Assembly: GCF_009727155.1 (NCBI RefSeq)
Contig: NZ_WNWM01000002.1
Location: 1,426,001-1,490,000, forward strand
Direction of reading: 5' to 3'
Length of the DNA: 64,000 nt
DNA from: Pseudoduganella dura
GTDB lineage: Bacteria; Pseudomonadota; Gammaproteobacteria; Burkholderiales; Burkholderiaceae_D
The position numbers and the translations under genes are program-made. The notes under the pieces were generated by a model, which searched no databases, had not been told where the DNA came from, and was given only the letters and a program-made list of their open reading frames with translations. Below, piece by piece: positions 1-64,000 of this stretch. Position 1 is the stretch's first letter; the number at the start of each line of letters is the position of its first letter.

Positions 1-644
1 TCGAGCGCTTCGATGCTCTCCAGCGGGGAGACTTCGAGCCGCGGATACGCCTGCAGGAAATCGTTGCGGTAGGCATACAGGCCGATGTGGCGCAACGGCA
101 GGTAGCCGTCGGGCAGCGCGGCAGGACGAGACTGCGCCGCCTGTGCGAACGCGTCGCGCGCCCAGGGAATCGTGGCGCGGCTGAAATACAGCGCGCGGCC
201 TGCCCGGTCCAGTACCACTTTGACCACGTTCGGATTGAACGCATCGGCCACCTCGTGCAGCGGATGCGCGCAGGTGGACATCGGCACATCGGCGCCGATG
301 CGGGCGGCGCAGGCGGCCAGCAGCGCCGGGTCGATCAGCGGTTCGTCGCCCTGCAGGTTGACGACCACCGCCTGGGGCGGCAGGTCGAGGGCGCGCGCCA
401 CCTCGGCGATACGGTCGGTACCGGACGGATGATCGTCGCGCGTGAGCATCGCCGCGATGCCGTGCGCGGCGCACGCTGCCAGGATCGACGGGTGATCGGT
501 GGCGACGATGATGCGGCCGGCGCCCGACAGCGCGGCGCGCTCGGCCACGCGCACGACCATCGGCTTGCCGCCAAGGTCGGCCAGCGGCTTGTCCGGCAGC
601 CGGGTCGATGCCAGCCGCGCGGGAATGATGACGGTGAAGGTCAC
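1..644 (-). CDS. kdsB: 3-deoxy-manno-octulosonate cytidylyltransferase (C-terminal end cut by window)
   Basis: Activates Kdo with CTP to give CMP-Kdo for lipopolysaccharide core synthesis in the cytoplasm. The visible N-terminal 214 residues start [20 protein letters not shown], the nucleotide-binding signature of KdsB, followed by the GGKPMVVRV segment and the conserved [11 protein letters not shown] stretch near residue 95. The family is about 250 residues long, so only some 35 C-terminal residues lie beyond position 1. I chose the GTG at 644 because homology begins exactly there; there is no ATG nearby. It follows the Trm112-like gene by 13 bp and lies in the same direction as lpxK, so it is probably in one envelope operon. 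Confidence 0.93.
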
Positions 645-657
645 GGCAGCCGCCCGC

Positions 658-834
658 TTATTCGACGGTGTCCTGCAGCGTGCGGGCCTCGTCGGCCCAC
701 ATGATCGGGATGCCGTCGCGGACCGGATAGGCCAGGCGGTCGCCGCGGCAGATCATTTCCTGGGCTTTTTTATCGTATTCCAGCGGGCCCTTGCAAACAG
801 GGCAGACCAGGATGTCAAGCAAACGTGCGTCCAC
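658..834 (-). CDS. Trm112/YcaR-family small zinc-ribbon-like protein
   Basis: A 58-residue protein of the Trm112 (UPF0434) family, found between lpxK and kdsB in many proteobacteria. It begins with [20 protein letters not shown]; the CPVC motif and the later [18 protein letters not shown] segment are diagnostic. Only three cysteines are visible, so the zinc site is incomplete compared with eukaryotic Trm112. The start is taken as GTG at 834, the position matching family N-termini. A longer reading from an ATG at 870 would add 12 unrelated residues. It overlaps the end of lpxK by 20 bp, which suggests translational coupling. The exact role in bacteria is not settled. Confidence 0.85.
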
Positions 835-1855
835 GGCATTTCTCCACAATGTGTTCGATGAGCGCGGCATCGATCTGCGCGTTCACCGGAACGACCCACA
901 GCCGGGGGTCGTTCCTCAGTTCTTCGATGTGCGCACATTTTACTGCATCCTTCTCGGTCATCAGGATCACTTCCGCCTCCACGTGCGCGAAGGGGCGGTC
1001 GAGAAAATCGTGATGATCGGGCAGCGGCAGTTCCTGGAACGCCAGCCCGGCATCGGCCAGCATGCGGAAGAAGCGCCCCGGGTTGCCGATGCCGGCGGCC
1101 GCCACCACGCGCCCGCGCCCGCCGATATGGCGCAGCGGTACGCGGTCGCGGCGGTCGCCGAGGCGTTCGGCGCAGTCGCCCGCCAGCACCATCTGCCAGG
1201 GGCGGCCGCCCACCCTGGCCGCCAGGCGCGGCGTCAGCGCCGGCGCATTGACCACGGTGACGTCGCGCCGGCGCGAAGGCGGTTCGCGCAGCGGCCCGGC
1301 CGGCAGGGTCCAGCCGTTGCCGACGCCCCGGCCATCGAACAGCACCACTTCGACATCGCGCTGCAGTGCATAGTGCTGCAGGCCGTCGTCGGTGACGATC
1401 ACGTTCACTTCCGGGTGCGCGGCCAGCAGCGCCCTGCCCGCCTCGGCGCGGTCGCGGCAGACGAACACCGGGCAGGCGGCGCGGGTGGCGATCAGCACCG
1501 GCTCGTCGCCCGCCTCGGCAGGCGTGGACAGCGCGGTGACGGCGCGCGGCCCGGCGGGGCTTGTCCCGCCGCCCTTGCCGCCGAAGCCGCGCGAAATCAC
1601 GCCCGGCGTCAGGCCCGCCGCGCGCAGCCGCTCGACCAGCCAGATCGTCAGCGGCGTCTTGCCCGTGCCGCCGATGAAGATGTTGCCCACCACGATCACG
1701 GGCACCGGCAGCCGGCTCGATTTCAGCACGCCGGCCCGGTACAGCCAACCGCGCAGGGCCGTCAGCGCGCGGAACAGCAGCGATACGGGATACAGCGCGC
1801 AAGCCAGCGGGCCGCGCCTGAGCCAGGCGCGGGTGAGGGTCGATTCGAGGTTCAT
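815..1855 (-). CDS. lpxK: tetraacyldisaccharide 4'-kinase
   Basis: Phosphorylates the 4' position of the lipid A disaccharide at the inner membrane. The 346-residue product has a hydrophobic N-terminal segment ([20 protein letters not shown], about residues 16-36) that anchors it, then the LpxK P-loop [12 protein letters not shown] near residues 57-68. Conserved downstream segments include SRGFGGKG and [13 protein letters not shown]. The ATG at 1855 gives the standard [15 protein letters not shown] start; the longer open frame to 1945 contains only the upstream repeat region. Length fits the family (about 330-350). The neighbouring Trm112-like and kdsB genes also serve lipopolysaccharide assembly. 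Confidence 0.94.
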
Positions 1856-1917
1856 TGGTCGCGAGTCAGTGGATCGGAAGCCGCCGGCCGTGGGCGAACG
1901 GGATGGCGTGACGGGCC

Positions 1918-1969
1918 ACGCTTGTTTTCCACGCTTGTTTTCCACCCTTGTTTTCCACGCTTACTTGCC
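1918..1969. repeat. 13-bp tandem repeat, about four units, overlapping the exbD stop codon
   Basis: On the plus strand, acgcttgttttcc occurs at 1918-1930 and 1931-1943, acccttgttttcc at 1944-1956, and acgcttacttgcc at 1957-1969. The last unit matches the others at 10 of 13 positions. It holds the final glycine and lysine codons and the TAA of exbD (read on the minus strand), so the array appears to have grown from the 3' end of that gene. It fills part of the 105-bp gap between exbD and lpxK. Confidence 0.85.
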
Positions 1970-2383
1970 GGCCCCGGTCTGCGCCGCGAACGTCAGCTTG
2001 CCGAAACCGGCGATGCGCGCCGCCTCCATCACGTTGACCACCATCTGGTGCATCGCGAACTGGTCGGCATTGACCACGACCACCGGGTCGCTGCCCGGCT
2101 TCGCCGCCGCTTTCAGCACCGACGCCAGCCCGGCCACGTCGCGGAACGAGACCTGCTCGCCGTTGATCGTGTAGTTGCCCTTGGCATCGACCGTCACGTC
2201 GATCTGCTCCGGCTTTTCGGCCGCCTTCTGCGCATCGGCCGTGGGCAGCGTGATCTGCAGCTCGGTGAACTTGCTGTAGGTCGTCGTCACCATCAGGAAG
2301 ATCAGGATCACCAGCAGAACGTCGATGAACGGGATCAGGTTGATCTCCGGGTCTTCCCGGCGCGCACCCTTGCGAAAATTCAT
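1961..2383 (-). CDS. exbD: ExbD/TolR-family biopolymer transport protein
   Basis: A 140-residue inner-membrane protein that, with ExbB, forms the proton-driven motor energising outer-membrane transport through TonB. It has the classic short cytoplasmic N-terminus (MNFRKGARREDPEINLIPFIDVLLVILIF), where the aspartate in PFIDVLLVI (about residue 21) is the conserved proton-path residue, then one membrane helix and a periplasmic domain. It lies 37 bp downstream of exbB in the same direction. No tonB gene follows, as in other Burkholderiales where this exbBD pair sits beside lpxK; it could equally be called TolR-like. Confidence 0.92.
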   Translation of the reverse strand: MNFRKGARREDPEINLIPFIDVLLVILIFLMVTTTYSKFTELQITLPTADAQKAAEKPEQIDVTVDAKGNYTINGEQVSFRDVAGLASVLKAAAKPGSDPVVVVNADQFAMHQMVVNVMEAARIAGFGKLTFAAQTGAGK

Positions 2384-2420
2384 GTGCCTTGCCCCCCTGT
2401 ACCTGGACGCATGTGCGCGC

Positions 2421-3023
2421 TCACTGGCGCGCGCCGTGGACCACGTCGACGAAGCGCACGGCCTGCTGCTCCATCTGGATCACGTAGCCGTCCACCAGCG
2501 CGCGGAAGTGGCGGTAGAACACCAGCGTGGGCATCGCGATCGCCAGGCCGAAACCGGTGTTGTACAGCGCCACCGAAATGCCGTGCGCGAGCTGCGTGGG
2601 GTTGTTGCTGCCGGAGCCCGCGCCGAACAGTTCGATCATGCCGACCACCGTGCCGAACAGGCCCATCAGTGGCGCCAGCGAAGCGATCGTGCCCAGCGTC
2701 GTCAGGAAGCGCTCCAGCGTGTGGGCGACACCGCTGCCGGCTTCCTCGATCGATTCCTTCATCACCTCGCGCGGCGCGCTGACGTTGCGCAGCGCGGCGG
2801 ACAGCACCACGCCCAGCGGCGAACTGGTCTCGAGCTTGCCGAGGATCTCGGGCGTGATGTTGCCGCTGCGGTAGACGCGCACCACCTCGTCGAGCAGGTT
2901 GGGTGGAATGATCCGGGCCTGCCGCAACGTCATCAGACGCTCGATGACCAGCGCGGTGGCAACGATGGAAGCGATCAGCAGCGGCCAGATCGGCCAGCCG
3001 GCGGCTTGAAAGATGGCGAGCAA
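2421..3023 (-). CDS. exbB: ExbB/TolQ/MotA-family proton channel protein
   Basis: A 200-residue inner-membrane protein, partner of ExbD. The sequence LLAIFQAAGWPIWPLLIASIVATALVIERL gives the first helix. The conserved LTTLGTIASLAPLMGLFGTVVGMIELF block (about residues 115-145) and the helix NTGFGLAIAMPTLVFYRHF form the channel. I start it at TTG 3023 because AAGGAG lies 6 bp upstream and family members start at this point. An open frame continues to 3251 but reads through the upstream repeat region. Translation therefore begins immediately beside the DnaA-box-like repeat array. Confidence 0.9.
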   Translation of the reverse strand: MLAIFQAAGWPIWPLLIASIVATALVIERLMTLRQARIIPPNLLDEVVRVYRSGNITPEILGKLETSSPLGVVLSAALRNVSAPREVMKESIEEAGSGVAHTLERFLTTLGTIASLAPLMGLFGTVVGMIELFGAGSGSNNPTQLAHGISVALYNTGFGLAIAMPTLVFYRHFRALVDGYVIQMEQQAVRFVDVVHGARQ

Positions 3024-3150
3024 AACGAACTCCTTGTAAAAGCGCAGACGCGCAATGTAGCGTGTTGCCGAGGTGGCGGCAAGTGTGGACAGGCACGATG
3101 TCCCCGCCTGGGACCCCGTGCGCGCCGCTGCGCCACCATCGCCTGCCATG

Positions 3151-3173
3151 TTTTGCACAAATTCTGTGGAAAA
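3151..3173. promoter_or_regulatory. inverted pair of consensus DnaA-box-like 9-mers (repeat unit 1)
   Basis: TTTTGCACA at 3151-3159 and TGTGGAAAA at 3165-3173 both fit the DnaA box consensus TTWTNCACA (in opposite orientation), 5 bp apart. TGTGCGCAA follows at 3177-3185. Binding by DnaA is an inference from the motif only. Confidence 0.45.
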
Positions 3174-3724
3174 GACTGTGCGCAATGCCGACTCAACATT
3201 ATAAGTCATTGATTTATAAGTAAAATACTTTGTAGCACATTTTTTGAGCAAAGGCTATGCCGCCAGCCGCCCGGGGTTCTTCACAACTTCTGTGGACAAT
3301 ATTGTTGGCAACGCTGCCGGCATGCATGCAAGTCGTTGTTTAAGCAGGTAATTTTCAATGTGCGCAAAATGCTTGCAGTACCGCGGCAAGACCCGTCCCG
3401 GGCAGGCGGCCTTCTGCACAGTAACTGTTGATAAGATTGTTGGCAAGGCACTCCGGAGATTGGAAAGTCTTTGATTTATAAGGATAAAATAACAAAGCTC
3501 AAAAATGAGGCAATGGCAGGAAATTGCCGGTTTTTTTGCTCGACTGGCCGGGCTGCTCTCCTTCTGCACAAAATCTGTGGACAATATTGTGCGCAATGCG
3601 GCTGGTAAGCCGCAACCCTGTTGATTCTTAAGGAAAAAACGTCAACGCCCAAAAATTAGGCAGACGCGGCGAAGACGATGCGGTTGCAGGTACCCCCGAA
3701 AAGATGGCCTTTCTGCACAGCTTG

Positions 3725-3733
3725 TGTGGATAA
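3725..3733 (-). promoter_or_regulatory. perfect strong DnaA-box match (repeat unit 5)
   Basis: TGTGGATAA is the reverse complement of TTATCCACA, the high-affinity DnaA box. It is preceded by TTCTGCACA at 3711-3719 and followed by TTGTGGGAAA, the same arrangement as the other units. Function is inferred. Confidence 0.5.
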
Positions 3734-4050
3734 AATTGTGGGAAAGCAGGAAAATCGGAGCGCAACCCGTTGATTTTCCTGATAAATATTTTCGTGCGGA
3801 AATTTTTGGCAAGCGCCTGGAAGTTGTCCACGTTCCCCACAGATTCTGTGGATATCTTTGTGTGTAAGAATCTGCACTGTAGGGGAAGTCCTTGATTTGT
3901 AAGAATAATCTTACGCTGCCCACGAATGCGGCAATCGTTTTTATCCTTATAAATCAGCAGGTTGGAAATACACCTTGCTGTTTTAAGCGAGATATGACAT
4001 AAGCATGACCGCTTGATGACTCTGTGGACAGAATCCGCGATGACTAACCG

Positions 4051-5409
4051 ATGACTACCTTCGACCGCCCCGATTCAGCCCCCGGCCAGAGCGCCGTGAT
4101 CACTGTCAGCGCGCTGAACCAGGCCGTCTCCCGGCTGCTGGAACGGTCTTTTCCATTGACCTGGATCGCCGGGGAAATTTCCAACTTCACGCGTGCCAGT
4201 TCCGGGCACTGGTATTTCACGTTGAAGGATGACGCCGCACAAGTGCGCGCCGTGATGTTCCGCGGCCGTGCCCAGTATGCCGGCTTCGTGCCGCGCGAAG
4301 GCGACAAGGTCGAGGTGCGCGCGCTGGTGACGCTGTACGGCCCGCGTGGCGACTACCAGATCAACGTGGAGGCGATCCGCCGCGCCGGCGTCGGCGCGCT
4401 GTTCGAAGCCTTCATGCGCCTGAAGGAGCGCCTGTCCGCGGCCGGCCTGTTCGACGAGGACCGCAAGCGCGCCCTGCCCCTGTTTGCCCGCACGATCGGC
4501 ATCGTCACCAGCCCGCAGGCGGCGGCGCTGCGCGACGTGCTGACCGCCCTGCGCCGCCGCGCGCCGCACGTGAAGGTGGTGCTTTATCCCACGCTCGTGC
4601 AGGGCCAGCTGGCCGCCGAGCAGATCGCGCTGGCGATCCGCACCGCTTCGGCGCGCGCCGAGTGCGACGTGCTGCTGGTCTGCCGCGGCGGCGGCAGCAT
4701 CGAGGACCTGTGGTGCTTCAACGATGAGGCGGTGGCCTATGCAATCGCCGAATGCGCCATGCCGGTGATTTCCGGCGTGGGCCACGAGACCGATTTCACG
4801 ATCGCCGATTTCGCCGCCGACCTGCGCGCCGCCACGCCCACCGCGGCCGCGGAGCTGGCCGCCACACCGCGCGGCGACTGGCTTGCATCGTTGCGGGCCG
4901 ACGCCACCGACCTGCACCGCGCGATGCGCCGCACGCTGAACGACGCCGCGCAAACGCTCGACCACCAGAGCCGCCGCCTGCTCAGCCCCACGGCGCGGAT
5001 CCGCCAGCAGCGCCTGGCCCTGCTGGCGCTGTCGACGGCGCTGATGCATGCCACGCGCACACCCGTCAACCAGTCACGCCACGCGCTGGAACGCCTGGCC
5101 GGACGGCTGGCCGCGCAGCGACCGGACACGCGCGCCGCGCGGGCGCACCTGGGCGCATTGCAGCACCGCTGCGCCGTCAACATGGCCAGCCGCGTGCAGC
5201 GCGAACGCGAGGCGCTCGGCGCGCTGGCCGCGCAGCTCGAAATGCTGAACCCGCAACGCACGCTGGAGCGCGGCTACGCGATCATTGCCGACAGCAAGGG
5301 CGCGATCCTGCGCTCGCCGGCACAGCTGCAGCCGCGCCGCAAGCTGCGCGTGCGGCTGGCCGAAGGCAGTGCCGACATCACCGTGTCCGGGGTACAACCC
5401 ACGCTTTAA
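4051..5409 (+). CDS. xseA: exodeoxyribonuclease VII large subunit
   Basis: Catalytic subunit of ExoVII, which degrades single-stranded DNA to oligonucleotides in both directions. The 452-residue protein has the N-terminal OB-fold ([30 protein letters not shown], residues 17-46, then [20 protein letters not shown]), the catalytic domain with [16 protein letters not shown] and [43 protein letters not shown] near 245-270, and a coiled-coil C-terminal half. The end [13 protein letters not shown] is typical. Length matches the family. The small subunit xseB is not adjacent. It is divergent from exbB across the repeat array. Confidence 0.96.
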
Positions 5410-5460
5410 AGTCGTTCTAGTATGTTAATCTTGCCTGTCGGTACACCCACGAGATAACAA

Positions 5461-6486
5461 TTGAACAAACCAACAGCGCCAGCAGTGGCAGCCGGGCCTT
5501 CGACCCTGCTCGACGTCGCCCGGGAGGCGGGCGTCTCACCGTCGACCGTATCGCGCATCCTGAACGGCACGGCCCGCGTATCCGACGACAAGCGGCAAGC
5601 CGTGATGAAGGCCATCGCGCGCACCAACTTCGCGCCGAACCTGATGGCGCAGGGCCTGAAAAAGGGCCGCTCGCACACGATCGGCATCATCGTGCAGGAC
5701 ATCTCGTCGCCGTTCTTCGACGAGACGCTGCACGGCGTCGACGACGGCCTGAAAGGCACCGGCTATGCGTCCGTCATCGTCACCGGCCACTGGAGCGCGC
5801 TGGAGGAAGCGGACCGGATCCGGCTGCTGCTGGCGCGCAAGGTGGACGGCATCATCCTGCTCTCCGGCAACCTGCCGGACGAAGAATTGCTGCACTTCGC
5901 CACGCAGCGGCCGATCGTCGTTACCGGCCGCGCACTCGATGCGCCGAATGCGCTGGGCTTCACGATGGACAACGAGCATGGCGCCTACCTGGCCGTGCAG
6001 CACCTGATCGAACTGGGCCACCGCCGCATCGCGTTCGTGTCGGGGCCGCCCAGCCATGCGGATGCATCGAGCCGCCTGCGCGGCTACCGCAAGGCGCTGG
6101 AAGGCGCCGGCATCGCCGTCGACCCGGCACTGGTCGTAGAAGGCAACTTCCACGAGAACAGCGGCCTGATCGCGATCAACCACCTGTTCGAGACGCGCCA
6201 GGAGTTTTCCGCCGTGTTCGCGGCCAACGACCAGAGCGCCTATGGCGTGCGGCTGGCCCTGTATCGCAAGGGCGTGCGCGTGCCGGAAGACGTGTCGCTG
6301 GTGGGTTTCGACGACCTGCCCGGTTCATCGTTCACCACGCCGCCGCTGACCACGGTGCGCCAGCCGCTGTACGAGATCGGCCTGACCGCGATCACCGCGC
6401 TGCTGCGGCTGATCAGCGGCGACCGGGTGCCCACGCGCGTACCGCCGGTCGAACTGGTGATCCGCGAGACCACGCTGCCGCGCTGA
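5461..6486 (+). CDS. LacI-family transcriptional regulator
   Basis: A 341-residue sugar-type repressor. The helix-turn-helix is at residues 17-42 (LLDVAREAGVSPSTVSRILNG), followed by the hinge helix near PNLMAQGLKKGRSHTIGIIV and a periplasmic-binding-protein-like effector domain. It ends with the conserved GFDDLPGSSFTTPPLTTVRQP segment. The start is TTG at 5461; no ATG fits better and the N-terminus upstream of the HTH is already 16 residues. It stands alone between xseA and sodB with no sugar gene beside it, so its target and ligand cannot be read from context. Confidence 0.9.
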   Translation: MNKPTAPAVAAGPSTLLDVAREAGVSPSTVSRILNGTARVSDDKRQAVMKAIARTNFAPNLMAQGLKKGRSHTIGIIVQDISSPFFDETLHGVDDGLKGTGYASVIVTGHWSALEEADRIRLLLARKVDGIILLSGNLPDEELLHFATQRPIVVTGRALDAPNALGFTMDNEHGAYLAVQHLIELGHRRIAFVSGPPSHADASSRLRGYRKALEGAGIAVDPALVVEGNFHENSGLIAINHLFETRQEFSAVFAANDQSAYGVRLALYRKGVRVPEDVSLVGFDDLPGSSFTTPPLTTVRQPLYEIGLTAITALLRLISGDRVPTRVPPVELVIRETTLPR

Positions 6487-6673
6487 CGCGCCTTGCACGG
6501 CACGGCGGCCTGGCGCAGTTATCTGAAGCAAGCGGGAAAACGCAGTCGATCCGATATACGCGGTCGCGCAGGCTCACTATTCGAAAGGGTTTCGGCAGGG
6601 CGGCGGGGGACGCATTACAATGATGGGCGTTTTGAAAACGTTGATTCTTCAGTCCCCTCATAAGGAAATACAC

Positions 6674-7252
6674 ATGGAACATACTCTGCCTCCCCTGCCG
6701 TACGCCAAGGATGCCCTGCTGCCGCACATCTCGGCTGAAACGCTGGAATACCACTACGGCAAGCACCACCAGGCTTACGTCACGAACCTGAACAACCTGA
6801 TCAAGGGCACCGAGTTCGAGAACCTGTCCCTGGAAGAAATCATCAAGAAATCCTCCGGCGGCATCTTCAACAACTCCGCGCAGGTGTGGAACCATACGTT
6901 CTTCTGGCACTGCATGGCACCGAACGCCGGCGGCGCGCCGACCGGCCCGGTGGCCGACGCGATCAACGCCAAGTGGGGTGCGTTCGACAAGTTCAAGGAA
7001 GAATTCTCCAAGTCGGCCGTCGGCAACTTCGGTTCCGGCTGGACCTGGCTGGTGAAGAAGGCCGACGGTTCCGTCGACATCGTCAACACGTCGAACGCCG
7101 CCACGCCGCTGACCACCGAGAACAAGCCGCTGCTGACCGTGGACGTGTGGGAACATGCGTACTACATCGACTACCGCAACGCGCGTCCGAAGTTCGTTGA
7201 ATCGTGGTGGAACCTGGTCAACTGGGAATTCGTGAACCAGAACTTCGCCTGA
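6674..7252 (+). CDS. sodB: iron superoxide dismutase
   Basis: Cytoplasmic Fe-SOD that dismutates superoxide. The 192-residue protein contains the four metal ligands in the usual places: His in [11 protein letters not shown] (about 27), His in [11 protein letters not shown] (about 74), and Asp and His in [13 protein letters not shown] (about 157-161). The glutamine in NNSAQVWNH is the Fe-type hydrogen-bond residue. I start at ATG 6674, after TAAGGAAA, rather than the in-frame ATG at 6620, because homology begins at [15 protein letters not shown]. The gene is followed by a strong hairpin. Confidence 0.97.
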
Positions 7253-7289
7253 ATGTGACGTGCTCCGGTTCCGGGGCACGGTTCGGCAA

Positions 7290-7312
7290 ACGGCCCGCCT
7301 CGCGCGGGCCGT
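7290..7312 (+). terminator. hairpin after sodB
   Basis: The 9-bp arms acggcccgc (7290-7298) and gcgggccgt (7304-7312) pair perfectly around a 5-nt loop, 38 bp after the sodB stop. Only short T runs follow, so it may be a weak intrinsic terminator. Confidence 0.6.
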
Positions 7313-7469
7313 GTCGTTTGATCGGGGCGTTGTTCGCATTCACTGTGTAATGCTTCAAGGAATGGAAATTTTTCAGCAAACTGGCCCGACTTCCCGCGAA
7401 AAGCGCCTTGATCAGCCATAACCTTCGTAGCGCGACCGCTTCGTGGCCCCCTCCCTTCCCCGCTTTGCC

Positions 7470-7483
7470 TTGATATAGATCAA
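7470..7483 (+). promoter_or_regulatory. FNR/Anr-type box upstream of the multidomain esterase
   Basis: TTGATATAGATCAA is an exact match to the FNR/Anr consensus TTGAT-N4-ATCAA. It lies 122 bp before the start of the esterase gene at 7606, in a 290-bp stretch with no gene. It suggests oxygen- or redox-responsive control; direct evidence is only the motif. Confidence 0.6.
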
Positions 7484-7605
7484 AGCCCAACCGTCCCTCC
7501 TGATCGCATGCTGGCGGTTCGCATCGATTACATTGGCTGGCAGGCAGCACCGCGCCTTCCTGAACGCCTCGAACCCATTCCGCAACCATGCGGCAGGAGA
7601 CCGAC

Positions 7606-10485
7606 ATGAACCAGTTCCCCCGCGATTTCCCGCACACCCTCACCGGTTTCGGCGGCGATCCGTCCCTGAACCAGGCCCAGCACCGGGAAGCCTGCAGGAA
7701 ATGCCCGGTCATCCTGATGCACGGCAACGGCGGCAATTCGGTGCATCCCAAGTACGGCATGGTGATCATGAAAGGGTTCCTGAAGGAGGCCGGCTACCAG
7801 GATTGCGAGTTGTGGTGCTGCGATTACCTCGGCGAAAACAACGAGGCCGCGCCGATACCGGGCGTGCACCGCGACCACATCGACGCCGTTCGCGGCTTCA
7901 TCGACGACGTGCGTGCCTACCTGGGCGTGGCCAGGGTGGATTTCATCGGCCACTCGCTCGGTTGCGGGATGGTCAACGGCTACCTGCGGGGGCTGCAGCC
8001 GGACGGCCAGTGGAACAGCGCCGACCACCGCCTGCATGCGGCCGGAACCTTCGTCAGCCTGGCCGGCGCCCAGTACGGTCTCGGACAGTTCAGTTCGGAC
8101 GAATTCCGCACGGGCGGCGAATTCGAAACGCTGTCGCATCAATTTCGCGACGTATCCAGCGACGACACCCCGTCCGGCAGCAGCGACAGCTCGGCACAGA
8201 TCGCGCCGATCGACGCATGGAAGGTCGCCACGTCGCTGGACGACGACCTCGTCAATTATGTCGCCGTGATCGCGCGCGGCGACTTCGTCGACCAGCAGCA
8301 TCGCGACACGAGCCGGCGCCACGGCGCCCATCTCAACCTGGTGCGCGACCTTGGCGCCGGGCTCGGCGGCCATGAAAAGGTCATCAAGAGCCAGGCCGTG
8401 TTCGACGCGTTCAAGGGTTACCTGAACCGCTATCCGCCCATCCCGCCGGTGACGTTCACGGTCGACAGGAACAGCGGCAACTACGGCACGAACCTGCAGG
8501 TCACCGTCACGGTATCGCCGCCCGGTGCCACGGTCGCCTATACCGCCCGCCGCGTCACGAAAGCCGTGACGGCGGGCTACCTCGCCGAGTCGGTGGCCGA
8601 AACGCTGGAAGGCGCGCTGCCGCACAACGGCACGCTGACACTGGCCCATGACGGCGCCTGGGACGTGCGCTTCTCGTCAGGCACCGGCGACGCGCTCGAA
8701 CGCGCGTACGGCGTCAACGCAGCCATCCCGAACCTGACCATCGTTACACCGGAAAACCCGCCCTTCCAGGTCAGCCTGGAAGTGGTGACCAGCACCGACA
8801 AGGGAACGGTGTACTACAGTACCGACAAGGTGGGCTGGCTGGCGCAGTCCACGGTCTTCATCCGCGAAACCGCCACGCTGCATTTCATCGCGATCGATGC
8901 CGATGGCCTGGCGTCGCCCATCGTGTCGCGCTCGTTCCTGAAGAAGCCGGTGGAATTCGTGAAGGCCACGCTGACGGAGCATTTCCTCGCGCACCGGCTC
9001 GACGTGGGTGAATACGTCGACCTGACGGTGGAACTCGGCGGCAATGCCGTGATCACACTGTATTTCATCGACAACGACTGGGTGCGCGATCCCGACACGC
9101 CCGAAGTGGCGCCCGAGCCGCCGGGCATCACGCTGTCGGACGATTCCGGCGTCAAGACCGGGCCGTTTACGCTGACCGTGGCCGCGCACCATGCCACCGA
9201 TGCGGCGCCGGCCATTCATTACACGCTCGATGGTTCCACGCCGACCCGCCGCTCGCGCGGCTTCACGTCGCCGGGGCGAATCGTGTTCGATACGGCCGGC
9301 ACGAAAACACTGAAATGCCGTGCCCGCGACGCGGCGGGCAACTGGTCCGACACGGTAACCAGGACCTACCGGCTGGAGTTCGGCCACCAGCCTCCGGCGA
9401 TCCGGTGCGACAGGCCCGGCGGCGTTTACGGACGCGCGTTCCATACCGTGATCTCCGGCCCCGACGAGCATGCCATCGTGTACTACACCGAAGACGGCTC
9501 CGACCCCGCCGATGGCCGGAACCCGGGCAGGAAATCCTTCGAAGGCAGCAAGCGCTTCCACATCCGCGGCAATGGTCCGCATGCGATCCTGTGCCATGCG
9601 AAGGACGGCGCCGGCGGCGAGACCGCCGGCGCCTTCGGCTGGCGGATCGACGATCACCGGTATCCGGAAACCCGGATCGCGCCATCGGCCGGCGGCAGCT
9701 TCGTCGACGGGGTCCGCATCGAACTGGAAGCCGCCGGACCGTGCGCATGGACCCGCTACACGCTCGACGGCAGCGAACCGTCGGACACCAACGGTGAAAC
9801 CTATACGGCGCCGATCCTCCTCGACCGCTGCGCGCGCCTGCGCTTTCGTTCGATGGGCCCGGCGGGGCAGCTGGAACCGGTGCGCAGCGCGGACTTCATC
9901 GTGACCCGGCACCCGGACCAGCTGGCATTCGACAGCGACCCGCGGCACACCGGCTACCTGGTCGCCCGGCGCGGCGCCGGTGCCGGCGCTCCCGGCCACG
10001 CCGGCGAGGCGATATTCGCCGGCACGGGAAGCCTGCTCAGGATCGGCGACGATGGCGGCGGGCGCGCCGAGGCGAGGGCCTTCGTGCACTTCGACACCTC
10101 ATCCCTGCCGGACAACGCGGCAATCGGCAATGCGTGCCTGGAAGTGACTTTCCATGGCAAGTCCGGCGATCCGTGGGGCGGCGGCGGGACGGTCGCGATC
10201 GACGTGCAACGCGGCTACTTCGGTTCGTCGCGCAACCTGCATGCGGGCGACTGGGATGCCGCGGCAACGGCCGAAGGCGTCGCGCAGATCGGCGGCTTGT
10301 CGCCCGGCACGTGCCGGTCCGACGATTTCTCCCAGGCCGGCCTGCAAGCGATCAACAGGGCGGGCGTCACGCAGATCCGGCTGCGGTTGACCGCTCCCGC
10401 CGGCGCGCCGTCCGGCGCCTGCCTGCTGCTCGAAGGGGGCGCGCAAGTCAGGCTGCATGTCACGCTGGCCAGCCCGGACCGGTAA
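7606..10485 (+). CDS. alpha/beta-hydrolase (esterase/lipase) with chitobiase-C-like repeats
   Basis: A 959-residue protein. Residues 1-280 form an alpha/beta-hydrolase: oxyanion segment ILMHGNGGN, nucleophile Ser117 in GHSLG, probable acid in VIARGDFVD, and His in GLGGHEKVI. Several chitobiase/beta-hexosaminidase C-terminal-type modules follow; their marker IHYTLDGSTPT, VYYTEDGSDPA and TRYTLDGSEPS motifs fall at about 540, 625 and 720. The last 180 residues resemble a DNRLRE-type beta-sandwich (AEARAFVHFDTSSLP). The start at 7606 follows AGGAGA. No signal peptide or membrane segment is visible, which is odd for this architecture. The substrate is unknown; a lipid or polyester is plausible. 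Confidence 0.8.
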   Translation: MNQFPRDFPHTLTGFGGDPSLNQAQHREACRKCPVILMHGNGGNSVHPKYGMVIMKGFLKEAGYQDCELWCCDYLGENNEAAPIPGVHRDHIDAVRGFIDDVRAYLGVARVDFIGHSLGCGMVNGYLRGLQPDGQWNSADHRLHAAGTFVSLAGAQYGLGQFSSDEFRTGGEFETLSHQFRDVSSDDTPSGSSDSSAQIAPIDAWKVATSLDDDLVNYVAVIARGDFVDQQHRDTSRRHGAHLNLVRDLGAGLGGHEKVIKSQAVFDAFKGYLNRYPPIPPVTFTVDRNSGNYGTNLQVTVTVSPPGATVAYTARRVTKAVTAGYLAESVAETLEGALPHNGTLTLAHDGAWDVRFSSGTGDALERAYGVNAAIPNLTIVTPENPPFQVSLEVVTSTDKGTVYYSTDKVGWLAQSTVFIRETATLHFIAIDADGLASPIVSRSFLKKPVEFVKATLTEHFLAHRLDVGEYVDLTVELGGNAVITLYFIDNDWVRDPDTPEVAPEPPGITLSDDSGVKTGPFTLTVAAHHATDAAPAIHYTLDGSTPTRRSRGFTSPGRIVFDTAGTKTLKCRARDAAGNWSDTVTRTYRLEFGHQPPAIRCDRPGGVYGRAFHTVISGPDEHAIVYYTEDGSDPADGRNPGRKSFEGSKRFHIRGNGPHAILCHAKDGAGGETAGAFGWRIDDHRYPETRIAPSAGGSFVDGVRIELEAAGPCAWTRYTLDGSEPSDTNGETYTAPILLDRCARLRFRSMGPAGQLEPVRSADFIVTRHPDQLAFDSDPRHTGYLVARRGAGAGAPGHAGEAIFAGTGSLLRIGDDGGGRAEARAFVHFDTSSLPDNAAIGNACLEVTFHGKSGDPWGGGGTVAIDVQRGYFGSSRNLHAGDWDAAATAEGVAQIGGLSPGTCRSDDFSQAGLQAINRAGVTQIRLRLTAPAGAPSGACLLLEGGAQVRLHVTLASPDR

Positions 10486-10546
10486 CGCCACGGCGGGGCA
10501 GCGCGGTGCGGCAAGCCGGCCTGCACCCGTGCTATCATCTTCCGAA

Positions 10547-10566
10547 AGCTCGCCGCCCGGCGGGCT
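10547..10566 (+). terminator. intrinsic terminator after the esterase
   Basis: Arms agctcgccg and cggcgggct (one G-T pair) with a short CC loop are followed by tttttcttt, an intrinsic terminator about 60 bp after the esterase stop and just before the aldo/keto reductase start. Confidence 0.7.
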
Positions 10567-10586
10567 TTTTCTTTGCTGGAGAAACG

Positions 10587-11624
10587 ATGACCTACACCGC
10601 ATCCCGCCACCGTTATGAAACGATGCAATACCGCACCTGCGGGCGCAGCGGCCTGAAACTGCCGGTGCTGTCGCTGGGCCTGTGGCACAACTTCGGCGAT
10701 ACCACGGCCACGGCCACGCAGCGCGACATGCTGCGCACCGCGTTCGACCACGGTATCACCCACTTCGACCTGGCCAACAACTACGGCCCGCCATACGGCA
10801 GTGCCGAAACGAACTTCGGCCGCATCTTCCGCGACGATTTCAAGCCCTATCGCGACGAGCTGATCATTTCCACGAAGGCCGGCTGGGACATGTGGCCCGG
10901 CCCCTACGGCCAGGGCGGCGGCTCGCGCAAGTACCTGCTGGCCAGCCTGGACCAGAGCCTGCAGCGCATGGGACTGGACTACGTGGACATCTTCTATTCC
11001 CACCGTTTCGATCCGGACACGCCGCTGGAAGAAACGATGGGCGCGCTGGCGCACGCCGTGCAGCAGGGCAAGGCGCTGTACGTGGGCATTTCGTCGTACT
11101 CCGCCGACAAGACCGCGGAAGCGCAGCGGCTGCTGGCGGAATGGAAGGTGCCGTGCCTGATCCACCAGCCGTCCTACAACATGCTGAACCGGTGGATCGA
11201 AACGGAGGGACTGCTCGACACGCTGGGCCGCCAGGGTATCGGCTGCATCACGTTCACGGCGCTGGCGCAGGGCATCCTCAGCGACAAGTACCTGAACGGC
11301 ATCCCGCCCGATGCGCGCGTGAACCGCCCCGGCGGCGGCTCGCTGCTGCCGGCCCACCTGTCGGAGGAAAACCTGCGGCGCGTGCGCGGCCTGAACGATA
11401 TCGCCAGTGCGCGCGGCCAGTCGCTGGCGCAGATGGCGCTGGCCTGGGTGCTGCGCGATCCGCGCATCACGTCCACGCTGATCGGCGCCTCCAACAGCGC
11501 GCAGATCCGCGAGAACATCGGTGCCCTGGAGTACCTTGCGTTCACCGATGAGGAACTGGCCGCCATCGATGCGCTGGCCCAGGAAGGCGGCATCAACCTG
11601 TGGGCCGGGTCGTCGGCGACCTGA
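10587..11624 (+). CDS. aldo/keto reductase, YghZ/Gpr type
   Basis: A 345-residue NADPH-dependent reductase most like E. coli YghZ (L-glyceraldehyde-3-phosphate reductase, methylglyoxal detoxification). The catalytic tetrad is visible: Asp and Tyr in FDLANNYGPPYGSAE, Lys in IISTKAGWDMWPGPYG, and His in DIFYSHRFDPDTP. The YghZ-typical GGSRKYLLASLDQSLQRMGLDYVDIFYSH block and C-terminal cofactor motif TSTLIGASNSAQIREN are present. The start at 10587 follows GGAGAAACG. It is a single gene between an upstream terminator and a converging dehydrogenase. Confidence 0.88.
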   Translation: MTYTASRHRYETMQYRTCGRSGLKLPVLSLGLWHNFGDTTATATQRDMLRTAFDHGITHFDLANNYGPPYGSAETNFGRIFRDDFKPYRDELIISTKAGWDMWPGPYGQGGGSRKYLLASLDQSLQRMGLDYVDIFYSHRFDPDTPLEETMGALAHAVQQGKALYVGISSYSADKTAEAQRLLAEWKVPCLIHQPSYNMLNRWIETEGLLDTLGRQGIGCITFTALAQGILSDKYLNGIPPDARVNRPGGGSLLPAHLSEENLRRVRGLNDIASARGQSLAQMALAWVLRDPRITSTLIGASNSAQIRENIGALEYLAFTDEELAAIDALAQEGGINLWAGSSAT

Positions 11625-11650
11625 TCCCGGATGCGGCCGTGCACGGATGA

Positions 11651-11720
11651 GCCCGTGAATACCATGGGATCAACCCCGGAAGTGGACACGGCCGCGTCAG
11701 TAAATCACGGCCGCGTCAGT
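11651..11720. repeat. dispersed repeat (GTCAACC family) plus a 15-nt direct repeat
   Basis: Between converging genes. 11651-11690 reads gcccgtga..gatcaacc..gtggacacg and resembles the two copies at 61252-61291 and 61313-61352. Next to it cacggccgcgtcagt occurs twice, at 11687-11701 and 11706-11720. Confidence 0.6.
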
Positions 11721-11737
11721 CGATCGCCGGACCGTCG

Positions 11738-12511
11738 TCAGACGATCCCGCCGTTGGCGCGCAGCGTCTGGCCGTTGACCCAGCTCCCCGGCCGCACCAG
11801 GAACGCCACCGCCTCGGCGATGTCTTCCGGCTGGCCCAGCCGCTCCAGCGGCGCCATCTTCGCCAGCCGCTCGACCTGCTCGTCCGTCTTGCCGGTCAGG
11901 AACAGGTCGGTCGCGGTCGGCCCCGGCGCGATCGCGTTGACGGTAATCCCCTTGCCGCGCAACTCCTTGGCGAGGATGTTCGTCATCGTCTCCACGGCCG
12001 CCTTGGTCGCGGCATAGACCGCATAGCCGGGCAGCGCCAGCCCGACCACGCTGGTGGAGAAATTGACGATGCGCCCGCCGTGCGCCATCCGCGTCGCGGC
12101 TTCGCGCAAACCGTTGAACGTGCCCTTCACGTTGACGGCGAACAGCCGGTCGAACGTGGCGTCGTCAGTGTCCGCGACGTGCGGCAATGCCGGGGGCAGG
12201 ATGCCGGCGTTATTGACCAGCACATCGACGCGGCCGAAGCGTTCGATGGCCGCATCGAACAGCGTGCGCACGGCGGCGGGGTCGGCGACGTCGGCCTGCA
12301 CGGCGGCCGCCCTGCCACCCTGCCCCTCGATCGCCGCCACCACCTGCGCGGCTTCCCGCGCACCGCCCGCATAGTTGACGATGACCGCGTAGCCGTCGGC
12401 GGCGAGGCGCTGCGCGATCGCCGCGCCGATGCCCCGCGATGCCCCGGTGACGATGGCGACCTGCCGCTCCGTGCTTGCTTGATTGTTCATTTCACTGCTT
12501 TGATTGCTCAT
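11738..12511 (-). CDS. short-chain dehydrogenase/reductase (SDR)
   Basis: A 257-residue classical SDR. It shows the NAD(P)-binding TGASRGIG motif (about residue 22), the VLVNNAGIL motif, and catalytic Ser in NFSTSVVG plus Tyr and Lys in YAVYAATK. The C-terminal PGPTATDLF segment is typical. Family members reduce 3-oxoacyl groups, sugars or quinones; the substrate is not deducible. The start at 12511 follows GGAG at 9 bp; an internal ATG at 12490 is also possible. It is divergent from the next SDR. Confidence 0.82.
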   Translation of the reverse strand: MSNQSSEMNNQASTERQVAIVTGASRGIGAAIAQRLAADGYAVIVNYAGGAREAAQVVAAIEGQGGRAAAVQADVADPAAVRTLFDAAIERFGRVDVLVNNAGILPPALPHVADTDDATFDRLFAVNVKGTFNGLREAATRMAHGGRIVNFSTSVVGLALPGYAVYAATKAAVETMTNILAKELRGKGITVNAIAPGPTATDLFLTGKTDEQVERLAKMAPLERLGQPEDIAEAVAFLVRPGSWVNGQTLRANGGIV

Positions 12512-12693
12512 TTAACGGCTCCGTGACTGGTTTCGATGCAGGCCAGTATGAATCATGCAGGGTTGCCGCGGGTGCGCGTGTTCGCCGACCGGCTGGCCGA
12601 AGCGATGGCCGGTGCCGCCGATCTTGACTGGCGGAATGGTGCGTCGTCCAGCGGGTGCCGCCGGGTACGATAGCGTTTCAGCAACGCGCACGC

Positions 12694-12732
12694 ATCGGCC
12701 AACCGATAACCGGCGCGCATCAGCCAACCGAT
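12694..12732. promoter_or_regulatory. two ATCGGCCAACCGAT-like palindromes upstream of an SDR gene
   Basis: ATCGGCCAACCGAT at 12694-12707 has perfect 5-bp arms; ATCAGCCAACCGAT at 12719-12732 is a near copy 25 bp away. They end 28 bp before the start at 12761, in the gap between divergent dehydrogenase genes. A regulator binding pair is inferred. Confidence 0.4.
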
Positions 12733-12760
12733 CACAGTCAATACGACGAAGGAGCACAGC

Positions 12761-13780
12761 ATGCGTTTGAAACGACTCTCGGACCAGGTCATCGTCATCA
12801 CCGGCGCCACCAGCGGCATCGGCCTGACCACGGCCCGCATGGCGGCCGCCCGCGGCGCGAAGGTGGTGCTGGCAGCACGCGGCGAGGAAGCCCTGGAACA
12901 GCTGGAACAGCAGTTGCGCCAGCGCGGCGCGGAAGCGCTGGCCGTGCCGACCGATGTCGGCAAGAAGGATGAAGTGCATGCGCTGGCCCAGGCCGCCATC
13001 AAGCGCTTCGGCCGCATCGATACGTGGATCAACAACGCGGGCATCTCGATCTTCGGCCGTGCCGAGGAAGTGACGGAAGAAGACAATCATCGCCTGTTCC
13101 AGACCAATTTCTGGGGCGTGGTGAACGGCTCCCTGGAAGCGGTGAAGCACCTGCGCAAGGATGGCGGCGCGCTGATCAACCTGGGCAGCGAACTGTCCGA
13201 GGTCGCCGTGCCGCTGCAGGGCATGTACGCCGCATCGAAGCACGCGGTGAAGGGCTACACGGATGCGCTGCGGATGGAGCTGGAGCATGACAAGCTGCCC
13301 ATTTCCGTCACGCTGATCAAGCCCGCCGCGATCGACACGATGTTCTCGGTCCATGCGCGCAACTACATGGACGTGGAACCGAAGCTGCCCGAGCCGATCT
13401 ACCCGCCGGAAATGGTGGCCGAGGCGATCCTGGACGCGGCGCAGCACCCGAAACGCGATGTCTTCGTCGGCAATGCGGCGAAAGCGAACGCCATCGGCGG
13501 CTTCACGCTGCCCAGCCTGTTCGACAAGCTGGGCGCCACGGCCATGTGGAACCAGCAGCGCACGAACAAGCCGTCGCGCTGGACCCGCAGCGACGCGCTG
13601 CACTCTTCCGACCCGCAGCAGGAACTGCAGCAGCGGCTCGGCACGCAAACGGTCGATGGGGGCACCACTTACCGCGCCAGGTCGCCTCTGAAGCTGGCAC
13701 TGCTCGGTGGCGGCGCGCTGGCCGCGGCATGGTTCCTGACCCGCCAGAATGGCGAGGCGGGCCAGCGCGGCAACAGCTGA
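12761..13780 (+). CDS. SDR-family oxidoreductase with C-terminal membrane anchor
   Basis: A 339-residue short-chain dehydrogenase. The cofactor site is TGATSGIG at about residues 14-21. The active site has Ser in NLGSELSE and Tyr/Lys in YAASKHA, with NNAGISIFG earlier. Beyond the usual 250-residue fold it has an extension rich in polar residues and a final hydrophobic segment LKLALLGGGALAAAWFLT (about 312-329), a likely tail anchor. Similar long SDRs occur in stress or lipid metabolism of soil bacteria, but the substrate is unknown. The start follows GAAGGAGC; a strong terminator follows the gene. Confidence 0.82.
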   Translation: MRLKRLSDQVIVITGATSGIGLTTARMAAARGAKVVLAARGEEALEQLEQQLRQRGAEALAVPTDVGKKDEVHALAQAAIKRFGRIDTWINNAGISIFGRAEEVTEEDNHRLFQTNFWGVVNGSLEAVKHLRKDGGALINLGSELSEVAVPLQGMYAASKHAVKGYTDALRMELEHDKLPISVTLIKPAAIDTMFSVHARNYMDVEPKLPEPIYPPEMVAEAILDAAQHPKRDVFVGNAAKANAIGGFTLPSLFDKLGATAMWNQQRTNKPSRWTRSDALHSSDPQQELQQRLGTQTVDGGTTYRARSPLKLALLGGGALAAAWFLTRQNGEAGQRGNS

Positions 13781-13802
13781 CGCCGCAAGCAACAGGCACG
13801 CG

Positions 13803-13832
13803 AGGCCGGCCCGGAGTCATCCGGGCCGGCCT
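13803..13832 (+). terminator. strong intrinsic terminator after the SDR gene
   Basis: Perfect 13-bp arms aggccggcccgga (13803-13815) and tccgggccggcct (13820-13832), a 4-nt loop, then tttttatt. Confidence 0.92.
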
Positions 13833-13947
13833 TTTTATTGGCGCTGCCGTAGTGGCTGAACAGTGCTTGCTGCGTGAGCCATCATTCGTGGCGAACTCTT
13901 GACGCAATAACCATCATTCACCAATCAAGTTTTTAACAATAAACCTC

Positions 13948-13977
13948 TTGCTCCGGTCAGATTGCAATCGCTATACT
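13948..13977 (+). promoter_or_regulatory. sigma70-like promoter of the MFS transporter
   Basis: TTGCTC at 13948-13953 and TATACT at 13972-13977 are separated by 18 bp. The stretch from 13781 to 14047 holds no gene, only the upstream terminator, this promoter and the inverted repeat just after it. Confidence 0.5.
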
Positions 13978-13984
13978 GCGCAAT

Positions 13985-13997
13985 GTTGTACGACAAC
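13985..13997. promoter_or_regulatory. GTTGT-N3-ACAAC inverted repeat, candidate GntR-type operator
   Basis: GTTGTACGACAAC has perfect 5-bp arms and lies 8 bp after the -10 element, where the transcript should begin. GntR/FadR-type regulators of sugar-acid genes often use TTGT...ACAA sites; that link is inferred. No GntR gene lies in the window. Confidence 0.45.
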
Positions 13998-14047
13998 TGA
14001 CAACCACCCCACCATAATCAATCCATAAGGGGCTTACCGGAGGCACC

Positions 14048-15406
14048 ATGGGCAACAGCATTCCCAGTATCAAACCAACCCGCGCGCGCTGGACGATCCT
14101 CGCGATCCTGTTCATCGTCACCACCATCAATTACGCCGACCGTGCCACGATTTCGATCGCCGGCCCGGAACTGAGCAAGCAGCTGGGCCTGTCGCCGGTC
14201 GAGATGGGGCTGATCTTCTCGGCCTTCTCATGGTCCTATGTGCTATGCCAGCTGCCCGGCGGCTGGCTGCTGGACCGTTTCGGCACCAAGATCGTGTACT
14301 TCTTCTCGATCTTCCTGTGGTCGCTGTTCACGCTGGCCCAGGGCTGGGTCGGGTTCTTCAGCGGCGGCGCCGCCGTCGCCATGCTGTTCACGCTGCGGCT
14401 GATCGTCGGCGCGGCCGAGGCACCGTCGTTTCCGGGCAATAGTCGTCTGACAACCTCGTGGTTTCCAACCGCGGAACGGGGCACGGCGGCGGCCATCTTC
14501 AACTCGGCACAGTACTTCGCCACCGTGCTGTTCGCGCCGATCATGGGCTGGCTCGTGCATACCTACGGCTGGGAAAGCGTGTTCTTCGTGATGGGCTCGC
14601 TCGGCGTGCTGATGGCGTTCGCCTGGCTGAAATTCGTCCATGGCCCGCGCCAGCACCCGCGCGCGAACGCGGCGGAACTCCAGCATATCGAAAAAGGCGG
14701 CGCACTCGTCGACCTGGAAACGACCGGCCTGCTCGCCGCCGACCGGCCGCAGATCGACACCTGGTCGTGCCTGAAACAGCTGCTGTCTTCGCGCATGCTG
14801 CTGGGCATCTATATCGGCCAGTACAGCATCAACACGCTGACCTACTTCTTCCTGACATGGTTCCCCGTATACCTCGTCAAGGAACGCCACATGACGATCC
14901 TGAAGGCCGGCTTCATCGCCGCGCTGCCGGCGATCGCCGGCTTCCTGGGCGGGGTACTGGGCGGCATCATCTCGGACCGGATGATCAAGCGGGGCTACAG
15001 CACCTCGGTGGCGCGCAAGACGCCGATCATCGGCGGCATGCTGCTGGCCACCACGATGGTGCTGTGTAACTACGTGGAACAGGACTGGGTGGTGGTGGCC
15101 GTGATGGCGCTGGCATTCTTCGGCAAGGGCATCGGCGCGCTGGGCTGGGCCGTGGTCGGCGACACATCGCCAAGCCAGGCAGGCGGCATGAGCGGTTCGC
15201 TGTTCAACATGTTCGGCAACGTGGCCGGCATCACCACGCCGATCGTCATCGGCTTCATCCTGCAGGCCACCGGCTCGTTCTACGGCGCGCTCGTGTTCGT
15301 CGGCGCCAACGCGCTGGTGACGGTGCTGTGCTACCTGTTCCTGGTGGGCGAGATCAAGCGGTTCGAGTTCAGCAAGCCGGTGATCAAGACGGCCGCCGCT
15401 GCCTGA
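14048..15406 (+). CDS. MFS transporter, anion:cation symporter family (sugar-acid permease)
   Basis: A 452-residue 12-helix permease close to the glucarate/galactarate/galactonate transporters (GudP, GarP type). Family marks are ARWTILAILFIVTTINYADRATISIAGPEL in helix 1, the DRFGTK loop, and GAAEAPSFPGNSRLTTSWFPTAERG between helices 4 and 5. The second half has the GGIISDRMIKRG loop. It would import hexarates or hexonates with protons. It stands as a single gene with its own promoter and terminator. The glucarate dehydratase at 33319 gives a possible use for the imported acid. The start follows CCGGAGGCACC. Confidence 0.87.
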   Translation: MGNSIPSIKPTRARWTILAILFIVTTINYADRATISIAGPELSKQLGLSPVEMGLIFSAFSWSYVLCQLPGGWLLDRFGTKIVYFFSIFLWSLFTLAQGWVGFFSGGAAVAMLFTLRLIVGAAEAPSFPGNSRLTTSWFPTAERGTAAAIFNSAQYFATVLFAPIMGWLVHTYGWESVFFVMGSLGVLMAFAWLKFVHGPRQHPRANAAELQHIEKGGALVDLETTGLLAADRPQIDTWSCLKQLLSSRMLLGIYIGQYSINTLTYFFLTWFPVYLVKERHMTILKAGFIAALPAIAGFLGGVLGGIISDRMIKRGYSTSVARKTPIIGGMLLATTMVLCNYVEQDWVVVAVMALAFFGKGIGALGWAVVGDTSPSQAGGMSGSLFNMFGNVAGITTPIVIGFILQATGSFYGALVFVGANALVTVLCYLFLVGEIKRFEFSKPVIKTAAAA

Positions 15407-15420
15407 CGACGGATTGCAAG

Positions 15421-15454
15421 ACGTAAAACGGGGCCTGGCGGCCCCGTTTTACGT
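15421..15454. terminator. bidirectional terminator
   Basis: Perfect 15-bp arms (15421-15435 and 15440-15454) around a TGGC loop, with AAAA on the left and TTTT on the right side of the GC stem. It can serve the MFS gene and the minus-strand acidic-protein gene ending at 15511. Confidence 0.92.
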
Positions 15455-15510
15455 TCCCTGCGCGTTTTGTGCGTGTTACCCGCGCGGCATCTCCGCCGCG
15501 CCTGCCTGCA

Positions 15511-15909
15511 TCACGCGCCGCGTTCGATATCGTCCGCTTCGCGTTCGCCGTCCAGCGTTACGGTTTCGATATGGTCGACGTCGATGTCGGCGCCATCCGG
15601 TGCCGTGGTATCGCGGCCGGCCGTCGCCCGCTCGCCGGTGCCGCCCGAATCGGAATCGCTGTCGAGATCGGCGTCACCCAAGTCCGGCCCCGCCGTGCCG
15701 CCGGCCGTGCCCAGGTCGTCATCCTCGTTGGTACCGCCGTCGAGATTGGTTTCCTCGATCTGCTGGGCCAGCCCGGATCCGCCCTGGACATCGCTGCCGG
15801 AATCGGACGTATCGCTGGGTCCGAGCGCCCCGGTGCCGTGGCCGCGGCCCAGCACGCGGTCCGGCGCGGTCGGAAAGTTATCGGGATCGAGTGTGCTGCT
15901 GCCTGACAT
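15511..15909 (-). CDS. hypothetical acidic, probably disordered protein
   Basis: A 132-residue protein with no recognised domain. It is rich in Asp, Gly, Ser and Thr, for example ETNLDGGTNEDDDLGTAGG and DADLDSDSDSGG, with almost no hydrophobic core, and should be unfolded and strongly acidic. The ATG at 15909 is supported by AGGAGG 4 bp upstream. The real Shine-Dalgarno and the shared terminator argue that it is expressed. There is no signal peptide. Function is unknown; chaperone-like or stress roles are only guesses. Confidence 0.65.
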   Translation of the reverse strand: MSGSSTLDPDNFPTAPDRVLGRGHGTGALGPSDTSDSGSDVQGGSGLAQQIEETNLDGGTNEDDDLGTAGGTAGPDLGDADLDSDSDSGGTGERATAGRDTTAPDGADIDVDHIETVTLDGEREADDIERGA

Positions 15910-16152
15910 AGTGCCTCCTGTTGATTGCGTGGCCGCCACTGCGGCGTTGCAAAGACTGTAACAGCCCGATCCGAACCACGTCGCACTTCAGAACCCATAC
16001 CCTTGTCGCTCCGGCCGTTCCCGATGCGATTCCAAAACTCGCCCGGCGAATGTCCGGCACCCATTCAGGCGCTGAATCTCACATATCAAAAAACGTTATT
16101 TCAGTAATGAATAATTCAGGCATATACTGTGTTCATCAACTGGAGGAACATC

Positions 16153-16431
16153 ATGAAAACCGCAACCACCCTGATCGCCGCTTTGACCCTTGCCTCGGCC
16201 GGTGCCGCTTTTGCCGCGGAAGAACCTGCCAACGCGGCTGCCGTCGCCACCTCGACCGCCGCTGCCGCCGGCACGACCACGGTCGCCATCACGCAGCAGG
16301 CACCCAGGCAGCAGGGCCGGACCCGCGCCGAAGTGAAGGCGCAAGTGATCGCCGCGCGCAGGAACGGCACGCTGATCGAAACCGAAGCCGACATGGACGT
16401 CGCCCAGACCCGCAAGCACTACGCACAGTAA
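16153..16431 (+). CDS. small exported DUF4148 protein
   Basis: A 92-residue protein with a clear Sec signal peptide (MKTATTLIAALTLASAGAAFA, cut after residue 21) and the DUF4148 mark RTRAEVKAQVIAARRNGTL followed by ETEADMDVAQT. DUF4148 proteins are small, periplasmic, common in Burkholderiales and of unknown function. The start at 16153 has GGAGGAAC upstream; the in-frame ATG at 16129 would disrupt the signal peptide. A TATACT -10 at 16123-16128 precedes it. The gap from 15910 to 16152 holds only promoters. Confidence 0.85.
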   Translation: MKTATTLIAALTLASAGAAFAAEEPANAAAVATSTAAAAGTTTVAITQQAPRQQGRTRAEVKAQVIAARRNGTLIETEADMDVAQTRKHYAQ

Positions 16432-16451
16432 AACCCCTGCAGTCAGCGCCG

Positions 16452-17927
16452 ATGCCGCGTGCCGCCCGAATTTCGCCGCCGTGTTCGCCGCGGCCGGCCC
16501 CCGCTTTTGCCGGTACTGTCGCCATCATGTTCGCACTGGTCCTTGCCGGTTGCGCGGACATGGGCAATGTCAAGCCGCAATCGCACCTGTTGCCGGCCAA
16601 TGACCTGGCGGCCGGTGCCGCGATCGGCGCCGCCGTGGCGCCGGATGCGAAATGGCCGGCCGAACAGTGGTGGCATGCCTTCGGCGATCCGCAGCTCGAC
16701 CGGCTGATGGACGCGGCGCTGGCCGGCAATCCCGGCCTGAAGGCGGCGCAGGCGCGCGTGCGGCAAGCCGCCGCGCTTGCGGACCTGGTCGATGCCGCCG
16801 GCAAGCCACAGCTCGCCGCCAACGCGGGCACCACCCGCGAACGCTTTGCGGCCCATGCTTCCGTGCCGGCACCGCTGGCCGGCAACTGGGCCTGGTACAA
16901 CTCGGCCACGCTGAACGGCTCGTACGACCTGGACCTGTGGGGCCGCCATCACGACATGCTGGCCGCCGCGCTGGGCGATGCGCGCGCCGCCGCGGCCGAA
17001 GCGCAGATGGCGCGCCTGTCGCTGCAGGCCGCGGTGGTGCGCACCTACATCCAGCTGTGGTACCGCCATGCATTGCAGGACAGCATTGCCGACAGCCTCG
17101 CGCAGCGGCACCGGATCCTCGAGATCGTGCGCCGCCGGCAGGCTGCCGGGCTGGCCAGCATGATCGACGTGGCCACCATCGAAAACACGTTGCCGGCTGG
17201 CCGGCGCGAGCACGAGCAGGTCGGCGAATCGATCGCGGTGCTGCGCAACCAGCTGGCGGCACTGGTCGGCAAGGGACCGGGCGACGCCGAGACGATCGCC
17301 CGGCCAGCGCCGGCCCTGCGGCAGGCCGCCACGCTGCCCGGTGCACTGCCTGCGGAACTGCTGGGCCGTCGCCCCGATATCGCCGCCATGCGCTGGCGCG
17401 TCGAGGCAGCCGGCAAGCGCATCGAGGGGGCCCGCGCGGCGTTCTATCCGAACCTGAACCTGGTCGCATTCGCCGGCCTGCAGTCGTTCGGCTTCACCCG
17501 TTTCTTCGACGCATCGGCCCGCACGCTCGGTTTCACGCCGGCGTTCAACCTGCCCATCTTCGAAGGGGGCCGGCTGCGCAGCCAGCTGGCGGCCGAAACA
17601 GCCGCGTACGACGCGGCCGTCGAACAATACAACGGCACGCTGGTCGGCGCCCTGGCCGAGGTGGCAAATGTTGTAGCAAAGATACAGTCATCGGATGAAC
17701 AGCAACACCTTGCCGAGCATGCGCTGGCCACCGCCAGCCGGGCACATGCGCTGGCCGACAAGGCGTACCGGAGTGGCATCACGGATGCTACCGACGCCCT
17801 GCGGGCACAGCTGTTATTGCTGGGTGAACGGGACCAGCTGCTGCGCGTGGAAAGCGAGCGGCTGGACAATTATGCGAGCCTGATGGCGGCGCTCGGCGGG
17901 GGTGCCGGAATGGAGGAAGGCATCTAA
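16452..17927 (+). CDS. outer-membrane efflux lipoprotein, NodT/OprM family
   Basis: A 491-residue outer-membrane channel subunit of a tripartite efflux pump. The N-terminus has a hydrophobic stretch ending in the lipobox LAGC (about residue 34). OEP repeats follow, with QWWHAFGDPQLDRLMDAALAGNPGLKAAQARVRQA, the SYDLDLWGRH motif and LLGRRPDIAAMRWRVEAAGKRIEGARAAFYPNL. ATG 16452 starts right after the DUF4148 gene; a shorter start at 16527 is possible but leaves a poor signal. It precedes marR-FUSC-DUF1656-HlyD genes that would supply the inner-membrane parts. Confidence 0.88.
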   Translation: MPRAARISPPCSPRPAPAFAGTVAIMFALVLAGCADMGNVKPQSHLLPANDLAAGAAIGAAVAPDAKWPAEQWWHAFGDPQLDRLMDAALAGNPGLKAAQARVRQAAALADLVDAAGKPQLAANAGTTRERFAAHASVPAPLAGNWAWYNSATLNGSYDLDLWGRHHDMLAAALGDARAAAAEAQMARLSLQAAVVRTYIQLWYRHALQDSIADSLAQRHRILEIVRRRQAAGLASMIDVATIENTLPAGRREHEQVGESIAVLRNQLAALVGKGPGDAETIARPAPALRQAATLPGALPAELLGRRPDIAAMRWRVEAAGKRIEGARAAFYPNLNLVAFAGLQSFGFTRFFDASARTLGFTPAFNLPIFEGGRLRSQLAAETAAYDAAVEQYNGTLVGALAEVANVVAKIQSSDEQQHLAEHALATASRAHALADKAYRSGITDATDALRAQLLLLGERDQLLRVESERLDNYASLMAALGGGAGMEEGI

Positions 17928-17933
17928 AAACAA

Positions 17934-17961
17934 TTTACCTTTGTGCAACCACTAGTACAAT
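17934..17961 (+). promoter_or_regulatory. promoter of the MarR-led efflux operon
   Basis: TTTACC at 17934-17939 and TACAAT at 17956-17961, 16-bp spacer, between the outer-membrane factor and marR. It overlaps the inverted repeats described next. Confidence 0.45.
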
Positions 17962-17987
17962 CCATGTATTGACAGATCTATTGCACA
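17942..17987. promoter_or_regulatory. TGTGCAA / TTGCACA inverted repeat, candidate MarR operator
   Basis: TGTGCAA at 17942-17948 and TTGCACA at 17981-17987 are perfect inverted arms bracketing the -10 region. A second smaller pair, TTGT and ACAA, spans 17941-17960. The site lies immediately before marR, so autoregulation is likely but inferred. Confidence 0.45.
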
Positions 17988-17998
17988 GGAGTGCGCCA

Positions 17999-18493
17999 AT
18001 GAGCAGTTTTGACGCGACAAACAAGCGGTTGAAGACCATCCACGAACGGATGCCGGCATTTCCGGAAGACTTGATGCGCTTGCTCCGCATGACCTACCAC
18101 GTGCAAAAACGCATGAAGGACTTGTCGAACGCGGTGCTGCGCAAGTACGACCTGGTCGATGCCAGCTACATGGTGCTGGCGGTGCTGTACGGCTCGGAGA
18201 ATGAAACATCCACCGCCTCGACGCTGGGCGAGGCATGCATGGAAAAGCCGGCCAACCTGACGCGGGTGTGCAACGACCTGGAAACGCAGGGGCTGATCAC
18301 GCGTGGCAACCGCCCTGGCGACCGCCGCTGCGTGATGATCTCGCTGACCGACAGCGGCCGCAGCCTGATCGAGCAGGTGATGCCCGAAGTGTGGGGCCGC
18401 ACCACGCGCGCCTATGAGGGCCTTTCGGCGGAAGACCTGCGCTTGCAGGAGCAGCTGTTTGCCCGGCAGCTGGAAAACCTGGACAACATATAA
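17999..18493 (+). CDS. MarR-family transcriptional regulator
   Basis: A 164-residue winged-helix repressor. Key segments are LLRMTYHVQKRMKDLSNAVLRKYDLVDASYMVLAVLY (dimer and first helices), the recognition region TASTLGEACMEKPANLTRVCNDLETQGLI and the wing TRGNRPGDRRCVMISLTDSGR. The start at 17999 has CAGGAG upstream; the in-frame ATG at 17969 lies within the inverted repeat. By analogy with EmrR and HpaR-type proteins it probably senses the aromatic or phenolic substrate exported by the following FUSC-HlyD system. Confidence 0.9.
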   Translation: MSSFDATNKRLKTIHERMPAFPEDLMRLLRMTYHVQKRMKDLSNAVLRKYDLVDASYMVLAVLYGSENETSTASTLGEACMEKPANLTRVCNDLETQGLITRGNRPGDRRCVMISLTDSGRSLIEQVMPEVWGRTTRAYEGLSAEDLRLQEQLFARQLENLDNI

Positions 18494-18529
18494 CGGTCCC
18501 TTGCTGCGGCGGGGCTGTTCAAGAAGAAC

Positions 18530-20707
18530 ATGACACCCGAACCCGCAGCCCCCTCCGCCCTTCCTTGCCTGCACTGGCTGCGCCGCGAACTGCGCGGCTG
18601 GGCCGACGCCGACGGCGAGCGCGTGCTGTTCGTCGTGCGCACGCTGGCCGCCGCGTATGCCGCGCTGTGGCTCGCGTTCCGCCTCGGGCTCGATTCGCCG
18701 GCCACGGCGATGACCACGACCTTCGTGCTCGCGCTGCCCTCCTCCGGCCAGGTGCTGGAAAAGGCGCTGTACCGCCTGCTGGGCACGATCGTCGGCTGCG
18801 CCGCGGCACTGGCTCTTACCGCGCTGTTCCCGCAGCAGGCGCCGCCGCTGTTCGCCGGCCTGGCGCTGTGGATCGCGCTGTGCACGGCCGGCGCCTCGAT
18901 GCACCGCAACCAGCAGTCCTACAGCTTCGTGCTGGCCGGGTACACGGCCTGCATGATCGTCGTGCCCGCGCTCGATGCGCCGGCGGGCGTGTTCGCGCTG
19001 GCGGTCACGCGCACCACCGGCGTCGGCCTGGGCGTGCTGGTGGCGGCGGCCGTGCACGACGTACTGCTGCCCCGCCGCCAGGGCCTGCAGGTCATGCGCA
19101 CCGTGCAGGCGCGCCATGACCGCTTCCTCGGCTTCTGCCGGGAGGTGCTCGAACACCGGCTGCCGCCCGCCGAAGCGGAGCTGAACCACCTGCGTTTCGC
19201 GGCGGACATCGCGGCACTGGAATCGGGCCGCGCGGCCGCATTCTTTGAAGCCGGTCCGGCGCACACGCGCCAGCTGCACGCCTTCAACGGCGCCTTCATG
19301 ACGGCGCTGACCACCTTCCATACGCTGCATCGGCTGCTGCACCGGCAACGGCACGAAACCGCCTCGCCCGTGCCGGCGCTGATCGAACCGCTGGAGGCAC
19401 TGGTCGCGCAGGCACTGGCCCCGGGTGCCGATGCTTCGCTCGCCGGCCTGCCCGCCGCACTGGAACAGGCGGCCGGAGCCGGCCGCGCAGAGCTGCCCGC
19501 GGACGACGGCGCAGATGCCCGCCGCTGGCGCATCGACTTCGATACCGCCGCCAAACTGGCCGCGCGCTTCGCGCACGACCTGGCAGCATTCAACGGCATC
19601 CACGACAGCCTGGCGCACAGGAAGTGCATGCAGGTCAGCGAGCCGCTGGCGTACGCGCCGAAGACGCCGCCCGGCATCGTTGCCGCCAGCGGCCTGCGCG
19701 CCGCCTGCGCGATGCTGGCCGCCGCCACGCTGTGGTACTGGCTGGCGTGGCCGGCGATGGCCAACGCACTGGTCATGACCACCATCTTCTGCGCCCTCGC
19801 ATCGGGCTCGCCGCGCCCCACGGCGATGGTCAGGCAGGTGCTAACCGGCTTCGTGATCGGCGCCCCGCTCATCTATGCCACCGAGTTCCTGCTCGTCGCG
19901 CGGGCCGACGGCTATCCGATGATGATGCTGGCCACGGCGCCGCTGCTGGCCTTCGCCGCCTGGCTGATGACCGATCCGAAACGCGCCGGCGTGGGCATCG
20001 GCATGGCGATGTTCAGCAGCCAGTTCCTGGCACCGGCGAACGTGATGCACTATGACGCCGGTGCCGTCATCAACAACATGCTGAGCCAGCTCGGCGGCGT
20101 GCTGCTGGCCTTCGTGATCTTCCACGTGGTGCTGCCCGGGCACACGATGGGCAACCGCGCGCACGTGGCGGCGGCGCTGTGGCGCGAAGCGCTGGCGGCG
20201 TGCACGGCGCGGCTGCGCGGCCGCGGCGAACGGCTGCGGCACCGCTTCGACAACCGGGTGCGCGACCTGCTGGCGCAGCTGAACGCGGCGGCCGGTTCCG
20301 CGCCGTCGCCGGAAACGCGCGCGGTGGTGCGCCAGGGCCTGACGTTGCTGGAGCTCGGCCATGCCATCATCGAGCTGCGCACGCTGTTGCGCGCGACCAG
20401 TCCCGGCCCCGTTGCCGGGGTGCTCGACGGCACGCTGCGCGCACTGGCCGCCTGGCTGGCCGCGCCGCGCGAGGACACCCGCACCGCCGCGATCTACGCC
20501 GTGCAGGCCGCCGGCCCCACCGTGCGCGCCGGCCTGGACAAAGCCGCCGGCGACGATGCGGCACGCCTGCGGCTCGCGCTGACCGGCCTGCACTCGATCC
20601 ATACCTCGCTGCTGGACCAGGCGCCGCAGCCCCTGCCCGCCGCTACCGCTGTTGCCGCTCCTGCTGTCCCACCCGTCAACCCGAATGGAACCCCCGATGC
20701 CCCGTGA
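18530..20707 (+). CDS. FUSC-family (fusaric acid / aromatic acid) exporter inner-membrane protein
   Basis: A 725-residue inner-membrane protein of the fusaric-acid-resistance / AaeB type. Two sets of hydrophobic helices (about residues 35-185 and 385-530) are separated and followed by soluble cytoplasmic regions. The FUSC marks LPSSGQVLEKALYRLLGTIVGCAAAL and DPKRAGVGIGMAMFSSQFLAP are present. With HlyD and the outer-membrane factor it would export hydroxylated aromatic acids. Its 3' end overlaps the DUF1656 gene by 11 bp. The start ATG 18530 follows AAGAAGAAC. Confidence 0.88.
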   Translation: MTPEPAAPSALPCLHWLRRELRGWADADGERVLFVVRTLAAAYAALWLAFRLGLDSPATAMTTTFVLALPSSGQVLEKALYRLLGTIVGCAAALALTALFPQQAPPLFAGLALWIALCTAGASMHRNQQSYSFVLAGYTACMIVVPALDAPAGVFALAVTRTTGVGLGVLVAAAVHDVLLPRRQGLQVMRTVQARHDRFLGFCREVLEHRLPPAEAELNHLRFAADIAALESGRAAAFFEAGPAHTRQLHAFNGAFMTALTTFHTLHRLLHRQRHETASPVPALIEPLEALVAQALAPGADASLAGLPAALEQAAGAGRAELPADDGADARRWRIDFDTAAKLAARFAHDLAAFNGIHDSLAHRKCMQVSEPLAYAPKTPPGIVAASGLRAACAMLAAATLWYWLAWPAMANALVMTTIFCALASGSPRPTAMVRQVLTGFVIGAPLIYATEFLLVARADGYPMMMLATAPLLAFAAWLMTDPKRAGVGIGMAMFSSQFLAPANVMHYDAGAVINNMLSQLGGVLLAFVIFHVVLPGHTMGNRAHVAAALWREALAACTARLRGRGERLRHRFDNRVRDLLAQLNAAAGSAPSPETRAVVRQGLTLLELGHAIIELRTLLRATSPGPVAGVLDGTLRALAAWLAAPREDTRTAAIYAVQAAGPTVRAGLDKAAGDDAARLRLALTGLHSIHTSLLDQAPQPLPAATAVAAPAVPPVNPNGTPDAP

Positions 20708-20897
20708 ACTGTCGATCTTCGGCCTGCTGATCCCCACCCTGCTGCCGCTGTTCTTCGCCAGCATGCTGCTGCAGGGCGTGCTGGACCGGCTGCTGGGCGC
20801 GGCCGGCGTGTATCGCCACATCTGGCATCCGGCGCTGGCGCGCCTGGCGCTGTTCGCCTGCATTTTCGGCGGCCTGACCGCCGCCCTGTACCACTGA
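20697..20897 (+). CDS. DUF1656 small membrane protein (AaeX-like)
   Basis: A 66-residue protein with two hydrophobic helices (IFGLLIPTLLPLFFASMLLQGVL and LARLALFACIFGGLTAALY). DUF1656 proteins lie between FUSC and HlyD genes in aromatic-acid efflux operons (aaeXAB type); their role in the complex is unknown. I use ATG 20697, where MPRELSIFG matches the family; ATG 20685 is an alternative. It overlaps the FUSC gene. Confidence 0.85.
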   Translation: MPRELSIFGLLIPTLLPLFFASMLLQGVLDRLLGAAGVYRHIWHPALARLALFACIFGGLTAALYH

Positions 20898-20941
20898 CGC
20901 TACGTTCCCTTCTTCATCAACCTCAACCGGAAAACCTCACC

Positions 20942-21823
20942 GTGACCTTCGCCGTCAAGCTCTTTCGCACCCTCGTCACCCTGCTGCTCGCCGCCGCCGC
21001 GCTGTATGCCGGCAAGGCGGGCTGGGACCACTACATGGAATCGCCATGGACGCGCGACGCCCGCGTGCGGGCCGACGTGGTGACGATCGGCGCCGACGTG
21101 GCCGGCGTTGTCACCGGGGTGCGCGTGCGCGACAACCAGTTCGTGCAAAAGGGCGACGTGCTGTTCACGGTGGATGACGAGCGTTACGAGAGCGCGCTGG
21201 CTTCCGCCGATGCCGCGCTGGCCGCGCAGCATGTGGAAAAGACGCGCCGCGGCAGCGAGGCGAAACGACGCGCCGGCCTGGACGACGACGTGATCCCGCT
21301 CGAGAGCCGCGAGTCGGCCGCCTATGCCGCCGGTACCGCCGGCGCCCAGTACCGCGGCGCGCTGGCCGCGCGCCGGCTGGCGAAGCTGAACCTCGAACGC
21401 ACGGTGGTGCGCGCCCCCGTTTCCGGCTACGTCACGAACCTGCACGTGCACCCGGGAGACTTCGCCGCCGTGGGCGCGCCGAAGCTGGCGCTGATCGACG
21501 GCGCGTCGTATTACGTGATGGGTTATTTCGAGGAGACGCGACTGCCGCTGCTGAAGGCGGGCGCCCTCGTCGACGTGCGGATGATGGATGGCGTGGCGCT
21601 GCGCGGCCACATCGAAAGCATCGCCCGCGGCATCACCGACCGCGACGCCGCCACCGGCCGCGAACTGCTGGCCGACGTGAACCCCACGTTCAACTGGGTA
21701 CGCCTGGCCCAGCGCATCCCGGTGCGCATCGCCCTCGACACCGTGCCGAAACACGTGCCGCTGGTCGCCGGCACCACATGCACAGTGACGATCACGCAGC
21801 CGCCACGCAAGAAAGTTGCCTGA
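20942..21823 (+). CDS. HlyD-family periplasmic adaptor subunit
   Basis: A 293-residue membrane-fusion protein. One N-terminal helix (LFRTLVTLLLAAAALYAG) is followed by the first biotinyl-lipoyl half ADVVTIGADVAGVVTGVRVRDNQFVQKGDVLF, an alpha-hairpin, and the second half LERTVVRAPVSGYVTNLHVHPGDF with a beta-barrel containing YYVMGYFEETRLPLLKAG. It resembles AaeA and EmrA. The start is GTG 20942, as the sequence begins TFAVKLFRTL there. It completes the efflux system with the FUSC protein and the outer-membrane factor. Confidence 0.88.
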   Translation: MTFAVKLFRTLVTLLLAAAALYAGKAGWDHYMESPWTRDARVRADVVTIGADVAGVVTGVRVRDNQFVQKGDVLFTVDDERYESALASADAALAAQHVEKTRRGSEAKRRAGLDDDVIPLESRESAAYAAGTAGAQYRGALAARRLAKLNLERTVVRAPVSGYVTNLHVHPGDFAAVGAPKLALIDGASYYVMGYFEETRLPLLKAGALVDVRMMDGVALRGHIESIARGITDRDAATGRELLADVNPTFNWVRLAQRIPVRIALDTVPKHVPLVAGTTCTVTITQPPRKKVA

Positions 21824-21846
21824 AACCGGGGGTGGAGCAGGGGTTT

Positions 21847-21897
21847 CGCGGAGCATGCTCCGCGCCTGCGAAACGGTGCAGGCTTGCAAGCCTGCAC
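21847..21897. repeat. two adjacent perfect palindromes between converging genes
   Basis: An 18-nt palindrome (21847-21864, core GGAGCATGCTCC) and a 22-nt palindrome (21876-21897, core GGCTTGCAAGCC) lie between the HlyD and LacI genes. The sequences flanking the first (gtttcgc and gcgaaac) also pair. They may act as a bidirectional terminator or be a REP-type element. Confidence 0.75.
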
Positions 21898-21928
21898 TCC
21901 TCCCAGACGGAATTCCTGAAAATGCTCG

Positions 21929-23059
21929 TCAGCTCTCGGCCCCCTTGCCGCCCAGCTTCGGCCGCCGCCGCGGGGCGGCATCCGACTGGCGCCGGATCAG
22001 CGAGAAGTCCATTACGATATGCTCCGGGGCCTGCACGGCGCCATCGCGCTGGGCGCGGATTTGCCGGACCAGGAACTGCACCGCCATTTCCGCCATCTGC
22101 GCGATCGGCTGGCGCACGGTGGTCAGCTCCGGCCAGATCGTGGTGGCCAGCGCCGTATCGTCGAAGCCGGCCACGGTCAGGTCGCCCGGCACATCGAGGC
22201 CCAGGCGGTGGGCGATGGCCACGGCGGCGGCGGCCATGTCGTCGTTGCTGGCGAAGATCGCCGTGGGGCGCTGCGCCAGGCCCAGCAGGATCTCGGCCGC
22301 GTCGAGGCCGGAACGGTACGTGAACATGCCCTGCACCACCAGCTCGGCCGCGCCGTCGGCGCCCTTGTCGGCGATCGCGGCACGGTAGCCTTCGAGCCGG
22401 CGCGCGGAAGCGGTCTGGTTCGGGTGGCCGATGATGAAGCCGATGCGGTGGTGGCCCAACGCGATCAGGTGGCTCGTCATCTCGTAGGCGGCATGGTAGT
22501 CGTCGATGGAGACGGCGCCCACGCGCAGGTCCGGCTGGCCGCAGGCGACGGTGGCCGCCGGCATGTCAGCCTGCGCGATCAGTTCGATCAGTTCGGGCGT
22601 ATCGCACAGCGGGGGCGGCAGGATGATGCCGTCGACGCCGTTCTCGATCAGGCGGCGCGAATGCGCTTCCCACGTGTGCCCGTCCTCGCAGTTTTCCACC
22701 ACGAGCTGCACGTTATGGATGCTGGCCTGGTTCAGCAGGCCGACAAGGAACTCGCTCAGGTAGCCGGCCGACGGGTTCGAATACAGGAAGCCGATGCGGA
22801 TCGCGCGCGCCCCGGCGAGGCGGCGCGCGGCCTGGTTCGGCACATAGTTCAGCGCCGCCACGGCCTCGTCGACCTTGCGCCGCGTGGCCGGGCGCACGTT
22901 CGGGTCGCCGTTCATCACGCGCGATACCGTCATCGGCGACACGCCGGCCAGCTTGGCGACGTCGGACATCGTCGGCACGCCGGGCTTCTCGCCTTTGCGC
23001 GCCACCGGCGCCGCCCCATCCCCCGGCGTGCCATGCGCCTTCGCCTGTATTTTCGTCAT
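21929..23059 (-). CDS. LacI-family regulator, candidate xylan-locus repressor
   Basis: A 376-residue repressor with helix-turn-helix TMSDVAKLAGVSPMTVSRVMNG (about residues 30-52), hinge NQAARRLAGARAIRIGFLY and a sugar-binding domain ending AGFDDTALATTIWPELTTVRQP. The N-terminus is some 28 residues longer than usual and charged. It lies 127 bp downstream of the GH67 glucuronidase on the same strand, so it is the best local candidate to bind the AGCGCT-core palindromes at 25437-25479 and 33202-33301. Ligand (xylose, xylobiose or glucuronate-bearing oligosaccharide) is unknown. Confidence 0.88.
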   Translation of the reverse strand: MTKIQAKAHGTPGDGAAPVARKGEKPGVPTMSDVAKLAGVSPMTVSRVMNGDPNVRPATRRKVDEAVAALNYVPNQAARRLAGARAIRIGFLYSNPSAGYLSEFLVGLLNQASIHNVQLVVENCEDGHTWEAHSRRLIENGVDGIILPPPLCDTPELIELIAQADMPAATVACGQPDLRVGAVSIDDYHAAYEMTSHLIALGHHRIGFIIGHPNQTASARRLEGYRAAIADKGADGAAELVVQGMFTYRSGLDAAEILLGLAQRPTAIFASNDDMAAAAVAIAHRLGLDVPGDLTVAGFDDTALATTIWPELTTVRQPIAQMAEMAVQFLVRQIRAQRDGAVQAPEHIVMDFSLIRRQSDAAPRRRPKLGGKGAES

Positions 23060-23147
23060 CGGACTGTACTTATCGAATTGTTATTCGCGGACTCTAACAT
23101 ACGCGCTTCCAGGCGTATCCGCAGCCGGCATTCTAGCATTCGGGGGA

Positions 23148-23171
23148 GCCGATGTTTGCGCGCACATCGGC
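23148..23171 (-). terminator. hairpin after the GH67 gene
   Basis: Arms gccgatgt and acatcggc (23148-23155, 23164-23171) with an 8-nt loop just after the GH67 stop; no T run on the minus strand, so termination is uncertain. Confidence 0.35.
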
Positions 23172-23186
23172 CCTTTATCCCGATTT

Positions 23187-25340
23187 TCAGTGATGCCCGG
23201 CGGCGTACGGGAACTTGATCGCCTTGTACTGTTCCAGCGTGCGCTCCGGCTTCTTCACGCCCGGCGGCAGCGGCAGCCCGGAGACGGACTGGAAGTACGC
23301 CAGCGAGGCATCGCGCCACCAGCGCGCCTCCTTCACCTGGGTATCCAGCCGCTGTGCGACCTCGTCGTAACGGCGCTCGTCGACCAGCGGCTTCAGCTTC
23401 TCCCAACGGGCCCGCAAGCCTTCCGCCTCGGTCACGCCGCGGTCGTAACGCGCGACGAGTTCATTCCACAGCGTGCGGCCGGACGGCATCGCGTAATCCC
23501 ACGGCAGGTGGTGGAACCACAGCAGCAACTGTTCCGGCGTGGTGCGCGGATCGGACCAGCGCGCCGCCACGCCCGGCGCATACTGCGCCAGCGCCTTGCT
23601 GCCGCGCGCGGTGCGGTCGAAGCCGATGCCCTCCTTGTCGGCCTTGTGGTAGTAGGTAGGGTTCCAGTCGGGCCGGCCCAGGTTGTCCACCCACGGGCCG
23701 GGGCCATGGTGGTGGCCGGTATCCATCAGGTGGTGCAGGCCGAGCGGCGTCATGTAGTCCACCACCGCCTCGCGCGAGCGCATCATCATGTCGACGATCT
23801 GCGCCACGGCCTGCGGATCGCGGCTGAAGGTCTGCGCCGCCCACTCGCGCGCGAAGGCGCGCGAGTCGCCCTGCGGATCCCACGCGAAGCGGCCGTAGGC
23901 ATACCAGTTGGCCTGGTCGAAGTGCGAGCCGCTCCAGGTGCGCGAGCTGCCGATGTTGGCCACGCCGGCCATGCCGGTGGGGCGCTTGCCGTGCTCCGTG
24001 TCCTCGAGCACCTGGGCGACGGTGAGGCCGCCCGGGCGCTGCATCGTGTCGGCCTTCAGCACTTCCTCGAACAGCGGGCCCAGGTAGGCCATGTGCATCG
24101 CGAAGCCCAGGTATTCCTTGGTGATCTGGAACTCCATCATCAGCGGCGTGTGCGGCATGGCGCCGAACAGCGGGTGGAACGGTTCGCGCGGCTGGAAGTC
24201 GATCGCGCCGTTCTTCACCTGCACCATCACGTTCGGGGCGAACTTGCCGTCCAGCGGCTTGAATTCGTCGTAGGCCTGCTTGGCGCGGTCGTCCGGTTTT
24301 TCCGCCGCGTACACGAATGCGCGCCACATCACGATGCCCTTGTGCGGCGCCAGGGCGGCGGCCAGCATGTTGGCGCCGTCGGCGTGGGTACGGTGGTAAT
24401 CCTGCGGGCCGGGCTGGCCTTCCGAATTGGCCTTGACGAGGAAGCCGCCGAAGTCGGGAATCACGCGGTAGATTTCGTCGGCCTTGGCGCGCCACCATGC
24501 CGCCACTTCCGGCGCCAGCGGATCGGCCGTCTTCGTTTCCTTTAGCTCGAGCGGCGTGGACCAGCGCGCCGACAGGTAGACCCTGATGCCGTACGGCCGC
24601 AGCACATCGGCCAGCGCGGCCACCTTGGCGATCCATGGCGCGGTCAGGATCTCGGCCTTCGAATTCACATTGTTCAGCACCGTGCCGTTGATGCCCAGCG
24701 ACGCATTGGCGCGCGCATAGTCGACATATTGCCGGTCGCGGATATCCGGCAGCTCCCACCAGTTCCAGATCGACTGGCCCGAGTAGCCCCGTTCCACCGT
24801 GCGGTCCAGGTTGTCCCAGTGGTTCAGCACGCGCAGCTGCAGTTTCGGCGCCGAGCGTTCGTCGATGGCGGCGAGCGCCTTGCCGGTGCCGATCGCGCGC
24901 AGCAGGCCGAAGGCGCCGTACAGCAGGCCGATATCATCGTTCGCCGCGATCACCGTCACGCGCTTGCCCGCCAGCGTGGCGCTTTTCAGCAGGTAGCCTT
25001 CGCGGCCCAGCTCCGCCAGGCCGTCGGCCTTGAAACCCTGCGGCAGCGCGCCCGACTTCGCCAGCACGATGGCGCCGTCGGCCACCTGCGTGCCCGAACC
25101 GGGCGTCTTGCCCGTCATGCCCTGCAGGCCACGGCGCAGTTCGTCGATGGCGGCGCGGACCGTGGGCGATGCCGCGCCGTTGTAGACGATGGCCCTGACG
25201 TGCTGCTGCACCTGGCCGGCTTGTTGCAATGGACGGTACCGCAACCAAAGCTCGTAGCCGTCCTCTTCCACCGCATGCGCGGGCGCCAGCACGACCACCA
25301 GCGACAATACCGCCGCCAGCGCTCCGCCGACAATCCGCAT
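23187..25340 (-). CDS. alpha-glucuronidase, glycoside hydrolase family 67
   Basis: Removes (4-O-methyl)glucuronic acid from the non-reducing end of xylo-oligosaccharides. The 717-residue protein has a signal peptide (MRIVGGALAAVLSLVVVLAPAHA) and GH67 marks: LNHWDNLDRTVERGY, the acid Glu in KANSEGQPGPQDY (about residue 305), the base pair Asp in PLDGKF and Glu in QPREPFHPLFG, and the C-terminal DTGHHHGPGPWV. ATG 25340 follows AGGAGACAAA; the open frame upstream is not homologous. A periplasmic location follows from the signal. It is divergent from the GH10 xylanase across a shared operator region. Confidence 0.95.
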   Translation of the reverse strand: MRIVGGALAAVLSLVVVLAPAHAVEEDGYELWLRYRPLQQAGQVQQHVRAIVYNGAASPTVRAAIDELRRGLQGMTGKTPGSGTQVADGAIVLAKSGALPQGFKADGLAELGREGYLLKSATLAGKRVTVIAANDDIGLLYGAFGLLRAIGTGKALAAIDERSAPKLQLRVLNHWDNLDRTVERGYSGQSIWNWWELPDIRDRQYVDYARANASLGINGTVLNNVNSKAEILTAPWIAKVAALADVLRPYGIRVYLSARWSTPLELKETKTADPLAPEVAAWWRAKADEIYRVIPDFGGFLVKANSEGQPGPQDYHRTHADGANMLAAALAPHKGIVMWRAFVYAAEKPDDRAKQAYDEFKPLDGKFAPNVMVQVKNGAIDFQPREPFHPLFGAMPHTPLMMEFQITKEYLGFAMHMAYLGPLFEEVLKADTMQRPGGLTVAQVLEDTEHGKRPTGMAGVANIGSSRTWSGSHFDQANWYAYGRFAWDPQGDSRAFAREWAAQTFSRDPQAVAQIVDMMMRSREAVVDYMTPLGLHHLMDTGHHHGPGPWVDNLGRPDWNPTYYHKADKEGIGFDRTARGSKALAQYAPGVAARWSDPRTTPEQLLLWFHHLPWDYAMPSGRTLWNELVARYDRGVTEAEGLRARWEKLKPLVDERRYDEVAQRLDTQVKEARWWRDASLAYFQSVSGLPLPPGVKKPERTLEQYKAIKFPYAAGHH

Positions 25341-25436
25341 TTTGTCTCCTGCGCCGCGTGCTCGGGCACAGACCGCAGTAGCACTGGCGCTGCCAGCGCT
25401 CCGGTTCCAAATCCACATGTTGTCTCCGTTGTTTTT

Positions 25437-25479
25437 TGGTAGCGCAACCGTTTGCACCGTTTTCGATGTTAGCGTAACC
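25437..25479. promoter_or_regulatory. two LacI-type operators between GH67 and GH10 genes
   Basis: TGGTAGCGCAACC (25437-25449) and TGTTAGCGTAACC (25467-25479) are imperfect palindromes 30 bp apart, about three helical turns. They resemble the TGTTAGCGCTATT site at 33289. The central CG and symmetric TAGCGNNA pattern are typical for LacI-family sites. They sit 97 bp from GH67 and 55 bp from GH10 starts and could control both. Confidence 0.6.
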
Positions 25480-25533
25480 TTCAAGCGCACGCCACATAAA
25501 TAAACACGGCCATCGAGCCGTACAGGAGACAAC

Positions 25534-26652
25534 ATGACCACCAACCGCCGCGACGTGCTGCGCCTCTTGGCCGGCACCGCCTGCGCCGCCACCCTGACTC
25601 CGCTGTTCGCCGCCGACCCGCAGCCGTTGAAGGCCATCGGCGCGGCCAAGGGGCTACGTTTCGGGAATGCCCTCGGCTACAAGTACTTCAAGGATCCCGC
25701 GCACCGCGCATTGATGGCGCGCGAATGCAATGTCATCGTGGCCGAGAACGAGACCAAATGGCCGGCCCTCGAACCGAAGAAGGGCCAGTTCAACTTCGGC
25801 CCGGCCGACGAAATGTACGCATGGGCCCGCAAGGAAGGCATGCAGGTGCGCGGTCACAACCTTGTGTGGCAGCCGGAGAAATGGCTGCCGGCATGGGTCG
25901 CCGCGCACGACTTCGGCCAGGGCTCCCGCGAAGCCGAGCGCCTGCTGCGCGAGCACATCACCACTGTCTGCAAGCATTACGGCACCGCTATCTACAGCTG
26001 GGACGTGGTCAACGAGGCGGTCGACCCGACCACGGGCGGCATGCGCGCCAACGTGTTCACGCAGCGGATGGGCGCGGTCGAGCAGGTCGACTTCGCGTTC
26101 CGCGTGGCACGCGAACAGGCGCCCCACGCGCAGCTGGTCTACAACGACTACATGCGCGAGGATGCCGGGAGCGCGAAGCACCGCGCGGGCGTATTGACGT
26201 TGCTGCGCGAGCTCAGGAAACGCGGCACGCCGGTGCAGGCGCTGGGCATCCAGAGTCATATCGGTTCCTGGGACGACGTCCGGCAGCAAACCGACCCGTT
26301 GCGCGACTGGCGCGCCTTCCTCGATGAAGTAACGGGCATGGGCCTCGACCTCCTGATCACCGAGTTCGACGTCAACGACCGCATGCTGCCGGCCGACTTC
26401 GCGATGCGCGACGCCGGCGTGGCCGCGCTGGCGAAGGATTACCTCGACGTCACGCTCTCCTACCCGCAACTGAAGGACTTCCTGCTGTGGGGGCTGTCCG
26501 ACAATGTCAGCTGGCTGCAGACGTGGGACGAGGCCCCGCGCAAGGACAAGCTGCCGCAACGGCCCTGCCCTTACGACGGCCAACTGCGCGCCAAGCCGCT
26601 GCGCGACGCCATCGCCGCCTCGCTGCGGGCGATGCCGCAACGCACCGCCTGA
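25534..26652 (+). CDS. endo-1,4-beta-xylanase, glycoside hydrolase family 10
   Basis: Cuts the xylan backbone. The 372-residue enzyme starts with a Tat-like signal (NRRDVLRLLAGTACAATLTPLFA). It carries GH10 marks: ENETKWPALEP, GHNLVWQPEKWLPAWV, the acid/base Glu in WDVVNEAVD (about residue 160), the nucleophile Glu in LLITEFDVND (about residue 282) and LLWGLSDNVSWL. Length is that of a single-domain GH10. The start follows CAGGAGACAAC. It is the only clear backbone-cleaving xylanase in the locus and shares its promoter region with GH67. Confidence 0.95.
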   Translation: MTTNRRDVLRLLAGTACAATLTPLFAADPQPLKAIGAAKGLRFGNALGYKYFKDPAHRALMARECNVIVAENETKWPALEPKKGQFNFGPADEMYAWARKEGMQVRGHNLVWQPEKWLPAWVAAHDFGQGSREAERLLREHITTVCKHYGTAIYSWDVVNEAVDPTTGGMRANVFTQRMGAVEQVDFAFRVAREQAPHAQLVYNDYMREDAGSAKHRAGVLTLLRELRKRGTPVQALGIQSHIGSWDDVRQQTDPLRDWRAFLDEVTGMGLDLLITEFDVNDRMLPADFAMRDAGVAALAKDYLDVTLSYPQLKDFLLWGLSDNVSWLQTWDEAPRKDKLPQRPCPYDGQLRAKPLRDAIAASLRAMPQRTA

Positions 26653-26660
26653 CGTCAACT

Positions 26661-26711
26661 GCCGAGTCCGTGTCACTTTGGTGCCTGGCACCAAAGTGAC
26701 ACGGACTCGGC
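26661..26711. repeat. 51-nt palindrome with 25-bp perfect arms
   Basis: Arms at 26661-26685 and 26687-26711 are exact reverse complements around one T. The core is TTTGGTGCCTGGCACCAAA, flanked by GTGTCAC/GTGACAC. It lies just after the GH10 stop. There is no terminal T run, so it looks more like a REP/cruciform element than a simple terminator, although a transcript would fold into a stable hairpin. Confidence 0.9.
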
Positions 26712-26803
26712 CTTGACGGCAATGCGCGGATGCGCGGTGCCCATTCCCGCCCGCCCGGGTTCCTGCAGGTATAGTGACGCCTCTTGCAAGCAGGAGGCCG
26801 TCC

Positions 26804-27367
26804 ATGTCCAATCAACGTATCGTCCCCATCGCCATCGCGCTGTTGCTGCTGCTGGCCGCGGCATTCTGGCATTTCTCGCCCTACCTCACGCTGCATGCGA
26901 TGCGCAGCGCGGCCAGGGCGCACGATGCGGCGGCGCTGGCGCCGCACGTCGACTTCCCGCGGGTGCGCGAGAGCCTGAAGCGCCAGCTTCACGCTGCGAC
27001 GGAGCGCAAGGCACGGGACGCCGCCGGCACCGGGACCGGTCTTGCGCAAGCCGGCGCCGCCTTCGGCGCAATGCTGGGCAACCTTGTCGCCGACAAGCTG
27101 GTCGATTCGCTGGTCACCGCGGAGCGCCTGGCGGATGCGATGCGCGAAGGACAGATCGCAGGGCAGGCGGAAGACGAAAACGAAGGACAGGCGGCTACCG
27201 CCGGGAAGGCGGAAAAACGCTGGACGTTCGAACGCGACGGCGCCGACGTCTTCATCGCCCGGGCGCTCGACAGCCGGAACGAGCCGGCCGTCGGGTTCGT
27301 GTTCGAGCGGCGCGGCTTCGCGACCTGGCGCCTGGTGAGCGTCGAACTGCCGCGACCGCGCGAATGA
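26804..27367 (+). CDS. DUF2939-domain membrane-anchored protein
   Basis: A 187-residue protein with one N-terminal helix (IVPIAIALLLLLAAAFWHFS) and the DUF2939 pattern SPYLTLHAMRSAARAHDAAALAPHVDFPRVRESLKRQL at residues 24-60. The rest has a charged linker and a small C-terminal domain. DUF2939 proteins are widespread in proteobacteria and their function is unknown. ATG 26804 follows CAGGAGG. It has no evident link to the xylan genes on either side and ends 26 bp from the converging GH115 gene. Confidence 0.82.
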   Translation: MSNQRIVPIAIALLLLLAAAFWHFSPYLTLHAMRSAARAHDAAALAPHVDFPRVRESLKRQLHAATERKARDAAGTGTGLAQAGAAFGAMLGNLVADKLVDSLVTAERLADAMREGQIAGQAEDENEGQAATAGKAEKRWTFERDGADVFIARALDSRNEPAVGFVFERRGFATWRLVSVELPRPRE

Positions 27368-27392
27368 CGGCGGCGGCCCGCCTCCCCGGCCT

Positions 27393-30251
27393 TCACTTCA
27401 CCCGCGGGCTCTCCGGCGGCCCCAGGTAGCTGGCCTTCATCCCGCCCGCGTCGACCACCACCTTCTGCAGCACCACGGCCGGATCGAGGGCCCAGATCTT
27501 CAGCACGTGCGCACCCGGTCTGGCCACCACATGCCTCGTGGTGAACAGCGCGGCGCCATCGCCGACGATCTTTTCCCAGAACTTCTCCGATGCATCCGCA
27601 TGCAGGTTGACGATCTGCGGCGCCTCGTCGTCGAACGCGACCGCGTAGCGCAGGCCCGCCCCCGGCTGGAATTTCAGGGTCGGCGCCACCGTGACCTGCA
27701 CGTTCACGTTGCCGGTACTGAACAGGTGCATGTCGTATTCCAGCCGCATGCCGTCGCCCGGCGCCAGCGCCGGCGCATCCACCGGCAACGTCGTCATGCC
27801 GGACAGGGTGCGCCCGTGGTCGGGCACGTTCAGCCATTCGCGGCCCGGCGCGGCGACCGCGCGGGCATAATGCTCCGCCTCGATCGACACCACGCCGTGC
27901 GTCTCGACGAAACCGCGCACCGGCCCCGTGCCGGCCGGCTTGTGCACCGGCACCTCGATCTTCGCTTCGCCGGCAGGGCCGGTGACGAACAGCGTCGCAC
28001 TGGCGGCACCCGGCGGCACCTGGTCCCAGCGCGCATCGACGGCGATGCGCTGCACCTTGTCCACCGTGCCGGAGGGTTTGTCGATCACGATCCACGGCTC
28101 GCTCGCGCGCACCGAATACCTGAACGGCGTGCCGCCGCGGTTGAACAGTTCCACCGTGCGCGGCTTGCGCTCGAAGGCATCGAGCGCCGGCAGCTTCAGC
28201 CCCTGCGCATCCGGCCACACGCCTTCGCTGCCCTCGACGGCCACGCCCAGCTCGCCGGCTTTCGGCACCTGGACCTCGCTGACCGCCGGCATCACGTTGC
28301 GCGGCGGCTGCTGCCAATACGTGTAGCCCAGGTGCGTCTGCGCCATCATGTGGTTCCATTTTCCGCCGTTGATCGCATGGTAGCGGCGCGTCAACGCGGC
28401 ATCGTCGCGAAACAGCGCGCGGGTACGGTCGGCCATGTCGTTGGTGGCCGCCCTGCCCTGCTTCGCATACAGCCGGTTCAGGCCCGCCGCCGCATACAGT
28501 TCGTTGACGATGGCGCCCGCTTTCACCGGATGCAGCACCAGCTGGTAGAACGCGTCGCGGCGCTCCTTCGGCAGCGCGGCGGAGATCTTTTCCGCGCGGG
28601 CTTCGAGGGCACGGTACTCGGCCACGATGCGGGCCGATTCATCGTAGTTCACGTGGCTGTACGTTTCCGGTTCCAGCATTTCGGGCCGGCGGCGGCTGTT
28701 GTACCTGGCATATTTCGCGACGATGTCGGCGATATCGGCGGCGTGGCGCGGACCGAACTCGCGCGCCGCCCACAGCCGCTGGTATTCCTGCAGCCGGTCG
28801 GCCGGCCACGCGGCGGGATTCCACGCGTAGGCCAGGAAGAATTCCATCGGCACTTCCATCGGCTTCAGGTCGCCCACGTTGACGATCCACATGCGCGTGG
28901 CTTCGTGCTTCCACGCCAGGTGCATCTGTTCCCACACCTTCGGCAACGGCGTCACGTTCAGCCACTTGTAGTTGCGCGGGCCGCCCACGTAGTCGAAATG
29001 GTAGTAGACGCCCGCGCCGCCGGCGCGCTTGCGCTCCTGCTGCGTGGGCAGCCGGCGGATGTTGCCCCAGTTGTCGTCGCACCACAGCAGCAGCACGTCG
29101 TCCGGCACGCGCATGCCCTGCTCGTAGTAGTCCTGCACTTCCTTGTACAGCGCCCAGGCCTGCGGCACCTTCGTCACGTCCGGGTCCAGTTCCTCGGCGA
29201 TCAGCTTGCGCTGGTCGGCCACTATCCTTTCCAGCAGCGCCACGTTCGAATCGCGCGACATCGGTTCGTCGCCGTCGCCGCGCATGCCCAGCGTGACGAA
29301 TTTTTCGTAATCGCGCGTCTTCTTCAAACCGTCGCGCCAGAAGTCCTTCAGCACGCCCTCGTTGCGGCTGTAGTCCCATGGCCCCTTGCCGTAGCGCGAC
29401 CACTCCTTGTGGGCGCGCATCATCGGCTCGTGGTGCGAGGTGCCCATCACGATGCCGTATTCGTCGGCCAGGCGGCCGTTTTCCGGATCGTCGTCGAAGA
29501 AGGCCGCATCCCACATCGCCGGCCACAGGTAATTGCCGCGCAGGCGCAGGATCAGTTCGAACACGCCCTTGTAGAACTTGCTGTTGTAGCCGCCGTAGCG
29601 CTGCTTGGCCCAGCCGGTCAGCGCCGGCGCCTCGTCGTTCAGGAAGATGCCGCGGTATTGCACCACGGGCGCGTCGTCGACCGCGGTGCCGGCCCGGGCG
29701 TACAGCGCCTTGCGTTTCACGGGCGGCACGTCGGCCCACCAGTACCACGGCGACACGCCGATCTGCTCGGAGACTTGATAGATGCCGTAGATGGTGCCGC
29801 GCTTGTCGCTGCCGGCGATCACCAGCGCGCGCTGCACGCCTGGCATCGGGTTGCGCACCGTGCGCACCAGGTAGCCCTCCCACTTGCCGCGGATCGGCGC
29901 CACGTCGAGCATGCCCGACTTCGCCAGGCCGTCGATCAGCGCGCTCTTGCCGACGGTGCCGACGATGACGGCGTCGATGCCGATCGGCGAGCCCGGATGC
30001 CGGACCTTGTGCAGCGCCGGCTTCACGCCGCCCACGCGGGCGACATCGGCCTGCAGGTCGCCGGTCGCGCGCAGCACGCCCGCATGATCGTTCGCATCGA
30101 CGAAGATCGGCGCGGCCCGCCCTTTCGCCAGCAGTTCGACCGCGTCGGCGTTGTCGCGTTCGAAGGCAATGAACGGTGCCAGGCCGAGTGCCTGCCCGGC
30201 CGAGGAAAGCTGCAGCAGCAGCGCCAGCAGGATGAAACGTGCGATCGTCAC
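27393..30251 (-). CDS. xylan alpha-1,2-glucuronidase, glycoside hydrolase family 115
   Basis: Removes glucuronic acid from internal or terminal xylose units of intact xylan, complementing GH67. The 952-residue protein starts with a signal peptide (MTIARFILLALLLQLSSAGQALG). The GH115 core follows: KRGTIYGIYQVSEQIGVSPWYWWADVPP, YRGIFLNDEAPALTGWAKQRYGG, LRLRGNYLWPAMWDAAFFDDDP, MGTSHHEPMMRAHKEW and LLWCDDNWGNIRRLP. A beta-rich C-terminal region resembles the family's extra domains. It starts at GTG 30251, directly after the TGA of GH43, so the two are translationally coupled. Confidence 0.95.
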   Translation of the reverse strand: MTIARFILLALLLQLSSAGQALGLAPFIAFERDNADAVELLAKGRAAPIFVDANDHAGVLRATGDLQADVARVGGVKPALHKVRHPGSPIGIDAVIVGTVGKSALIDGLAKSGMLDVAPIRGKWEGYLVRTVRNPMPGVQRALVIAGSDKRGTIYGIYQVSEQIGVSPWYWWADVPPVKRKALYARAGTAVDDAPVVQYRGIFLNDEAPALTGWAKQRYGGYNSKFYKGVFELILRLRGNYLWPAMWDAAFFDDDPENGRLADEYGIVMGTSHHEPMMRAHKEWSRYGKGPWDYSRNEGVLKDFWRDGLKKTRDYEKFVTLGMRGDGDEPMSRDSNVALLERIVADQRKLIAEELDPDVTKVPQAWALYKEVQDYYEQGMRVPDDVLLLWCDDNWGNIRRLPTQQERKRAGGAGVYYHFDYVGGPRNYKWLNVTPLPKVWEQMHLAWKHEATRMWIVNVGDLKPMEVPMEFFLAYAWNPAAWPADRLQEYQRLWAAREFGPRHAADIADIVAKYARYNSRRRPEMLEPETYSHVNYDESARIVAEYRALEARAEKISAALPKERRDAFYQLVLHPVKAGAIVNELYAAAGLNRLYAKQGRAATNDMADRTRALFRDDAALTRRYHAINGGKWNHMMAQTHLGYTYWQQPPRNVMPAVSEVQVPKAGELGVAVEGSEGVWPDAQGLKLPALDAFERKPRTVELFNRGGTPFRYSVRASEPWIVIDKPSGTVDKVQRIAVDARWDQVPPGAASATLFVTGPAGEAKIEVPVHKPAGTGPVRGFVETHGVVSIEAEHYARAVAAPGREWLNVPDHGRTLSGMTTLPVDAPALAPGDGMRLEYDMHLFSTGNVNVQVTVAPTLKFQPGAGLRYAVAFDDEAPQIVNLHADASEKFWEKIVGDGAALFTTRHVVARPGAHVLKIWALDPAVVLQKVVVDAGGMKASYLGPPESPRVK

Positions 30252-31835
30252 TCAGTCTCCCAGCGGTTCGTAGTCGAACCGGTCGAAATCGGCCGGCGCG
30301 CCCACGGCCATCATGCCCGCGAACACACCGGTAAAGCCGCCCGCGTCTTCCGACGACAGCGCCGCGGTCGGCGCGCTGCCCAGTACCACGGGCGCCCCGC
30401 CGTCCTGCGCGTAGCTGAATTCGTAGCGATCCGGCCACGCCCGTACCTGCAGGTCGACGGCGCCGGCCGCCAGCGCCGCCGATGCCACGACCTTTGTTTC
30501 GCCCTTGATGCGCGTAACCAGCTCCACGCGGCGCGCCGCGTCGCTGCCGCCGATGCGCAGCTGGTAGTGGTTGTTCTCGTTCTGCCGCAATGCCAGGCCA
30601 GCATACTGGCCCGGCCCGTCCGGCCTGAATTCCACGCGCGTGGCGATCCGCGCGTTCAGGTGCTGCTGCCGCCGCGCCACGAAGGCCGGCGTCGCCACGT
30701 CGTCCAGCGTTGCCTTGTTGCCGTTGACACGCAGGAAGCCGGCCCGCTCCGTCAGCGAGTACAGCCCGGTGGACGGACCGCGCAGGAACGTCCAGTACAG
30801 GTCCAGCTTCGGCCCGTCGAACCCGTTGCGCACCGGTTCTTTCGGCCACGGCGCCGACGGCGGCAACCCGGCCGCGCTCATTTCCAGCGCCAGCGGTTTG
30901 CCGCCGTTGACGACGGGCCAGCCATCCTTCCATGTCACGGGTGCCAGCAGTGTTTCGCGGCCCAGGTGGTGCCTGTTTTTTCCATCCTCCCTGTTCGGCC
31001 GCACACCAAGCAGTACCATCCACCACGTGCCGTTTTCGGCCTGCACCAGGTCGCCGTGGCCGGTGGCCTGCAGCGGCAGTTCCGGATGATCGCGGTGCGA
31101 CAGGATCGGGTTGCCCTTGTGCGCCTCGAACGGGCCGGACGGCGACTTCGAGCGCGCCACCGTGATCTTGTGATCGTACGACGTGCCGCCTTCGGCGATC
31201 ACCAGGTAGTACCAGCCGTTTACCTTGTACAGGTGCGGTCCCTCCGGCCACACGCCGCCGGTGCCGCGCCAGACCGGTTTCGGTTCTTCCAGCAGTTTCC
31301 CGGACTTGATGTCGATGCGGGCCTGGACGATGCCGCCCTTCTCCCCGCCGTCGTGGCGCGTGTAGTACACGGTGCCGTCGTCGTCGAAGAACAGCGACGG
31401 ATCGATCCATGGCGTCTTTTCCTCCATCCACACGGGTTCCGACCACTCGCCGGCCGGATCTTTCGTATGGACGATGAAATTGCCGCCGCTCTCGACGTTC
31501 GTCGTGATCAGGTAGAAATTGCCGCCTTCGCAGCGCAGCGTGGGCGCATAGATGCCGCGCGATGCCCGCTGCCCCTTCAGCGGCAGTTGCGATTCGCGGG
31601 TCAGCGCATGGCCGATCTGCTTCCAGTGCACCAGGTCGCGGCTATGGAAGATCGGCACGCCCGGAAAATACTCGAAGGTGCTGTTGGCCAGGTAGTAATC
31701 CTTGCCGACCCGGCAGATGCTGGGGTCCGGATGAAAACCCGTGATGACGGGATTGCGGTAGGCGGGCGCGCCCGGCGCTCCGGCAGCTTGCGCCGCCGCC
31801 AGCAGCAGCGCGGATGCAAACAGCGCCGCCCTCAT
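30252..31835 (-). CDS. glycoside hydrolase family 43 beta-xylosidase/arabinofuranosidase
   Basis: Releases xylose (or arabinose) from xylo-oligosaccharides. The 527-residue protein has a signal peptide (MRAALFASALLLAAAQAAGA) and a five-bladed propeller with the GH43 triad: Asp in TGFHPDPSICRVG, Asp in TPWIDPSLFFDDDG and Glu in GVWPEGPHLYKV. The segments STFEYFPGVPIFHSRDLVHW and LGRETLLAPVTWKDGWP are XynB-like. A C-terminal beta-sandwich (about residues 330-527) is the GH43_C2 type. ATG 31835 overlaps the TGA of the GDSL gene (ATGA). Confidence 0.92.
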   Translation of the reverse strand: MRAALFASALLLAAAQAAGAPGAPAYRNPVITGFHPDPSICRVGKDYYLANSTFEYFPGVPIFHSRDLVHWKQIGHALTRESQLPLKGQRASRGIYAPTLRCEGGNFYLITTNVESGGNFIVHTKDPAGEWSEPVWMEEKTPWIDPSLFFDDDGTVYYTRHDGGEKGGIVQARIDIKSGKLLEEPKPVWRGTGGVWPEGPHLYKVNGWYYLVIAEGGTSYDHKITVARSKSPSGPFEAHKGNPILSHRDHPELPLQATGHGDLVQAENGTWWMVLLGVRPNREDGKNRHHLGRETLLAPVTWKDGWPVVNGGKPLALEMSAAGLPPSAPWPKEPVRNGFDGPKLDLYWTFLRGPSTGLYSLTERAGFLRVNGNKATLDDVATPAFVARRQQHLNARIATRVEFRPDGPGQYAGLALRQNENNHYQLRIGGSDAARRVELVTRIKGETKVVASAALAAGAVDLQVRAWPDRYEFSYAQDGGAPVVLGSAPTAALSSEDAGGFTGVFAGMMAVGAPADFDRFDYEPLGD

Positions 31836-33112
31836 TTGGCACCGCCGCAAGTGGTGCGCAGCGCCTGCAGCGGCACCGCCTCGGCCAGCGCACGCAGGCC
31901 CGGGATCGACGGATGCAGGCCATCGTTGTCGTATTCCTTGCGCAGCCTGTCCGGCTGCTGCGGGTCGCGCAGCGCGGCATCGAAATCGGCCACGGCGTCG
32001 AACACGCCGGACTTGCGGATCCAGTCGTTCAGTTGCTGGCGGTCCGCCTCGTTCGCGGCGGCGGGCCGGTAATAGTCGCTGCCGGCATAGGGCGTGACGG
32101 TGGCGCCGATCACGCAGATGCCGTGCGCATGCGCGCGCTCGACGAGCTGCCTGTGCGCCAGCTGCAAGTCCTCGACCAGCTTGGCGCGCGCGGCGGGGAT
32201 ATCCTCGCCGTTGCGGCGCAATACGCCCAGGTCGTTCACGCCGATCATCACCACCGCGTGCGTGACGCCGGCGCGGCCGATCACGTCGCGGTCGAAGCGC
32301 GACGCCAGGTTGGGGCCGAGCCCGTCGCGCAGCATCCGGCCGCCGCCGATGCCGACGTTGACCACGCCCATCGGCTTGCCGCCCCGGGCGATGCGGCCGG
32401 CCAGCACGTCCGGCCAGCGGTCGTTGCCGTCCGTCGTGGTGCCGTAGCCGTCGGTGATCGAATCGCCGACCGCCACCACGGCGCCCACGTCGCGCGGCGC
32501 CTGCACTTCGACGTCGGACAACATGTACCAGCGCGTGATCTTCTCCGCACCGCTCCATGCGGCATCCAGCGTGCGCTGGCCTTTCGCCACGAAGCTGGTC
32601 GCGCGCGAACCGGGGTGGCCGGTCTGTTTCGACGGCGCGCCGTTGAAGTACAGGGAGACGGCGATATCGGCACCGGCCTTGTGCGGCATCGCCACCACGT
32701 CGCTGTAATACTCGGCGCCGGCGGGAATCATCACGGAAGTGCGGCCGCCGAAGGTCAGCGCCTTCGCCGACTGCGGATCGATATCCGGACTGCCGGGCCC
32801 TTTCGCCAGGCCGATGCCGGCCGCTTCCACTACCAGCGGGGTGACGCCGAACACATTGCTGATGCGGATGCGCAGCCTGTCGCCGCCGAGCGCCACGTGC
32901 ACGACCTGGCGCAGCGTCGCATCGCGCCAGTGCTCCTGCGGCAGTTCGTTCTGGGGTTCCGGCGCCATCTGGGCCGCCCCCCACGAGGCCACCCAGTGCC
33001 AGTCCTTCGGGGATTGGGCCGCGCTGGCCGGGTTTGTCCCGGTAGCCAGCAGCAGGCCGGCCGCGAACAGGGCGGCGCCGCGGGCGCGCAGCCCGGTGTA
33101 AGTTCCTTGCAT
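31832..33112 (-). CDS. exported SGNH/GDSL-family esterase
   Basis: First gene of the minus-strand GDSL-GH43-GH115 operon. The 426-residue protein has a signal peptide ending near ATGTNPASA. The SGNH blocks follow: Ser in AVGDSITDGYG (about residue 218), Gly in VGIGGGRML, Asn in MIGVNDLG and Asp/His in DGLHPS near the end. An N-terminal domain of about 170 residues precedes the catalytic blocks. Placement among xylan enzymes suggests acetyl-xylan or related esterase activity, which is inferred. An operator-like site lies 90 bp upstream. Confidence 0.85.
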   Translation of the reverse strand: MQGTYTGLRARGAALFAAGLLLATGTNPASAAQSPKDWHWVASWGAAQMAPEPQNELPQEHWRDATLRQVVHVALGGDRLRIRISNVFGVTPLVVEAAGIGLAKGPGSPDIDPQSAKALTFGGRTSVMIPAGAEYYSDVVAMPHKAGADIAVSLYFNGAPSKQTGHPGSRATSFVAKGQRTLDAAWSGAEKITRWYMLSDVEVQAPRDVGAVVAVGDSITDGYGTTTDGNDRWPDVLAGRIARGGKPMGVVNVGIGGGRMLRDGLGPNLASRFDRDVIGRAGVTHAVVMIGVNDLGVLRRNGEDIPAARAKLVEDLQLAHRQLVERAHAHGICVIGATVTPYAGSDYYRPAAANEADRQQLNDWIRKSGVFDAVADFDAALRDPQQPDRLRKEYDNDGLHPSIPGLRALAEAVPLQALRTTCGGAK

Positions 33113-33201
33113 GTTTGTCTCCGCTTGTTATCGGTTTTATCGCAGGCGTGCCGCTCAGGGGGCACTGCCCGGCATTTTTTCGTGCAGCACGCGGTGCATG
33201 T

Positions 33202-33213
33202 TGTAGCGCTATC
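33202..33213. promoter_or_regulatory. AGCGCT-core operator, GDSL side
   Basis: TGTAGCGCTATC contains the palindromic core TAGCGCTA. It lies 90 bp upstream of the GDSL start in the divergent region, 88 bp (centre to centre) from the site at 33289. Confidence 0.55.
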
Positions 33214-33253
33214 TTCACTCTCCGGCTTTGCCGAGCTTTACATCGCGGAGATG

Positions 33254-33282
33254 TTGACTTGCCACGTTAATTCGCGCAAACT
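33254..33282 (+). promoter_or_regulatory. possible promoter of the glucarate dehydratase / Weimberg operon
   Basis: TTGACT at 33254-33259 matches -35 at five of six positions; 17 bp later CAAACT is a weak -10. The AGCGCT operator at 33289-33301 would overlap the transcription start, fitting repression. Confidence 0.3.
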
Positions 33283-33288
33283 GCAAAA

Positions 33289-33301
33289 TGTTAGCGCTAT
33301 T
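33289..33301. promoter_or_regulatory. AGCGCT-core operator, gudD side
   Basis: TGTTAGCGCTATT is the most symmetric of the four related sites in the locus and ends 17 bp before the start codon at 33319. It probably blocks transcription of the downstream operon when occupied; the binding protein is inferred to be the LacI regulator at 21929. Confidence 0.55.
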
Positions 33302-33318
33302 CATTTTAGGCCAGGGCG

Positions 33319-34731
33319 ATGGTACAGGCAACATATAATAACGAGACGAATGTGGCGGCGAAGACCCCGGTGATCACCTCGATGCAGGTGATTCCCGTGG
33401 CCGGCCACGACAGCATGCTGTTCAACCTGTGCGGCGCGCATGGCCCCTATTTCCTGCGCACGCTGGTGCTGCTGAAGGATAGCGCGGGCAATACCGGCAT
33501 CGGCGAAGTGCCCGGCGGCGCCGGCATCACCAGGGCGCTGGAAAATTCGATCCCCCGCGTGGTCGGCACCCAGGTCGGCCGCTTCAACCGCACCCTCAAC
33601 GCCGTGCGCGAGGGCATTGCCGGTAAAGCGCAAGGCCCGCAAACGCTGCGGCACCAGGTCACCTCGGCCGCCGAGGCGGCCGTGCTGAAACAACCCCACG
33701 AAATCAACCTGCGCCTCGAGAACGTCGTCACGGCGATCGAGGCCGCATTGCTCGACCTGCTCGGCCAGCACCTCGGCGTGCCGGTCTGCGAACTGCTGGG
33801 CTCCGGCCAGCAGCGCGACAAGGTGCCGATGCTCGCCTACCTGTTCTACATCGGCGACCGCACCCGTACCGACCTTCCCTATCTCGAAAGCTCCGGCACG
33901 GGCGACGACTGGTATGCGATGCGCCACCGCGAAGCGGTCACGCCGCAGGCGATCGTCGAACAGGCCGAAGCGACCGTGGCGCGCTATGGCTTCCGCGACT
34001 TCAAGCTGAAGGGCGGCGTGATGCGTGGCGACGAGGAAATGGAAGCCGTCGCCGCGATCAAGAAACGCTTTCCCGATGCGCGCGTGACGCTCGATCCGAA
34101 CGGCGCCTGGTCGCTGGACGAAGCGATCCGCCTGTGCCGCAACCAGGGCCACGTGCTGGCCTACGCCGAAGATCCGTGCGGCCCGGAAAACGGCTACTCG
34201 GGCCGCGAGATCATGGCCGAGTTCAAGCGCGCCACCGGGCTGCCCACGGCCACCAACATGATCGCCACCGATTGGCGGCAGATGGCGCACTCGCACCTGC
34301 TGGGCGCGGTGGACATCCCGCTGGCCGACCCGCACTTCTGGACCATGCAGGGATCGGTGCGCCTGGCGCAGCTGTGCCAGGAATGGGGCATGACATGGGG
34401 CTCCCATTCGAACAACCACTTCGACGTGTCGCTGGCGATGTTCACGCACGCGGCAGCCGCCGCGCCGGGCCGCATCACGGCGATCGACACGCACTGGATC
34501 TGGCAGGAAGGGCAGGCCCGCCTGACCCGCGAACCGCTGCAGATCGTGGGCGGCGAAGTGGCCGTGCCCGATCGCCCCGGCCTGGGCATCGAACCCGACC
34601 TGGACCGCATCGCCGCCGCGCACGCGCTGTACCTGAAGGTGGGAACGGGCGCGCGCGACGATGGCATGGCCATGCAATATTTGATTCCCGGATGGACGTA
34701 TTCGCCCAAGCTCCCCAGCCTGGGCCGCTGA
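33319..34731 (+). CDS. gudD: glucarate dehydratase (enolase superfamily)
   Basis: Dehydrates D-glucarate to 5-keto-4-deoxyglucarate. The 470-residue protein follows E. coli GudD closely: [28 protein letters not shown] (catalytic Lys, about residue 230), [15 protein letters not shown] and [21 protein letters not shown] (metal Asp and Glu ligands), [41 protein letters not shown] (catalytic His) and [11 protein letters not shown]. The length is slightly above E. coli (446) because of an insertion near residue 115. It leads the operon with the xylX-xylB-xylC-xylD genes. Glucuronate from GH67 and GH115, once oxidised to glucarate, would be its substrate. Confidence 0.9.
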
Positions 34732-34776
34732 ACCCGATTCAGATTTCATCCATAACCAGAACAAGAGGAGACTCAC

Positions 34777-35976
34777 ATGAAGGAAGCGCCAATTTCGTCA
34801 CTGCTGCCCGCCGACCTGCCGCAGGCACTGCTCGTGGGCCGCGTATGGCGGACCGGTGATATCGACGGCCCGGCCGTCGTGGCTGTCCGTAACGGCGAGG
34901 TGTTCGACATCACCCGCCACGCATCGACCGTATCGGAACTGTTCGAACGGAACGACCTGGTCAATATCGTGCGCTCGGCACCGGGCGAATCGCTCGGCCG
35001 CGTCGAAGTGTTGATCGAGAACGCGCTGTCGGCCGCTCCGGCCGCCGATGTGCCGCGCCTGCTGGCACCGAACGACCTGCAAGCCATCAAGGCCTGCGGC
35101 GTGACGTTCGCCGTGAGCCTGCTGGAACGGGTGATCGAGGAACAGGCCGGCGGCGTGCCCGCCCGCGCCGAACAGCTGCGCGGCGAACTGCTGGCATCGA
35201 TCGGCGCCGACCTGTCGAGCATCAAGCCCGGCTCGCCGCAGGCCGAACAGCTGAAAAAGGAATTCATCAGCCGTGGCGCCTGGTCGCAGTACATGGAGGT
35301 GGGCATCGGTCCGTATGCCGAAGTGTTCTCGAAGTCGCAGCCGATGTCGGCGGTGGGCTTCGGCGCCGACGTGGGCCTGCATCCGGAATCGAAGTGGAAT
35401 AACCCGGAACCGGAAATCGTGCTGGCCGTGACGAGCCAGGGCAAGCCGATCGGCGCCGCGCTGGGCAACGACGTGAACCTGCGCGACATCGAAGGCCGCA
35501 GCGCGCTGCTGCTCGGCAAGGCCAAGGACAACAACGGCTCCTGCTCGATCGGCCCGTTCATCCGCCTGTTCGACGACAGTTATTCGCTCGACAGCGTGCG
35601 CAATGCCGAAGTGCGCCTGACGATCGAAGGTGACGACGACGACTTCGTGCTCGACGGCGTGAGCCTGATGAAGCAGATCAGCCGCGACCCGCTCGACCTG
35701 GTCGGCCAGACCTGCGGCGCGCACCACCAGTACCCGGACGGCTTCATGCTGTTCCTCGGCACCATGTTCTCCCCCATCAAGGACCGCGACGCCAAGGGCG
35801 GCGGGTTCACGCACCACAAGGGCGACCGCGTCACGATCGCCAGCCCCGCGCTTGGCGCATTGATCAACCATGTCCACCGCAGCGATGAAATCGCGCCATG
35901 GACGTTCGGCGTTCGCGCCCTGTACAACAACCTGGCCCGCCGCGGCTTGCTGGGTGATGCAACTGGAGGTAAGTAA
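34777..35976 (+). CDS. xylX: 2-keto-3-deoxy-D-xylonate dehydratase, FAH superfamily
   Basis: Fourth Weimberg step, turning 2-keto-3-deoxyxylonate into 2-oxoglutarate semialdehyde. The 399-residue protein matches the Caulobacter XylX type: LLAPNDLQAIKACGVTFAVSLLERVIEE, WSQYMEVGIGPYAEVF, VGLHPESKWNNPEPEIVL (metal ligands), ALGNDVNLRDIEGRSALLLGKAKDNN and HQYPDGFMLFLGTMFSPIKDRD. The start at 34777 follows AGAGGAGACTCAC. It lies 45 bp after gudD and 2 bp before xylB, whose ribosome site GGAGGT sits in its last codons. Some relatives act on L-2-keto-3-deoxyarabonate, but the neighbours favour xylose. Confidence 0.9.
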   Translation: MKEAPISSLLPADLPQALLVGRVWRTGDIDGPAVVAVRNGEVFDITRHASTVSELFERNDLVNIVRSAPGESLGRVEVLIENALSAAPAADVPRLLAPNDLQAIKACGVTFAVSLLERVIEEQAGGVPARAEQLRGELLASIGADLSSIKPGSPQAEQLKKEFISRGAWSQYMEVGIGPYAEVFSKSQPMSAVGFGADVGLHPESKWNNPEPEIVLAVTSQGKPIGAALGNDVNLRDIEGRSALLLGKAKDNNGSCSIGPFIRLFDDSYSLDSVRNAEVRLTIEGDDDDFVLDGVSLMKQISRDPLDLVGQTCGAHHQYPDGFMLFLGTMFSPIKDRDAKGGGFTHHKGDRVTIASPALGALINHVHRSDEIAPWTFGVRALYNNLARRGLLGDATGGK

Positions 35977-35978
35977 CG

Positions 35979-36788
35979 ATGGCTGGCGAAACGACTCAAG
36001 GCGAACGGACACCGTTTGAATATGCCACCTATCCGGACCTGAAGAACAAGCGTGTCGTCGTGACCGGCGGCGGCACCGGCATCGGCGCCGGCATCGTCGA
36101 TGCGTACGTCAGGCAGGGCTCGCAGGTGGTGTTCCTGGACATCGACGACGAACCGTCGCAGCGGCTGGCCGCCGGCTATCCCGGCGCGGCGCACCAGCCG
36201 CGCTTCATCCATTGCGACATGACCGATGTCGAAGCGCTGAAGAAAACGTTTGCAGACATCGAACGCGATATCGGCGGCGTCGATATCCTGATCAACAACG
36301 CGGCCAATGACCACCGCCACGCCGTGGCCGACGTGACCCCGCAATACTGGGACGACAGCCTGGCCGTGAACCTGCGCCACCAGTTCTTCTGCGCGCAGGC
36401 CGTGGCGCCCGGCATGAAGGCCGCCGGCGGCGGCGTGATCCTGAATTTCGGTTCGATCTCGTGGTACCTGGCGCTCCCGCAGCTCACGCTGTACATGACC
36501 GCCAAGGCGGCCATCGAAGGCCTCACGCGCGGCCTGGCCCGCGACCTGGGCGGCGACGGCATCCGCGTCAACACGGTGATCCCCGGTTCGGTCAAGACGC
36601 CGAAGCAGATGGCGCTGTGGTACACGCCGGAAGGCGAAGCCCAGATCATGGCTTCGCAACTGCTGAAGGAACGCATCGAACCGGAAGACGTGGCGGCGCT
36701 GACGCTGTTCCTGTCGTCGAACCAGGCGTCGCGCTGCACCGGCCGCGACTACTTCGTGGACGCCGGCTGGTACGGAGACGGCAAATGA
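35979..36788 (+). CDS. xylB: D-xylose 1-dehydrogenase (SDR family)
   Basis: First Weimberg step: NAD-dependent oxidation of D-xylose to xylonolactone. The 269-residue SDR resembles Caulobacter XylB: YPDLKNKRVVVTGGGTGIGAG (cofactor), DILINNAANDHRHAVADVTPQYWD, NLRHQFFCAQAVAPGMK, INFGSISW-type Ser region (ILNFGSISWYLAL), Tyr/Lys in YMTAKAAIEG and the C-terminal ASRCTGRDYFVDAGW. Its TGA overlaps the ATG of xylC (ATGA). Not to be confused with xylulokinase, also named xylB in E. coli. Confidence 0.92.
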   Translation: MAGETTQGERTPFEYATYPDLKNKRVVVTGGGTGIGAGIVDAYVRQGSQVVFLDIDDEPSQRLAAGYPGAAHQPRFIHCDMTDVEALKKTFADIERDIGGVDILINNAANDHRHAVADVTPQYWDDSLAVNLRHQFFCAQAVAPGMKAAGGGVILNFGSISWYLALPQLTLYMTAKAAIEGLTRGLARDLGGDGIRVNTVIPGSVKTPKQMALWYTPEGEAQIMASQLLKERIEPEDVAALTLFLSSNQASRCTGRDYFVDAGWYGDGK

Positions 36789-37672
36789 CGGCGGGAACCG
36801 GCGCGACCCCGCGCTGCATCTGGCCGCTGGGCGCCACGCTGGGCGAAGGCCCCGTCTGGCATCCGGCCGAGCAGGCGCTGTACTTCGTCGACATCAAGCA
36901 GCACAAGCTGCACCGGGTCGATGCGGACGGCGGCAACACGCGGACATGGGACATGCCCGGCGAGACCGGCTTTGCCCTGCCCGTCGACGGTGGCGGCTTC
37001 GTCTGCGGCCTGGCCGGCAAGCTGGTGCGATTCGATCCGGCGACCGGCGCATTCACGCCCGTTACCGAGTTCGAAGCGGACCGTCCCGGCAACCGCCTGA
37101 ACGACGGCCACGTGGCGCATGACGGCGCGATCTGGTTCGGCTCGATGGACAATGCCGAAACGTCGGCCTCGGGCGCCCTGTATCGCTATGACGGCGAGCT
37201 GACGAAGCACGACGACGGCATCATCATCACCAACGGCCCGGCGTTTTCCCCGGACCGCAAGACCTTCTACCACACCGACACGTTCGGCAAGACCGTCCAC
37301 GCGTTCGACGTCGAGGCGGACGGCACGCTTGCCAACAAGCGCGTGTTCGCGACGATCGCCGAACCCGGCTGGCCGGACGGCACGGCCGTCGATGCCGCCG
37401 GCAACGTGTGGGTCGCCGTGTTCCGCGGCGCCCGCGTGGAACAGTACTCGCCAGCCGGCGAACTGCTCCAGGCCATCGCCTTCCCGGTACCGAACGTGAC
37501 GAAGATCGCGTTCGGCGGCCCGGACCTGAAAACCGCATTCGCCACGACCGCCACGAAAGGCCTGAACGACGAAGAACGCGCCGCCGCACCGCTTGCCGGC
37601 GGCGTGTTCGCGTTCCCCGTCGACGTGCCCGGGCTGCCGCAGCACCTGATCGCATTGGACCCAGCAAAATGA
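36785..37672 (+). CDS. xylC: xylonolactonase, SMP-30/gluconolactonase family
   Basis: Second Weimberg step: opens xylonolactone to xylonate. The 295-residue beta-propeller has the SMP-30 metal site: Glu in TLGEGPVWHP (about residue 19), Asn and Asp in NRLNDGHVAHDGAIWFGSMD, Asn in ITNGPAFSPD, and Asp in GWPDGTAVDAAGNVWVAV. It overlaps xylB by ATGA and xylD by ATGA, so translation is coupled along the operon. Confidence 0.9.
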   Translation: MTAGTGATPRCIWPLGATLGEGPVWHPAEQALYFVDIKQHKLHRVDADGGNTRTWDMPGETGFALPVDGGGFVCGLAGKLVRFDPATGAFTPVTEFEADRPGNRLNDGHVAHDGAIWFGSMDNAETSASGALYRYDGELTKHDDGIIITNGPAFSPDRKTFYHTDTFGKTVHAFDVEADGTLANKRVFATIAEPGWPDGTAVDAAGNVWVAVFRGARVEQYSPAGELLQAIAFPVPNVTKIAFGGPDLKTAFATTATKGLNDEERAAAPLAGGVFAFPVDVPGLPQHLIALDPAK

Positions 37673-39435
37673 CCCGCCGTTACCGTTCCCAGGACTGGTT
37701 CGACAATCCGGACCACATCGACATGACCGCGCTGTACCTCGAGCGCTTCATGAATTACGGGATCACCCCGGACGAACTGCGCAGCGGCAAGCCGATCATC
37801 GGCATCGCCCAGTCGGGCAGCGACATCAGCCCGTGCAACCGCATCCACCTGGAGCTCGCCAAGCGCGTGCGCGACGGCATCCGCGATGCCGGCGGCATCC
37901 CGATGGAATTCCCGCTGCACCCGATCTTCGAGAACTGCCGCCGCCCCACCGCCGCGATCGACCGCAACCTGGCCTACATGGGACTGGTGGAGATCCTGCA
38001 CGGCTACCCGATCGATGCCGTGGTGCTGACCACCGGCTGCGACAAGACCACGCCAGCGCAGCTGATGGCCGCCGCCACCGTGGACATCCCGGCCATCGTG
38101 CTGTCCGGCGGCCCGATGCTGGACGGCTGGCTCGACGGTGAGCTGGTCGGTTCCGGCGCGGCGATCTGGAAAGGCCGCCGCCGCCTGGCCGCCGGCGAGA
38201 TCGACAACGAGAAATTCCTGGAAATCGCCGCCGCGTCGGCCCCTTCGGCCGGCCATTGCAACACGATGGGCACCGCGTCGACGATGAACGCGATCGCCGA
38301 AGCGCTGGGCATGTCGCTGACCGGCTGCTCGGCGATCCCGGCGCCGTACCGCGAACGGGGCCAGATGGCCTACGAGACGGGCCGCCGCATCGTGGCGATG
38401 GCCGAGCAGGACATCCGCCCTTCGTCGATCCTGTCGCGCGACGCGTTCCTGGACGCGATCGTCACCAACGCGGCGATCGGCGGCTCCACCAACGCGCAGC
38501 AGCACATCATGGCGATGGCCCGCCACGCCGGCGTGGAAATCCACACGGAAGACTGGATGAAGTACGGCCACGACGTGCCGCTGCTGCTGAACATGCAGCC
38601 TTCCGGCAAATACCTGGGCGAGCGCTTCCACCGCGCCGGCGGCGTGCCGGCCGTGATGTGGGAACTGGAACAGAACGGCCTGCTGCGTTCGGACCGCCCG
38701 ACGGTCACCGGCAAGTCGCTCAAAGAGAACCTCGTGAACCGCGAAACGGGCGACCGCGAGATGATCTGGCCGTTCGCCGCGCCGCTGAAATCGAAGGCGG
38801 GCTTCTTCGTCCTGTCGGGCAACCTGTTCGACTTCGCGATCATGAAGACGTCGGTGATCTCGGACGAGTTCCGCGCCCGCTACCTGAGCCAGCCGGGCAA
38901 CGAAGGCGTGTTCGAAGCCCGCGCCATCGTGTTCGACGGTTCGGACGACTACCACAAGCGCATCAACGATCCGTCGCTGAACATCGACGAGGACTGCATC
39001 CTGGTCATCCGCGGCGCCGGCCCGATCGGCTGGCCCGGTTCGGCCGAAGTGGTCAACATGCAGCCGCCCGATGCGCTGATCAAGCGCGGCGTGAAGAACC
39101 TGCCGACGCTGGGCGACGGCCGCCAGTCCGGCACGTCGGACAGCCCGTCGATCCTGAACGCCTCGCCGGAATCGGCCGTGGGCGGCGGCCTGGCCTGGAT
39201 CCGCACCGGCGACACGATCCGCGTGGACCTGAACAACGGCACCGCCAACATGCTGGTCGACGAGGCCGAGATCGAGCGGCGCAAGGGCGACGGCATCCCG
39301 CCGTTCCCGGCCAGCCAGACGCCATGGCAGCAGATCTACCGCTCCACCGTGGGGCAGATGCAGTCGGGTGCCGTGATGGAACTGGCGCTGGAGTACAGGA
39401 ATATCGGCGAGGTCCTGCCGCGGCATAACCACTGA
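37669..39435 (+). CDS. xylD: D-xylonate dehydratase, IlvD/Edd family
   Basis: Third Weimberg step: xylonate to 2-keto-3-deoxyxylonate. The 588-residue protein has the three cluster cysteines of IlvD/Edd enzymes: DISPCNRIHLELAKRV, TTGCDKTTPAQLMAAA and SAGHCNTMGTASTMN. Later blocks are GGSTNAQQHIMAMARHAGV and DGRQSGTSDSPSILNASPESAVGGGLAWI. Size and sequence fit xylonate/arabonate dehydratases (about 580-595) rather than branched-chain IlvD. It is the last gene of the coupled operon; a hairpin-rich repeat element follows within 10 bp. Confidence 0.92.
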   Translation: MTRRYRSQDWFDNPDHIDMTALYLERFMNYGITPDELRSGKPIIGIAQSGSDISPCNRIHLELAKRVRDGIRDAGGIPMEFPLHPIFENCRRPTAAIDRNLAYMGLVEILHGYPIDAVVLTTGCDKTTPAQLMAAATVDIPAIVLSGGPMLDGWLDGELVGSGAAIWKGRRRLAAGEIDNEKFLEIAAASAPSAGHCNTMGTASTMNAIAEALGMSLTGCSAIPAPYRERGQMAYETGRRIVAMAEQDIRPSSILSRDAFLDAIVTNAAIGGSTNAQQHIMAMARHAGVEIHTEDWMKYGHDVPLLLNMQPSGKYLGERFHRAGGVPAVMWELEQNGLLRSDRPTVTGKSLKENLVNRETGDREMIWPFAAPLKSKAGFFVLSGNLFDFAIMKTSVISDEFRARYLSQPGNEGVFEARAIVFDGSDDYHKRINDPSLNIDEDCILVIRGAGPIGWPGSAEVVNMQPPDALIKRGVKNLPTLGDGRQSGTSDSPSILNASPESAVGGGLAWIRTGDTIRVDLNNGTANMLVDEAEIERRKGDGIPPFPASQTPWQQIYRSTVGQMQSGAVMELALEYRNIGEVLPRHNH

Positions 39436-39544
39436 CGCATTGGTGTCGGACACCTTTTTCCGGGCGCCTTTTCCGGAAAAAGGATGTCGGACACCGGTTT
39501 TCGCATGCGTCCGGCTACGGCAGGGAAAACCGGTGTCTGACACC
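39436..39544. repeat. BIME-like palindrome cluster after xylD
   Basis: Three GTGTCNGACACC motifs (39442-39454, 39485-39495, 39532-39544) are joined by two hairpins. The first has 11-bp perfect arms CCTTTTTCCGG/CCGGAAAAAGG at 39453-39463 and 39473-39483. The second pairs ACCGGTTTT with AAAACCGGT. It may end transcription of the Weimberg operon. Relatives lie at 45940-45961 and 51308-51458. Confidence 0.85.
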
Positions 39545-39666
39545 GTTGAAGCGGTGCCCTGGCGCCAACCAGCAATTCGACATTGAACGATGAACTGACA
39601 AGAACCATCCATTCCATCCAAAGATAACAACAACAGGCCACAGGCCACCCATCTCAGGAGACACAC

Positions 39667-40665
39667 ATGAAGTTGAAGATCGCCATCGCGAGCGTCCTGC
39701 TCGCCCTCTCTTCCGGCGCCGCCCTGGCCGACGCGAAAAATCCGAAAATCGGTTTCTGCATCGACGACCTGCGCCTCGAGCGCTGGACGCGCGACCGCGA
39801 CTACTTCGTCAAGGAAGCCGAGCGCCTCGGCGCGAAGGTGTACGTGCAGTCGGCGGACGCCAGCGAACAGCGCCAGATCTCGCAGATCGAGAACCTGATC
39901 TCGCGCGGCGTGGACGTGCTGGTGATCGTGCCCTACAACGCCACGGTGCTGAACAACGCGATCCGCGAAGCGAAGAAGGCCAAGATCAAGGTGGTGTCGT
40001 ACGACCGCCTGATCCTCAATTCCGACGTGGACGCCTACATCTCGTTCGACAACCAGAAGGTGGGCGAGCTGCAGGCCGAGGCGATCAAGGCGATCAAGCC
40101 GAAGGGCAACTACTACCTGCTCGGCGGCGCGCCGACCGACAACAACGCCAAGATGCTGCGCGAGGGCCAGCTGAAAGTGCTGCAGCCGCTGATCGACAAG
40201 GGCGACATCAAGGTGGTCGGCAAGCAGTGGGTCAAGGACTGGAGCGCATCGGAGGCGATGTCCATCGTCGAGAACGCGCTGACCGCGAACAACAACAAGA
40301 TCGACGCCATCGTCGCGTCGAACGATGCGACGGCCGGCGGTGCGATCCAGGCCCTCACCTCGCAGAAGCTGCAGGGCAAGGTGCCCGTGTCCGGCCAGGA
40401 TGCCGACCTCGCGGCGGTGAAGCGCGTGATCGCCGGCACGCAGGCGATGACCGTGTACAAGCCCCTTAAACTCATCGCCACCGAGGCGGCGAAACTTTCC
40501 GTGCAGCTGGTGCGCAACGAGAAGCCGGCGTTCAACTCGCAGTACAACAACGGCAGCAAGCAGGTGCCCACGTTGCTGCTCAAACCCATCCCGCTGACGA
40601 AGGCCAACGTGCAGGTGCTGGCCGACGACGGGTTCTACTCGAAGGCCCAGCTGACCGCCAATTGA
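39667..40665 (+). CDS. xylF: D-xylose ABC transporter, periplasmic xylose-binding protein
   Basis: Binds xylose in the periplasm and delivers it to XylGH. The 332-residue protein has a signal peptide (MKLKIAIASVLLALSSGAALA). XylF marks are PKIGFCIDDLRLERWTRDRDYFVKEAERLGAKVYVQSA, LVIVPYNATVLNNAIREAKKA, VVSYDRLILNSDVDAYISFDN and VPVSGQDADLAAVKRVIAGTQAMTVYKPL. The start follows CAGGAGACACAC. It is the first gene of xylFGH, 21 bp before xylG. Confidence 0.95.
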   Translation: MKLKIAIASVLLALSSGAALADAKNPKIGFCIDDLRLERWTRDRDYFVKEAERLGAKVYVQSADASEQRQISQIENLISRGVDVLVIVPYNATVLNNAIREAKKAKIKVVSYDRLILNSDVDAYISFDNQKVGELQAEAIKAIKPKGNYYLLGGAPTDNNAKMLREGQLKVLQPLIDKGDIKVVGKQWVKDWSASEAMSIVENALTANNNKIDAIVASNDATAGGAIQALTSQKLQGKVPVSGQDADLAAVKRVIAGTQAMTVYKPLKLIATEAAKLSVQLVRNEKPAFNSQYNNGSKQVPTLLLKPIPLTKANVQVLADDGFYSKAQLTAN

Positions 40666-40686
40666 CCGGGAAGGATAACTGAGCGC

Positions 40687-42216
40687 ATGAGCGACTACCT
40701 TCTCGAGATGCGCCGCATCGTCAAGCAGTTCGACGGTGTGCGCGCACTGAACGGCATCGACATCAAGGTGAAGGCCGGCGAATGCGTCGGCCTGTGCGGC
40801 GAGAACGGCGCAGGCAAATCCACGCTGATGAAGGTGCTGTCCGCGGTCTACCCGCACGGCACCTGGGACGGCGAGATCGTCTGGGATGGCACGCCGCTGC
40901 AAGCCACGTCGATCCGTGAAACGGAAGCCGCCGGCATCGTCATCATCCACCAGGAACTGATGCTCGTGCCGGAACTGTCGGTGACTGAAAATATCTTCCT
41001 CGGCAACGAGATCACCTTGCCCGGCGGGCGGCTCGACTACGACACGATGAACCGCCGCGCCAACGCGCTGCTGGCCGAGCTGAACATCCGCGACGTCAAC
41101 GTGGTGCTGCCCGTGAAACAGTACGGCGGCGGCCACCAGCAGCTGATCGAGATCGCCAAGGCCCTGAACAAGAACGCCCGGCTGCTGATCCTGGACGAGC
41201 CGTCGTCTTCGCTGACCACGTCCGAGATCCGCATCCTGCTCGACATCATCCACAAGCTCAAGGCCAAGGGCGTCACCTGCATCTACATTTCGCACAAGCT
41301 CGACGAGATCGCGGCGATCTGCGACACGATCGTGACGATCCGCGACGGCCAGCACATCGCCACCACGCCGATGCGCGACATGAGCGTGGAAAAGATCATC
41401 GCGCAGATGGTCGGGCGCGAGATGAACCAGCTCTACCCGGAACGGCGGCACACGCCGGGCGACGTGATCTTCGAGGCGAAGCACGTGACGTGCTGGGACC
41501 CGGACAATCCGCAGCGCAAGCGCGTGGACGACGTGTCGTTCACCTTGCGCCGCGGCGAGATCCTCGGCATCGCCGGACTGGTCGGCGCGGGGCGCACCGA
41601 ACTGGTGTCGGCGATCTTCGGCTCGTATGAAGGCCAGTACCAGGCCGAGGTGTGGTACGACGGGCAGCGCCTGGATACCGGCACGCCGCTGAAATCGATC
41701 CGCGCCGGCCTGGCGATGGTGCCGGAAGACCGCAAGCACCATGGCATCGTGCCGGACCTGTCGGTGGGCCAGAACATGACGCTGGCCGTGCTGCAGCAGT
41801 TCTCGCATGGCAGCCGCATCGACCAGGACGAGGAACTGCGGGTGATCCGCGGCGAGATCGGCAGGCTGAAACTGAAGACCGCCAGCCCGTTCCTGCCGAT
41901 CACCGGCCTGTCGGGCGGCAACCAGCAAAAGGCCGTGCTGTCGAAACTGCTGCTGACGAATCCGAAGATCCTGATCCTCGACGAACCCACGCGCGGCGTG
42001 GACGTGGGCGCCAAGTTCGAGATCTACCAGCTGATGCTGAACCTGGCCGCCGAAGGCATCTCGATCATCATGGTGTCGTCCGAACTGCAGGAAGTGCTGG
42101 GCGTTTCCGACCGCGTGCTCGTCATCGGCGAGGGCGAACTGCGCGGCGACTTCGTCAACACCAACCTGACGCAGGAAATCCTGCTGGCCGCCGCCCTGGC
42201 GCAACCGCTCCACTGA
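40687..42216 (+). CDS. xylG: D-xylose ABC transporter ATP-binding protein (double ABC)
   Basis: A 509-residue ATPase with two ABC cassettes. The first has Walker [10 protein letters not shown] (about residue 38), a degenerate signature YGGGHQQ and Walker [12 protein letters not shown]. The second has the usual degenerate P-loop [10 protein letters not shown], signature LSGGNQQK and Walker [24 protein letters not shown]. This layout is standard for XylG, AraG and RbsA. Its place between xylF and xylH fixes the substrate as xylose. Confidence 0.95.
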
Positions 42217-42237
42217 AGGGCTTCACGGATATATCCC

Positions 42238-43380
42238 ATGAAAAGTAATCTCCTTAAAAAACTGTTCACGCAGTACAAGATGCTCGCCCTGCTGGTCGCC
42301 ATCGTGCTGATCTGGGGCTTCTTCACGTCGATGACGGAGGGCGGCTTCCTCACGCCGCGCAACATGTCGAACCTGATGCGGCAGATGGCGGTCACCGGCA
42401 TCCTGGCCTGCGGCATGTCGCTGGTGATCATCGCCGGCGAGATCGATCTTTCCGTCGGCTCGCTGCTGGGCCTGCTGGGCGGCGTTGCCGCCGTGCTGGA
42501 CGTCACGCACGGCATGAGCCTGCCCGTGAACATGATTGCCGTGCTGGCGGTGGGCCTGTTCATCGGCCTGTTCAATGGCTACCTGACGGCTTACCTGCAT
42601 ATCCCGTCGTTCATCGTGGGCCTGGGGGGCATGCTGGCCTACCGCGGCATCCTGCTCGGCGTGACCGATGGCGTGACCATCGCTCCCGTGTCGGAGGAAT
42701 TCGTCTACATCGGCCAGGGCTACCTGCCGCCGCTGTGGGGCATCGTGCTGGGCGTGGCGCTGTTCGCGGTCGCCGTCTTCCTCACCTGGCGCCAGCGCCA
42801 GAGCCGCGCGCACCATGGGCTGGAGCAGGCGCCGGTCTGGCGCGACGGCCTGCGGCTGGCCATCATCGGCGCCGTGCTGTTCGGCTTCGTGACCACGCTG
42901 AACAGCTATGAAGGCATTCCGCTGCCGGTGCTGCTGCTGCTCGCGCTGCTTGGCATCTTCACCTACATGACGACGCAGACCGTGTTCGGCCGCCGCATCT
43001 ACGCGGTGGGCTCGAACATGGAAGCGACGCGCCTTTCCGGCATCAACGTGAAAGCCGTCAAGCTGTGGATCTTCGGCATCATGGGCCTGATGTGCGCCCT
43101 CGCCGGCCTGATCAACACGGCGCGCCTCGCGGCCGGCGCGCCATCGGCCGGCACCTCGGCCGAACTCGATGCGATCGCCGCCTGCTTCATCGGCGGCACG
43201 TCGATGCGCGGCGGCGTCGGCACCGTGTACGGCGCGCTGATCGGCGCGCTGGTCATGGCCAGCCTGGACAACGGCATGTCGATGCTGGACGTCGACACGT
43301 ACTGGCAGATGATCGTCAAGGGCGCGATCCTGACCCTGGCGGTCTGGGTCGATGTGGCCACCCGCGCAGGCAAGCGCTGA
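42238..43380 (+). CDS. xylH: D-xylose ABC transporter permease
   Basis: A 380-residue inner-membrane permease with about ten helices. Marks are NLMRQMAVTGILACGMSLVIIAGEIDLSVGSLLGLLGG, YLHIPSFIVGLGGMLAYRGILLG, FGRRIYAVGSNMEATRLSGINVKAVK and LDAIAACFIGGTSMRGGVGTVYGALIGALVMASLDNGMSML, all typical of XylH. The stop codon falls in the first unit of a 48-bp tandem repeat. The GH3 gene follows in the same direction without a terminator other than those repeats. Confidence 0.95.
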   Translation: MKSNLLKKLFTQYKMLALLVAIVLIWGFFTSMTEGGFLTPRNMSNLMRQMAVTGILACGMSLVIIAGEIDLSVGSLLGLLGGVAAVLDVTHGMSLPVNMIAVLAVGLFIGLFNGYLTAYLHIPSFIVGLGGMLAYRGILLGVTDGVTIAPVSEEFVYIGQGYLPPLWGIVLGVALFAVAVFLTWRQRQSRAHHGLEQAPVWRDGLRLAIIGAVLFGFVTTLNSYEGIPLPVLLLLALLGIFTYMTTQTVFGRRIYAVGSNMEATRLSGINVKAVKLWIFGIMGLMCALAGLINTARLAAGAPSAGTSAELDAIAACFIGGTSMRGGVGTVYGALIGALVMASLDNGMSMLDVDTYWQMIVKGAILTLAVWVDVATRAGKR

Positions 43381-43470
43381 CACAGCGCGTTTGCCCGGGC
43401 GCTATCCCATCCTGCAGGCAAGCGCTGATCGGCGCGCTTGCCCGGGCGCCATTCCATCCTGCAGGCAAGC
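43366..43470. repeat. 47-48-bp tandem repeat starting in the xylH 3' end
   Basis: Units begin GCAGGCAAGCG at 43366, 43414 and 43461 (the third is partial). Units 1 and 2 share GCAGGCAAGCGCTGA, then GCGCG.TTGCCCGGGCGC and CCAT.CC. Unit 1 contains the last codons and TGA of xylH. Within each unit CAAGCGC and GCGC(G/C)TTG can pair, giving hairpins between xylH and the GH3 gene. Confidence 0.88.
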
Positions 43471-43495
43471 GGTAAATATAAAAATTGGAGACACG

Positions 43496-45898
43496 ATGCA
43501 CCAAGACTCAAACAACGGCCGGCGGCGCTTCCTGGCCACCGTGGCCGCGGCCGGTGCCGCCGGCGCGGCCCCCGCGATGTCGTTTGCAGCGGCCGCCCGC
43601 CCGCTCTACAAGGATCCGGCCGCGCCCGTGCCGAAGCGGGTCGACGACCTGCTCAAGCGGATGACGCTGGAAGAAAAGATCGCGCAGATGGATTGCGTGT
43701 GGAACGACAAGGGCAAGATCGAGGACAACGGCGCCTTCTCCGCCCCGAAGGCGGCAAAGGTCTATCCGAACGGCATCGGCATGCTGGCGCGGCCATCGGA
43801 CCGCCAGGGCAAGTCCGACGCGGGCGGTGCCGTGGCGGCCGGCGACGACGGCGCCCGCCCGAACCGCGGCGCGCAGGAGACGGCGAACTACGTGAACGCG
43901 GTGCAGAAATGGGCCGTCGAGCAGACGCGCCTGGGTATCCCGCTGTTCATGCACGAGGAAGCGCTGCACGGCTACGCCGCGCGCGACGCCACCTCGTTCC
44001 CGCAGGCGATCGGGCTGGCTTCATCGTTCGATACCGACCTGGTGACGCGCGTGTTCTCGGTGGCGGCGCGCGAGATGCGCGCGCGGGGCGCGAACTTCGC
44101 GCTGGCACCGGTGGTGGACGTGGCGCGCGAGCCGCGCTGGGGCCGCATCGAAGAGACCTTCGGCGAAGATCCGCACCTGTGCGCGGAAATCGGCAAGGCC
44201 GCCGTGATCGGCTTTTCCGGCACGTCGCGCCAGCTCGCCGGGGACAAGGTGCTGACCACGCTGAAGCACATGACGGGCCACGGCCAGCCGGAATCGGGCA
44301 CCAACATCGGCCCGGCCGAGGTCAGCGAGCGCACGCTGCGCGAAGAGTTCTTTCCGCCGTTCGAGCGGCTCGTGCGCGAGACCACCGTGGCCGCGATCAT
44401 GCCGTCGTATAACGAGATCGGCGGCGTGCCGTCGCATGCCAACCGGTGGATGCTGAACGATGTCGCCCGCAAGGAATGGGGCTTCCAGGGCGTGATGGTG
44501 TCCGACTACATGGGCATCAAGGAACTGGTCACGCGCCACAGGATGGCCGCCACGCCGAAGGAAGCGGGATACTACGCGGTGAAGGCCGGCGTCGATATCG
44601 AAACCCCCGATGGCCACGGCTATCGCCACCTGGCCGAGCTGGTCAGGGAAGGCAAGGTCGCAGAGGCCGAGATCGATGCGATGGTGCGCCGCATCCTCGC
44701 GCTGAAGTTCAACGCCGGCCTGTTCGAGCAGCCGTATGCCGATGCGCAGGCGGCGGACGCCCGCACCGCGACGGCCGCCGACGTGGCGCTGGCGCGCGAA
44801 GCGGCGGCCCGCTCGATGGTGCTGCTGAAGAACGACAAGGGCGTGCTGCCGTTGCAGCCGAAGAAAGTCGGCAAGCTGCTGCTGCTGGGCACGCACGCGA
44901 AGGACACGCCGATCGGCGGCTATTCCGACGTGCCGCGCAAGGTGGTGTCGATCCACGAGGCGCTGGCCGCGGAAGCGAAGGCGCAGGGCTTCGGCTTCGA
45001 TTACCGCGAAGGCGTGCGGATCACCGAGGAGCGCATCTGGGGCAAGGACGAGATCCGGTTCACGGCGCCGGACGTCAACGCGAGGCTGATCGCCGAAGCG
45101 GTAGCGGCGGCGAAATCGGCCGACACGATCGTCATGGTCCTGGGCGACAACGAACAGACCAGCCGCGAAGCGTGGGCCGACGGGCACCTGGGCGACCGCG
45201 CCACGCTGGACCTGATGGGCCAGCAGAACGACCTGGCAAAGGCCATCTTCGACCTGGGCAAGCCCACCGTGGTGTTCCTGCTGAACGGCCGGCCGATGAC
45301 GATCAACCTGCTGGCCGAGCGCGCCGATGCGATCGTCGAAGGCTGGTACCTGGGCCAGGAGACGGGCAATGCCGCGGCGGATGTGCTGTTCGGGCGCGCC
45401 AACCCGGGCGGCAAGCTGCCGGTATCGTTCGCCCGCAGCGTGGGCCAGCTGCCGATCTTCTACAACCACAAGCCTTCGGCCCGGCGCGGCTACATCGACG
45501 GCAGCACGAAGCCGTTGTACCCGTTCGGTTTCGGCCTGTCGTACACGAAGTTCGACATGTCCGCGCCTCGGCTGAAGAAGGCCACGATCCGGCCGGACGA
45601 ATCGACGCAGGTCGAAGTCGACGTGGCCAACGTGGGCCCGGTTGCCGGCGACGAGGTGGTGCAGATCTATATCCGCGACGACATCTCGTCCGTGACGCGC
45701 CCGGTGCTGGAACTGAAGGCCTTCCGGCGTGTGACGCTGCGGCCGGGCGAGAAGAAGACGCTGGTCTTCGACATCCGACCGGCCGACCTGGCGTTCCACA
45801 ACATCGACATGAAACGCGTGGTCGAACCCGGCAGTTTCACCATCCATGCGGGGCCGGACAGCGTGCAGCTGAAGTCGGTGAAGCTGCTGGTGGGCTGA
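43496..45898 (+). CDS. exported glycoside hydrolase family 3 (beta-xylosidase/beta-glucosidase)
   Basis: An 800-residue GH3 enzyme that removes terminal xylose or glucose units from oligosaccharides. The N-terminus NGRRRFLATVAAAGAAGAAPAMSFA is a Tat signal. The catalytic barrel has FMHEEALHGY, FALAPVVDVAREPRWGRIEETFGEDP, KHMTGHG and the nucleophile Asp in GVMVSDYMGIKEL (about residue 340). The second domain begins near VLLKNDKGVLPL, and a fibronectin III-like domain ends the protein (PDESTQVEVDVANVG). Beta-xylosidase is favoured by context. ATG 43496 follows GGAGACACG; the longer frame upstream reads through the tandem repeats. Confidence 0.93.
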   Translation: MHQDSNNGRRRFLATVAAAGAAGAAPAMSFAAAARPLYKDPAAPVPKRVDDLLKRMTLEEKIAQMDCVWNDKGKIEDNGAFSAPKAAKVYPNGIGMLARPSDRQGKSDAGGAVAAGDDGARPNRGAQETANYVNAVQKWAVEQTRLGIPLFMHEEALHGYAARDATSFPQAIGLASSFDTDLVTRVFSVAAREMRARGANFALAPVVDVAREPRWGRIEETFGEDPHLCAEIGKAAVIGFSGTSRQLAGDKVLTTLKHMTGHGQPESGTNIGPAEVSERTLREEFFPPFERLVRETTVAAIMPSYNEIGGVPSHANRWMLNDVARKEWGFQGVMVSDYMGIKELVTRHRMAATPKEAGYYAVKAGVDIETPDGHGYRHLAELVREGKVAEAEIDAMVRRILALKFNAGLFEQPYADAQAADARTATAADVALAREAAARSMVLLKNDKGVLPLQPKKVGKLLLLGTHAKDTPIGGYSDVPRKVVSIHEALAAEAKAQGFGFDYREGVRITEERIWGKDEIRFTAPDVNARLIAEAVAAAKSADTIVMVLGDNEQTSREAWADGHLGDRATLDLMGQQNDLAKAIFDLGKPTVVFLLNGRPMTINLLAERADAIVEGWYLGQETGNAAADVLFGRANPGGKLPVSFARSVGQLPIFYNHKPSARRGYIDGSTKPLYPFGFGLSYTKFDMSAPRLKKATIRPDESTQVEVDVANVGPVAGDEVVQIYIRDDISSVTRPVLELKAFRRVTLRPGEKKTLVFDIRPADLAFHNIDMKRVVEPGSFTIHAGPDSVQLKSVKLLVG

Positions 45899-45939
45899 CG
45901 CGTCGATTGCCCCCGCAAACAGCGCCGGCGCGCCGCTTC

Positions 45940-45961
45940 AAAGGTGTCCGACACCAATGCG
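45940..45961. repeat. single GGTGTCCGACACC element, inverted copy of the one after xylD
   Basis: This 22-nt stretch is the exact reverse complement of 39436-39457. It lies 42 bp after the GH3 stop. The two copies bracket the xylFGH-GH3 block in opposite orientations. Confidence 0.85.
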
Positions 45962-45990
45962 GCGACTTTCGACGACGTGTCGATCCGCCA

Positions 45991-46021
45991 TGAAAAAAGC
46001 CCGCGACGCGGGCTTTTTTCA
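45991..46021. terminator. bidirectional terminator between GH3 and the small membrane protein
   Basis: Perfect 15-bp arms around a single A: an A-rich left side and T-rich right side flank the GC stem AGCCCGCG. It serves the plus-strand GH3 gene and the minus-strand gene ending at 46036. Confidence 0.93.
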
Positions 46022-46035
46022 TTGGCGAACAACGC

Positions 46036-46323
46036 TTACTTTTCCGGCGACAGGTGCCCCATCGCATAGCCGAGGTGCTGCCACCAGTGCTCGCGCGAGC
46101 GCACGGTCAGCAGGCAGGTCTTGTTGACCTCCTCCTTGAACACGCGGTCCTGGCATTGCTTCGTGATCAGCGCATGGCGCTGGTTTTCCGCATTGACCAG
46201 CGCGGCGCCCATCCAGCCGGCCAGGATCACGAGCAGGATCACCAGGCTCCAGGCGAGATGGTTGACGTTGCTGACGCTGAACAACCGCTTTTCATCGGGT
46301 TCCAGCGCATCGTACAGCTTCAT
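46036..46323 (-). CDS. small hypothetical membrane protein
   Basis: A 95-residue protein of unknown family. A charged N-terminus (MKLYDALEPDEKRLFSVSNVNHL) precedes one hydrophobic helix (AWSLVILLVILAGWMGAALVNA, about residues 24-45). The polar tail has two cysteines (KQCQDRV and KTCLLTV) that could form a disulfide outside the membrane. ATG 46323 has AGAAGG upstream; ATG 46347 is less likely. It lies downstream of dsbA on the same strand but 150 bp away, so an operon is uncertain. Confidence 0.6.
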   Translation of the reverse strand: MKLYDALEPDEKRLFSVSNVNHLAWSLVILLVILAGWMGAALVNAENQRHALITKQCQDRVFKEEVNKTCLLTVRSREHWWQHLGYAMGHLSPEK

Positions 46324-46444
46324 GATGCCTTCTTCGCGATCCGTCATGGCTACACCCCAGTTTCAACTTCGTTTCTTCAGTTGCTAATCTACAATTACCT
46401 GGAGTACTCAAATTATTAAGTTACTCAAGCTAACCGAAATTACC

Positions 46445-46482
46445 CGCGGTTACTTCCGCGGTTACGTTTCCGCAGTTACTTC
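46445..46482. repeat. 12-14-bp tandem repeat starting at the dsbA stop codon
   Basis: On the minus strand GAAGTAACTGCG, GAAACGTAACCGCG and GAAGTAACCGCG follow one another. The first unit holds the last lysine codon region and TAA of dsbA. The sequence further on to 46380 is AT-rich with more degenerate TAAC-like motifs and no gene. Confidence 0.7.
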
Positions 46483-47135
46483 TTCTCCGCGACCTTGGCC
46501 ACCAGCTGGTCGAGCACGGCGATCGTCTGCCGGCCGGCCTGGACTTCGGAAGCGCCGGCGCCGCCGGCGATCGTCGGCGAGGTCATGTAGCGGCCATCGA
46601 CGACCAGCGTGGGCGCGGAACTGACCTGGTACTTGGAGATCAGCGTGCCCAGTTGCTTCATCTTAGTCTGTACGCTGAACGAATTAAAGAGCTGTTCGTA
46701 GCGCGCCTTGTCGATGCCGTTCTTGAGCAGGAACTGCTTCACTTCGTCATCGCTGCGGTAGATGCGCTGGCGCTCGCCGTGGATGGCGCGCAGGATCTTG
46801 CCGTGCACGGCTTCGGTCTGGCCCATCGCTTCCAGCGTCACGTACGCATGCGCCAGCGGATCGGTCGGGCTCTGGGCGAAGTGCAGGCGGCGGAACGAGA
46901 TCTTGTCGCCCTGCTTTTTCACCCACTCTTCCAGCAGCGGATCGAGCGCGTAGCAGTGCGGGCACGTGTACATGAAGAACTCGATGACCTCGACCTTCTT
47001 GCCCTGCGCGGCCACCGGCACCGGCGTGCTCAGGGTCGTGTAGCCCGGCCCGGCGGCATGGGACGTGGCGGTGAACGTGGCGGACATCGCCAGCATCGCG
47101 GTGGCGGCAAGCATGAGGCGGCGCGTGGAACGCAT
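46476..47135 (-). CDS. dsbA: thiol:disulfide interchange protein DsbA
   Basis: Periplasmic oxidant that introduces disulfides into exported proteins. The 219-residue protein has a signal peptide (MLAATAMLAMSATFTATSHA) and thioredoxin fold with active site CPHC in FFMYTCPHCYALDPLLEEW (about residue 58), then a helical insertion and the cis-proline segment VSSAPTLVVDGRYMTSP. The usual DsbA length is about 210. A gap of 211 bp upstream separates it from the divergent M1 peptidase and holds two GGGTTAAGGC repeats (about 47234-47257) and no gene. Confidence 0.93.
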   Translation of the reverse strand: MRSTRRLMLAATAMLAMSATFTATSHAAGPGYTTLSTPVPVAAQGKKVEVIEFFMYTCPHCYALDPLLEEWVKKQGDKISFRRLHFAQSPTDPLAHAYVTLEAMGQTEAVHGKILRAIHGERQRIYRSDDEVKQFLLKNGIDKARYEQLFNSFSVQTKMKQLGTLISKYQVSSAPTLVVDGRYMTSPTIAGGAGASEVQAGRQTIAVLDQLVAKVAEKK

Positions 47136-47346
47136 GATCTTCCTTCCAGGTTAAGGTCGCATGAAAATACAAACGCCGCGAGATTACCATTTTTTGCGGC
47201 AACGTAAGTAGCGTGGCGCGAATTTAGCTCTGAAGGGTTAAGGCTGGGTTAAGGCCGGGTTCGCGCGCGCCGGCGAGGACAAAGGGTTGCCGGACAAGCA
47301 TGCCCATCGTTATAGTGGCCATACCATCATCCGAACCAGGAGCAGC

Positions 47347-49464
47347 ATGCGCGTCCTGCAATCCCTCGCGGCCGCCGCGGCAGCCGCCCTCCTGCTGTTC
47401 CAGCCGGTGCCGCGAGCACAGGGCGTGCCAGCCCAGCCGCCCCGGGACATCCCGTTCGCACCACCCCACGCGGCAGCCGTGGCCACGCCAAGCAGTCCCG
47501 GCGCCTGGGGCGGGATACGCACCGGCACCGAAGCCACGCTGTCCGACCGCGTGGCGAACTACCGGATCGAAGCCACGCTCGATCCGGTGCGCCACACGAT
47601 CGACGGCCGCCAGCAGCTCGCCTGGCGCAACCGCAGCGACCGCACGGTGCACAGCGTGTACCTGCACCTGTACCTGAATGCGTTCCGCAACGGCGACAGC
47701 ACGTTCAACACCGAGCTGCGCGCCCAGGGGCTTGCCGACGGCATGGGCGAAGGCGAATGGGGCTACATCGAGCTGCGCGACGTGCGCCAGGACGGGGCGG
47801 CCGTACCGTGGACATTCGTGCAACCGGACGGCGGTCCGAAGACGGACCGCACCGTGGTACGCCTCGACCTGCCCCGCGGCGTGGCGCCCGGTGCCGCCAC
47901 CATGCTGGACATCGCGTTCTTCGACCAGCTGCCGCGCGTGACGGCCCGCACCGGCTGGTTCGGCACCTTCCACCTGGTGGCGCAATGGTTCCCGAAGATC
48001 GGCGTGCTGGAACTGCCGGGCGAGCGCGGCGCCACCGCCGTGCGCTGGAACGTGCACGAATACCACACCGATTCCGAGTACTACGCCGACTTCGGCCATT
48101 ACGACGTGAAGCTGACCGTGCCGCGCGGATACACGGTGGGCGCCACCGGCGCGCTGCAGGGCCCTCCGGTGGAACGGGACGGCCTCGTCACGCACCATTA
48201 CGCGCAGGGCGACGTGCATGACTTCGCCTGGACGGCCGACAGCCGCACCGCGCCGCCGCTGCGCGCCACGTGGACAGGACGCGATCCGGCAGGAAAGACA
48301 AGGCCGGTCGCCATCACCGTGCTGTATCCGCCCGACTATGCATCGAACGCCGCGCCGGTGCTGGAGATGACGAAAAAGTCGCTGGACTATTTCGCCCGCA
48401 AGCTGGGCCCCTACCCCTACGACACGCTGACCGTGGTGATCGCGCCCTTCAACGCGGCGCACGCCGGCAGCATGGAATACCCGACCTTCTTCACCGCCGA
48501 CAGCGTGCGCGACCCGTCGCCAGGCACGCGCGACCGGCACGACCTGGACTTCGTCACCGTGCACGAGTTCGCGCACAGCTATTTCTACGGCATCATTGCC
48601 AGCAACGAGTTCGAGGAACCGATGCTCGACGAAGGGCTGAACGAATACTGGAACGCCCGCATGCTGGGCGAACGGCCCGTGACGTTGCGCCTCGCGGCAT
48701 CGCTGCGGGGCGGCGCGTTCGCCTTCGGCGGCTTTCCCGGCGAACGCTTCGACATGCCGCGTCCCGCATCGGCCGATCCGCTCGGCGCCAACGCGTACGA
48801 CCGGATCGACGGCATCAATTCCGTCTACGCCCGCTCCGCCGTCATGCTGCACGACCTGGAAGCGCAGCTGGGCACCGAAACGATGGACCGCGCTTTCCGC
48901 GAATACTACCGGCGCTGGAAGTTCCGCCATCCCGGCGTGGCCGACCTGCGCGAAACGCTGGCCGAGGTCAGCGGGCAACGGGCGCTGGTCGAGGCGGTGT
49001 TCGCACAGCAGGTGTACGCGGCGCAGGCGGTGGACGACCGTATCGCCTCGCTGGCCAGCGAAGAAATAGGTCCGCAGCCCGGCTACGCGGCCAGGGATGG
49101 CAAGCTGGTGGAAGTCACGCAGCGCATGCTCGAAGAAGGCGCCTCCGGCCCACCACGGTACCGCACGACCGTCGTGGTGCGCCGTGGCGGGGCCGCCGTG
49201 CCGCAGGTACTGGCCGTCACGTTTGCCGACGGCAGCCGCGAAACGGTGCGCTTCGACGGCGCGGCAAGCTGGCGGCGCTTCGCATGGGACAAACCGGTAC
49301 GCGCCGTGTCGGCCGAACTGGACCCCGAGCGGCGCCACCTGCTCGACGTTAACAAGCTGGACGATTCGCGTACCCTCGAACCGGATGCCGGCGCCACGCG
49401 CCGCTGGACCTTCGATCTTGCCGCCGTCTTCCAGACCCTCCTCGCCCTGATCGCCACGTTATGA
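47347..49464 (+). CDS. exported M1-family metallopeptidase
   Basis: A 705-residue zinc peptidase, aminopeptidase-N-like. It begins with a signal peptide (MRVLQSLAAAAAAALLLFQPVPRAQG). The N-terminal beta domain runs to about residue 330. The substrate-binding AGSMEYPTFF (in place of GAMEN) is followed by the zinc motif HEFAHSYFYGIIASNEFEEPMLDEGLNEYW, i.e. HExxH-18 residues-E. The C-terminal region is mostly beta. ATG 47347 follows CCAGGAGCAGC. Its TGA overlaps the next ATG, coupling it to a membrane protein. Confidence 0.88.
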   Translation: MRVLQSLAAAAAAALLLFQPVPRAQGVPAQPPRDIPFAPPHAAAVATPSSPGAWGGIRTGTEATLSDRVANYRIEATLDPVRHTIDGRQQLAWRNRSDRTVHSVYLHLYLNAFRNGDSTFNTELRAQGLADGMGEGEWGYIELRDVRQDGAAVPWTFVQPDGGPKTDRTVVRLDLPRGVAPGAATMLDIAFFDQLPRVTARTGWFGTFHLVAQWFPKIGVLELPGERGATAVRWNVHEYHTDSEYYADFGHYDVKLTVPRGYTVGATGALQGPPVERDGLVTHHYAQGDVHDFAWTADSRTAPPLRATWTGRDPAGKTRPVAITVLYPPDYASNAAPVLEMTKKSLDYFARKLGPYPYDTLTVVIAPFNAAHAGSMEYPTFFTADSVRDPSPGTRDRHDLDFVTVHEFAHSYFYGIIASNEFEEPMLDEGLNEYWNARMLGERPVTLRLAASLRGGAFAFGGFPGERFDMPRPASADPLGANAYDRIDGINSVYARSAVMLHDLEAQLGTETMDRAFREYYRRWKFRHPGVADLRETLAEVSGQRALVEAVFAQQVYAAQAVDDRIASLASEEIGPQPGYAARDGKLVEVTQRMLEEGASGPPRYRTTVVVRRGGAAVPQVLAVTFADGSRETVRFDGAASWRRFAWDKPVRAVSAELDPERRHLLDVNKLDDSRTLEPDAGATRRWTFDLAAVFQTLLALIATL

Positions 49465-50339
49465 AACCTTTGCGAACAACATTGCACGCCGCGCGCACCG
49501 CGCTGCAGTGGCGCCTGCTGCTGCTCTGGCTGGCCTGCCTGCTGCTGCCTGCCGCCCTGCTGGCCGTGCCGGTGGGGCTGGTACTGTCGGAACAGCTCGA
49601 CCACTCGGTCCATGCGCCGGCGCTGGCCCGCGCGCTCGACCTGGTGGCGATCGCCGATCTCGGCACCGGAATCGACCGCAACGGCAAGCCGCTGACTGCC
49701 GCCGCCGCCGCCGCGGTGTTGCTGACGCTGCTGTTGTCGCCGCTGCTGACGGGCGCCGCCGTGGCGGCGGCACGCGCGCCGGAACGCCTGCGGTGCCGGG
49801 AACTGCTCGCCGGCGCCGCCATCCAGTATCCGCGCATGTTCCGCATGCTGCTGTGGGGCGCGGTCCCGCTCGGCGTGGCGGCTGCGCTGGGCAGCCGGCT
49901 CGCCGAGGCGGCGGACGGCCGCATGGAGCGGGCGATCGCCTGGAGCGATGCACAGCCATGGCAGGTGGGCGCGGCCGTGGCGGCGGTGCTGCTGGTGCTG
50001 CTGGCGAACCTGACGCTGGACACCGGCCGCGCCGCGCTGGCGATCGACCTGCGCCGCACGTCGGCCGTCAAGGCGTGGTGGCGCGGGCTGGCCCTGGTGC
50101 GGCAGCGGCCGGGCGGCGTGCTGCTGGCGTGGGCCGGGCCGACCGTCGCCGGCCTGCTGCTTGCCGCGCTGCTGGCCTGGGGCCGGCTGCACGTGCCGGC
50201 CATCGGCCTTGCCGGCACGGCCGGCGCGCTGCTGCTGGCGCAGCTGATCGTGCTGGTGCTGGCGTGGATGCGGATGACGCGGCTGTTCGCGCTGGTGGCG
50301 CTGGCGCGGCGCCAGGCGGGGCCGGCGCAGCTGCACTGA
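49461..50339 (+). CDS. multi-helix membrane protein coupled to the M1 peptidase
   Basis: A 292-residue inner-membrane protein with about six hydrophobic helices (for example LLLLWLACLLLPAALLAVPVGLVL, AAAAAVLLTLLLSPLLTGAAVAAA, AAVAAVLLVLLANLTL, GVLLAWAGPTVAGLLLAALL, AGALLLAQLIVLVLAWMRM). I recognise no family with confidence. It overlaps the peptidase stop by ATGA, so the two are made together. A possible role is to hold or regulate the peptidase, which is only inference. Confidence 0.75.
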   Translation: MKPLRTTLHAARTALQWRLLLLWLACLLLPAALLAVPVGLVLSEQLDHSVHAPALARALDLVAIADLGTGIDRNGKPLTAAAAAAVLLTLLLSPLLTGAAVAAARAPERLRCRELLAGAAIQYPRMFRMLLWGAVPLGVAAALGSRLAEAADGRMERAIAWSDAQPWQVGAAVAAVLLVLLANLTLDTGRAALAIDLRRTSAVKAWWRGLALVRQRPGGVLLAWAGPTVAGLLLAALLAWGRLHVPAIGLAGTAGALLLAQLIVLVLAWMRMTRLFALVALARRQAGPAQLH

Positions 50340-50478
50340 GCGCCTTGCGGGACCGGACGGTTACCAGTTCACCGTCAGACTGCGCCGACCGATTCGAACA
50401 TCAGTATCGAGATTTTGCGGGTTGCCGCGGCGCGCCGCCGGCCGTATATTCATGGCGTTCGAAACGATGGAGTGCAGC

Positions 50479-51270
50479 ATGTTGCCCACTTATTTCCTGT
50501 CGCATGGCGGCGGACCCTGGCCCTGGATGAAGCAGGAATTCGGCGGCGCGTACGACGTGCTGGATGCGTCGCTGCGCGACATTCCCCGCCAGGCCGGCGG
50601 CAAGCCGGCGGCGGTGCTGGTCGTGACCGCGCATTGGGAGACGCCGGAATTCGGGCTGTCGGCCGGCGCGCAGCCCGGCATGATCTACGACTACGGCGGC
50701 TTCCCGCCGCACACCTACCAGATCCGCTACGGCGCGCCCGGTTCCCCCGCGCTGGCCGCACGCGCGCAGGCGCTGCTGCGGGAAGCCGGCATCGCCGCCG
50801 GACTCGATGCCGAACGCGGCTTCGACCACGGCACGTTCTCGGCGATGTACCCGGTGTTCCCCGAAGCGGACGTGCCGATCGTGCAGCTGTCGCTCAAGCG
50901 CGGGCTGGATCCGTTGGAACACCTGGAAGCGGGCCGCGCACTGCGGCCACTGCGCGACGAAGGCGTGCTGATCGTGGGCAGCGGGCTCAGTTACCACAAC
51001 CTGCGCGCCTTCAACGGCGCCGGCGCGGCCGCCTCGCACCAGTTCGACGACTGGCTGCGCAAAGCGATGGCACTGCCGCCGAAGGAGCGCGGCATCGCGC
51101 TGATGAACTGGGAGCACGCCCCCGCCGCGCGCGCCGCCCATCCGCGCGAGGAACACCTGCTGCCGCTGATGGTGGCGCTCGGCGCCGCCGAGGAGGAAGC
51201 GGCCGCCGTCGTGTACCACGAGGACGCGTTCATGGGCGCCCTGGCCGTCAGCAGTTTCCGGTTCGGATAG
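50479..51270 (+). CDS. ygiD: LigB-type extradiol ring-cleavage dioxygenase, YgiD (DODA) type
   Basis: A 263-residue class III extradiol dioxygenase. It has the short YgiD/DODA form: PTYFLSHGGGPWPWM at the start (His 8), VVTAHWETPEFGLSAG (metal His), DHGTFSAMYPVFPEADVPIVQLSL and GSGLSYHNLRAF (catalytic His). E. coli YgiD, of nearly equal length, cleaves L-DOPA at the 4,5 position. ATG 50479 follows GGAGTGCAGC. It is a single gene; a palindrome cluster follows it. The physiological substrate is unknown. Confidence 0.88.
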   Translation: MLPTYFLSHGGGPWPWMKQEFGGAYDVLDASLRDIPRQAGGKPAAVLVVTAHWETPEFGLSAGAQPGMIYDYGGFPPHTYQIRYGAPGSPALAARAQALLREAGIAAGLDAERGFDHGTFSAMYPVFPEADVPIVQLSLKRGLDPLEHLEAGRALRPLRDEGVLIVGSGLSYHNLRAFNGAGAAASHQFDDWLRKAMALPPKERGIALMNWEHAPAARAAHPREEHLLPLMVALGAAEEEAAAVVYHEDAFMGALAVSSFRFG

Positions 51271-51307
51271 CAGCAACGGCATGGGTGACGTTCGCGCCTG
51301 AACGTCT

Positions 51308-51458
51308 GGTGTCCGACGAATTTTTCCAGAAAGCCGGAAAAATTGTCCGACACCTTCGAAGCCGAAGCATTGGTGTCCGACACCTTTTTCCGGGCGCTTC
51401 ATCCGGGAAAAGGATGCCGGACACCGGTTTTCTTCACCCATTCAGGAAATGGTGTCAG
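51308..51458. repeat. two BIME-like palindrome units between converging genes
   Basis: First unit: GGTGTCCGACGAA, AATTTTTCC, an 11-nt loop, GGAAAAATT, then GTCCGACACC (51308-51353). Second unit from 51371: TGGTGTCCGACACC, CCTTTTTCCGGG, loop, CCGGGAAAAGG, GCCGGACACCGG, ending with GGTGTCAGG. Same family as 39436-39544. The flanks to 51515 hold no gene. Confidence 0.85.
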
Positions 51459-51515
51459 GAGCGACGGAATGCCTGCCATCGCCGCTTGGCAGGCACGGAG
51501 CATGCGCCGGCCGGA

Positions 51516-52463
51516 TCAGGTCCCCCGCTTGCCCTTCATCCGCTCGGCTTCCTTCTCGGCGGCCTTCGCCGCGGCCAGTTCCGCCTTGACGCGCTCAGCC
51601 TCGGTGAACGCGGCCAGCGCGGCGGCGCGGGTCTCGGGGGTTTCCAGCGAGATGCGGCCGAGCGCGCCGCTGCGGTAATCCTGCAGCAGCATGTGCGAGG
51701 CCTTTTCATAGTCCCAGTCGCCGCCGCGGATGCGGTAGCCGCGCTTTTGCGCCAGTCCCTCGACGACGGCGATGGCATCCATCTCCGCCGTCTTGAAGCC
51801 GTAGCGGGCGGCCAGCAGTTGCGGGTAGCGCCGCAGCAGTTCGCCGGCCAGCCACTCGGCCACTTCTTCCTCGATCAGCGCATTGGCGCCGATCGCATGG
51901 CTGGCGGCCAGCGCCAGGCCGTCGCTCGGCATGGCGATCTTCGGCCACAGCAGGCCCGGCGTATCGATGATGGCGGTGTTCTTGTCGAGGTAGATCTTTT
52001 GCTGGGTTTTCGTCACGGCCGGCTCGTCGCCCACTTTCGCCACGCGGCGTTTCAGCAGCGCATTCATCAGCGTGGACTTGCCCACGTTGGGAATACCCAT
52101 GATCATCAGCCGCAGCGGCTTGGTCGGCACGCCGCGGTGCGGCGCCAGCGCGCGCGCCTTGTCGATCACCCTGGCCACGTCGGCCGGTTTCTTGGTCGTC
52201 ATCGCGTACGCGGTCACCGCGTCGTCCTGCTCGAAGTACCGGACCCACGCGGCGGTGGCATCGGGATCGGCCAGGTCGATCTTGTTCAGCACCTTCAGGC
52301 ACGGCTTGGCGCGGAACTTGCGCAATTCCTCGACCAGCGGGTTGGTGCTCGCCTCCGGCAGGCGGGCATCGACGACTTCGATGACGACGTCCACATCCGC
52401 CATCTGTTCGGCCGCCTTCTTCTTGGCGGCGTTCATGTGCCCGGGGAACCATTGAATGGCCAT
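51516..52463 (-). CDS. ylqF: ribosome biogenesis GTPase YlqF/RbgA type
   Basis: A circularly permuted GTPase involved in large ribosomal subunit assembly. In the 315-residue protein the G4 motif comes first (VLNKIDLAD, about residue 60), then the P-loop GIPNVGKSTLMN (about 125) and G3 DTPGLLWPK (about 175). The start MAIQWFPGHMNAAKKKAAEQM is diagnostic; ATG 52463 has an AAGG site upstream. The longer frame to 52613 is not homologous. The C-terminus is lysine/alanine rich (AAAKAAEKEAERMKGKRG). Confidence 0.93.
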   Translation of the reverse strand: MAIQWFPGHMNAAKKKAAEQMADVDVVIEVVDARLPEASTNPLVEELRKFRAKPCLKVLNKIDLADPDATAAWVRYFEQDDAVTAYAMTTKKPADVARVIDKARALAPHRGVPTKPLRLMIMGIPNVGKSTLMNALLKRRVAKVGDEPAVTKTQQKIYLDKNTAIIDTPGLLWPKIAMPSDGLALAASHAIGANALIEEEVAEWLAGELLRRYPQLLAARYGFKTAEMDAIAVVEGLAQKRGYRIRGGDWDYEKASHMLLQDYRSGALGRISLETPETRAAALAAFTEAERVKAELAAAKAAEKEAERMKGKRGT

Positions 52464-52567
52464 GCTGTTACCTTCTGAATGTCTGAAACAATCCGCTATT
52501 TTACCGGCACTGCCGGCGCTGGTACCATCTGCGTCTCCCCTGTTTTCCGTCCACAGCCGCCGTATCC

Positions 52568-53254
52568 ATGAAATACTCCGCCGCCCTCCTCCTGTTCGTT
52601 GCCGTTTCGGCATCGGCGCAACCCGTCGTCGAAGTAAGCACCGTGCGCGACCCGGAACTGAAATCCTACGCGACGATGGTCAAGGGCCTCGACGCGTTCG
52701 ACGCCGAGCGCAGCCGCGCGCCGCAGGGGACGCTGCGCTTCCTCCTGCGGCCCGCCAGCCGCGAGGACAGCCTGCAGGGCCTGCAACTGAAGATCGTCGG
52801 CGACCGGGTGACGCTGCCGGTGGCGCTCGATGCCGACGGCGGCTTCAGCCTGCCGCGCAGCACGGCGGCGCTCGATGACGATGCCGAACTGGTACTGAAC
52901 AGGAAACGCCATTCGTTCCGCTGGCGGCCCGAAGTGCGCAGCCCGGGCGTGCCGGCGGCCGCCCGGCGGCTGGGCGACCTGCGCGTGCAGTGCGCCGTGC
53001 AGTGGGCGATCGAGCAGGAAGAGCTTGCGCCGCCGGCGCGCGCCGCGCTGTCGGCTACCGGCGGACCGTGCCGCTCGATGACGATGCACATGGGCTTCGA
53101 TGCGCCGGCGCCGCTGCAGGGCGCCTGGCTGCGCGACGGCGAACGCCGCGAACCGATTCCCGTCAACCGCCATTACCGGCGCGTGTTCAACCCGCCGCTG
53201 GCGGACCGCTCGTGGAGCGACGACACGCTGGTGGAATTCCACTACGTGCGCTGA
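52568..53254 (+). CDS. hypothetical exported protein
   Basis: A 228-residue protein with a signal peptide (MKYSAALLLFVAVSASAQ) and no recognised family. The mature part contains PRSTAALDDDAELVLNRKRHSFRWRPEVRSPG and two cysteines (VQCAVQW and GGPCRSMTM) that could form a disulfide. The composition is that of a soluble beta-rich periplasmic protein. It is divergent from ylqF across a 104-bp gap that holds no other gene. Confidence 0.7.
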   Translation: MKYSAALLLFVAVSASAQPVVEVSTVRDPELKSYATMVKGLDAFDAERSRAPQGTLRFLLRPASREDSLQGLQLKIVGDRVTLPVALDADGGFSLPRSTAALDDDAELVLNRKRHSFRWRPEVRSPGVPAAARRLGDLRVQCAVQWAIEQEELAPPARAALSATGGPCRSMTMHMGFDAPAPLQGAWLRDGERREPIPVNRHYRRVFNPPLADRSWSDDTLVEFHYVR

Positions 53255-53258
53255 ACGC

Positions 53259-53357
53259 ATGCACGATCACGCCGCCCGTTGCGGAGCCATCCTCGGCGCC
53301 TGCCCCTGGCTGATGGAAGCGCTGGCAGCGGTGCGGTCGCTGCCGCTGCGGGGCTGA
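53259..53357 (+). pseudogene. N-terminal remnant of a nucleotidyltransferase-family (DUF925) gene
   Basis: A 32-codon open frame, 4 bp after the preceding stop, reads HAARCGAILGACPWLMEAL then AAVRSLPLRG and a stop. The pattern CPWLMEALAAVRSLPL matches the start of nucleotidyltransferase-like DUF925 proteins, which normally continue with PDWWIGAGAVRN. Here the match ends abruptly and the converging deacetylase gene follows at 53369, so this looks like the truncated stub of a lost gene. The match is short and from memory. Confidence 0.4.
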
Positions 53358-53368
53358 TCCCGGGCGGT

Positions 53369-54295
53369 TCAGATCTCGGCCAGCGCCTTCACGTGCGCCA
53401 CCACGCTGCGCCCCAGCGCGGACAGGTTGTAGCCGCCTTCCAGGCAGCTGACGATGCGGCCCTTCGCATGCAGCTTCGCCACTTCCATCATCTGCTGCGT
53501 CATCCACGCGTAATCCGCTTCCACCAGGCCCATGGTGCCCAGGTCGTCTTCGCGGTGCGCATCGAAGCCGGCGGAAATGAAGATCATCTGCGGCCTGAAC
53601 GCATGCAGCGCCGGCAGCCACTGTTCGAGCACCAGCCGGCGCACCACGTCGCCTTTCGTGCCGGCCGGTACCGGCACGTTGACGCGGTTGGGCGTGACCG
53701 GCAGCGGTTCCGTGTACGGGTAGAACGGGTGCTGGAAAAAGCTCGCCATCAGCACGCGCCGCTCGTCGCGGAACGCTTCCTCGGTGCCGTTGCCGTGATG
53801 GACGTCGAAATCGACGATCGCCACCCGTTCCAGGCCGCGCGCGTCGAGCGCATGGCGCGCCGCGATCGCCACGTTGTTGAACAGGCAAAAGCCCATCGGC
53901 ACCGACGGCCGCGCATGGTGGCCGGGCGGACGCACCGCGCAGAATGCGTTGTCGATCTCGCCGTCGATGACCGCGTCGGTGGCCGCCACCGCCGCGCCGG
54001 CGGCGCGCAGCGCGGCCGTCCAGCTGTGGCGGTTCAGCGACGTGTCGCCGTCGATCGGATAGTAATCGTCGCCCTCGTGCGGCTGGCTTTGCACGATGGC
54101 GATCGCGTTCGGCGTGTGGTTGCGCGCGATGGCCGCCATGTCGGCGAGCGGCGCTTCGCGATGATCGAGCAGGTCGTCGATGTGGGCATTGATCAGCTGG
54201 TCGGCGATGGCCTGCAGCCGCGCGGGGCACTCGGGATGCCACTCGCCCATTTCATGGCGCCGGCAATCGGGGTGGCTGTAGATGGCTGTGCTCAT
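53369..54295 (-). CDS. histone-deacetylase-family (acetylpolyamine amidohydrolase-like) enzyme
   Basis: A 308-residue arginase/deacetylase-fold zinc hydrolase. Marks are HPECPARLQAI, AFCAVRPPGHHA (catalytic His pair, about residue 140), CLFNNVAIAARHAL, IVDFDVHHGNGTEEAF (zinc Asp and His), MIFISAGFDAHREDDLGTMGL (zinc Asp) and SCLEGGYNLSALG. Bacterial members deacetylate polyamines, acetoin-related or unknown small molecules. The start is at 54295. It is divergent from moxR by 103 bp. Confidence 0.9.
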   Translation of the reverse strand: MSTAIYSHPDCRRHEMGEWHPECPARLQAIADQLINAHIDDLLDHREAPLADMAAIARNHTPNAIAIVQSQPHEGDDYYPIDGDTSLNRHSWTAALRAAGAAVAATDAVIDGEIDNAFCAVRPPGHHARPSVPMGFCLFNNVAIAARHALDARGLERVAIVDFDVHHGNGTEEAFRDERRVLMASFFQHPFYPYTEPLPVTPNRVNVPVPAGTKGDVVRRLVLEQWLPALHAFRPQMIFISAGFDAHREDDLGTMGLVEADYAWMTQQMMEVAKLHAKGRIVSCLEGGYNLSALGRSVVAHVKALAEI

Positions 54296-54398
54296 GTCGC
54301 AAATTTCTTTAATGCATCAGTCTTGCTGATCGTAACGCATCGATCGTGACTCATGCAGGGTAGAATGGTCCTCATCAGGGCCAACTATAACAGGAACC

Positions 54399-55319
<921 letters not shown>

Positions 55320-55321
55320 CG

Positions 55322-56299
55322 ATGCTCGAAGCGTTCTGGCGCCGCGTGTTCCGGTTCGAGCGCCGCAAGGCGCGCGATGGCGACGTGGTGCTGACGCTGC
55401 GCCGCGTGTACATCCTGCCGGCACGCGCCGGCATGGCGTTCGCGGTGCTGCTGGTGCTGATGCTGATCGGCGCCACCAACTACACGCTGGGCCTGGGCTT
55501 CGCGCTCACTTTCCTGGCCGGCGCCTGCGCCATCGCCGACATGGTGCTGACTGTGAAGAACCTGGCCGGCCTGCGGCTGGCCGGCGGCCGCGCCGCCCCG
55601 GTGTTCGCCGGCGACGCGGCCCGGTTCGAGATCGCGCTGCACAACGGCGGCAGTGCCGGCCGCTATGCGATCCGCGTGCGCTTCGGTACCGACGGCGCCA
55701 CCGAACACCCGGCCGACGTGCCGGCGCACGGCAGCGCCGCGCTGGCGCTCGCCCTTCCCGCCCCCGAACGGGGCTGGCTGCGCGCCCCGCGCATCCGGCT
55801 CGAGACCCGTTTTCCGCTCGGCCTGTTCCGCGCCTGGAGCTGGTGGCAGCCCGACCTGCGCGTGCTGGTCTACCCGCGCCCGGAAAGCCCGGCACAGCCG
55901 CTGCCGGTGCGCGGCGCCGCCAGCGAGGAAGGCCACGGCGAAGTGGGCCTGGACAACTTCGCCGGCATCCGCAGCTACCAGCCGGGTGATCCGCTGCGCC
56001 ACCTGGCGTGGCGCCAGATCGCCCGCCTGGCGCCGGAAGACGGCGGCCAGCTCGTCACCAAGCATTTCGAAGGCGGCGCGGTGGCCGAGCTGGCGCTCGA
56101 CTTCGCGCAGCTGCCGCCGCACCTGGACCTGGAGCTGCGGCTGGCGCGCATGACCCGCTGGGTGCTCGACGCGGAACAGCGTGCGCTGCCCTATTCGTTC
56201 CGCCTCGGCCATCACCATTACGTGGCCGCTCTCGGCGACGCCCATCGCGCCGCGTGCCTTGCCGCGCTGGCGTTGCATGGCCGGGAGGCTTTGCCATGA
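55322..56299 (+). CDS. DUF58-domain membrane protein
   Basis: A 325-residue protein with two early helices (MAFAVLLVLMLIGATNYTLGL and GFALTFLAGACAIADMVL), then a beta-rich region, and the DUF58 core EVGLDNFAGIRSYQPGDPLRHLAWRQIARL near residues 200-230. DUF58 proteins normally partner MoxR ATPases. Here the von Willebrand-like fold is reduced. ATG 55322 lies 2 bp after the moxR stop; its own TGA overlaps the next ATG. Confidence 0.88.
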   Translation: MLEAFWRRVFRFERRKARDGDVVLTLRRVYILPARAGMAFAVLLVLMLIGATNYTLGLGFALTFLAGACAIADMVLTVKNLAGLRLAGGRAAPVFAGDAARFEIALHNGGSAGRYAIRVRFGTDGATEHPADVPAHGSAALALALPAPERGWLRAPRIRLETRFPLGLFRAWSWWQPDLRVLVYPRPESPAQPLPVRGAASEEGHGEVGLDNFAGIRSYQPGDPLRHLAWRQIARLAPEDGGQLVTKHFEGGAVAELALDFAQLPPHLDLELRLARMTRWVLDAEQRALPYSFRLGHHHYVAALGDAHRAACLAALALHGREALP

Positions 56300-58284
56300 T
56301 GGGCGCCGGGCCCCTCACGCGCGACAAGCAGGACACGCTGCTGCTGGTCGCCGCGGCGCTGCTGGTGATCGCGCCGCACTTCGCGCACCTGCCGTGGTGG
56401 ATCATCGGCACCGTCTGCGTCACGCTGCTGTGGCGCGTGCTCCTGACCTGGCGCGGGCGCCGCCTGCCCTCCGCCTGGCTGCTGCTGCCGGTGGCGCTGA
56501 TCGCGATGGGCGGCGTGTTCCGGTCGTTCGGCACGCTGCTGGGCCGCGACGCCGGCGTGGCGATGCTGGCGCTGCTGCTCGCCTTCAAGCTGCTGGAGAT
56601 GCACGCCAAGCGCGACCTGTACGTGGTGCTGTTCCTCAGCTTCTTCCTGATGCTGACGAATTTCTTCTACTCGCAGAGCATGCTGACGGGGCTGGCGATG
56701 GCCGCCACGGTCGTGGTGCTGCTGGCGGCGCAGATCACGTTCCAGTACACGGGCATCGTGCCGCCGCTGGGCCAGCGCCTGCGGCTGGCCGGCCGGATGT
56801 TCCTGCTCGCCGCGCCGCTGGCGGCGGCGCTGTTCGTGCTGTTCCCCCGCGTCGAAGGGCCGCTGTGGGGCATGCCGACCGACACGCCCGGCCCGAGCAG
56901 CGGCATCTCCGACACGATGGCGCCCGGCACGATGACGAACCTGGCGCTGTCGGAAGATGTGGCGTTCCGCGCGCGCTTCGATGGCGCGGCGCCGGCGCAG
57001 CGGCGGCTGTACTGGCGCGGCGTGGTGCTGAGCCACTACGACGGCCGCACCTGGACCCGCATCGGCGGCCGCCTGTACCGCCGCGACGGCGACGCGATGA
57101 CCCTGCGCGTGACCGGCAAGCCCGCCCCCTACGAGGTGACGCTGGAGCCCAGCGCGCGGCGCTGGCTGTTCACGCTGGAGCTGACGCCGCCGGCCCTGGA
57201 CGTGCCCGGCGAACGGGTCGGCGTGACCGACGAACTGGAGAGCTTCACGGTGCGTCCGCTGCACCGGCGCGTGCGCTACCGTGCCGCCGCCTATCCCGAG
57301 TACGCGGTGCAGCCGGCGCTCGATGCGGCATTGACGGGCAAGTGGCTGCAATTGCCGCCCGGCTTCAACCCGGCCGCTTACGAACTGGGCCGCACGCTGC
57401 GCAGGGATGCCGGCGTCGACGACGGCCGCGTGATCGCGCGGGTGCTGGCCATGTTCCGCAAGGAACGCTTCGCCTACACGCTGCAGCCCCCGCTGCTGGG
57501 GCGCAATGCCGTCGACGAGTTCCTGTTCGTCACCCGGCAGGGCTTCTGCGAACACTACGCCGGCGCCTTCGTCGTGCTGATGCGGGCCGCCGGCATTCCG
57601 GCACGCGTGGTAACGGGCTACCAGGGCGGCGAACTCAACCCCGTCGACCGCTACATGACGGTGCGGCAATCCGATGCCCATGCGTGGGCCGAGGTGTGGC
57701 TGGCCCACCGGGGCTGGGTGCGGATCGATCCCACGGCCGCGGTGGCGCCCGACCGGGTGACGCTGGGCCTGCGCGGCGCGCTGCCGCAACAGTCGCCGTT
57801 CGGACTGGCCGCTTTGCGCAGCGACAAGGATTCGTGGTTTTCGCAACTCCGCTTCCGGTTCAATGCAGCAAATAATGCCTGGAATCAATGGGTGCTGGAT
57901 TACAATCCTGAACGGCAAAGAAATTTCCTTGCGGAACTAACCGGATGGGTGGTCGACTGGCGCGCCCTTGCCGCCGTGCCCGCGCTGCTGGCGCTGGCCT
58001 GGCTGTGGCGCCAGCTTCGTGCGCGGCACCGCCGCGATCCCGTGCAGACTGCGTGGGAGCGGTTCTGCGTGTTGCTGGCGCGGCGTGGCGTGCGGCGCGC
58101 GCCCGACGAGGGACCGCACAGCCTCGCGTGCCGTGTGGCGGCGTTGCCGCTGCCGGACGACAAGAAAGCGGCGATGGCCGAATTTCTGGCACTGTATGCC
58201 GCGCTGCGCTACCGCGCGCTGGATGACGATGAACGAACCCGGTCGGCTCGCCGGCTGGCCAAACTGCTGAGCCTGTCACGATGA
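56296..58284 (+). CDS. membrane protein with extracytoplasmic transglutaminase-like domain
   Basis: A 662-residue protein with about six N-terminal helices (residues 10-190), a DUF3488-type segment, and a transglutaminase/protease-like core with the triad Cys in RQGFCEHYAGAFVVLMRAAGIPARVVTGYQGG, His in SDAHAWAEVWLAHRGWVRIDPTAAV and Asp in that same block (about 415-470). One more helix (AALAAVPALLALAWLW) precedes a cytoplasmic tail. It completes the MoxR-DUF58-transglutaminase set, whose cellular role is not settled. ATG 56296 overlaps the previous stop; ATG 56299 is equivalent. Confidence 0.9.
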   Translation: MMGAGPLTRDKQDTLLLVAAALLVIAPHFAHLPWWIIGTVCVTLLWRVLLTWRGRRLPSAWLLLPVALIAMGGVFRSFGTLLGRDAGVAMLALLLAFKLLEMHAKRDLYVVLFLSFFLMLTNFFYSQSMLTGLAMAATVVVLLAAQITFQYTGIVPPLGQRLRLAGRMFLLAAPLAAALFVLFPRVEGPLWGMPTDTPGPSSGISDTMAPGTMTNLALSEDVAFRARFDGAAPAQRRLYWRGVVLSHYDGRTWTRIGGRLYRRDGDAMTLRVTGKPAPYEVTLEPSARRWLFTLELTPPALDVPGERVGVTDELESFTVRPLHRRVRYRAAAYPEYAVQPALDAALTGKWLQLPPGFNPAAYELGRTLRRDAGVDDGRVIARVLAMFRKERFAYTLQPPLLGRNAVDEFLFVTRQGFCEHYAGAFVVLMRAAGIPARVVTGYQGGELNPVDRYMTVRQSDAHAWAEVWLAHRGWVRIDPTAAVAPDRVTLGLRGALPQQSPFGLAALRSDKDSWFSQLRFRFNAANNAWNQWVLDYNPERQRNFLAELTGWVVDWRALAAVPALLALAWLWRQLRARHRRDPVQTAWERFCVLLARRGVRRAPDEGPHSLACRVAALPLPDDKKAAMAEFLALYAALRYRALDDDERTRSARRLAKLLSLSR

Positions 58285-59435
58285 ATGTCATGAACAACAA
58301 GACCCTGCTTACCCTGCTGCTGGCGGCAAGCGTCGCCGCCACGAGCCTGTTCCCGTCCCAGTTGCTGGCCGCGCCCGCTGAAACGGCCAAGGCGAAAAAA
58401 GCCAAGGCCGCAACGAAAGGAAAGAAAAAGCCGGCCAGGAAGGCCGTTTCCGCCCCCGTAAGCGACTACTACACAGGCGAATTCGTCAATTTCAACCAGT
58501 GGAAGGAAGTCCAGCAATTCACGGACGAGATGGCGACGAAGCACGGCTTCACCCGCTCCGAACTGGAAACGTTGATGGGCAATGTGCGCTACCTCGATTC
58601 GGTGGTGCAGCTGGTCAAGCCGGCGCCCCCGGGCAAGCCGAAGAACTGGACGGTATACAGCAGCCGATTCATCGAACCGATCCGCATTGCCGCCGGGGTG
58701 CGCTTCTGGAACGAGAACGCCGAGACGCTGGCACGCGCCGAAGCGCTGTACGGCGTGCCGGCCGAGATCCTCGCCGGCGTGATCGGCGTGGAAACGATCT
58801 ATGGGCGCGACACGGGGCGCTTCCGCGTCATCGACACGCTGACAACGCTGGCGTTCGCCTACCCGGTGGCGCCGAACCGCGAGGCGCGGATGGCGTTCTT
58901 CCGTGGCGAACTGGAAGCCACGCTGCTGTATGCGCGGCAGACCGGCATCGATCCCCAGTCACTGCAGGGCTCCTTCGCGGGCGCCGTGGGCCTGCCGCAA
59001 TTCATGCCCAGCAATATCCTGAAGTACGGGGTGGACTTCGATGGCGACGGCCACATCGATCTGCGCAATTCCACGGCGGACGCGATCGGCAGCGTGGCGT
59101 CCTTCCTGGTGGGCCATGGCTGGCAGCGCGAACAGCCGGGACAGATCGTCTACCCGGCCACGGTATCGCCGGCGCGGGCATGGGAACGCTTCGCGGACGG
59201 CAGCCTGGAAGCGAAATTCCGGCCGGAAGACTTGACCGCGGCAGGCATCGTCACCACGTCGACATTGCCGCCGGACATGTTGTATGGCCTGGTGGATTTG
59301 CAGAACGGCTCCGAGCCGACGGAATACTGGGTGGGAAGCAACAACTTCTACACGATCACGCAGTACAACCGCAGCTATTTCTATGCGATGTCGGTGGTGG
59401 AACTGGGACGCTCGATCCGCCTGGCCAGGCCATGA
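58281..59435 (+). CDS. mltB: lytic murein transglycosylase B
   Basis: Cleaves peptidoglycan glycan strands with anhydro-ring formation. The 384-residue protein has a signal peptide (LLTLLLAASVAATSLFPSQLLA), a lysine-rich linker (AKAKKAKAATKGKKKPARKAV) and the catalytic domain with the active Glu in AGVIGVETIYGRDTG (about residue 174). It also has GSFAGAVGLPQFMPSNILKYGVDFDGDGHIDL, with the calcium-binding loop, and NFYTITQYNRSYFYAMSV. It overlaps the transglutaminase stop by ATGA, tying peptidoglycan cleavage to that operon. No lipobox is seen, so it is probably soluble. Confidence 0.93.
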   Translation: MNVMNNKTLLTLLLAASVAATSLFPSQLLAAPAETAKAKKAKAATKGKKKPARKAVSAPVSDYYTGEFVNFNQWKEVQQFTDEMATKHGFTRSELETLMGNVRYLDSVVQLVKPAPPGKPKNWTVYSSRFIEPIRIAAGVRFWNENAETLARAEALYGVPAEILAGVIGVETIYGRDTGRFRVIDTLTTLAFAYPVAPNREARMAFFRGELEATLLYARQTGIDPQSLQGSFAGAVGLPQFMPSNILKYGVDFDGDGHIDLRNSTADAIGSVASFLVGHGWQREQPGQIVYPATVSPARAWERFADGSLEAKFRPEDLTAAGIVTTSTLPPDMLYGLVDLQNGSEPTEYWVGSNNFYTITQYNRSYFYAMSVVELGRSIRLARP

Positions 59436-59875
59436 TGGCCGGGTGGCCAGGTGTAAAGGTACGTAATGCCGCTTGAAAAGTTGCTTTTTAGAATGTAACG
59501 TATGAGCAAATTCATTGCTCAAATTCGTTGCTCGCACTATTGCTTCCAATGCAGCATTGGTGATAAGTTTTATATTACACTTAAACTTGTATGATTGACA
59601 AAGTCGGGGCTGCTCATTCGGTTTATCTACCACAATAAGTACGGTAGAATTCTCACAGATTGTTGCAATGCGACAACGGCGTCATCAAAGAGACATATTT
59701 TTTTATTGCTCTTGAGTATGAGATTGCTGATTGTTGTACAATTGTGTATATATTATGAAACTTGTTATCCCGGAATCGTGTGTCGATCGTTCCTCAGTGA
59801 AGAGAAACTTCCACGCCCAGCATGAGCTCCGAGTGATTCTTTGCAGAACAACTTTACAGAAGGAACAGACGCATC
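59436..59875 (+). promoter_or_regulatory. AT-rich leader region with several palindromes
   Basis: This 440-bp gap is clearly richer in A and T than its neighbours and holds no convincing gene. It has GAGCAA-attca-TTGCTC (59504-59520) with a further TTGCTC at 59528, the palindrome CCAATGC-A-GCATTGG (59546-59560), and TTGT...ACAA at 59587-59601. These are candidate binding sites near the small HTH gene. A 76-codon open frame at 59595-59825 has no ribosome site or protein-like features. Confidence 0.5.
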
Positions 59876-60235
59876 ATGACAAACCAAGTCGGCATTGATA
59901 TGAACAACGATTCGGACGGCGATGATCTGCTGCAGTACAATCCGAACCGTCTGCTGGATACGCTGATCGAAAATCTGCGCCTGAAAAACGACGCCGCATT
60001 GTCCCGCGCGCTTGAAGTGGCACCACCGGTGATCAGCAAGATCCGCCACCATCGCCTGCCCGTTGGCGCTTCGCTGCTGATCCGCATGCACGAGGTGAGC
60101 GATCTGTCGATCCGCGACCTGCGCTACCTGATGGGCGATCGCCGCAACAAGTTCCGCATCAGCGACAAGCAGTTCAAGCCGAAGGAAGGCGAAACGCCGG
60201 CGGCAAGCAGCACGAACAACAACAGCAACAGCTGA
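59876..60235 (+). CDS. small putative helix-turn-helix DNA-binding protein
   Basis: A 119-residue protein. The segment NPNRLLDTLIENLRLKNDAALSRALEVAPPVISKIRHHRLPVGASLLIRMHEVSDLSIRDLRYLMG (about residues 21-86) looks like a Cro/C1-type helix-turn-helix: ALSRALEVAPPVISKIRHHR is the turn and recognition helix. A polar tail ends in TNNNSNS. Such single-domain proteins occur in Oxalobacteraceae, but I know no function. The start ATG 59876 follows AGAAGGAAC. It is preceded by an AT-rich palindrome-rich leader that it might control. Confidence 0.7.
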   Translation: MTNQVGIDMNNDSDGDDLLQYNPNRLLDTLIENLRLKNDAALSRALEVAPPVISKIRHHRLPVGASLLIRMHEVSDLSIRDLRYLMGDRRNKFRISDKQFKPKEGETPAASSTNNNSNS

Positions 60236-60241
60236 TTGTAA

Positions 60242-60267
60242 AAAAAGCCGGGCTAGCCCGGCTTTTT
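60242..60267. terminator. bidirectional terminator between the HTH gene and cysM
   Basis: Perfect 13-bp arms AAAAAGCCGGGCT and AGCCCGGCTTTTT meet at the centre. It follows the plus-strand stop by a few bases and lies 3 bp from the cysM stop on the other strand. Confidence 0.93.
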
Positions 60268-60269
60268 CC

Positions 60270-61172
60270 TTATGCGGGGAAGACCCCGGTCGACAGGTAG
60301 CGGTCGCCCCGGTCGCAGACGATGAACACGATCGTCGCGTTCTCGACCGTTTGCGAAATGCGCAGCGCGATTTCGCAGGCGCCAGCCGCGGAAATGCCGC
60401 AGAAAATCCCCTCCTCGGCCGCCAGCCGGCGCGCCATGCGCTCCGCCGCCGCCTGCGACACCGATTCGATCTGGTCCACGCGCGCCTTGTCGAAGATCTT
60501 CGGCAGGTAGGCTTCCGGCCACTTGCGGATACCCGGGATCGACGAGCCCTCTTCCGGCTGGGCGCCGATGATGCGCACGTTGCCGTTCTGCTCCTTCAGG
60601 TATTGCGACACGCCCATGATCGTGCCGGTGGTGCCCATGGCCGATACGAAGTGCGTGATCTTCCCTTCGGTATCGCGCCAGATTTCCGGACCGGTCGATT
60701 CATAGTGGGCGCGCGGGTTGTCGCCGTTGGCGAACTGGTCCAGGATGATGCCCTTGCCGTCGCGCTGCATCTGCTCGGCCAGGTCGCGCGCGTATTCCAT
60801 GCCACCCGTCTTCGGTGTCAGCACGATCTGCGCGCCGTACGCGGCCATGCTCTGGCGGCGCTCTTCGGACAGGTTTTCCGGCATCAGCAGCACCATCTTG
60901 TAGCCGCTGATCGCCGCCGCCATCGCCAGCGCGATGCCGGTGTTGCCGCTGGTGGCTTCGATCAGCGTATCGCCCGGCTTGATATCGCCCCGCTCGGCCG
61001 CCCGGCGCAGCATCGACATCGCCGCGCGGTCCTTGACGGAGCCGGCCGGGTTGTCGCCCTCCAGCTTGCCCAGGATGATGTTGTTGCGCGCCGCGGCTTC
61101 CGCGCCCGGCAGGCGCACGAGCTGGACCAGCGGCGTGTTGCCGATCGTGTCGGCAATAGTTTTGTAGGCCAT
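60270..61172 (-). CDS. cysM: cysteine synthase B (O-acetylserine sulfhydrylase)
   Basis: PLP enzyme making cysteine from O-acetylserine and sulfide or thiosulfate. The 300-residue protein has the PLP lysine in KLEGDNPAGSVKDRAAMSML (about residue 47), the phosphate/substrate loop EATSGNTGIALAMAAA, the glycine loop SAMGTTGTIMGVSQYL and the C-terminal CDRGDRYLSTGVFP. The GTTGT loop and the RWDE-like charged surface (here GIRKWPEAYLPKIFD) suit CysM more than CysK. ATG 61172 is taken since homology starts at MAYKTIADTIGNTPLVQL. Confidence 0.93.
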   Translation of the reverse strand: MAYKTIADTIGNTPLVQLVRLPGAEAAARNNIILGKLEGDNPAGSVKDRAAMSMLRRAAERGDIKPGDTLIEATSGNTGIALAMAAAISGYKMVLLMPENLSEERRQSMAAYGAQIVLTPKTGGMEYARDLAEQMQRDGKGIILDQFANGDNPRAHYESTGPEIWRDTEGKITHFVSAMGTTGTIMGVSQYLKEQNGNVRIIGAQPEEGSSIPGIRKWPEAYLPKIFDKARVDQIESVSQAAAERMARRLAAEEGIFCGISAAGACEIALRISQTVENATIVFIVCDRGDRYLSTGVFPA

Positions 61173-61251
61173 GCGTTCGCTTCTTCTCTTCGCCAAAAGA
61201 AGCATTTTAATCCGGTTGCCGTTTGGTTGCTCGCGATGGCTCCAAGGCTCA

Positions 61252-61352
61252 GCCCGTGTCCACCCTGGGGTCAACCCTGAAATAGGACACGATCTCAGCC
61301 CTGGTACGGTTCAGCCCGTGTCCGGAAAAGAGGTTGACCCGAGGTGGACACG
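61252..61352. repeat. two copies of the GTGTCC..GTCAACC..GGACACG repeat
   Basis: 61252-61291 (gcccgtgtcc, ggtcaaccc, taggacacga) and 61313-61352 (gcccgtgtcc, ggttgaccc, gtggacacga) are related units; the second carries the central part inverted. They share features with 11651-11690. They fill the gap between cysM and the ABC ATPase, which holds no gene. Confidence 0.7.
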
Positions 61353-61383
61353 ACCTCTGCGGTATTACGTTACCGGCATGGCT

Positions 61384-62451
<1,068 letters not shown>

Positions 62452-62454
62452 GTT

Positions 62455-64000
62455 CTAGGCTCCTCCCAGCAGGATGTCGACGCCGTGCGGTCCGCCATCC
62501 CGCAGCAGCGGAATGCGCGCCACCCCATCGGCGATATTGAGCTGCACGCCGTCGAGCGTGGCGGCGATCACCTTCGCCGCCGTGCCGTTCGGACTGCGCA
62601 CCGCGACGTTGCAGGAACCGCCGCCCGGCAAATTGTAGTGCACGTGGAATTCCGGCCAGTCGTCCGGGATGCGCGGCGCCACCACCAGCGTATCGCCGTT
62701 CTCGATGGTGAAGCCGAGCACCGATTCCAGGCCCACCCGGAACATCCAGCCCGAGGAGCCCGTGTACCATGTCCACCCGCCGCGGCCCACGTGCGGCGCG
62801 GCGCCGTACACATCGGCCGCGATCACGTACGGCTCCACCTTGTAGATGTCGGCCGCCGCCTTGTCGAGCGCATGGCTGACGGGCGAGAGCATCCGCAGCA
62901 GCCGCGCGGCACGGTCGCGGCGCCCCGCCTCGGCCAGCGCCCGCACCGCCCAGCAGGCGGCATGCGTGTACTGGCCGCCGTTCTCGCGCACGCCGGCGAC
63001 ATAGCCCTTGATGTAGCCGGGATCGTGCGGCGTGTCGACGAACGGCGGCGTGAGCAGCCGGATCAGCTTGTCGTCCTCGGAGACCAGCTGCGCCTCCATC
63101 GCATCGAGTGCCTGGCGCGCGCGGTCCGGCGGCGCCGCGCCGGAAATCACCGCCCAGGCCTGGGCCAGCGCATCGATGCGGCACTCGTCGCTGTCCTTCG
63201 AGCCGAGCACGGCGCCGTTGTCGTAATAGGCGCGGCGATACCATTCGCCATCCCAGCCGGCATCGTTCAGCGCCTGGGCCAGGTGCGCCAGGTACTCGCC
63301 GTAGGCCTTCACGCGCGCGGTGTCGCGCCGCCCCTCGCAGAACGGGATGAAGTCGCGCAGGATGCGGGTCAGGAAAAAGCCCATCCACACGCTCTCCCCC
63401 CTGCCTTCGCGGCCCACGCGGTTCATGCCGTCGTTCCAGTCGCCGGTACCCATCAGCGGCAGGCCATGCGCACCCCGCGTCAGCGAGCGGTCCAGCGCAC
63501 GGCAGCAATGTTCGTACACGTCGGCGCTCGTGCCCGACAGCGCGGGCTTCAGGTAATGCTCGTCCTCCCCTTCGGCGAGCCCGCGCCCGGCGAGGAATGG
63601 CGCCACTTCATCGAGAACACCCAGGTCGCCAGTCGTGTCGATGTAGAAGGCGGTGATGTACGGCAGCCAGCACAGGTCGTCCGAGAAGCGCGTGCGCAGG
63701 CCCTGCTCCACCGGTGCCGGATGCCACCAGTGCAGCACATCGCCTTCCTCGAACTGGTGGGCGGCATGCAGGCAGATCTGTGCGCGCGCCAGGTCCGGCC
63801 GTGCATAGATCATTGCCGAGGCGTCCTGCAGCTGGTCGCGGAAGCCGAATGCGCCGCCGGACTGGTAGAACGCCGAGCGGCCCCAGATCCGGCACGACAG
63901 GTTCTGGTACGTGAGCCAGCCGTTCATCATCAGGTCCAGTTCCTTGACCGGCGTATCGATGCGCACGGCACCCAGTGTTTCGCGCCAGAAGGCCAGCACC
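62455..64000 (-). CDS. GH94-type phosphorylase / cyclic beta-glucan synthase-like protein (N-terminal part outside window)
   Basis: The last 515 residues are visible. They match the C-terminal GH94 region of cyclic beta-1,2-glucan synthase (NdvB-like) and related phosphorylases: YQNLSCRIWGRSAFYQSGGAFGFRDQLQDASAM, EGDVLHWWHPAPVEQGLRTRFSDDLCWLPY, the catalytic Asp in GLPLMGTGDWNDGMNRVG, PGYIKGYVAGVRENGGQYTHAACW and GRGGWTWYTGSSGWMFRVGLE, ending GPHGVDILLGG. Whether the missing part includes a glycosyltransferase, as in true NdvB, cannot be seen. It is in one operon with the ABC ATPase. Confidence 0.85.
   Translation of the reverse strand, partial: VLAFWRETLGAVRIDTPVKELDLMMNGWLTYQNLSCRIWGRSAFYQSGGAFGFRDQLQDASAMIYARPDLARAQICLHAAHQFEEGDVLHWWHPAPVEQGLRTRFSDDLCWLPYITAFYIDTTGDLGVLDEVAPFLAGRGLAEGEDEHYLKPALSGTSADVYEHCCRALDRSLTRGAHGLPLMGTGDWNDGMNRVGREGRGESVWMGFFLTRILRDFIPFCEGRRDTARVKAYGEYLAHLAQALNDAGWDGEWYRRAYYDNGAVLGSKDSDECRIDALAQAWAVISGAAPPDRARQALDAMEAQLVSEDDKLIRLLTPPFVDTPHDPGYIKGYVAGVRENGGQYTHAACWAVRALAEAGRRDRAARLLRMLSPVSHALDKAAADIYKVEPYVIAADVYGAAPHVGRGGWTWYTGSSGWMFRVGLESVLGFTIENGDTLVVAPRIPDDWPEFHVHYNLPGGGSCNVAVRSPNGTAAKVIAATLDGVQLNIADGVARIPLLRDGGPHGVDILLGGA

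Follow-up and report, generated by a model that had tools for sequence, protein, structure and literature searches.

DARS sites have been worked out mainly in Escherichia coli, which carries them singly at two places, DARS1 and DARS2, and the Fis sites that DARS2 needs lie beyond IHF. As described in PMC5742627, both contain three DnaA boxes with equal spacing, box I being opposite to boxes II and III, and PMC4245941 reports that DARS2 is sensitive to IHF distance. Concerning their distribution, DARS1- and DARS2-like sequences are stated to be conserved in many proteobacteria (PMC10380432), and the DARS2 core-IBS-FBS spacing in E. coli-proximal beta- or gamma-proteobacteria (PMC5742627), a narrower statement in PMC4245941 naming the gamma-proteobacteria related to E. 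coli. Since the first two sources already state it, class-wide occurrence is not claimed as new here. Outside this group, DnaA-box clusters lying away from oriC affect initiation in Bacillus subtilis (PMC13220808).

Here we analyze a window of 64 kb (the whole stretch of DNA under study) from a genome of 6.95 Mb in two contigs, and propose, on the basis of its sequence, that the locus upstream of xseA is probably a tandem array of six DARS-type modules. By analogy with E. coli, the most likely function of such an array would be the regeneration of ATP-DnaA. The label used is DARS-like, not DARS, since the structural features are present and the activity is a prediction from them.

Architecture of the array

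The array spans 3151-3964, about 0.8 kb, between a gene presumed to be exbB-type, following the name given in the initial annotation, and an open reading frame that we take, from that annotation and general knowledge, to be xseA. The repeat search yields a diverged, six-copy direct repeat of 40 nt with start-to-start distances of 126, 135, 150, 149 and 122 bp, and the unit profile (R1), run over the 64 kb window, gives six full-length matches, all inside the array (E 1.2e-10 to 7.4e-8); the cores begin at 3151, 3277, 3412, 3562, 3711 and 3833. Every unit (6/6) shows an inverted DnaA box I, 5 bp, and direct boxes II and III.

This corroborates the composite unit of the initial annotation, one inverted 9-mer with two direct ones, as DnaA-type boxes in that layout. 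Its seven-unit array stands as an array, in both the repeat search and the profile, and is reduced to six units, as the profile gives no match for a seventh, at E up to 10, at 3024-3146 or 3968-4050. Likewise, the spacing of 122-176 bp becomes 122-150 bp, the consensus DnaA boxes assigned to two units come down to one perfect TTATCCACA (3725, minus strand), and the AT-rich segment attributed to five units is found in all six, at +51/52, with 0-2 mismatches to a looser IHF consensus. The whole-genome search for the composite unit that the annotation had proposed gives 11 matches (at most 3 mismatches), six in the array and five solo elsewhere, and none for the reversed pattern. Helical phasing between units is weakly coherent (0.39-0.47 for periods of 10.4-11.0), which relatedness alone could produce, and an Rfam scan of the window returned nothing at gathering scores. 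The predicted features are listed below, with offsets counted from the core start.

2421..3023, minus strand: exbB-type gene (presumed), upstream, divergent from xseA; ORF, start codon approximate
3151..3185, plus strand: unit 1, DARS-type core, box I inverted, 5 bp, boxes II and III direct; R1 29.5 bits, E 3.8e-8
3202..3214, minus strand: unit 1, IHF-type site TAAGTCATTGATT, offset +51; 0 mismatches to consensus
3235..3249, unstranded: unit 1, Fis-like site, offset +84; 2 mismatches (consensus from general knowledge)
3277..3311, plus strand: unit 2, DARS-type core; R1 28.5 bits, E 7.4e-8
3329..3341, minus strand: unit 2, IHF-type site, +52; 1 mismatch, looser consensus
3362..3376, unstranded: unit 2, Fis-like position, +85, poor match; 5 mismatches
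3412..3446, plus strand: unit 3, DARS-type core; R1 29.5 bits, E 3.6e-8
3464..3476, minus strand: unit 3, IHF-type site, +52; 1 mismatch
3497..3511, unstranded: unit 3, Fis-like site GCTCAAAAATGAGGC, +85; 2 mismatches
3562..3596, plus strand: unit 4, DARS-type core, best match; R1 37.4 bits, E 1.2e-10
3614..3626, minus strand: unit 4, IHF-type site, +52; 2 mismatches
3647..3661, unstranded: unit 4, Fis-like site GCCCAAAAATTAGGC, +85; 2 mismatches
3711..3745, plus strand: unit 5, DARS-type core, holding the array's only perfect TTATCCACA (3725-3733, minus strand); 30.0 bits, E 2.6e-8
3763..3775, minus strand: unit 5, IHF-type site, +52; 0 mismatches, looser consensus
3796..3810, unstranded: unit 5, Fis-like position, +85, poor match; 4 mismatches
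3833..3867, plus strand: unit 6 (xseA-proximal), DARS-type core; R1 34.1 bits, E 1.3e-9
3885..3897, minus strand: unit 6, IHF-type site, +52; 1 mismatch
3918..3932, unstranded: unit 6, Fis-like position, +85, poor match; 6 mismatches
3952..3964, plus strand: unit 6, second IHF-type site AATCAGCAGGTTG, +119; 0 mismatches, equal offset in relatives
4051..5409, plus strand: xseA (presumed; exonuclease VII large subunit), downstream neighbour; ORF, 452 aa

R1 is a sequence-only profile built from 74 xseA-upstream cores and holding no enteric sequence, its source records being labelled Betaproteobacteria with the exception of L116 (Gammaproteobacteria). Its building set excludes four cores whose box I was poor, and the collecting pattern itself contains the letters of boxes I, II and III, so part of the box conservation follows from the way the cores were chosen.

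Anatomy of the unit

When the 221 units of the closest xseA loci (53, L057-L109) are aligned by the core, three conserved islands appear. The first is the three-box core, whose conservation is again partly built in, since units were gathered by their box-letter pattern (up to 4 mismatches); the second and third lie outside that pattern, and the IHF island also outside R1. Island 2 fits the IHF consensus TAAnnnnTTGATW (PMC8682772), with columns 48, 54 and 58 (numbering starts at the CACA in box I) conserved at 98, 93 and 95%, and only 0.2-0.4 bits in the four n columns of the consensus. The columns between islands 1 and 2, and those past island 3, mostly carry 0.0-0.2 bits. Island 3, at +85 from the core start, is a 15-bp G-N13-C element with an A/T centre that resembles the Fis consensus, the latter being scored in its commonly known form.

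A perfect reverse IHF match lies at +51/52 in 92 of the 174 upstream units, with 18 at other offsets, and the 60 xseA-proximal units contain 30 perfect forward IHF matches, all at +118 to +121. In the array, all six units have a reversed IHF-type site at +51/52, and the last unit additionally has the perfect forward site at +119. Fis-like sites with at most 2 mismatches are found at +84/85 in units 1, 3 and 4, units 2, 5 and 6 showing 4-6 mismatches. Beyond the xseA loci, 36 of 59 class loci have a forward IHF site (at most 1 mismatch) at 117-121, where 26 other windows give a mean of 1.04 and no more than 5, and a Fis-like site (at most 3 mismatches) lies at 84-86 also in 36 of 59 (mean 0.94 and maximum 5 in 200 shuffles). 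The 59 comprise 19 of the 20 class loci first collected and 40 added to them, these loci being best-scoring hits from 58 genomes, some of the same genera, not a random sample, and one of them (L211) ending before the position of the IHF site.

The reading of the AT-rich segment as an unwinding element was dropped because the segment matches the IHF consensus at a fixed offset. Unit 6, with its core and IHF site at +119, looks like the older module, and the upstream units, with IHF at +52, like compact derivatives of it.

Conservation at xseA and across the class

The closest named xseA relatives are those of Pseudoduganella flava (91% identity in the best protein segment) and P. umbonata (94%). 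Across 80 xseA loci, the 2.2 kb preceding the xseA match hold 222 units with at most 3 mismatches in total; four same-strand occurrences lie elsewhere, all of them in L074, and there are none on the opposite strand or for the reversed pattern. The 53 closest loci (L057-L109) display at least one unit in 45 cases, at least three in 33 and at least five in 28, with a maximum of nine and none in 8, so that the comparison with relatives suggested in the initial annotation finds the array upstream of xseA there as well; the 27 more distant loci (L110-L136) show one unit in 11 and none in 16. L082 has its nearest unit 1191 bp away from the xseA match, and L074 (388-870) has four units more than 4 kb upstream of xseA and one still beside it, as if the array had been split by insertion or rearrangement. 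Loci having no unit with at most 3 mismatches are L076, L085, L087, L090, L096, L097, L101 and L104, with L096 and L104 harboring a weaker unit of 4 mismatches; such unit-lacking xseA loci could allow a test of function by comparison.

At the class level, R1 finds a match in 169 of 223 genomes (E up to 1e-4), which makes it a search model yielding candidate DARS in that share of the sample. A decoy, R2, in which box I is reverse-complemented in place with per-position information equal to R1, matches 16 of the 223 at the same threshold, both class runs scoring 31 candidates per genome under stricter filters. All 19 decoy matches begin at model position 5-9, so that boxes II and III are their main basis. 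Within the family sample R1 matches 57 of 59 genomes and all 34 of 34 genera. The genes next to the core vary: among 15 of 19 class loci whose flanking ORFs were scanned, PriA, HemN/M48 and DctM occur twice each, the rest being mixed or without family.

Chromosomal position and solo elements

Strand polarity was read from FtsK-type octamers (GGGNAGGG), GC skew in 20 kb samples being too noisy. The window contains 0 octamers on the plus and 11 on the minus strand, and five samples between 1.00 and 1.55 Mb give plus/minus counts of 0/4, 0/6, 0/0, 0/1 and 0/3. The strand switches near 3.18-3.20 Mb, about 1.75 Mb from the array, with exceptions in the 2.96-3.52 Mb stretches (one plus before the switch, six minus after it), and a second time between 6.32 and 6.64 Mb. 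From these positions, the array (1.429 Mb) lies approximately halfway along one arm. Its distance from dnaA, relative to half the chromosome, is 0.58, and the corresponding values in the relatives G039, G057, G044 and G024 are about 0.58, 0.65, 0.62 and 0.55 (lengths rounded); the other five of the nine single-contig relatives are without an xseA-adjacent match among the matches listed, G022 having no match. Shared gene order may explain the similar arm position, which is weak evidence. A replication-control-like layout of DnaA-type sites away from dnaA, as annotated initially, is what the locus presents. The array as the main origin was rejected, the octamer polarity being constant across the locus and switching about 1.75 Mb away.

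In this genome, R1 at E up to 1.5e-4 recovers the six units and four further elements, of which two are at 3.321 Mb and the others at 0.306 and 5.62 Mb. The 3.321 Mb pair (C2:3321060-3321660, L021:9060-9660) lies about 110 kb from dnaA; both of its solo DARS-like cores are on the minus strand and have perfect IHF sites at +119/120, and the pair is flanked by genes that we take to be hemE-type and priA-type; DARS-like cores also adjoin priA (Pfam) in two class genomes (L206, L207). At 5.62 Mb (L028:7750-9060) two solo cores lie some 1.1 kb from one another, both having a perfect IHF site at +119; R1 finds one of them and a looser pattern both. Altogether, four of the five solo elements carry a perfect forward IHF site at +119/120, the one at 0.306 Mb being without it, and none of the five shows a Fis-like site within 3 mismatches at 84-86.

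Two further regions, L137:7780-8470 (3.048 Mb) and L138:6000-6530 (3.066 Mb), are rich in DnaA boxes, about 130 kb off the octamer switch; the former contains four perfect TTATCCACA in a duplicated pair and an A/T-rich stretch. Both are candidates for an origin or for control sites. The dnaA-rpmH intergenic region (L022:9893-10320) has one perfect DnaA box only, hence oriC may well not adjoin dnaA.

Trans-acting factors and proposed mechanism

The genome encodes a Fis homologue (E 6.5e-16, an ORF of 77 aa preceded by one that is presumably dusB-like), an Hda-like protein of 221 aa (DnaA-family match), and a DnaA 52% identical to that of E. coli, which keeps L290, D269 and R285 and has His in place of R227, a residue reported to be important at DARS2. 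An IhfA query gave no match within the 1.30 Mb of this genome examined.

In the proposed mechanism, ADP-DnaA would bind the three-box core, the DnaA at box I would meet that at box II head to head and both would lose ADP, and apo-DnaA would be released and then reload ATP. IHF, perhaps together with Fis, would bend every unit to its active shape. This scheme, in which IHF bending helps head-to-head ADP-DnaA to release its ADP, is proposed as the likely one by analogy with E. coli. Six units at mid-arm would provide a strong supply of ATP-DnaA, the dose doubling as the fork passes. More speculatively, and with distinctly less confidence than in the array itself, the Oxalobacteraceae may have expanded a single DARS into a multi-unit array with compact IHF-Fis geometry, which would serve from mid-arm as the main, dose-adjustable source of ATP-DnaA, the number of units (one to nine) tuning the initiation mass. 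Loci with anything from one to nine units ahead of xseA form a natural series that would offer a direct test of ATP-DnaA regeneration against initiation timing; the series also tells the three-box core apart from the placement of IHF and Fis.

Alternative explanations

The initial annotation recognized in the DnaA layout a control locus, which holds, and overlooked DARS, which that layout matches. Its datA-like sink is the second best reading here, possible yet rather unlikely, in which up to 18 boxes plus IHF would soak up DnaA or drive hydrolysis of its ATP, delaying initiation. The datA recipe is likewise several DnaA boxes and IHF (PMC5742627), datA gives partial R1 matches in the two enteric genomes searched and is the top match in the MG1655 stretches, and six units would titrate well, titration being moreover compatible with reactivation. 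However, datA is without an inverted box I at 5 bp and its matches cover only model positions 11/14-34/35, that is boxes II-III, flipping box I lowers the class genomes with a match from 169 to 16 of 223, and pure titration needs no fixed IHF or Fis-like offsets. The same fixed offsets and the same flip, which removes most matches, speak against chance resemblance in a new repeat family, another option of the initial annotation.

Cell-cycle control of xseA (or exbB) transcription, with DnaA and IHF acting at the promoter, would account for units being upstream of xseA and in its orientation wherever they are found (at most 3 mismatches, 80 loci), and for an IHF site at +119 that ends 87 bp before the xseA start. 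We regard it as improbable, because in the class the core stands beside unrelated genes and in this genome it recurs at two other places with IHF at +119/120, because the L082 unit and four units of L074 are remote from xseA, and because six units over 0.8 kb presumably exceed the usual need of one promoter. Least credible of all, and very improbable, is a secondary or former replication origin. Origins are made of the same parts, DnaA boxes, IHF and AT-rich stretches, and dnaA-rpmH offers a single perfect box, but the octamers remain one-directional across the locus: the polarity switch at the site that would mark oriC is absent from six samples at 1.00-1.55 Mb, one of them octamer-free, and is seen, with the exceptions given, near 3.18-3.20 Mb. 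In addition, head-to-head boxes I and II are characteristic of DARS, those of oriC being head to tail (PMC10380432). A tandem array of DARS-type modules remains the preferred reading.

Comparison with known systems

In literature searches on DARS or DnaA boxes in Burkholderia, Betaproteobacteria, Massilia, Pseudomonas and Ralstonia, or at xseA, no title listed concerned this locus, and within the literature searched the tandem array and its compact IHF(+52)-Fis(+85) unit look new. The core itself is familiar, as box I is opposite to boxes II and III and the boxes follow the DARS1/DARS2 spacing in all six units. In MG1655, the unit pattern finds L157:8108 (bioD-uvrB), which we take to be DARS1, and L158:14136 (rppH-mutH), each with equal spacing and 4 mismatches. 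The latter is the DARS2 core, since deletion primers given in PMC4585315 abut exactly 14136-14170.

Run on the Citrobacter sp. and Klebsiella oxytoca genomes (150 of 1343 and 150 of 1839 first-look candidates scored), R1 gave 15 matches at E up to 10. Three of them span model 1-32 and correspond by blastn to the MG1655 DARS1 region (both genomes) and DARS2 region (Citrobacter); the K. oxytoca DARS2 core, visible in L172, is absent from these matches, a neighbouring box being matched instead. Partial matches over boxes II-III, some at datA and some elsewhere, outscored DARS (best E 7.5e-4 versus 8.5e-3), so R1 alone does not rank DARS first, and the feature that singles out DARS is a match reaching from box I into box III. 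In the MG1655 stretches (65 kb) datA is top with a partial match and DARS1 second over model 1-32 (E 0.0016), the DARS2 core being matched over model 1-22 only.

Compared with datA, the array shares DnaA boxes and an IHF site (one in datA) in an intergenic region, and differs in the inverted box I at 5 bp, boxes II-III alone aligning. The B. subtilis clusters are similar in being outside oriC and affecting initiation; the species itself is described in PMC13220808 as having neither IHF nor the DARS loci. DARS1 has the same core spacing and orientation, with R1 matches over model 1-32 in MG1655 and two other enterics, whereas it is single copy and shows no IHF site (at most 1 mismatch) in the 160 bp around its core start. 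Compared with DARS2, the array is made of six tandem units instead of one, in another gene context. Each unit has its IHF-type site reversed at +51/52, with the Fis-like position at +85, while the Fis sites required in E. coli, FBS2-3, lie past IHF; the IHF site of the upstream units (+52, reversed) thus departs from the DARS2 distance, which counts against DARS identity. On the other hand, DARS2 (rppH-mutH) has the same three-box core in orientation and spacing, with IHF-type sites downstream, and its 1-mismatch IHF sites in MG1655 lie at +93 (reverse) and +109 (forward), the forward site of the last array unit, at +119, being about one helical turn further.
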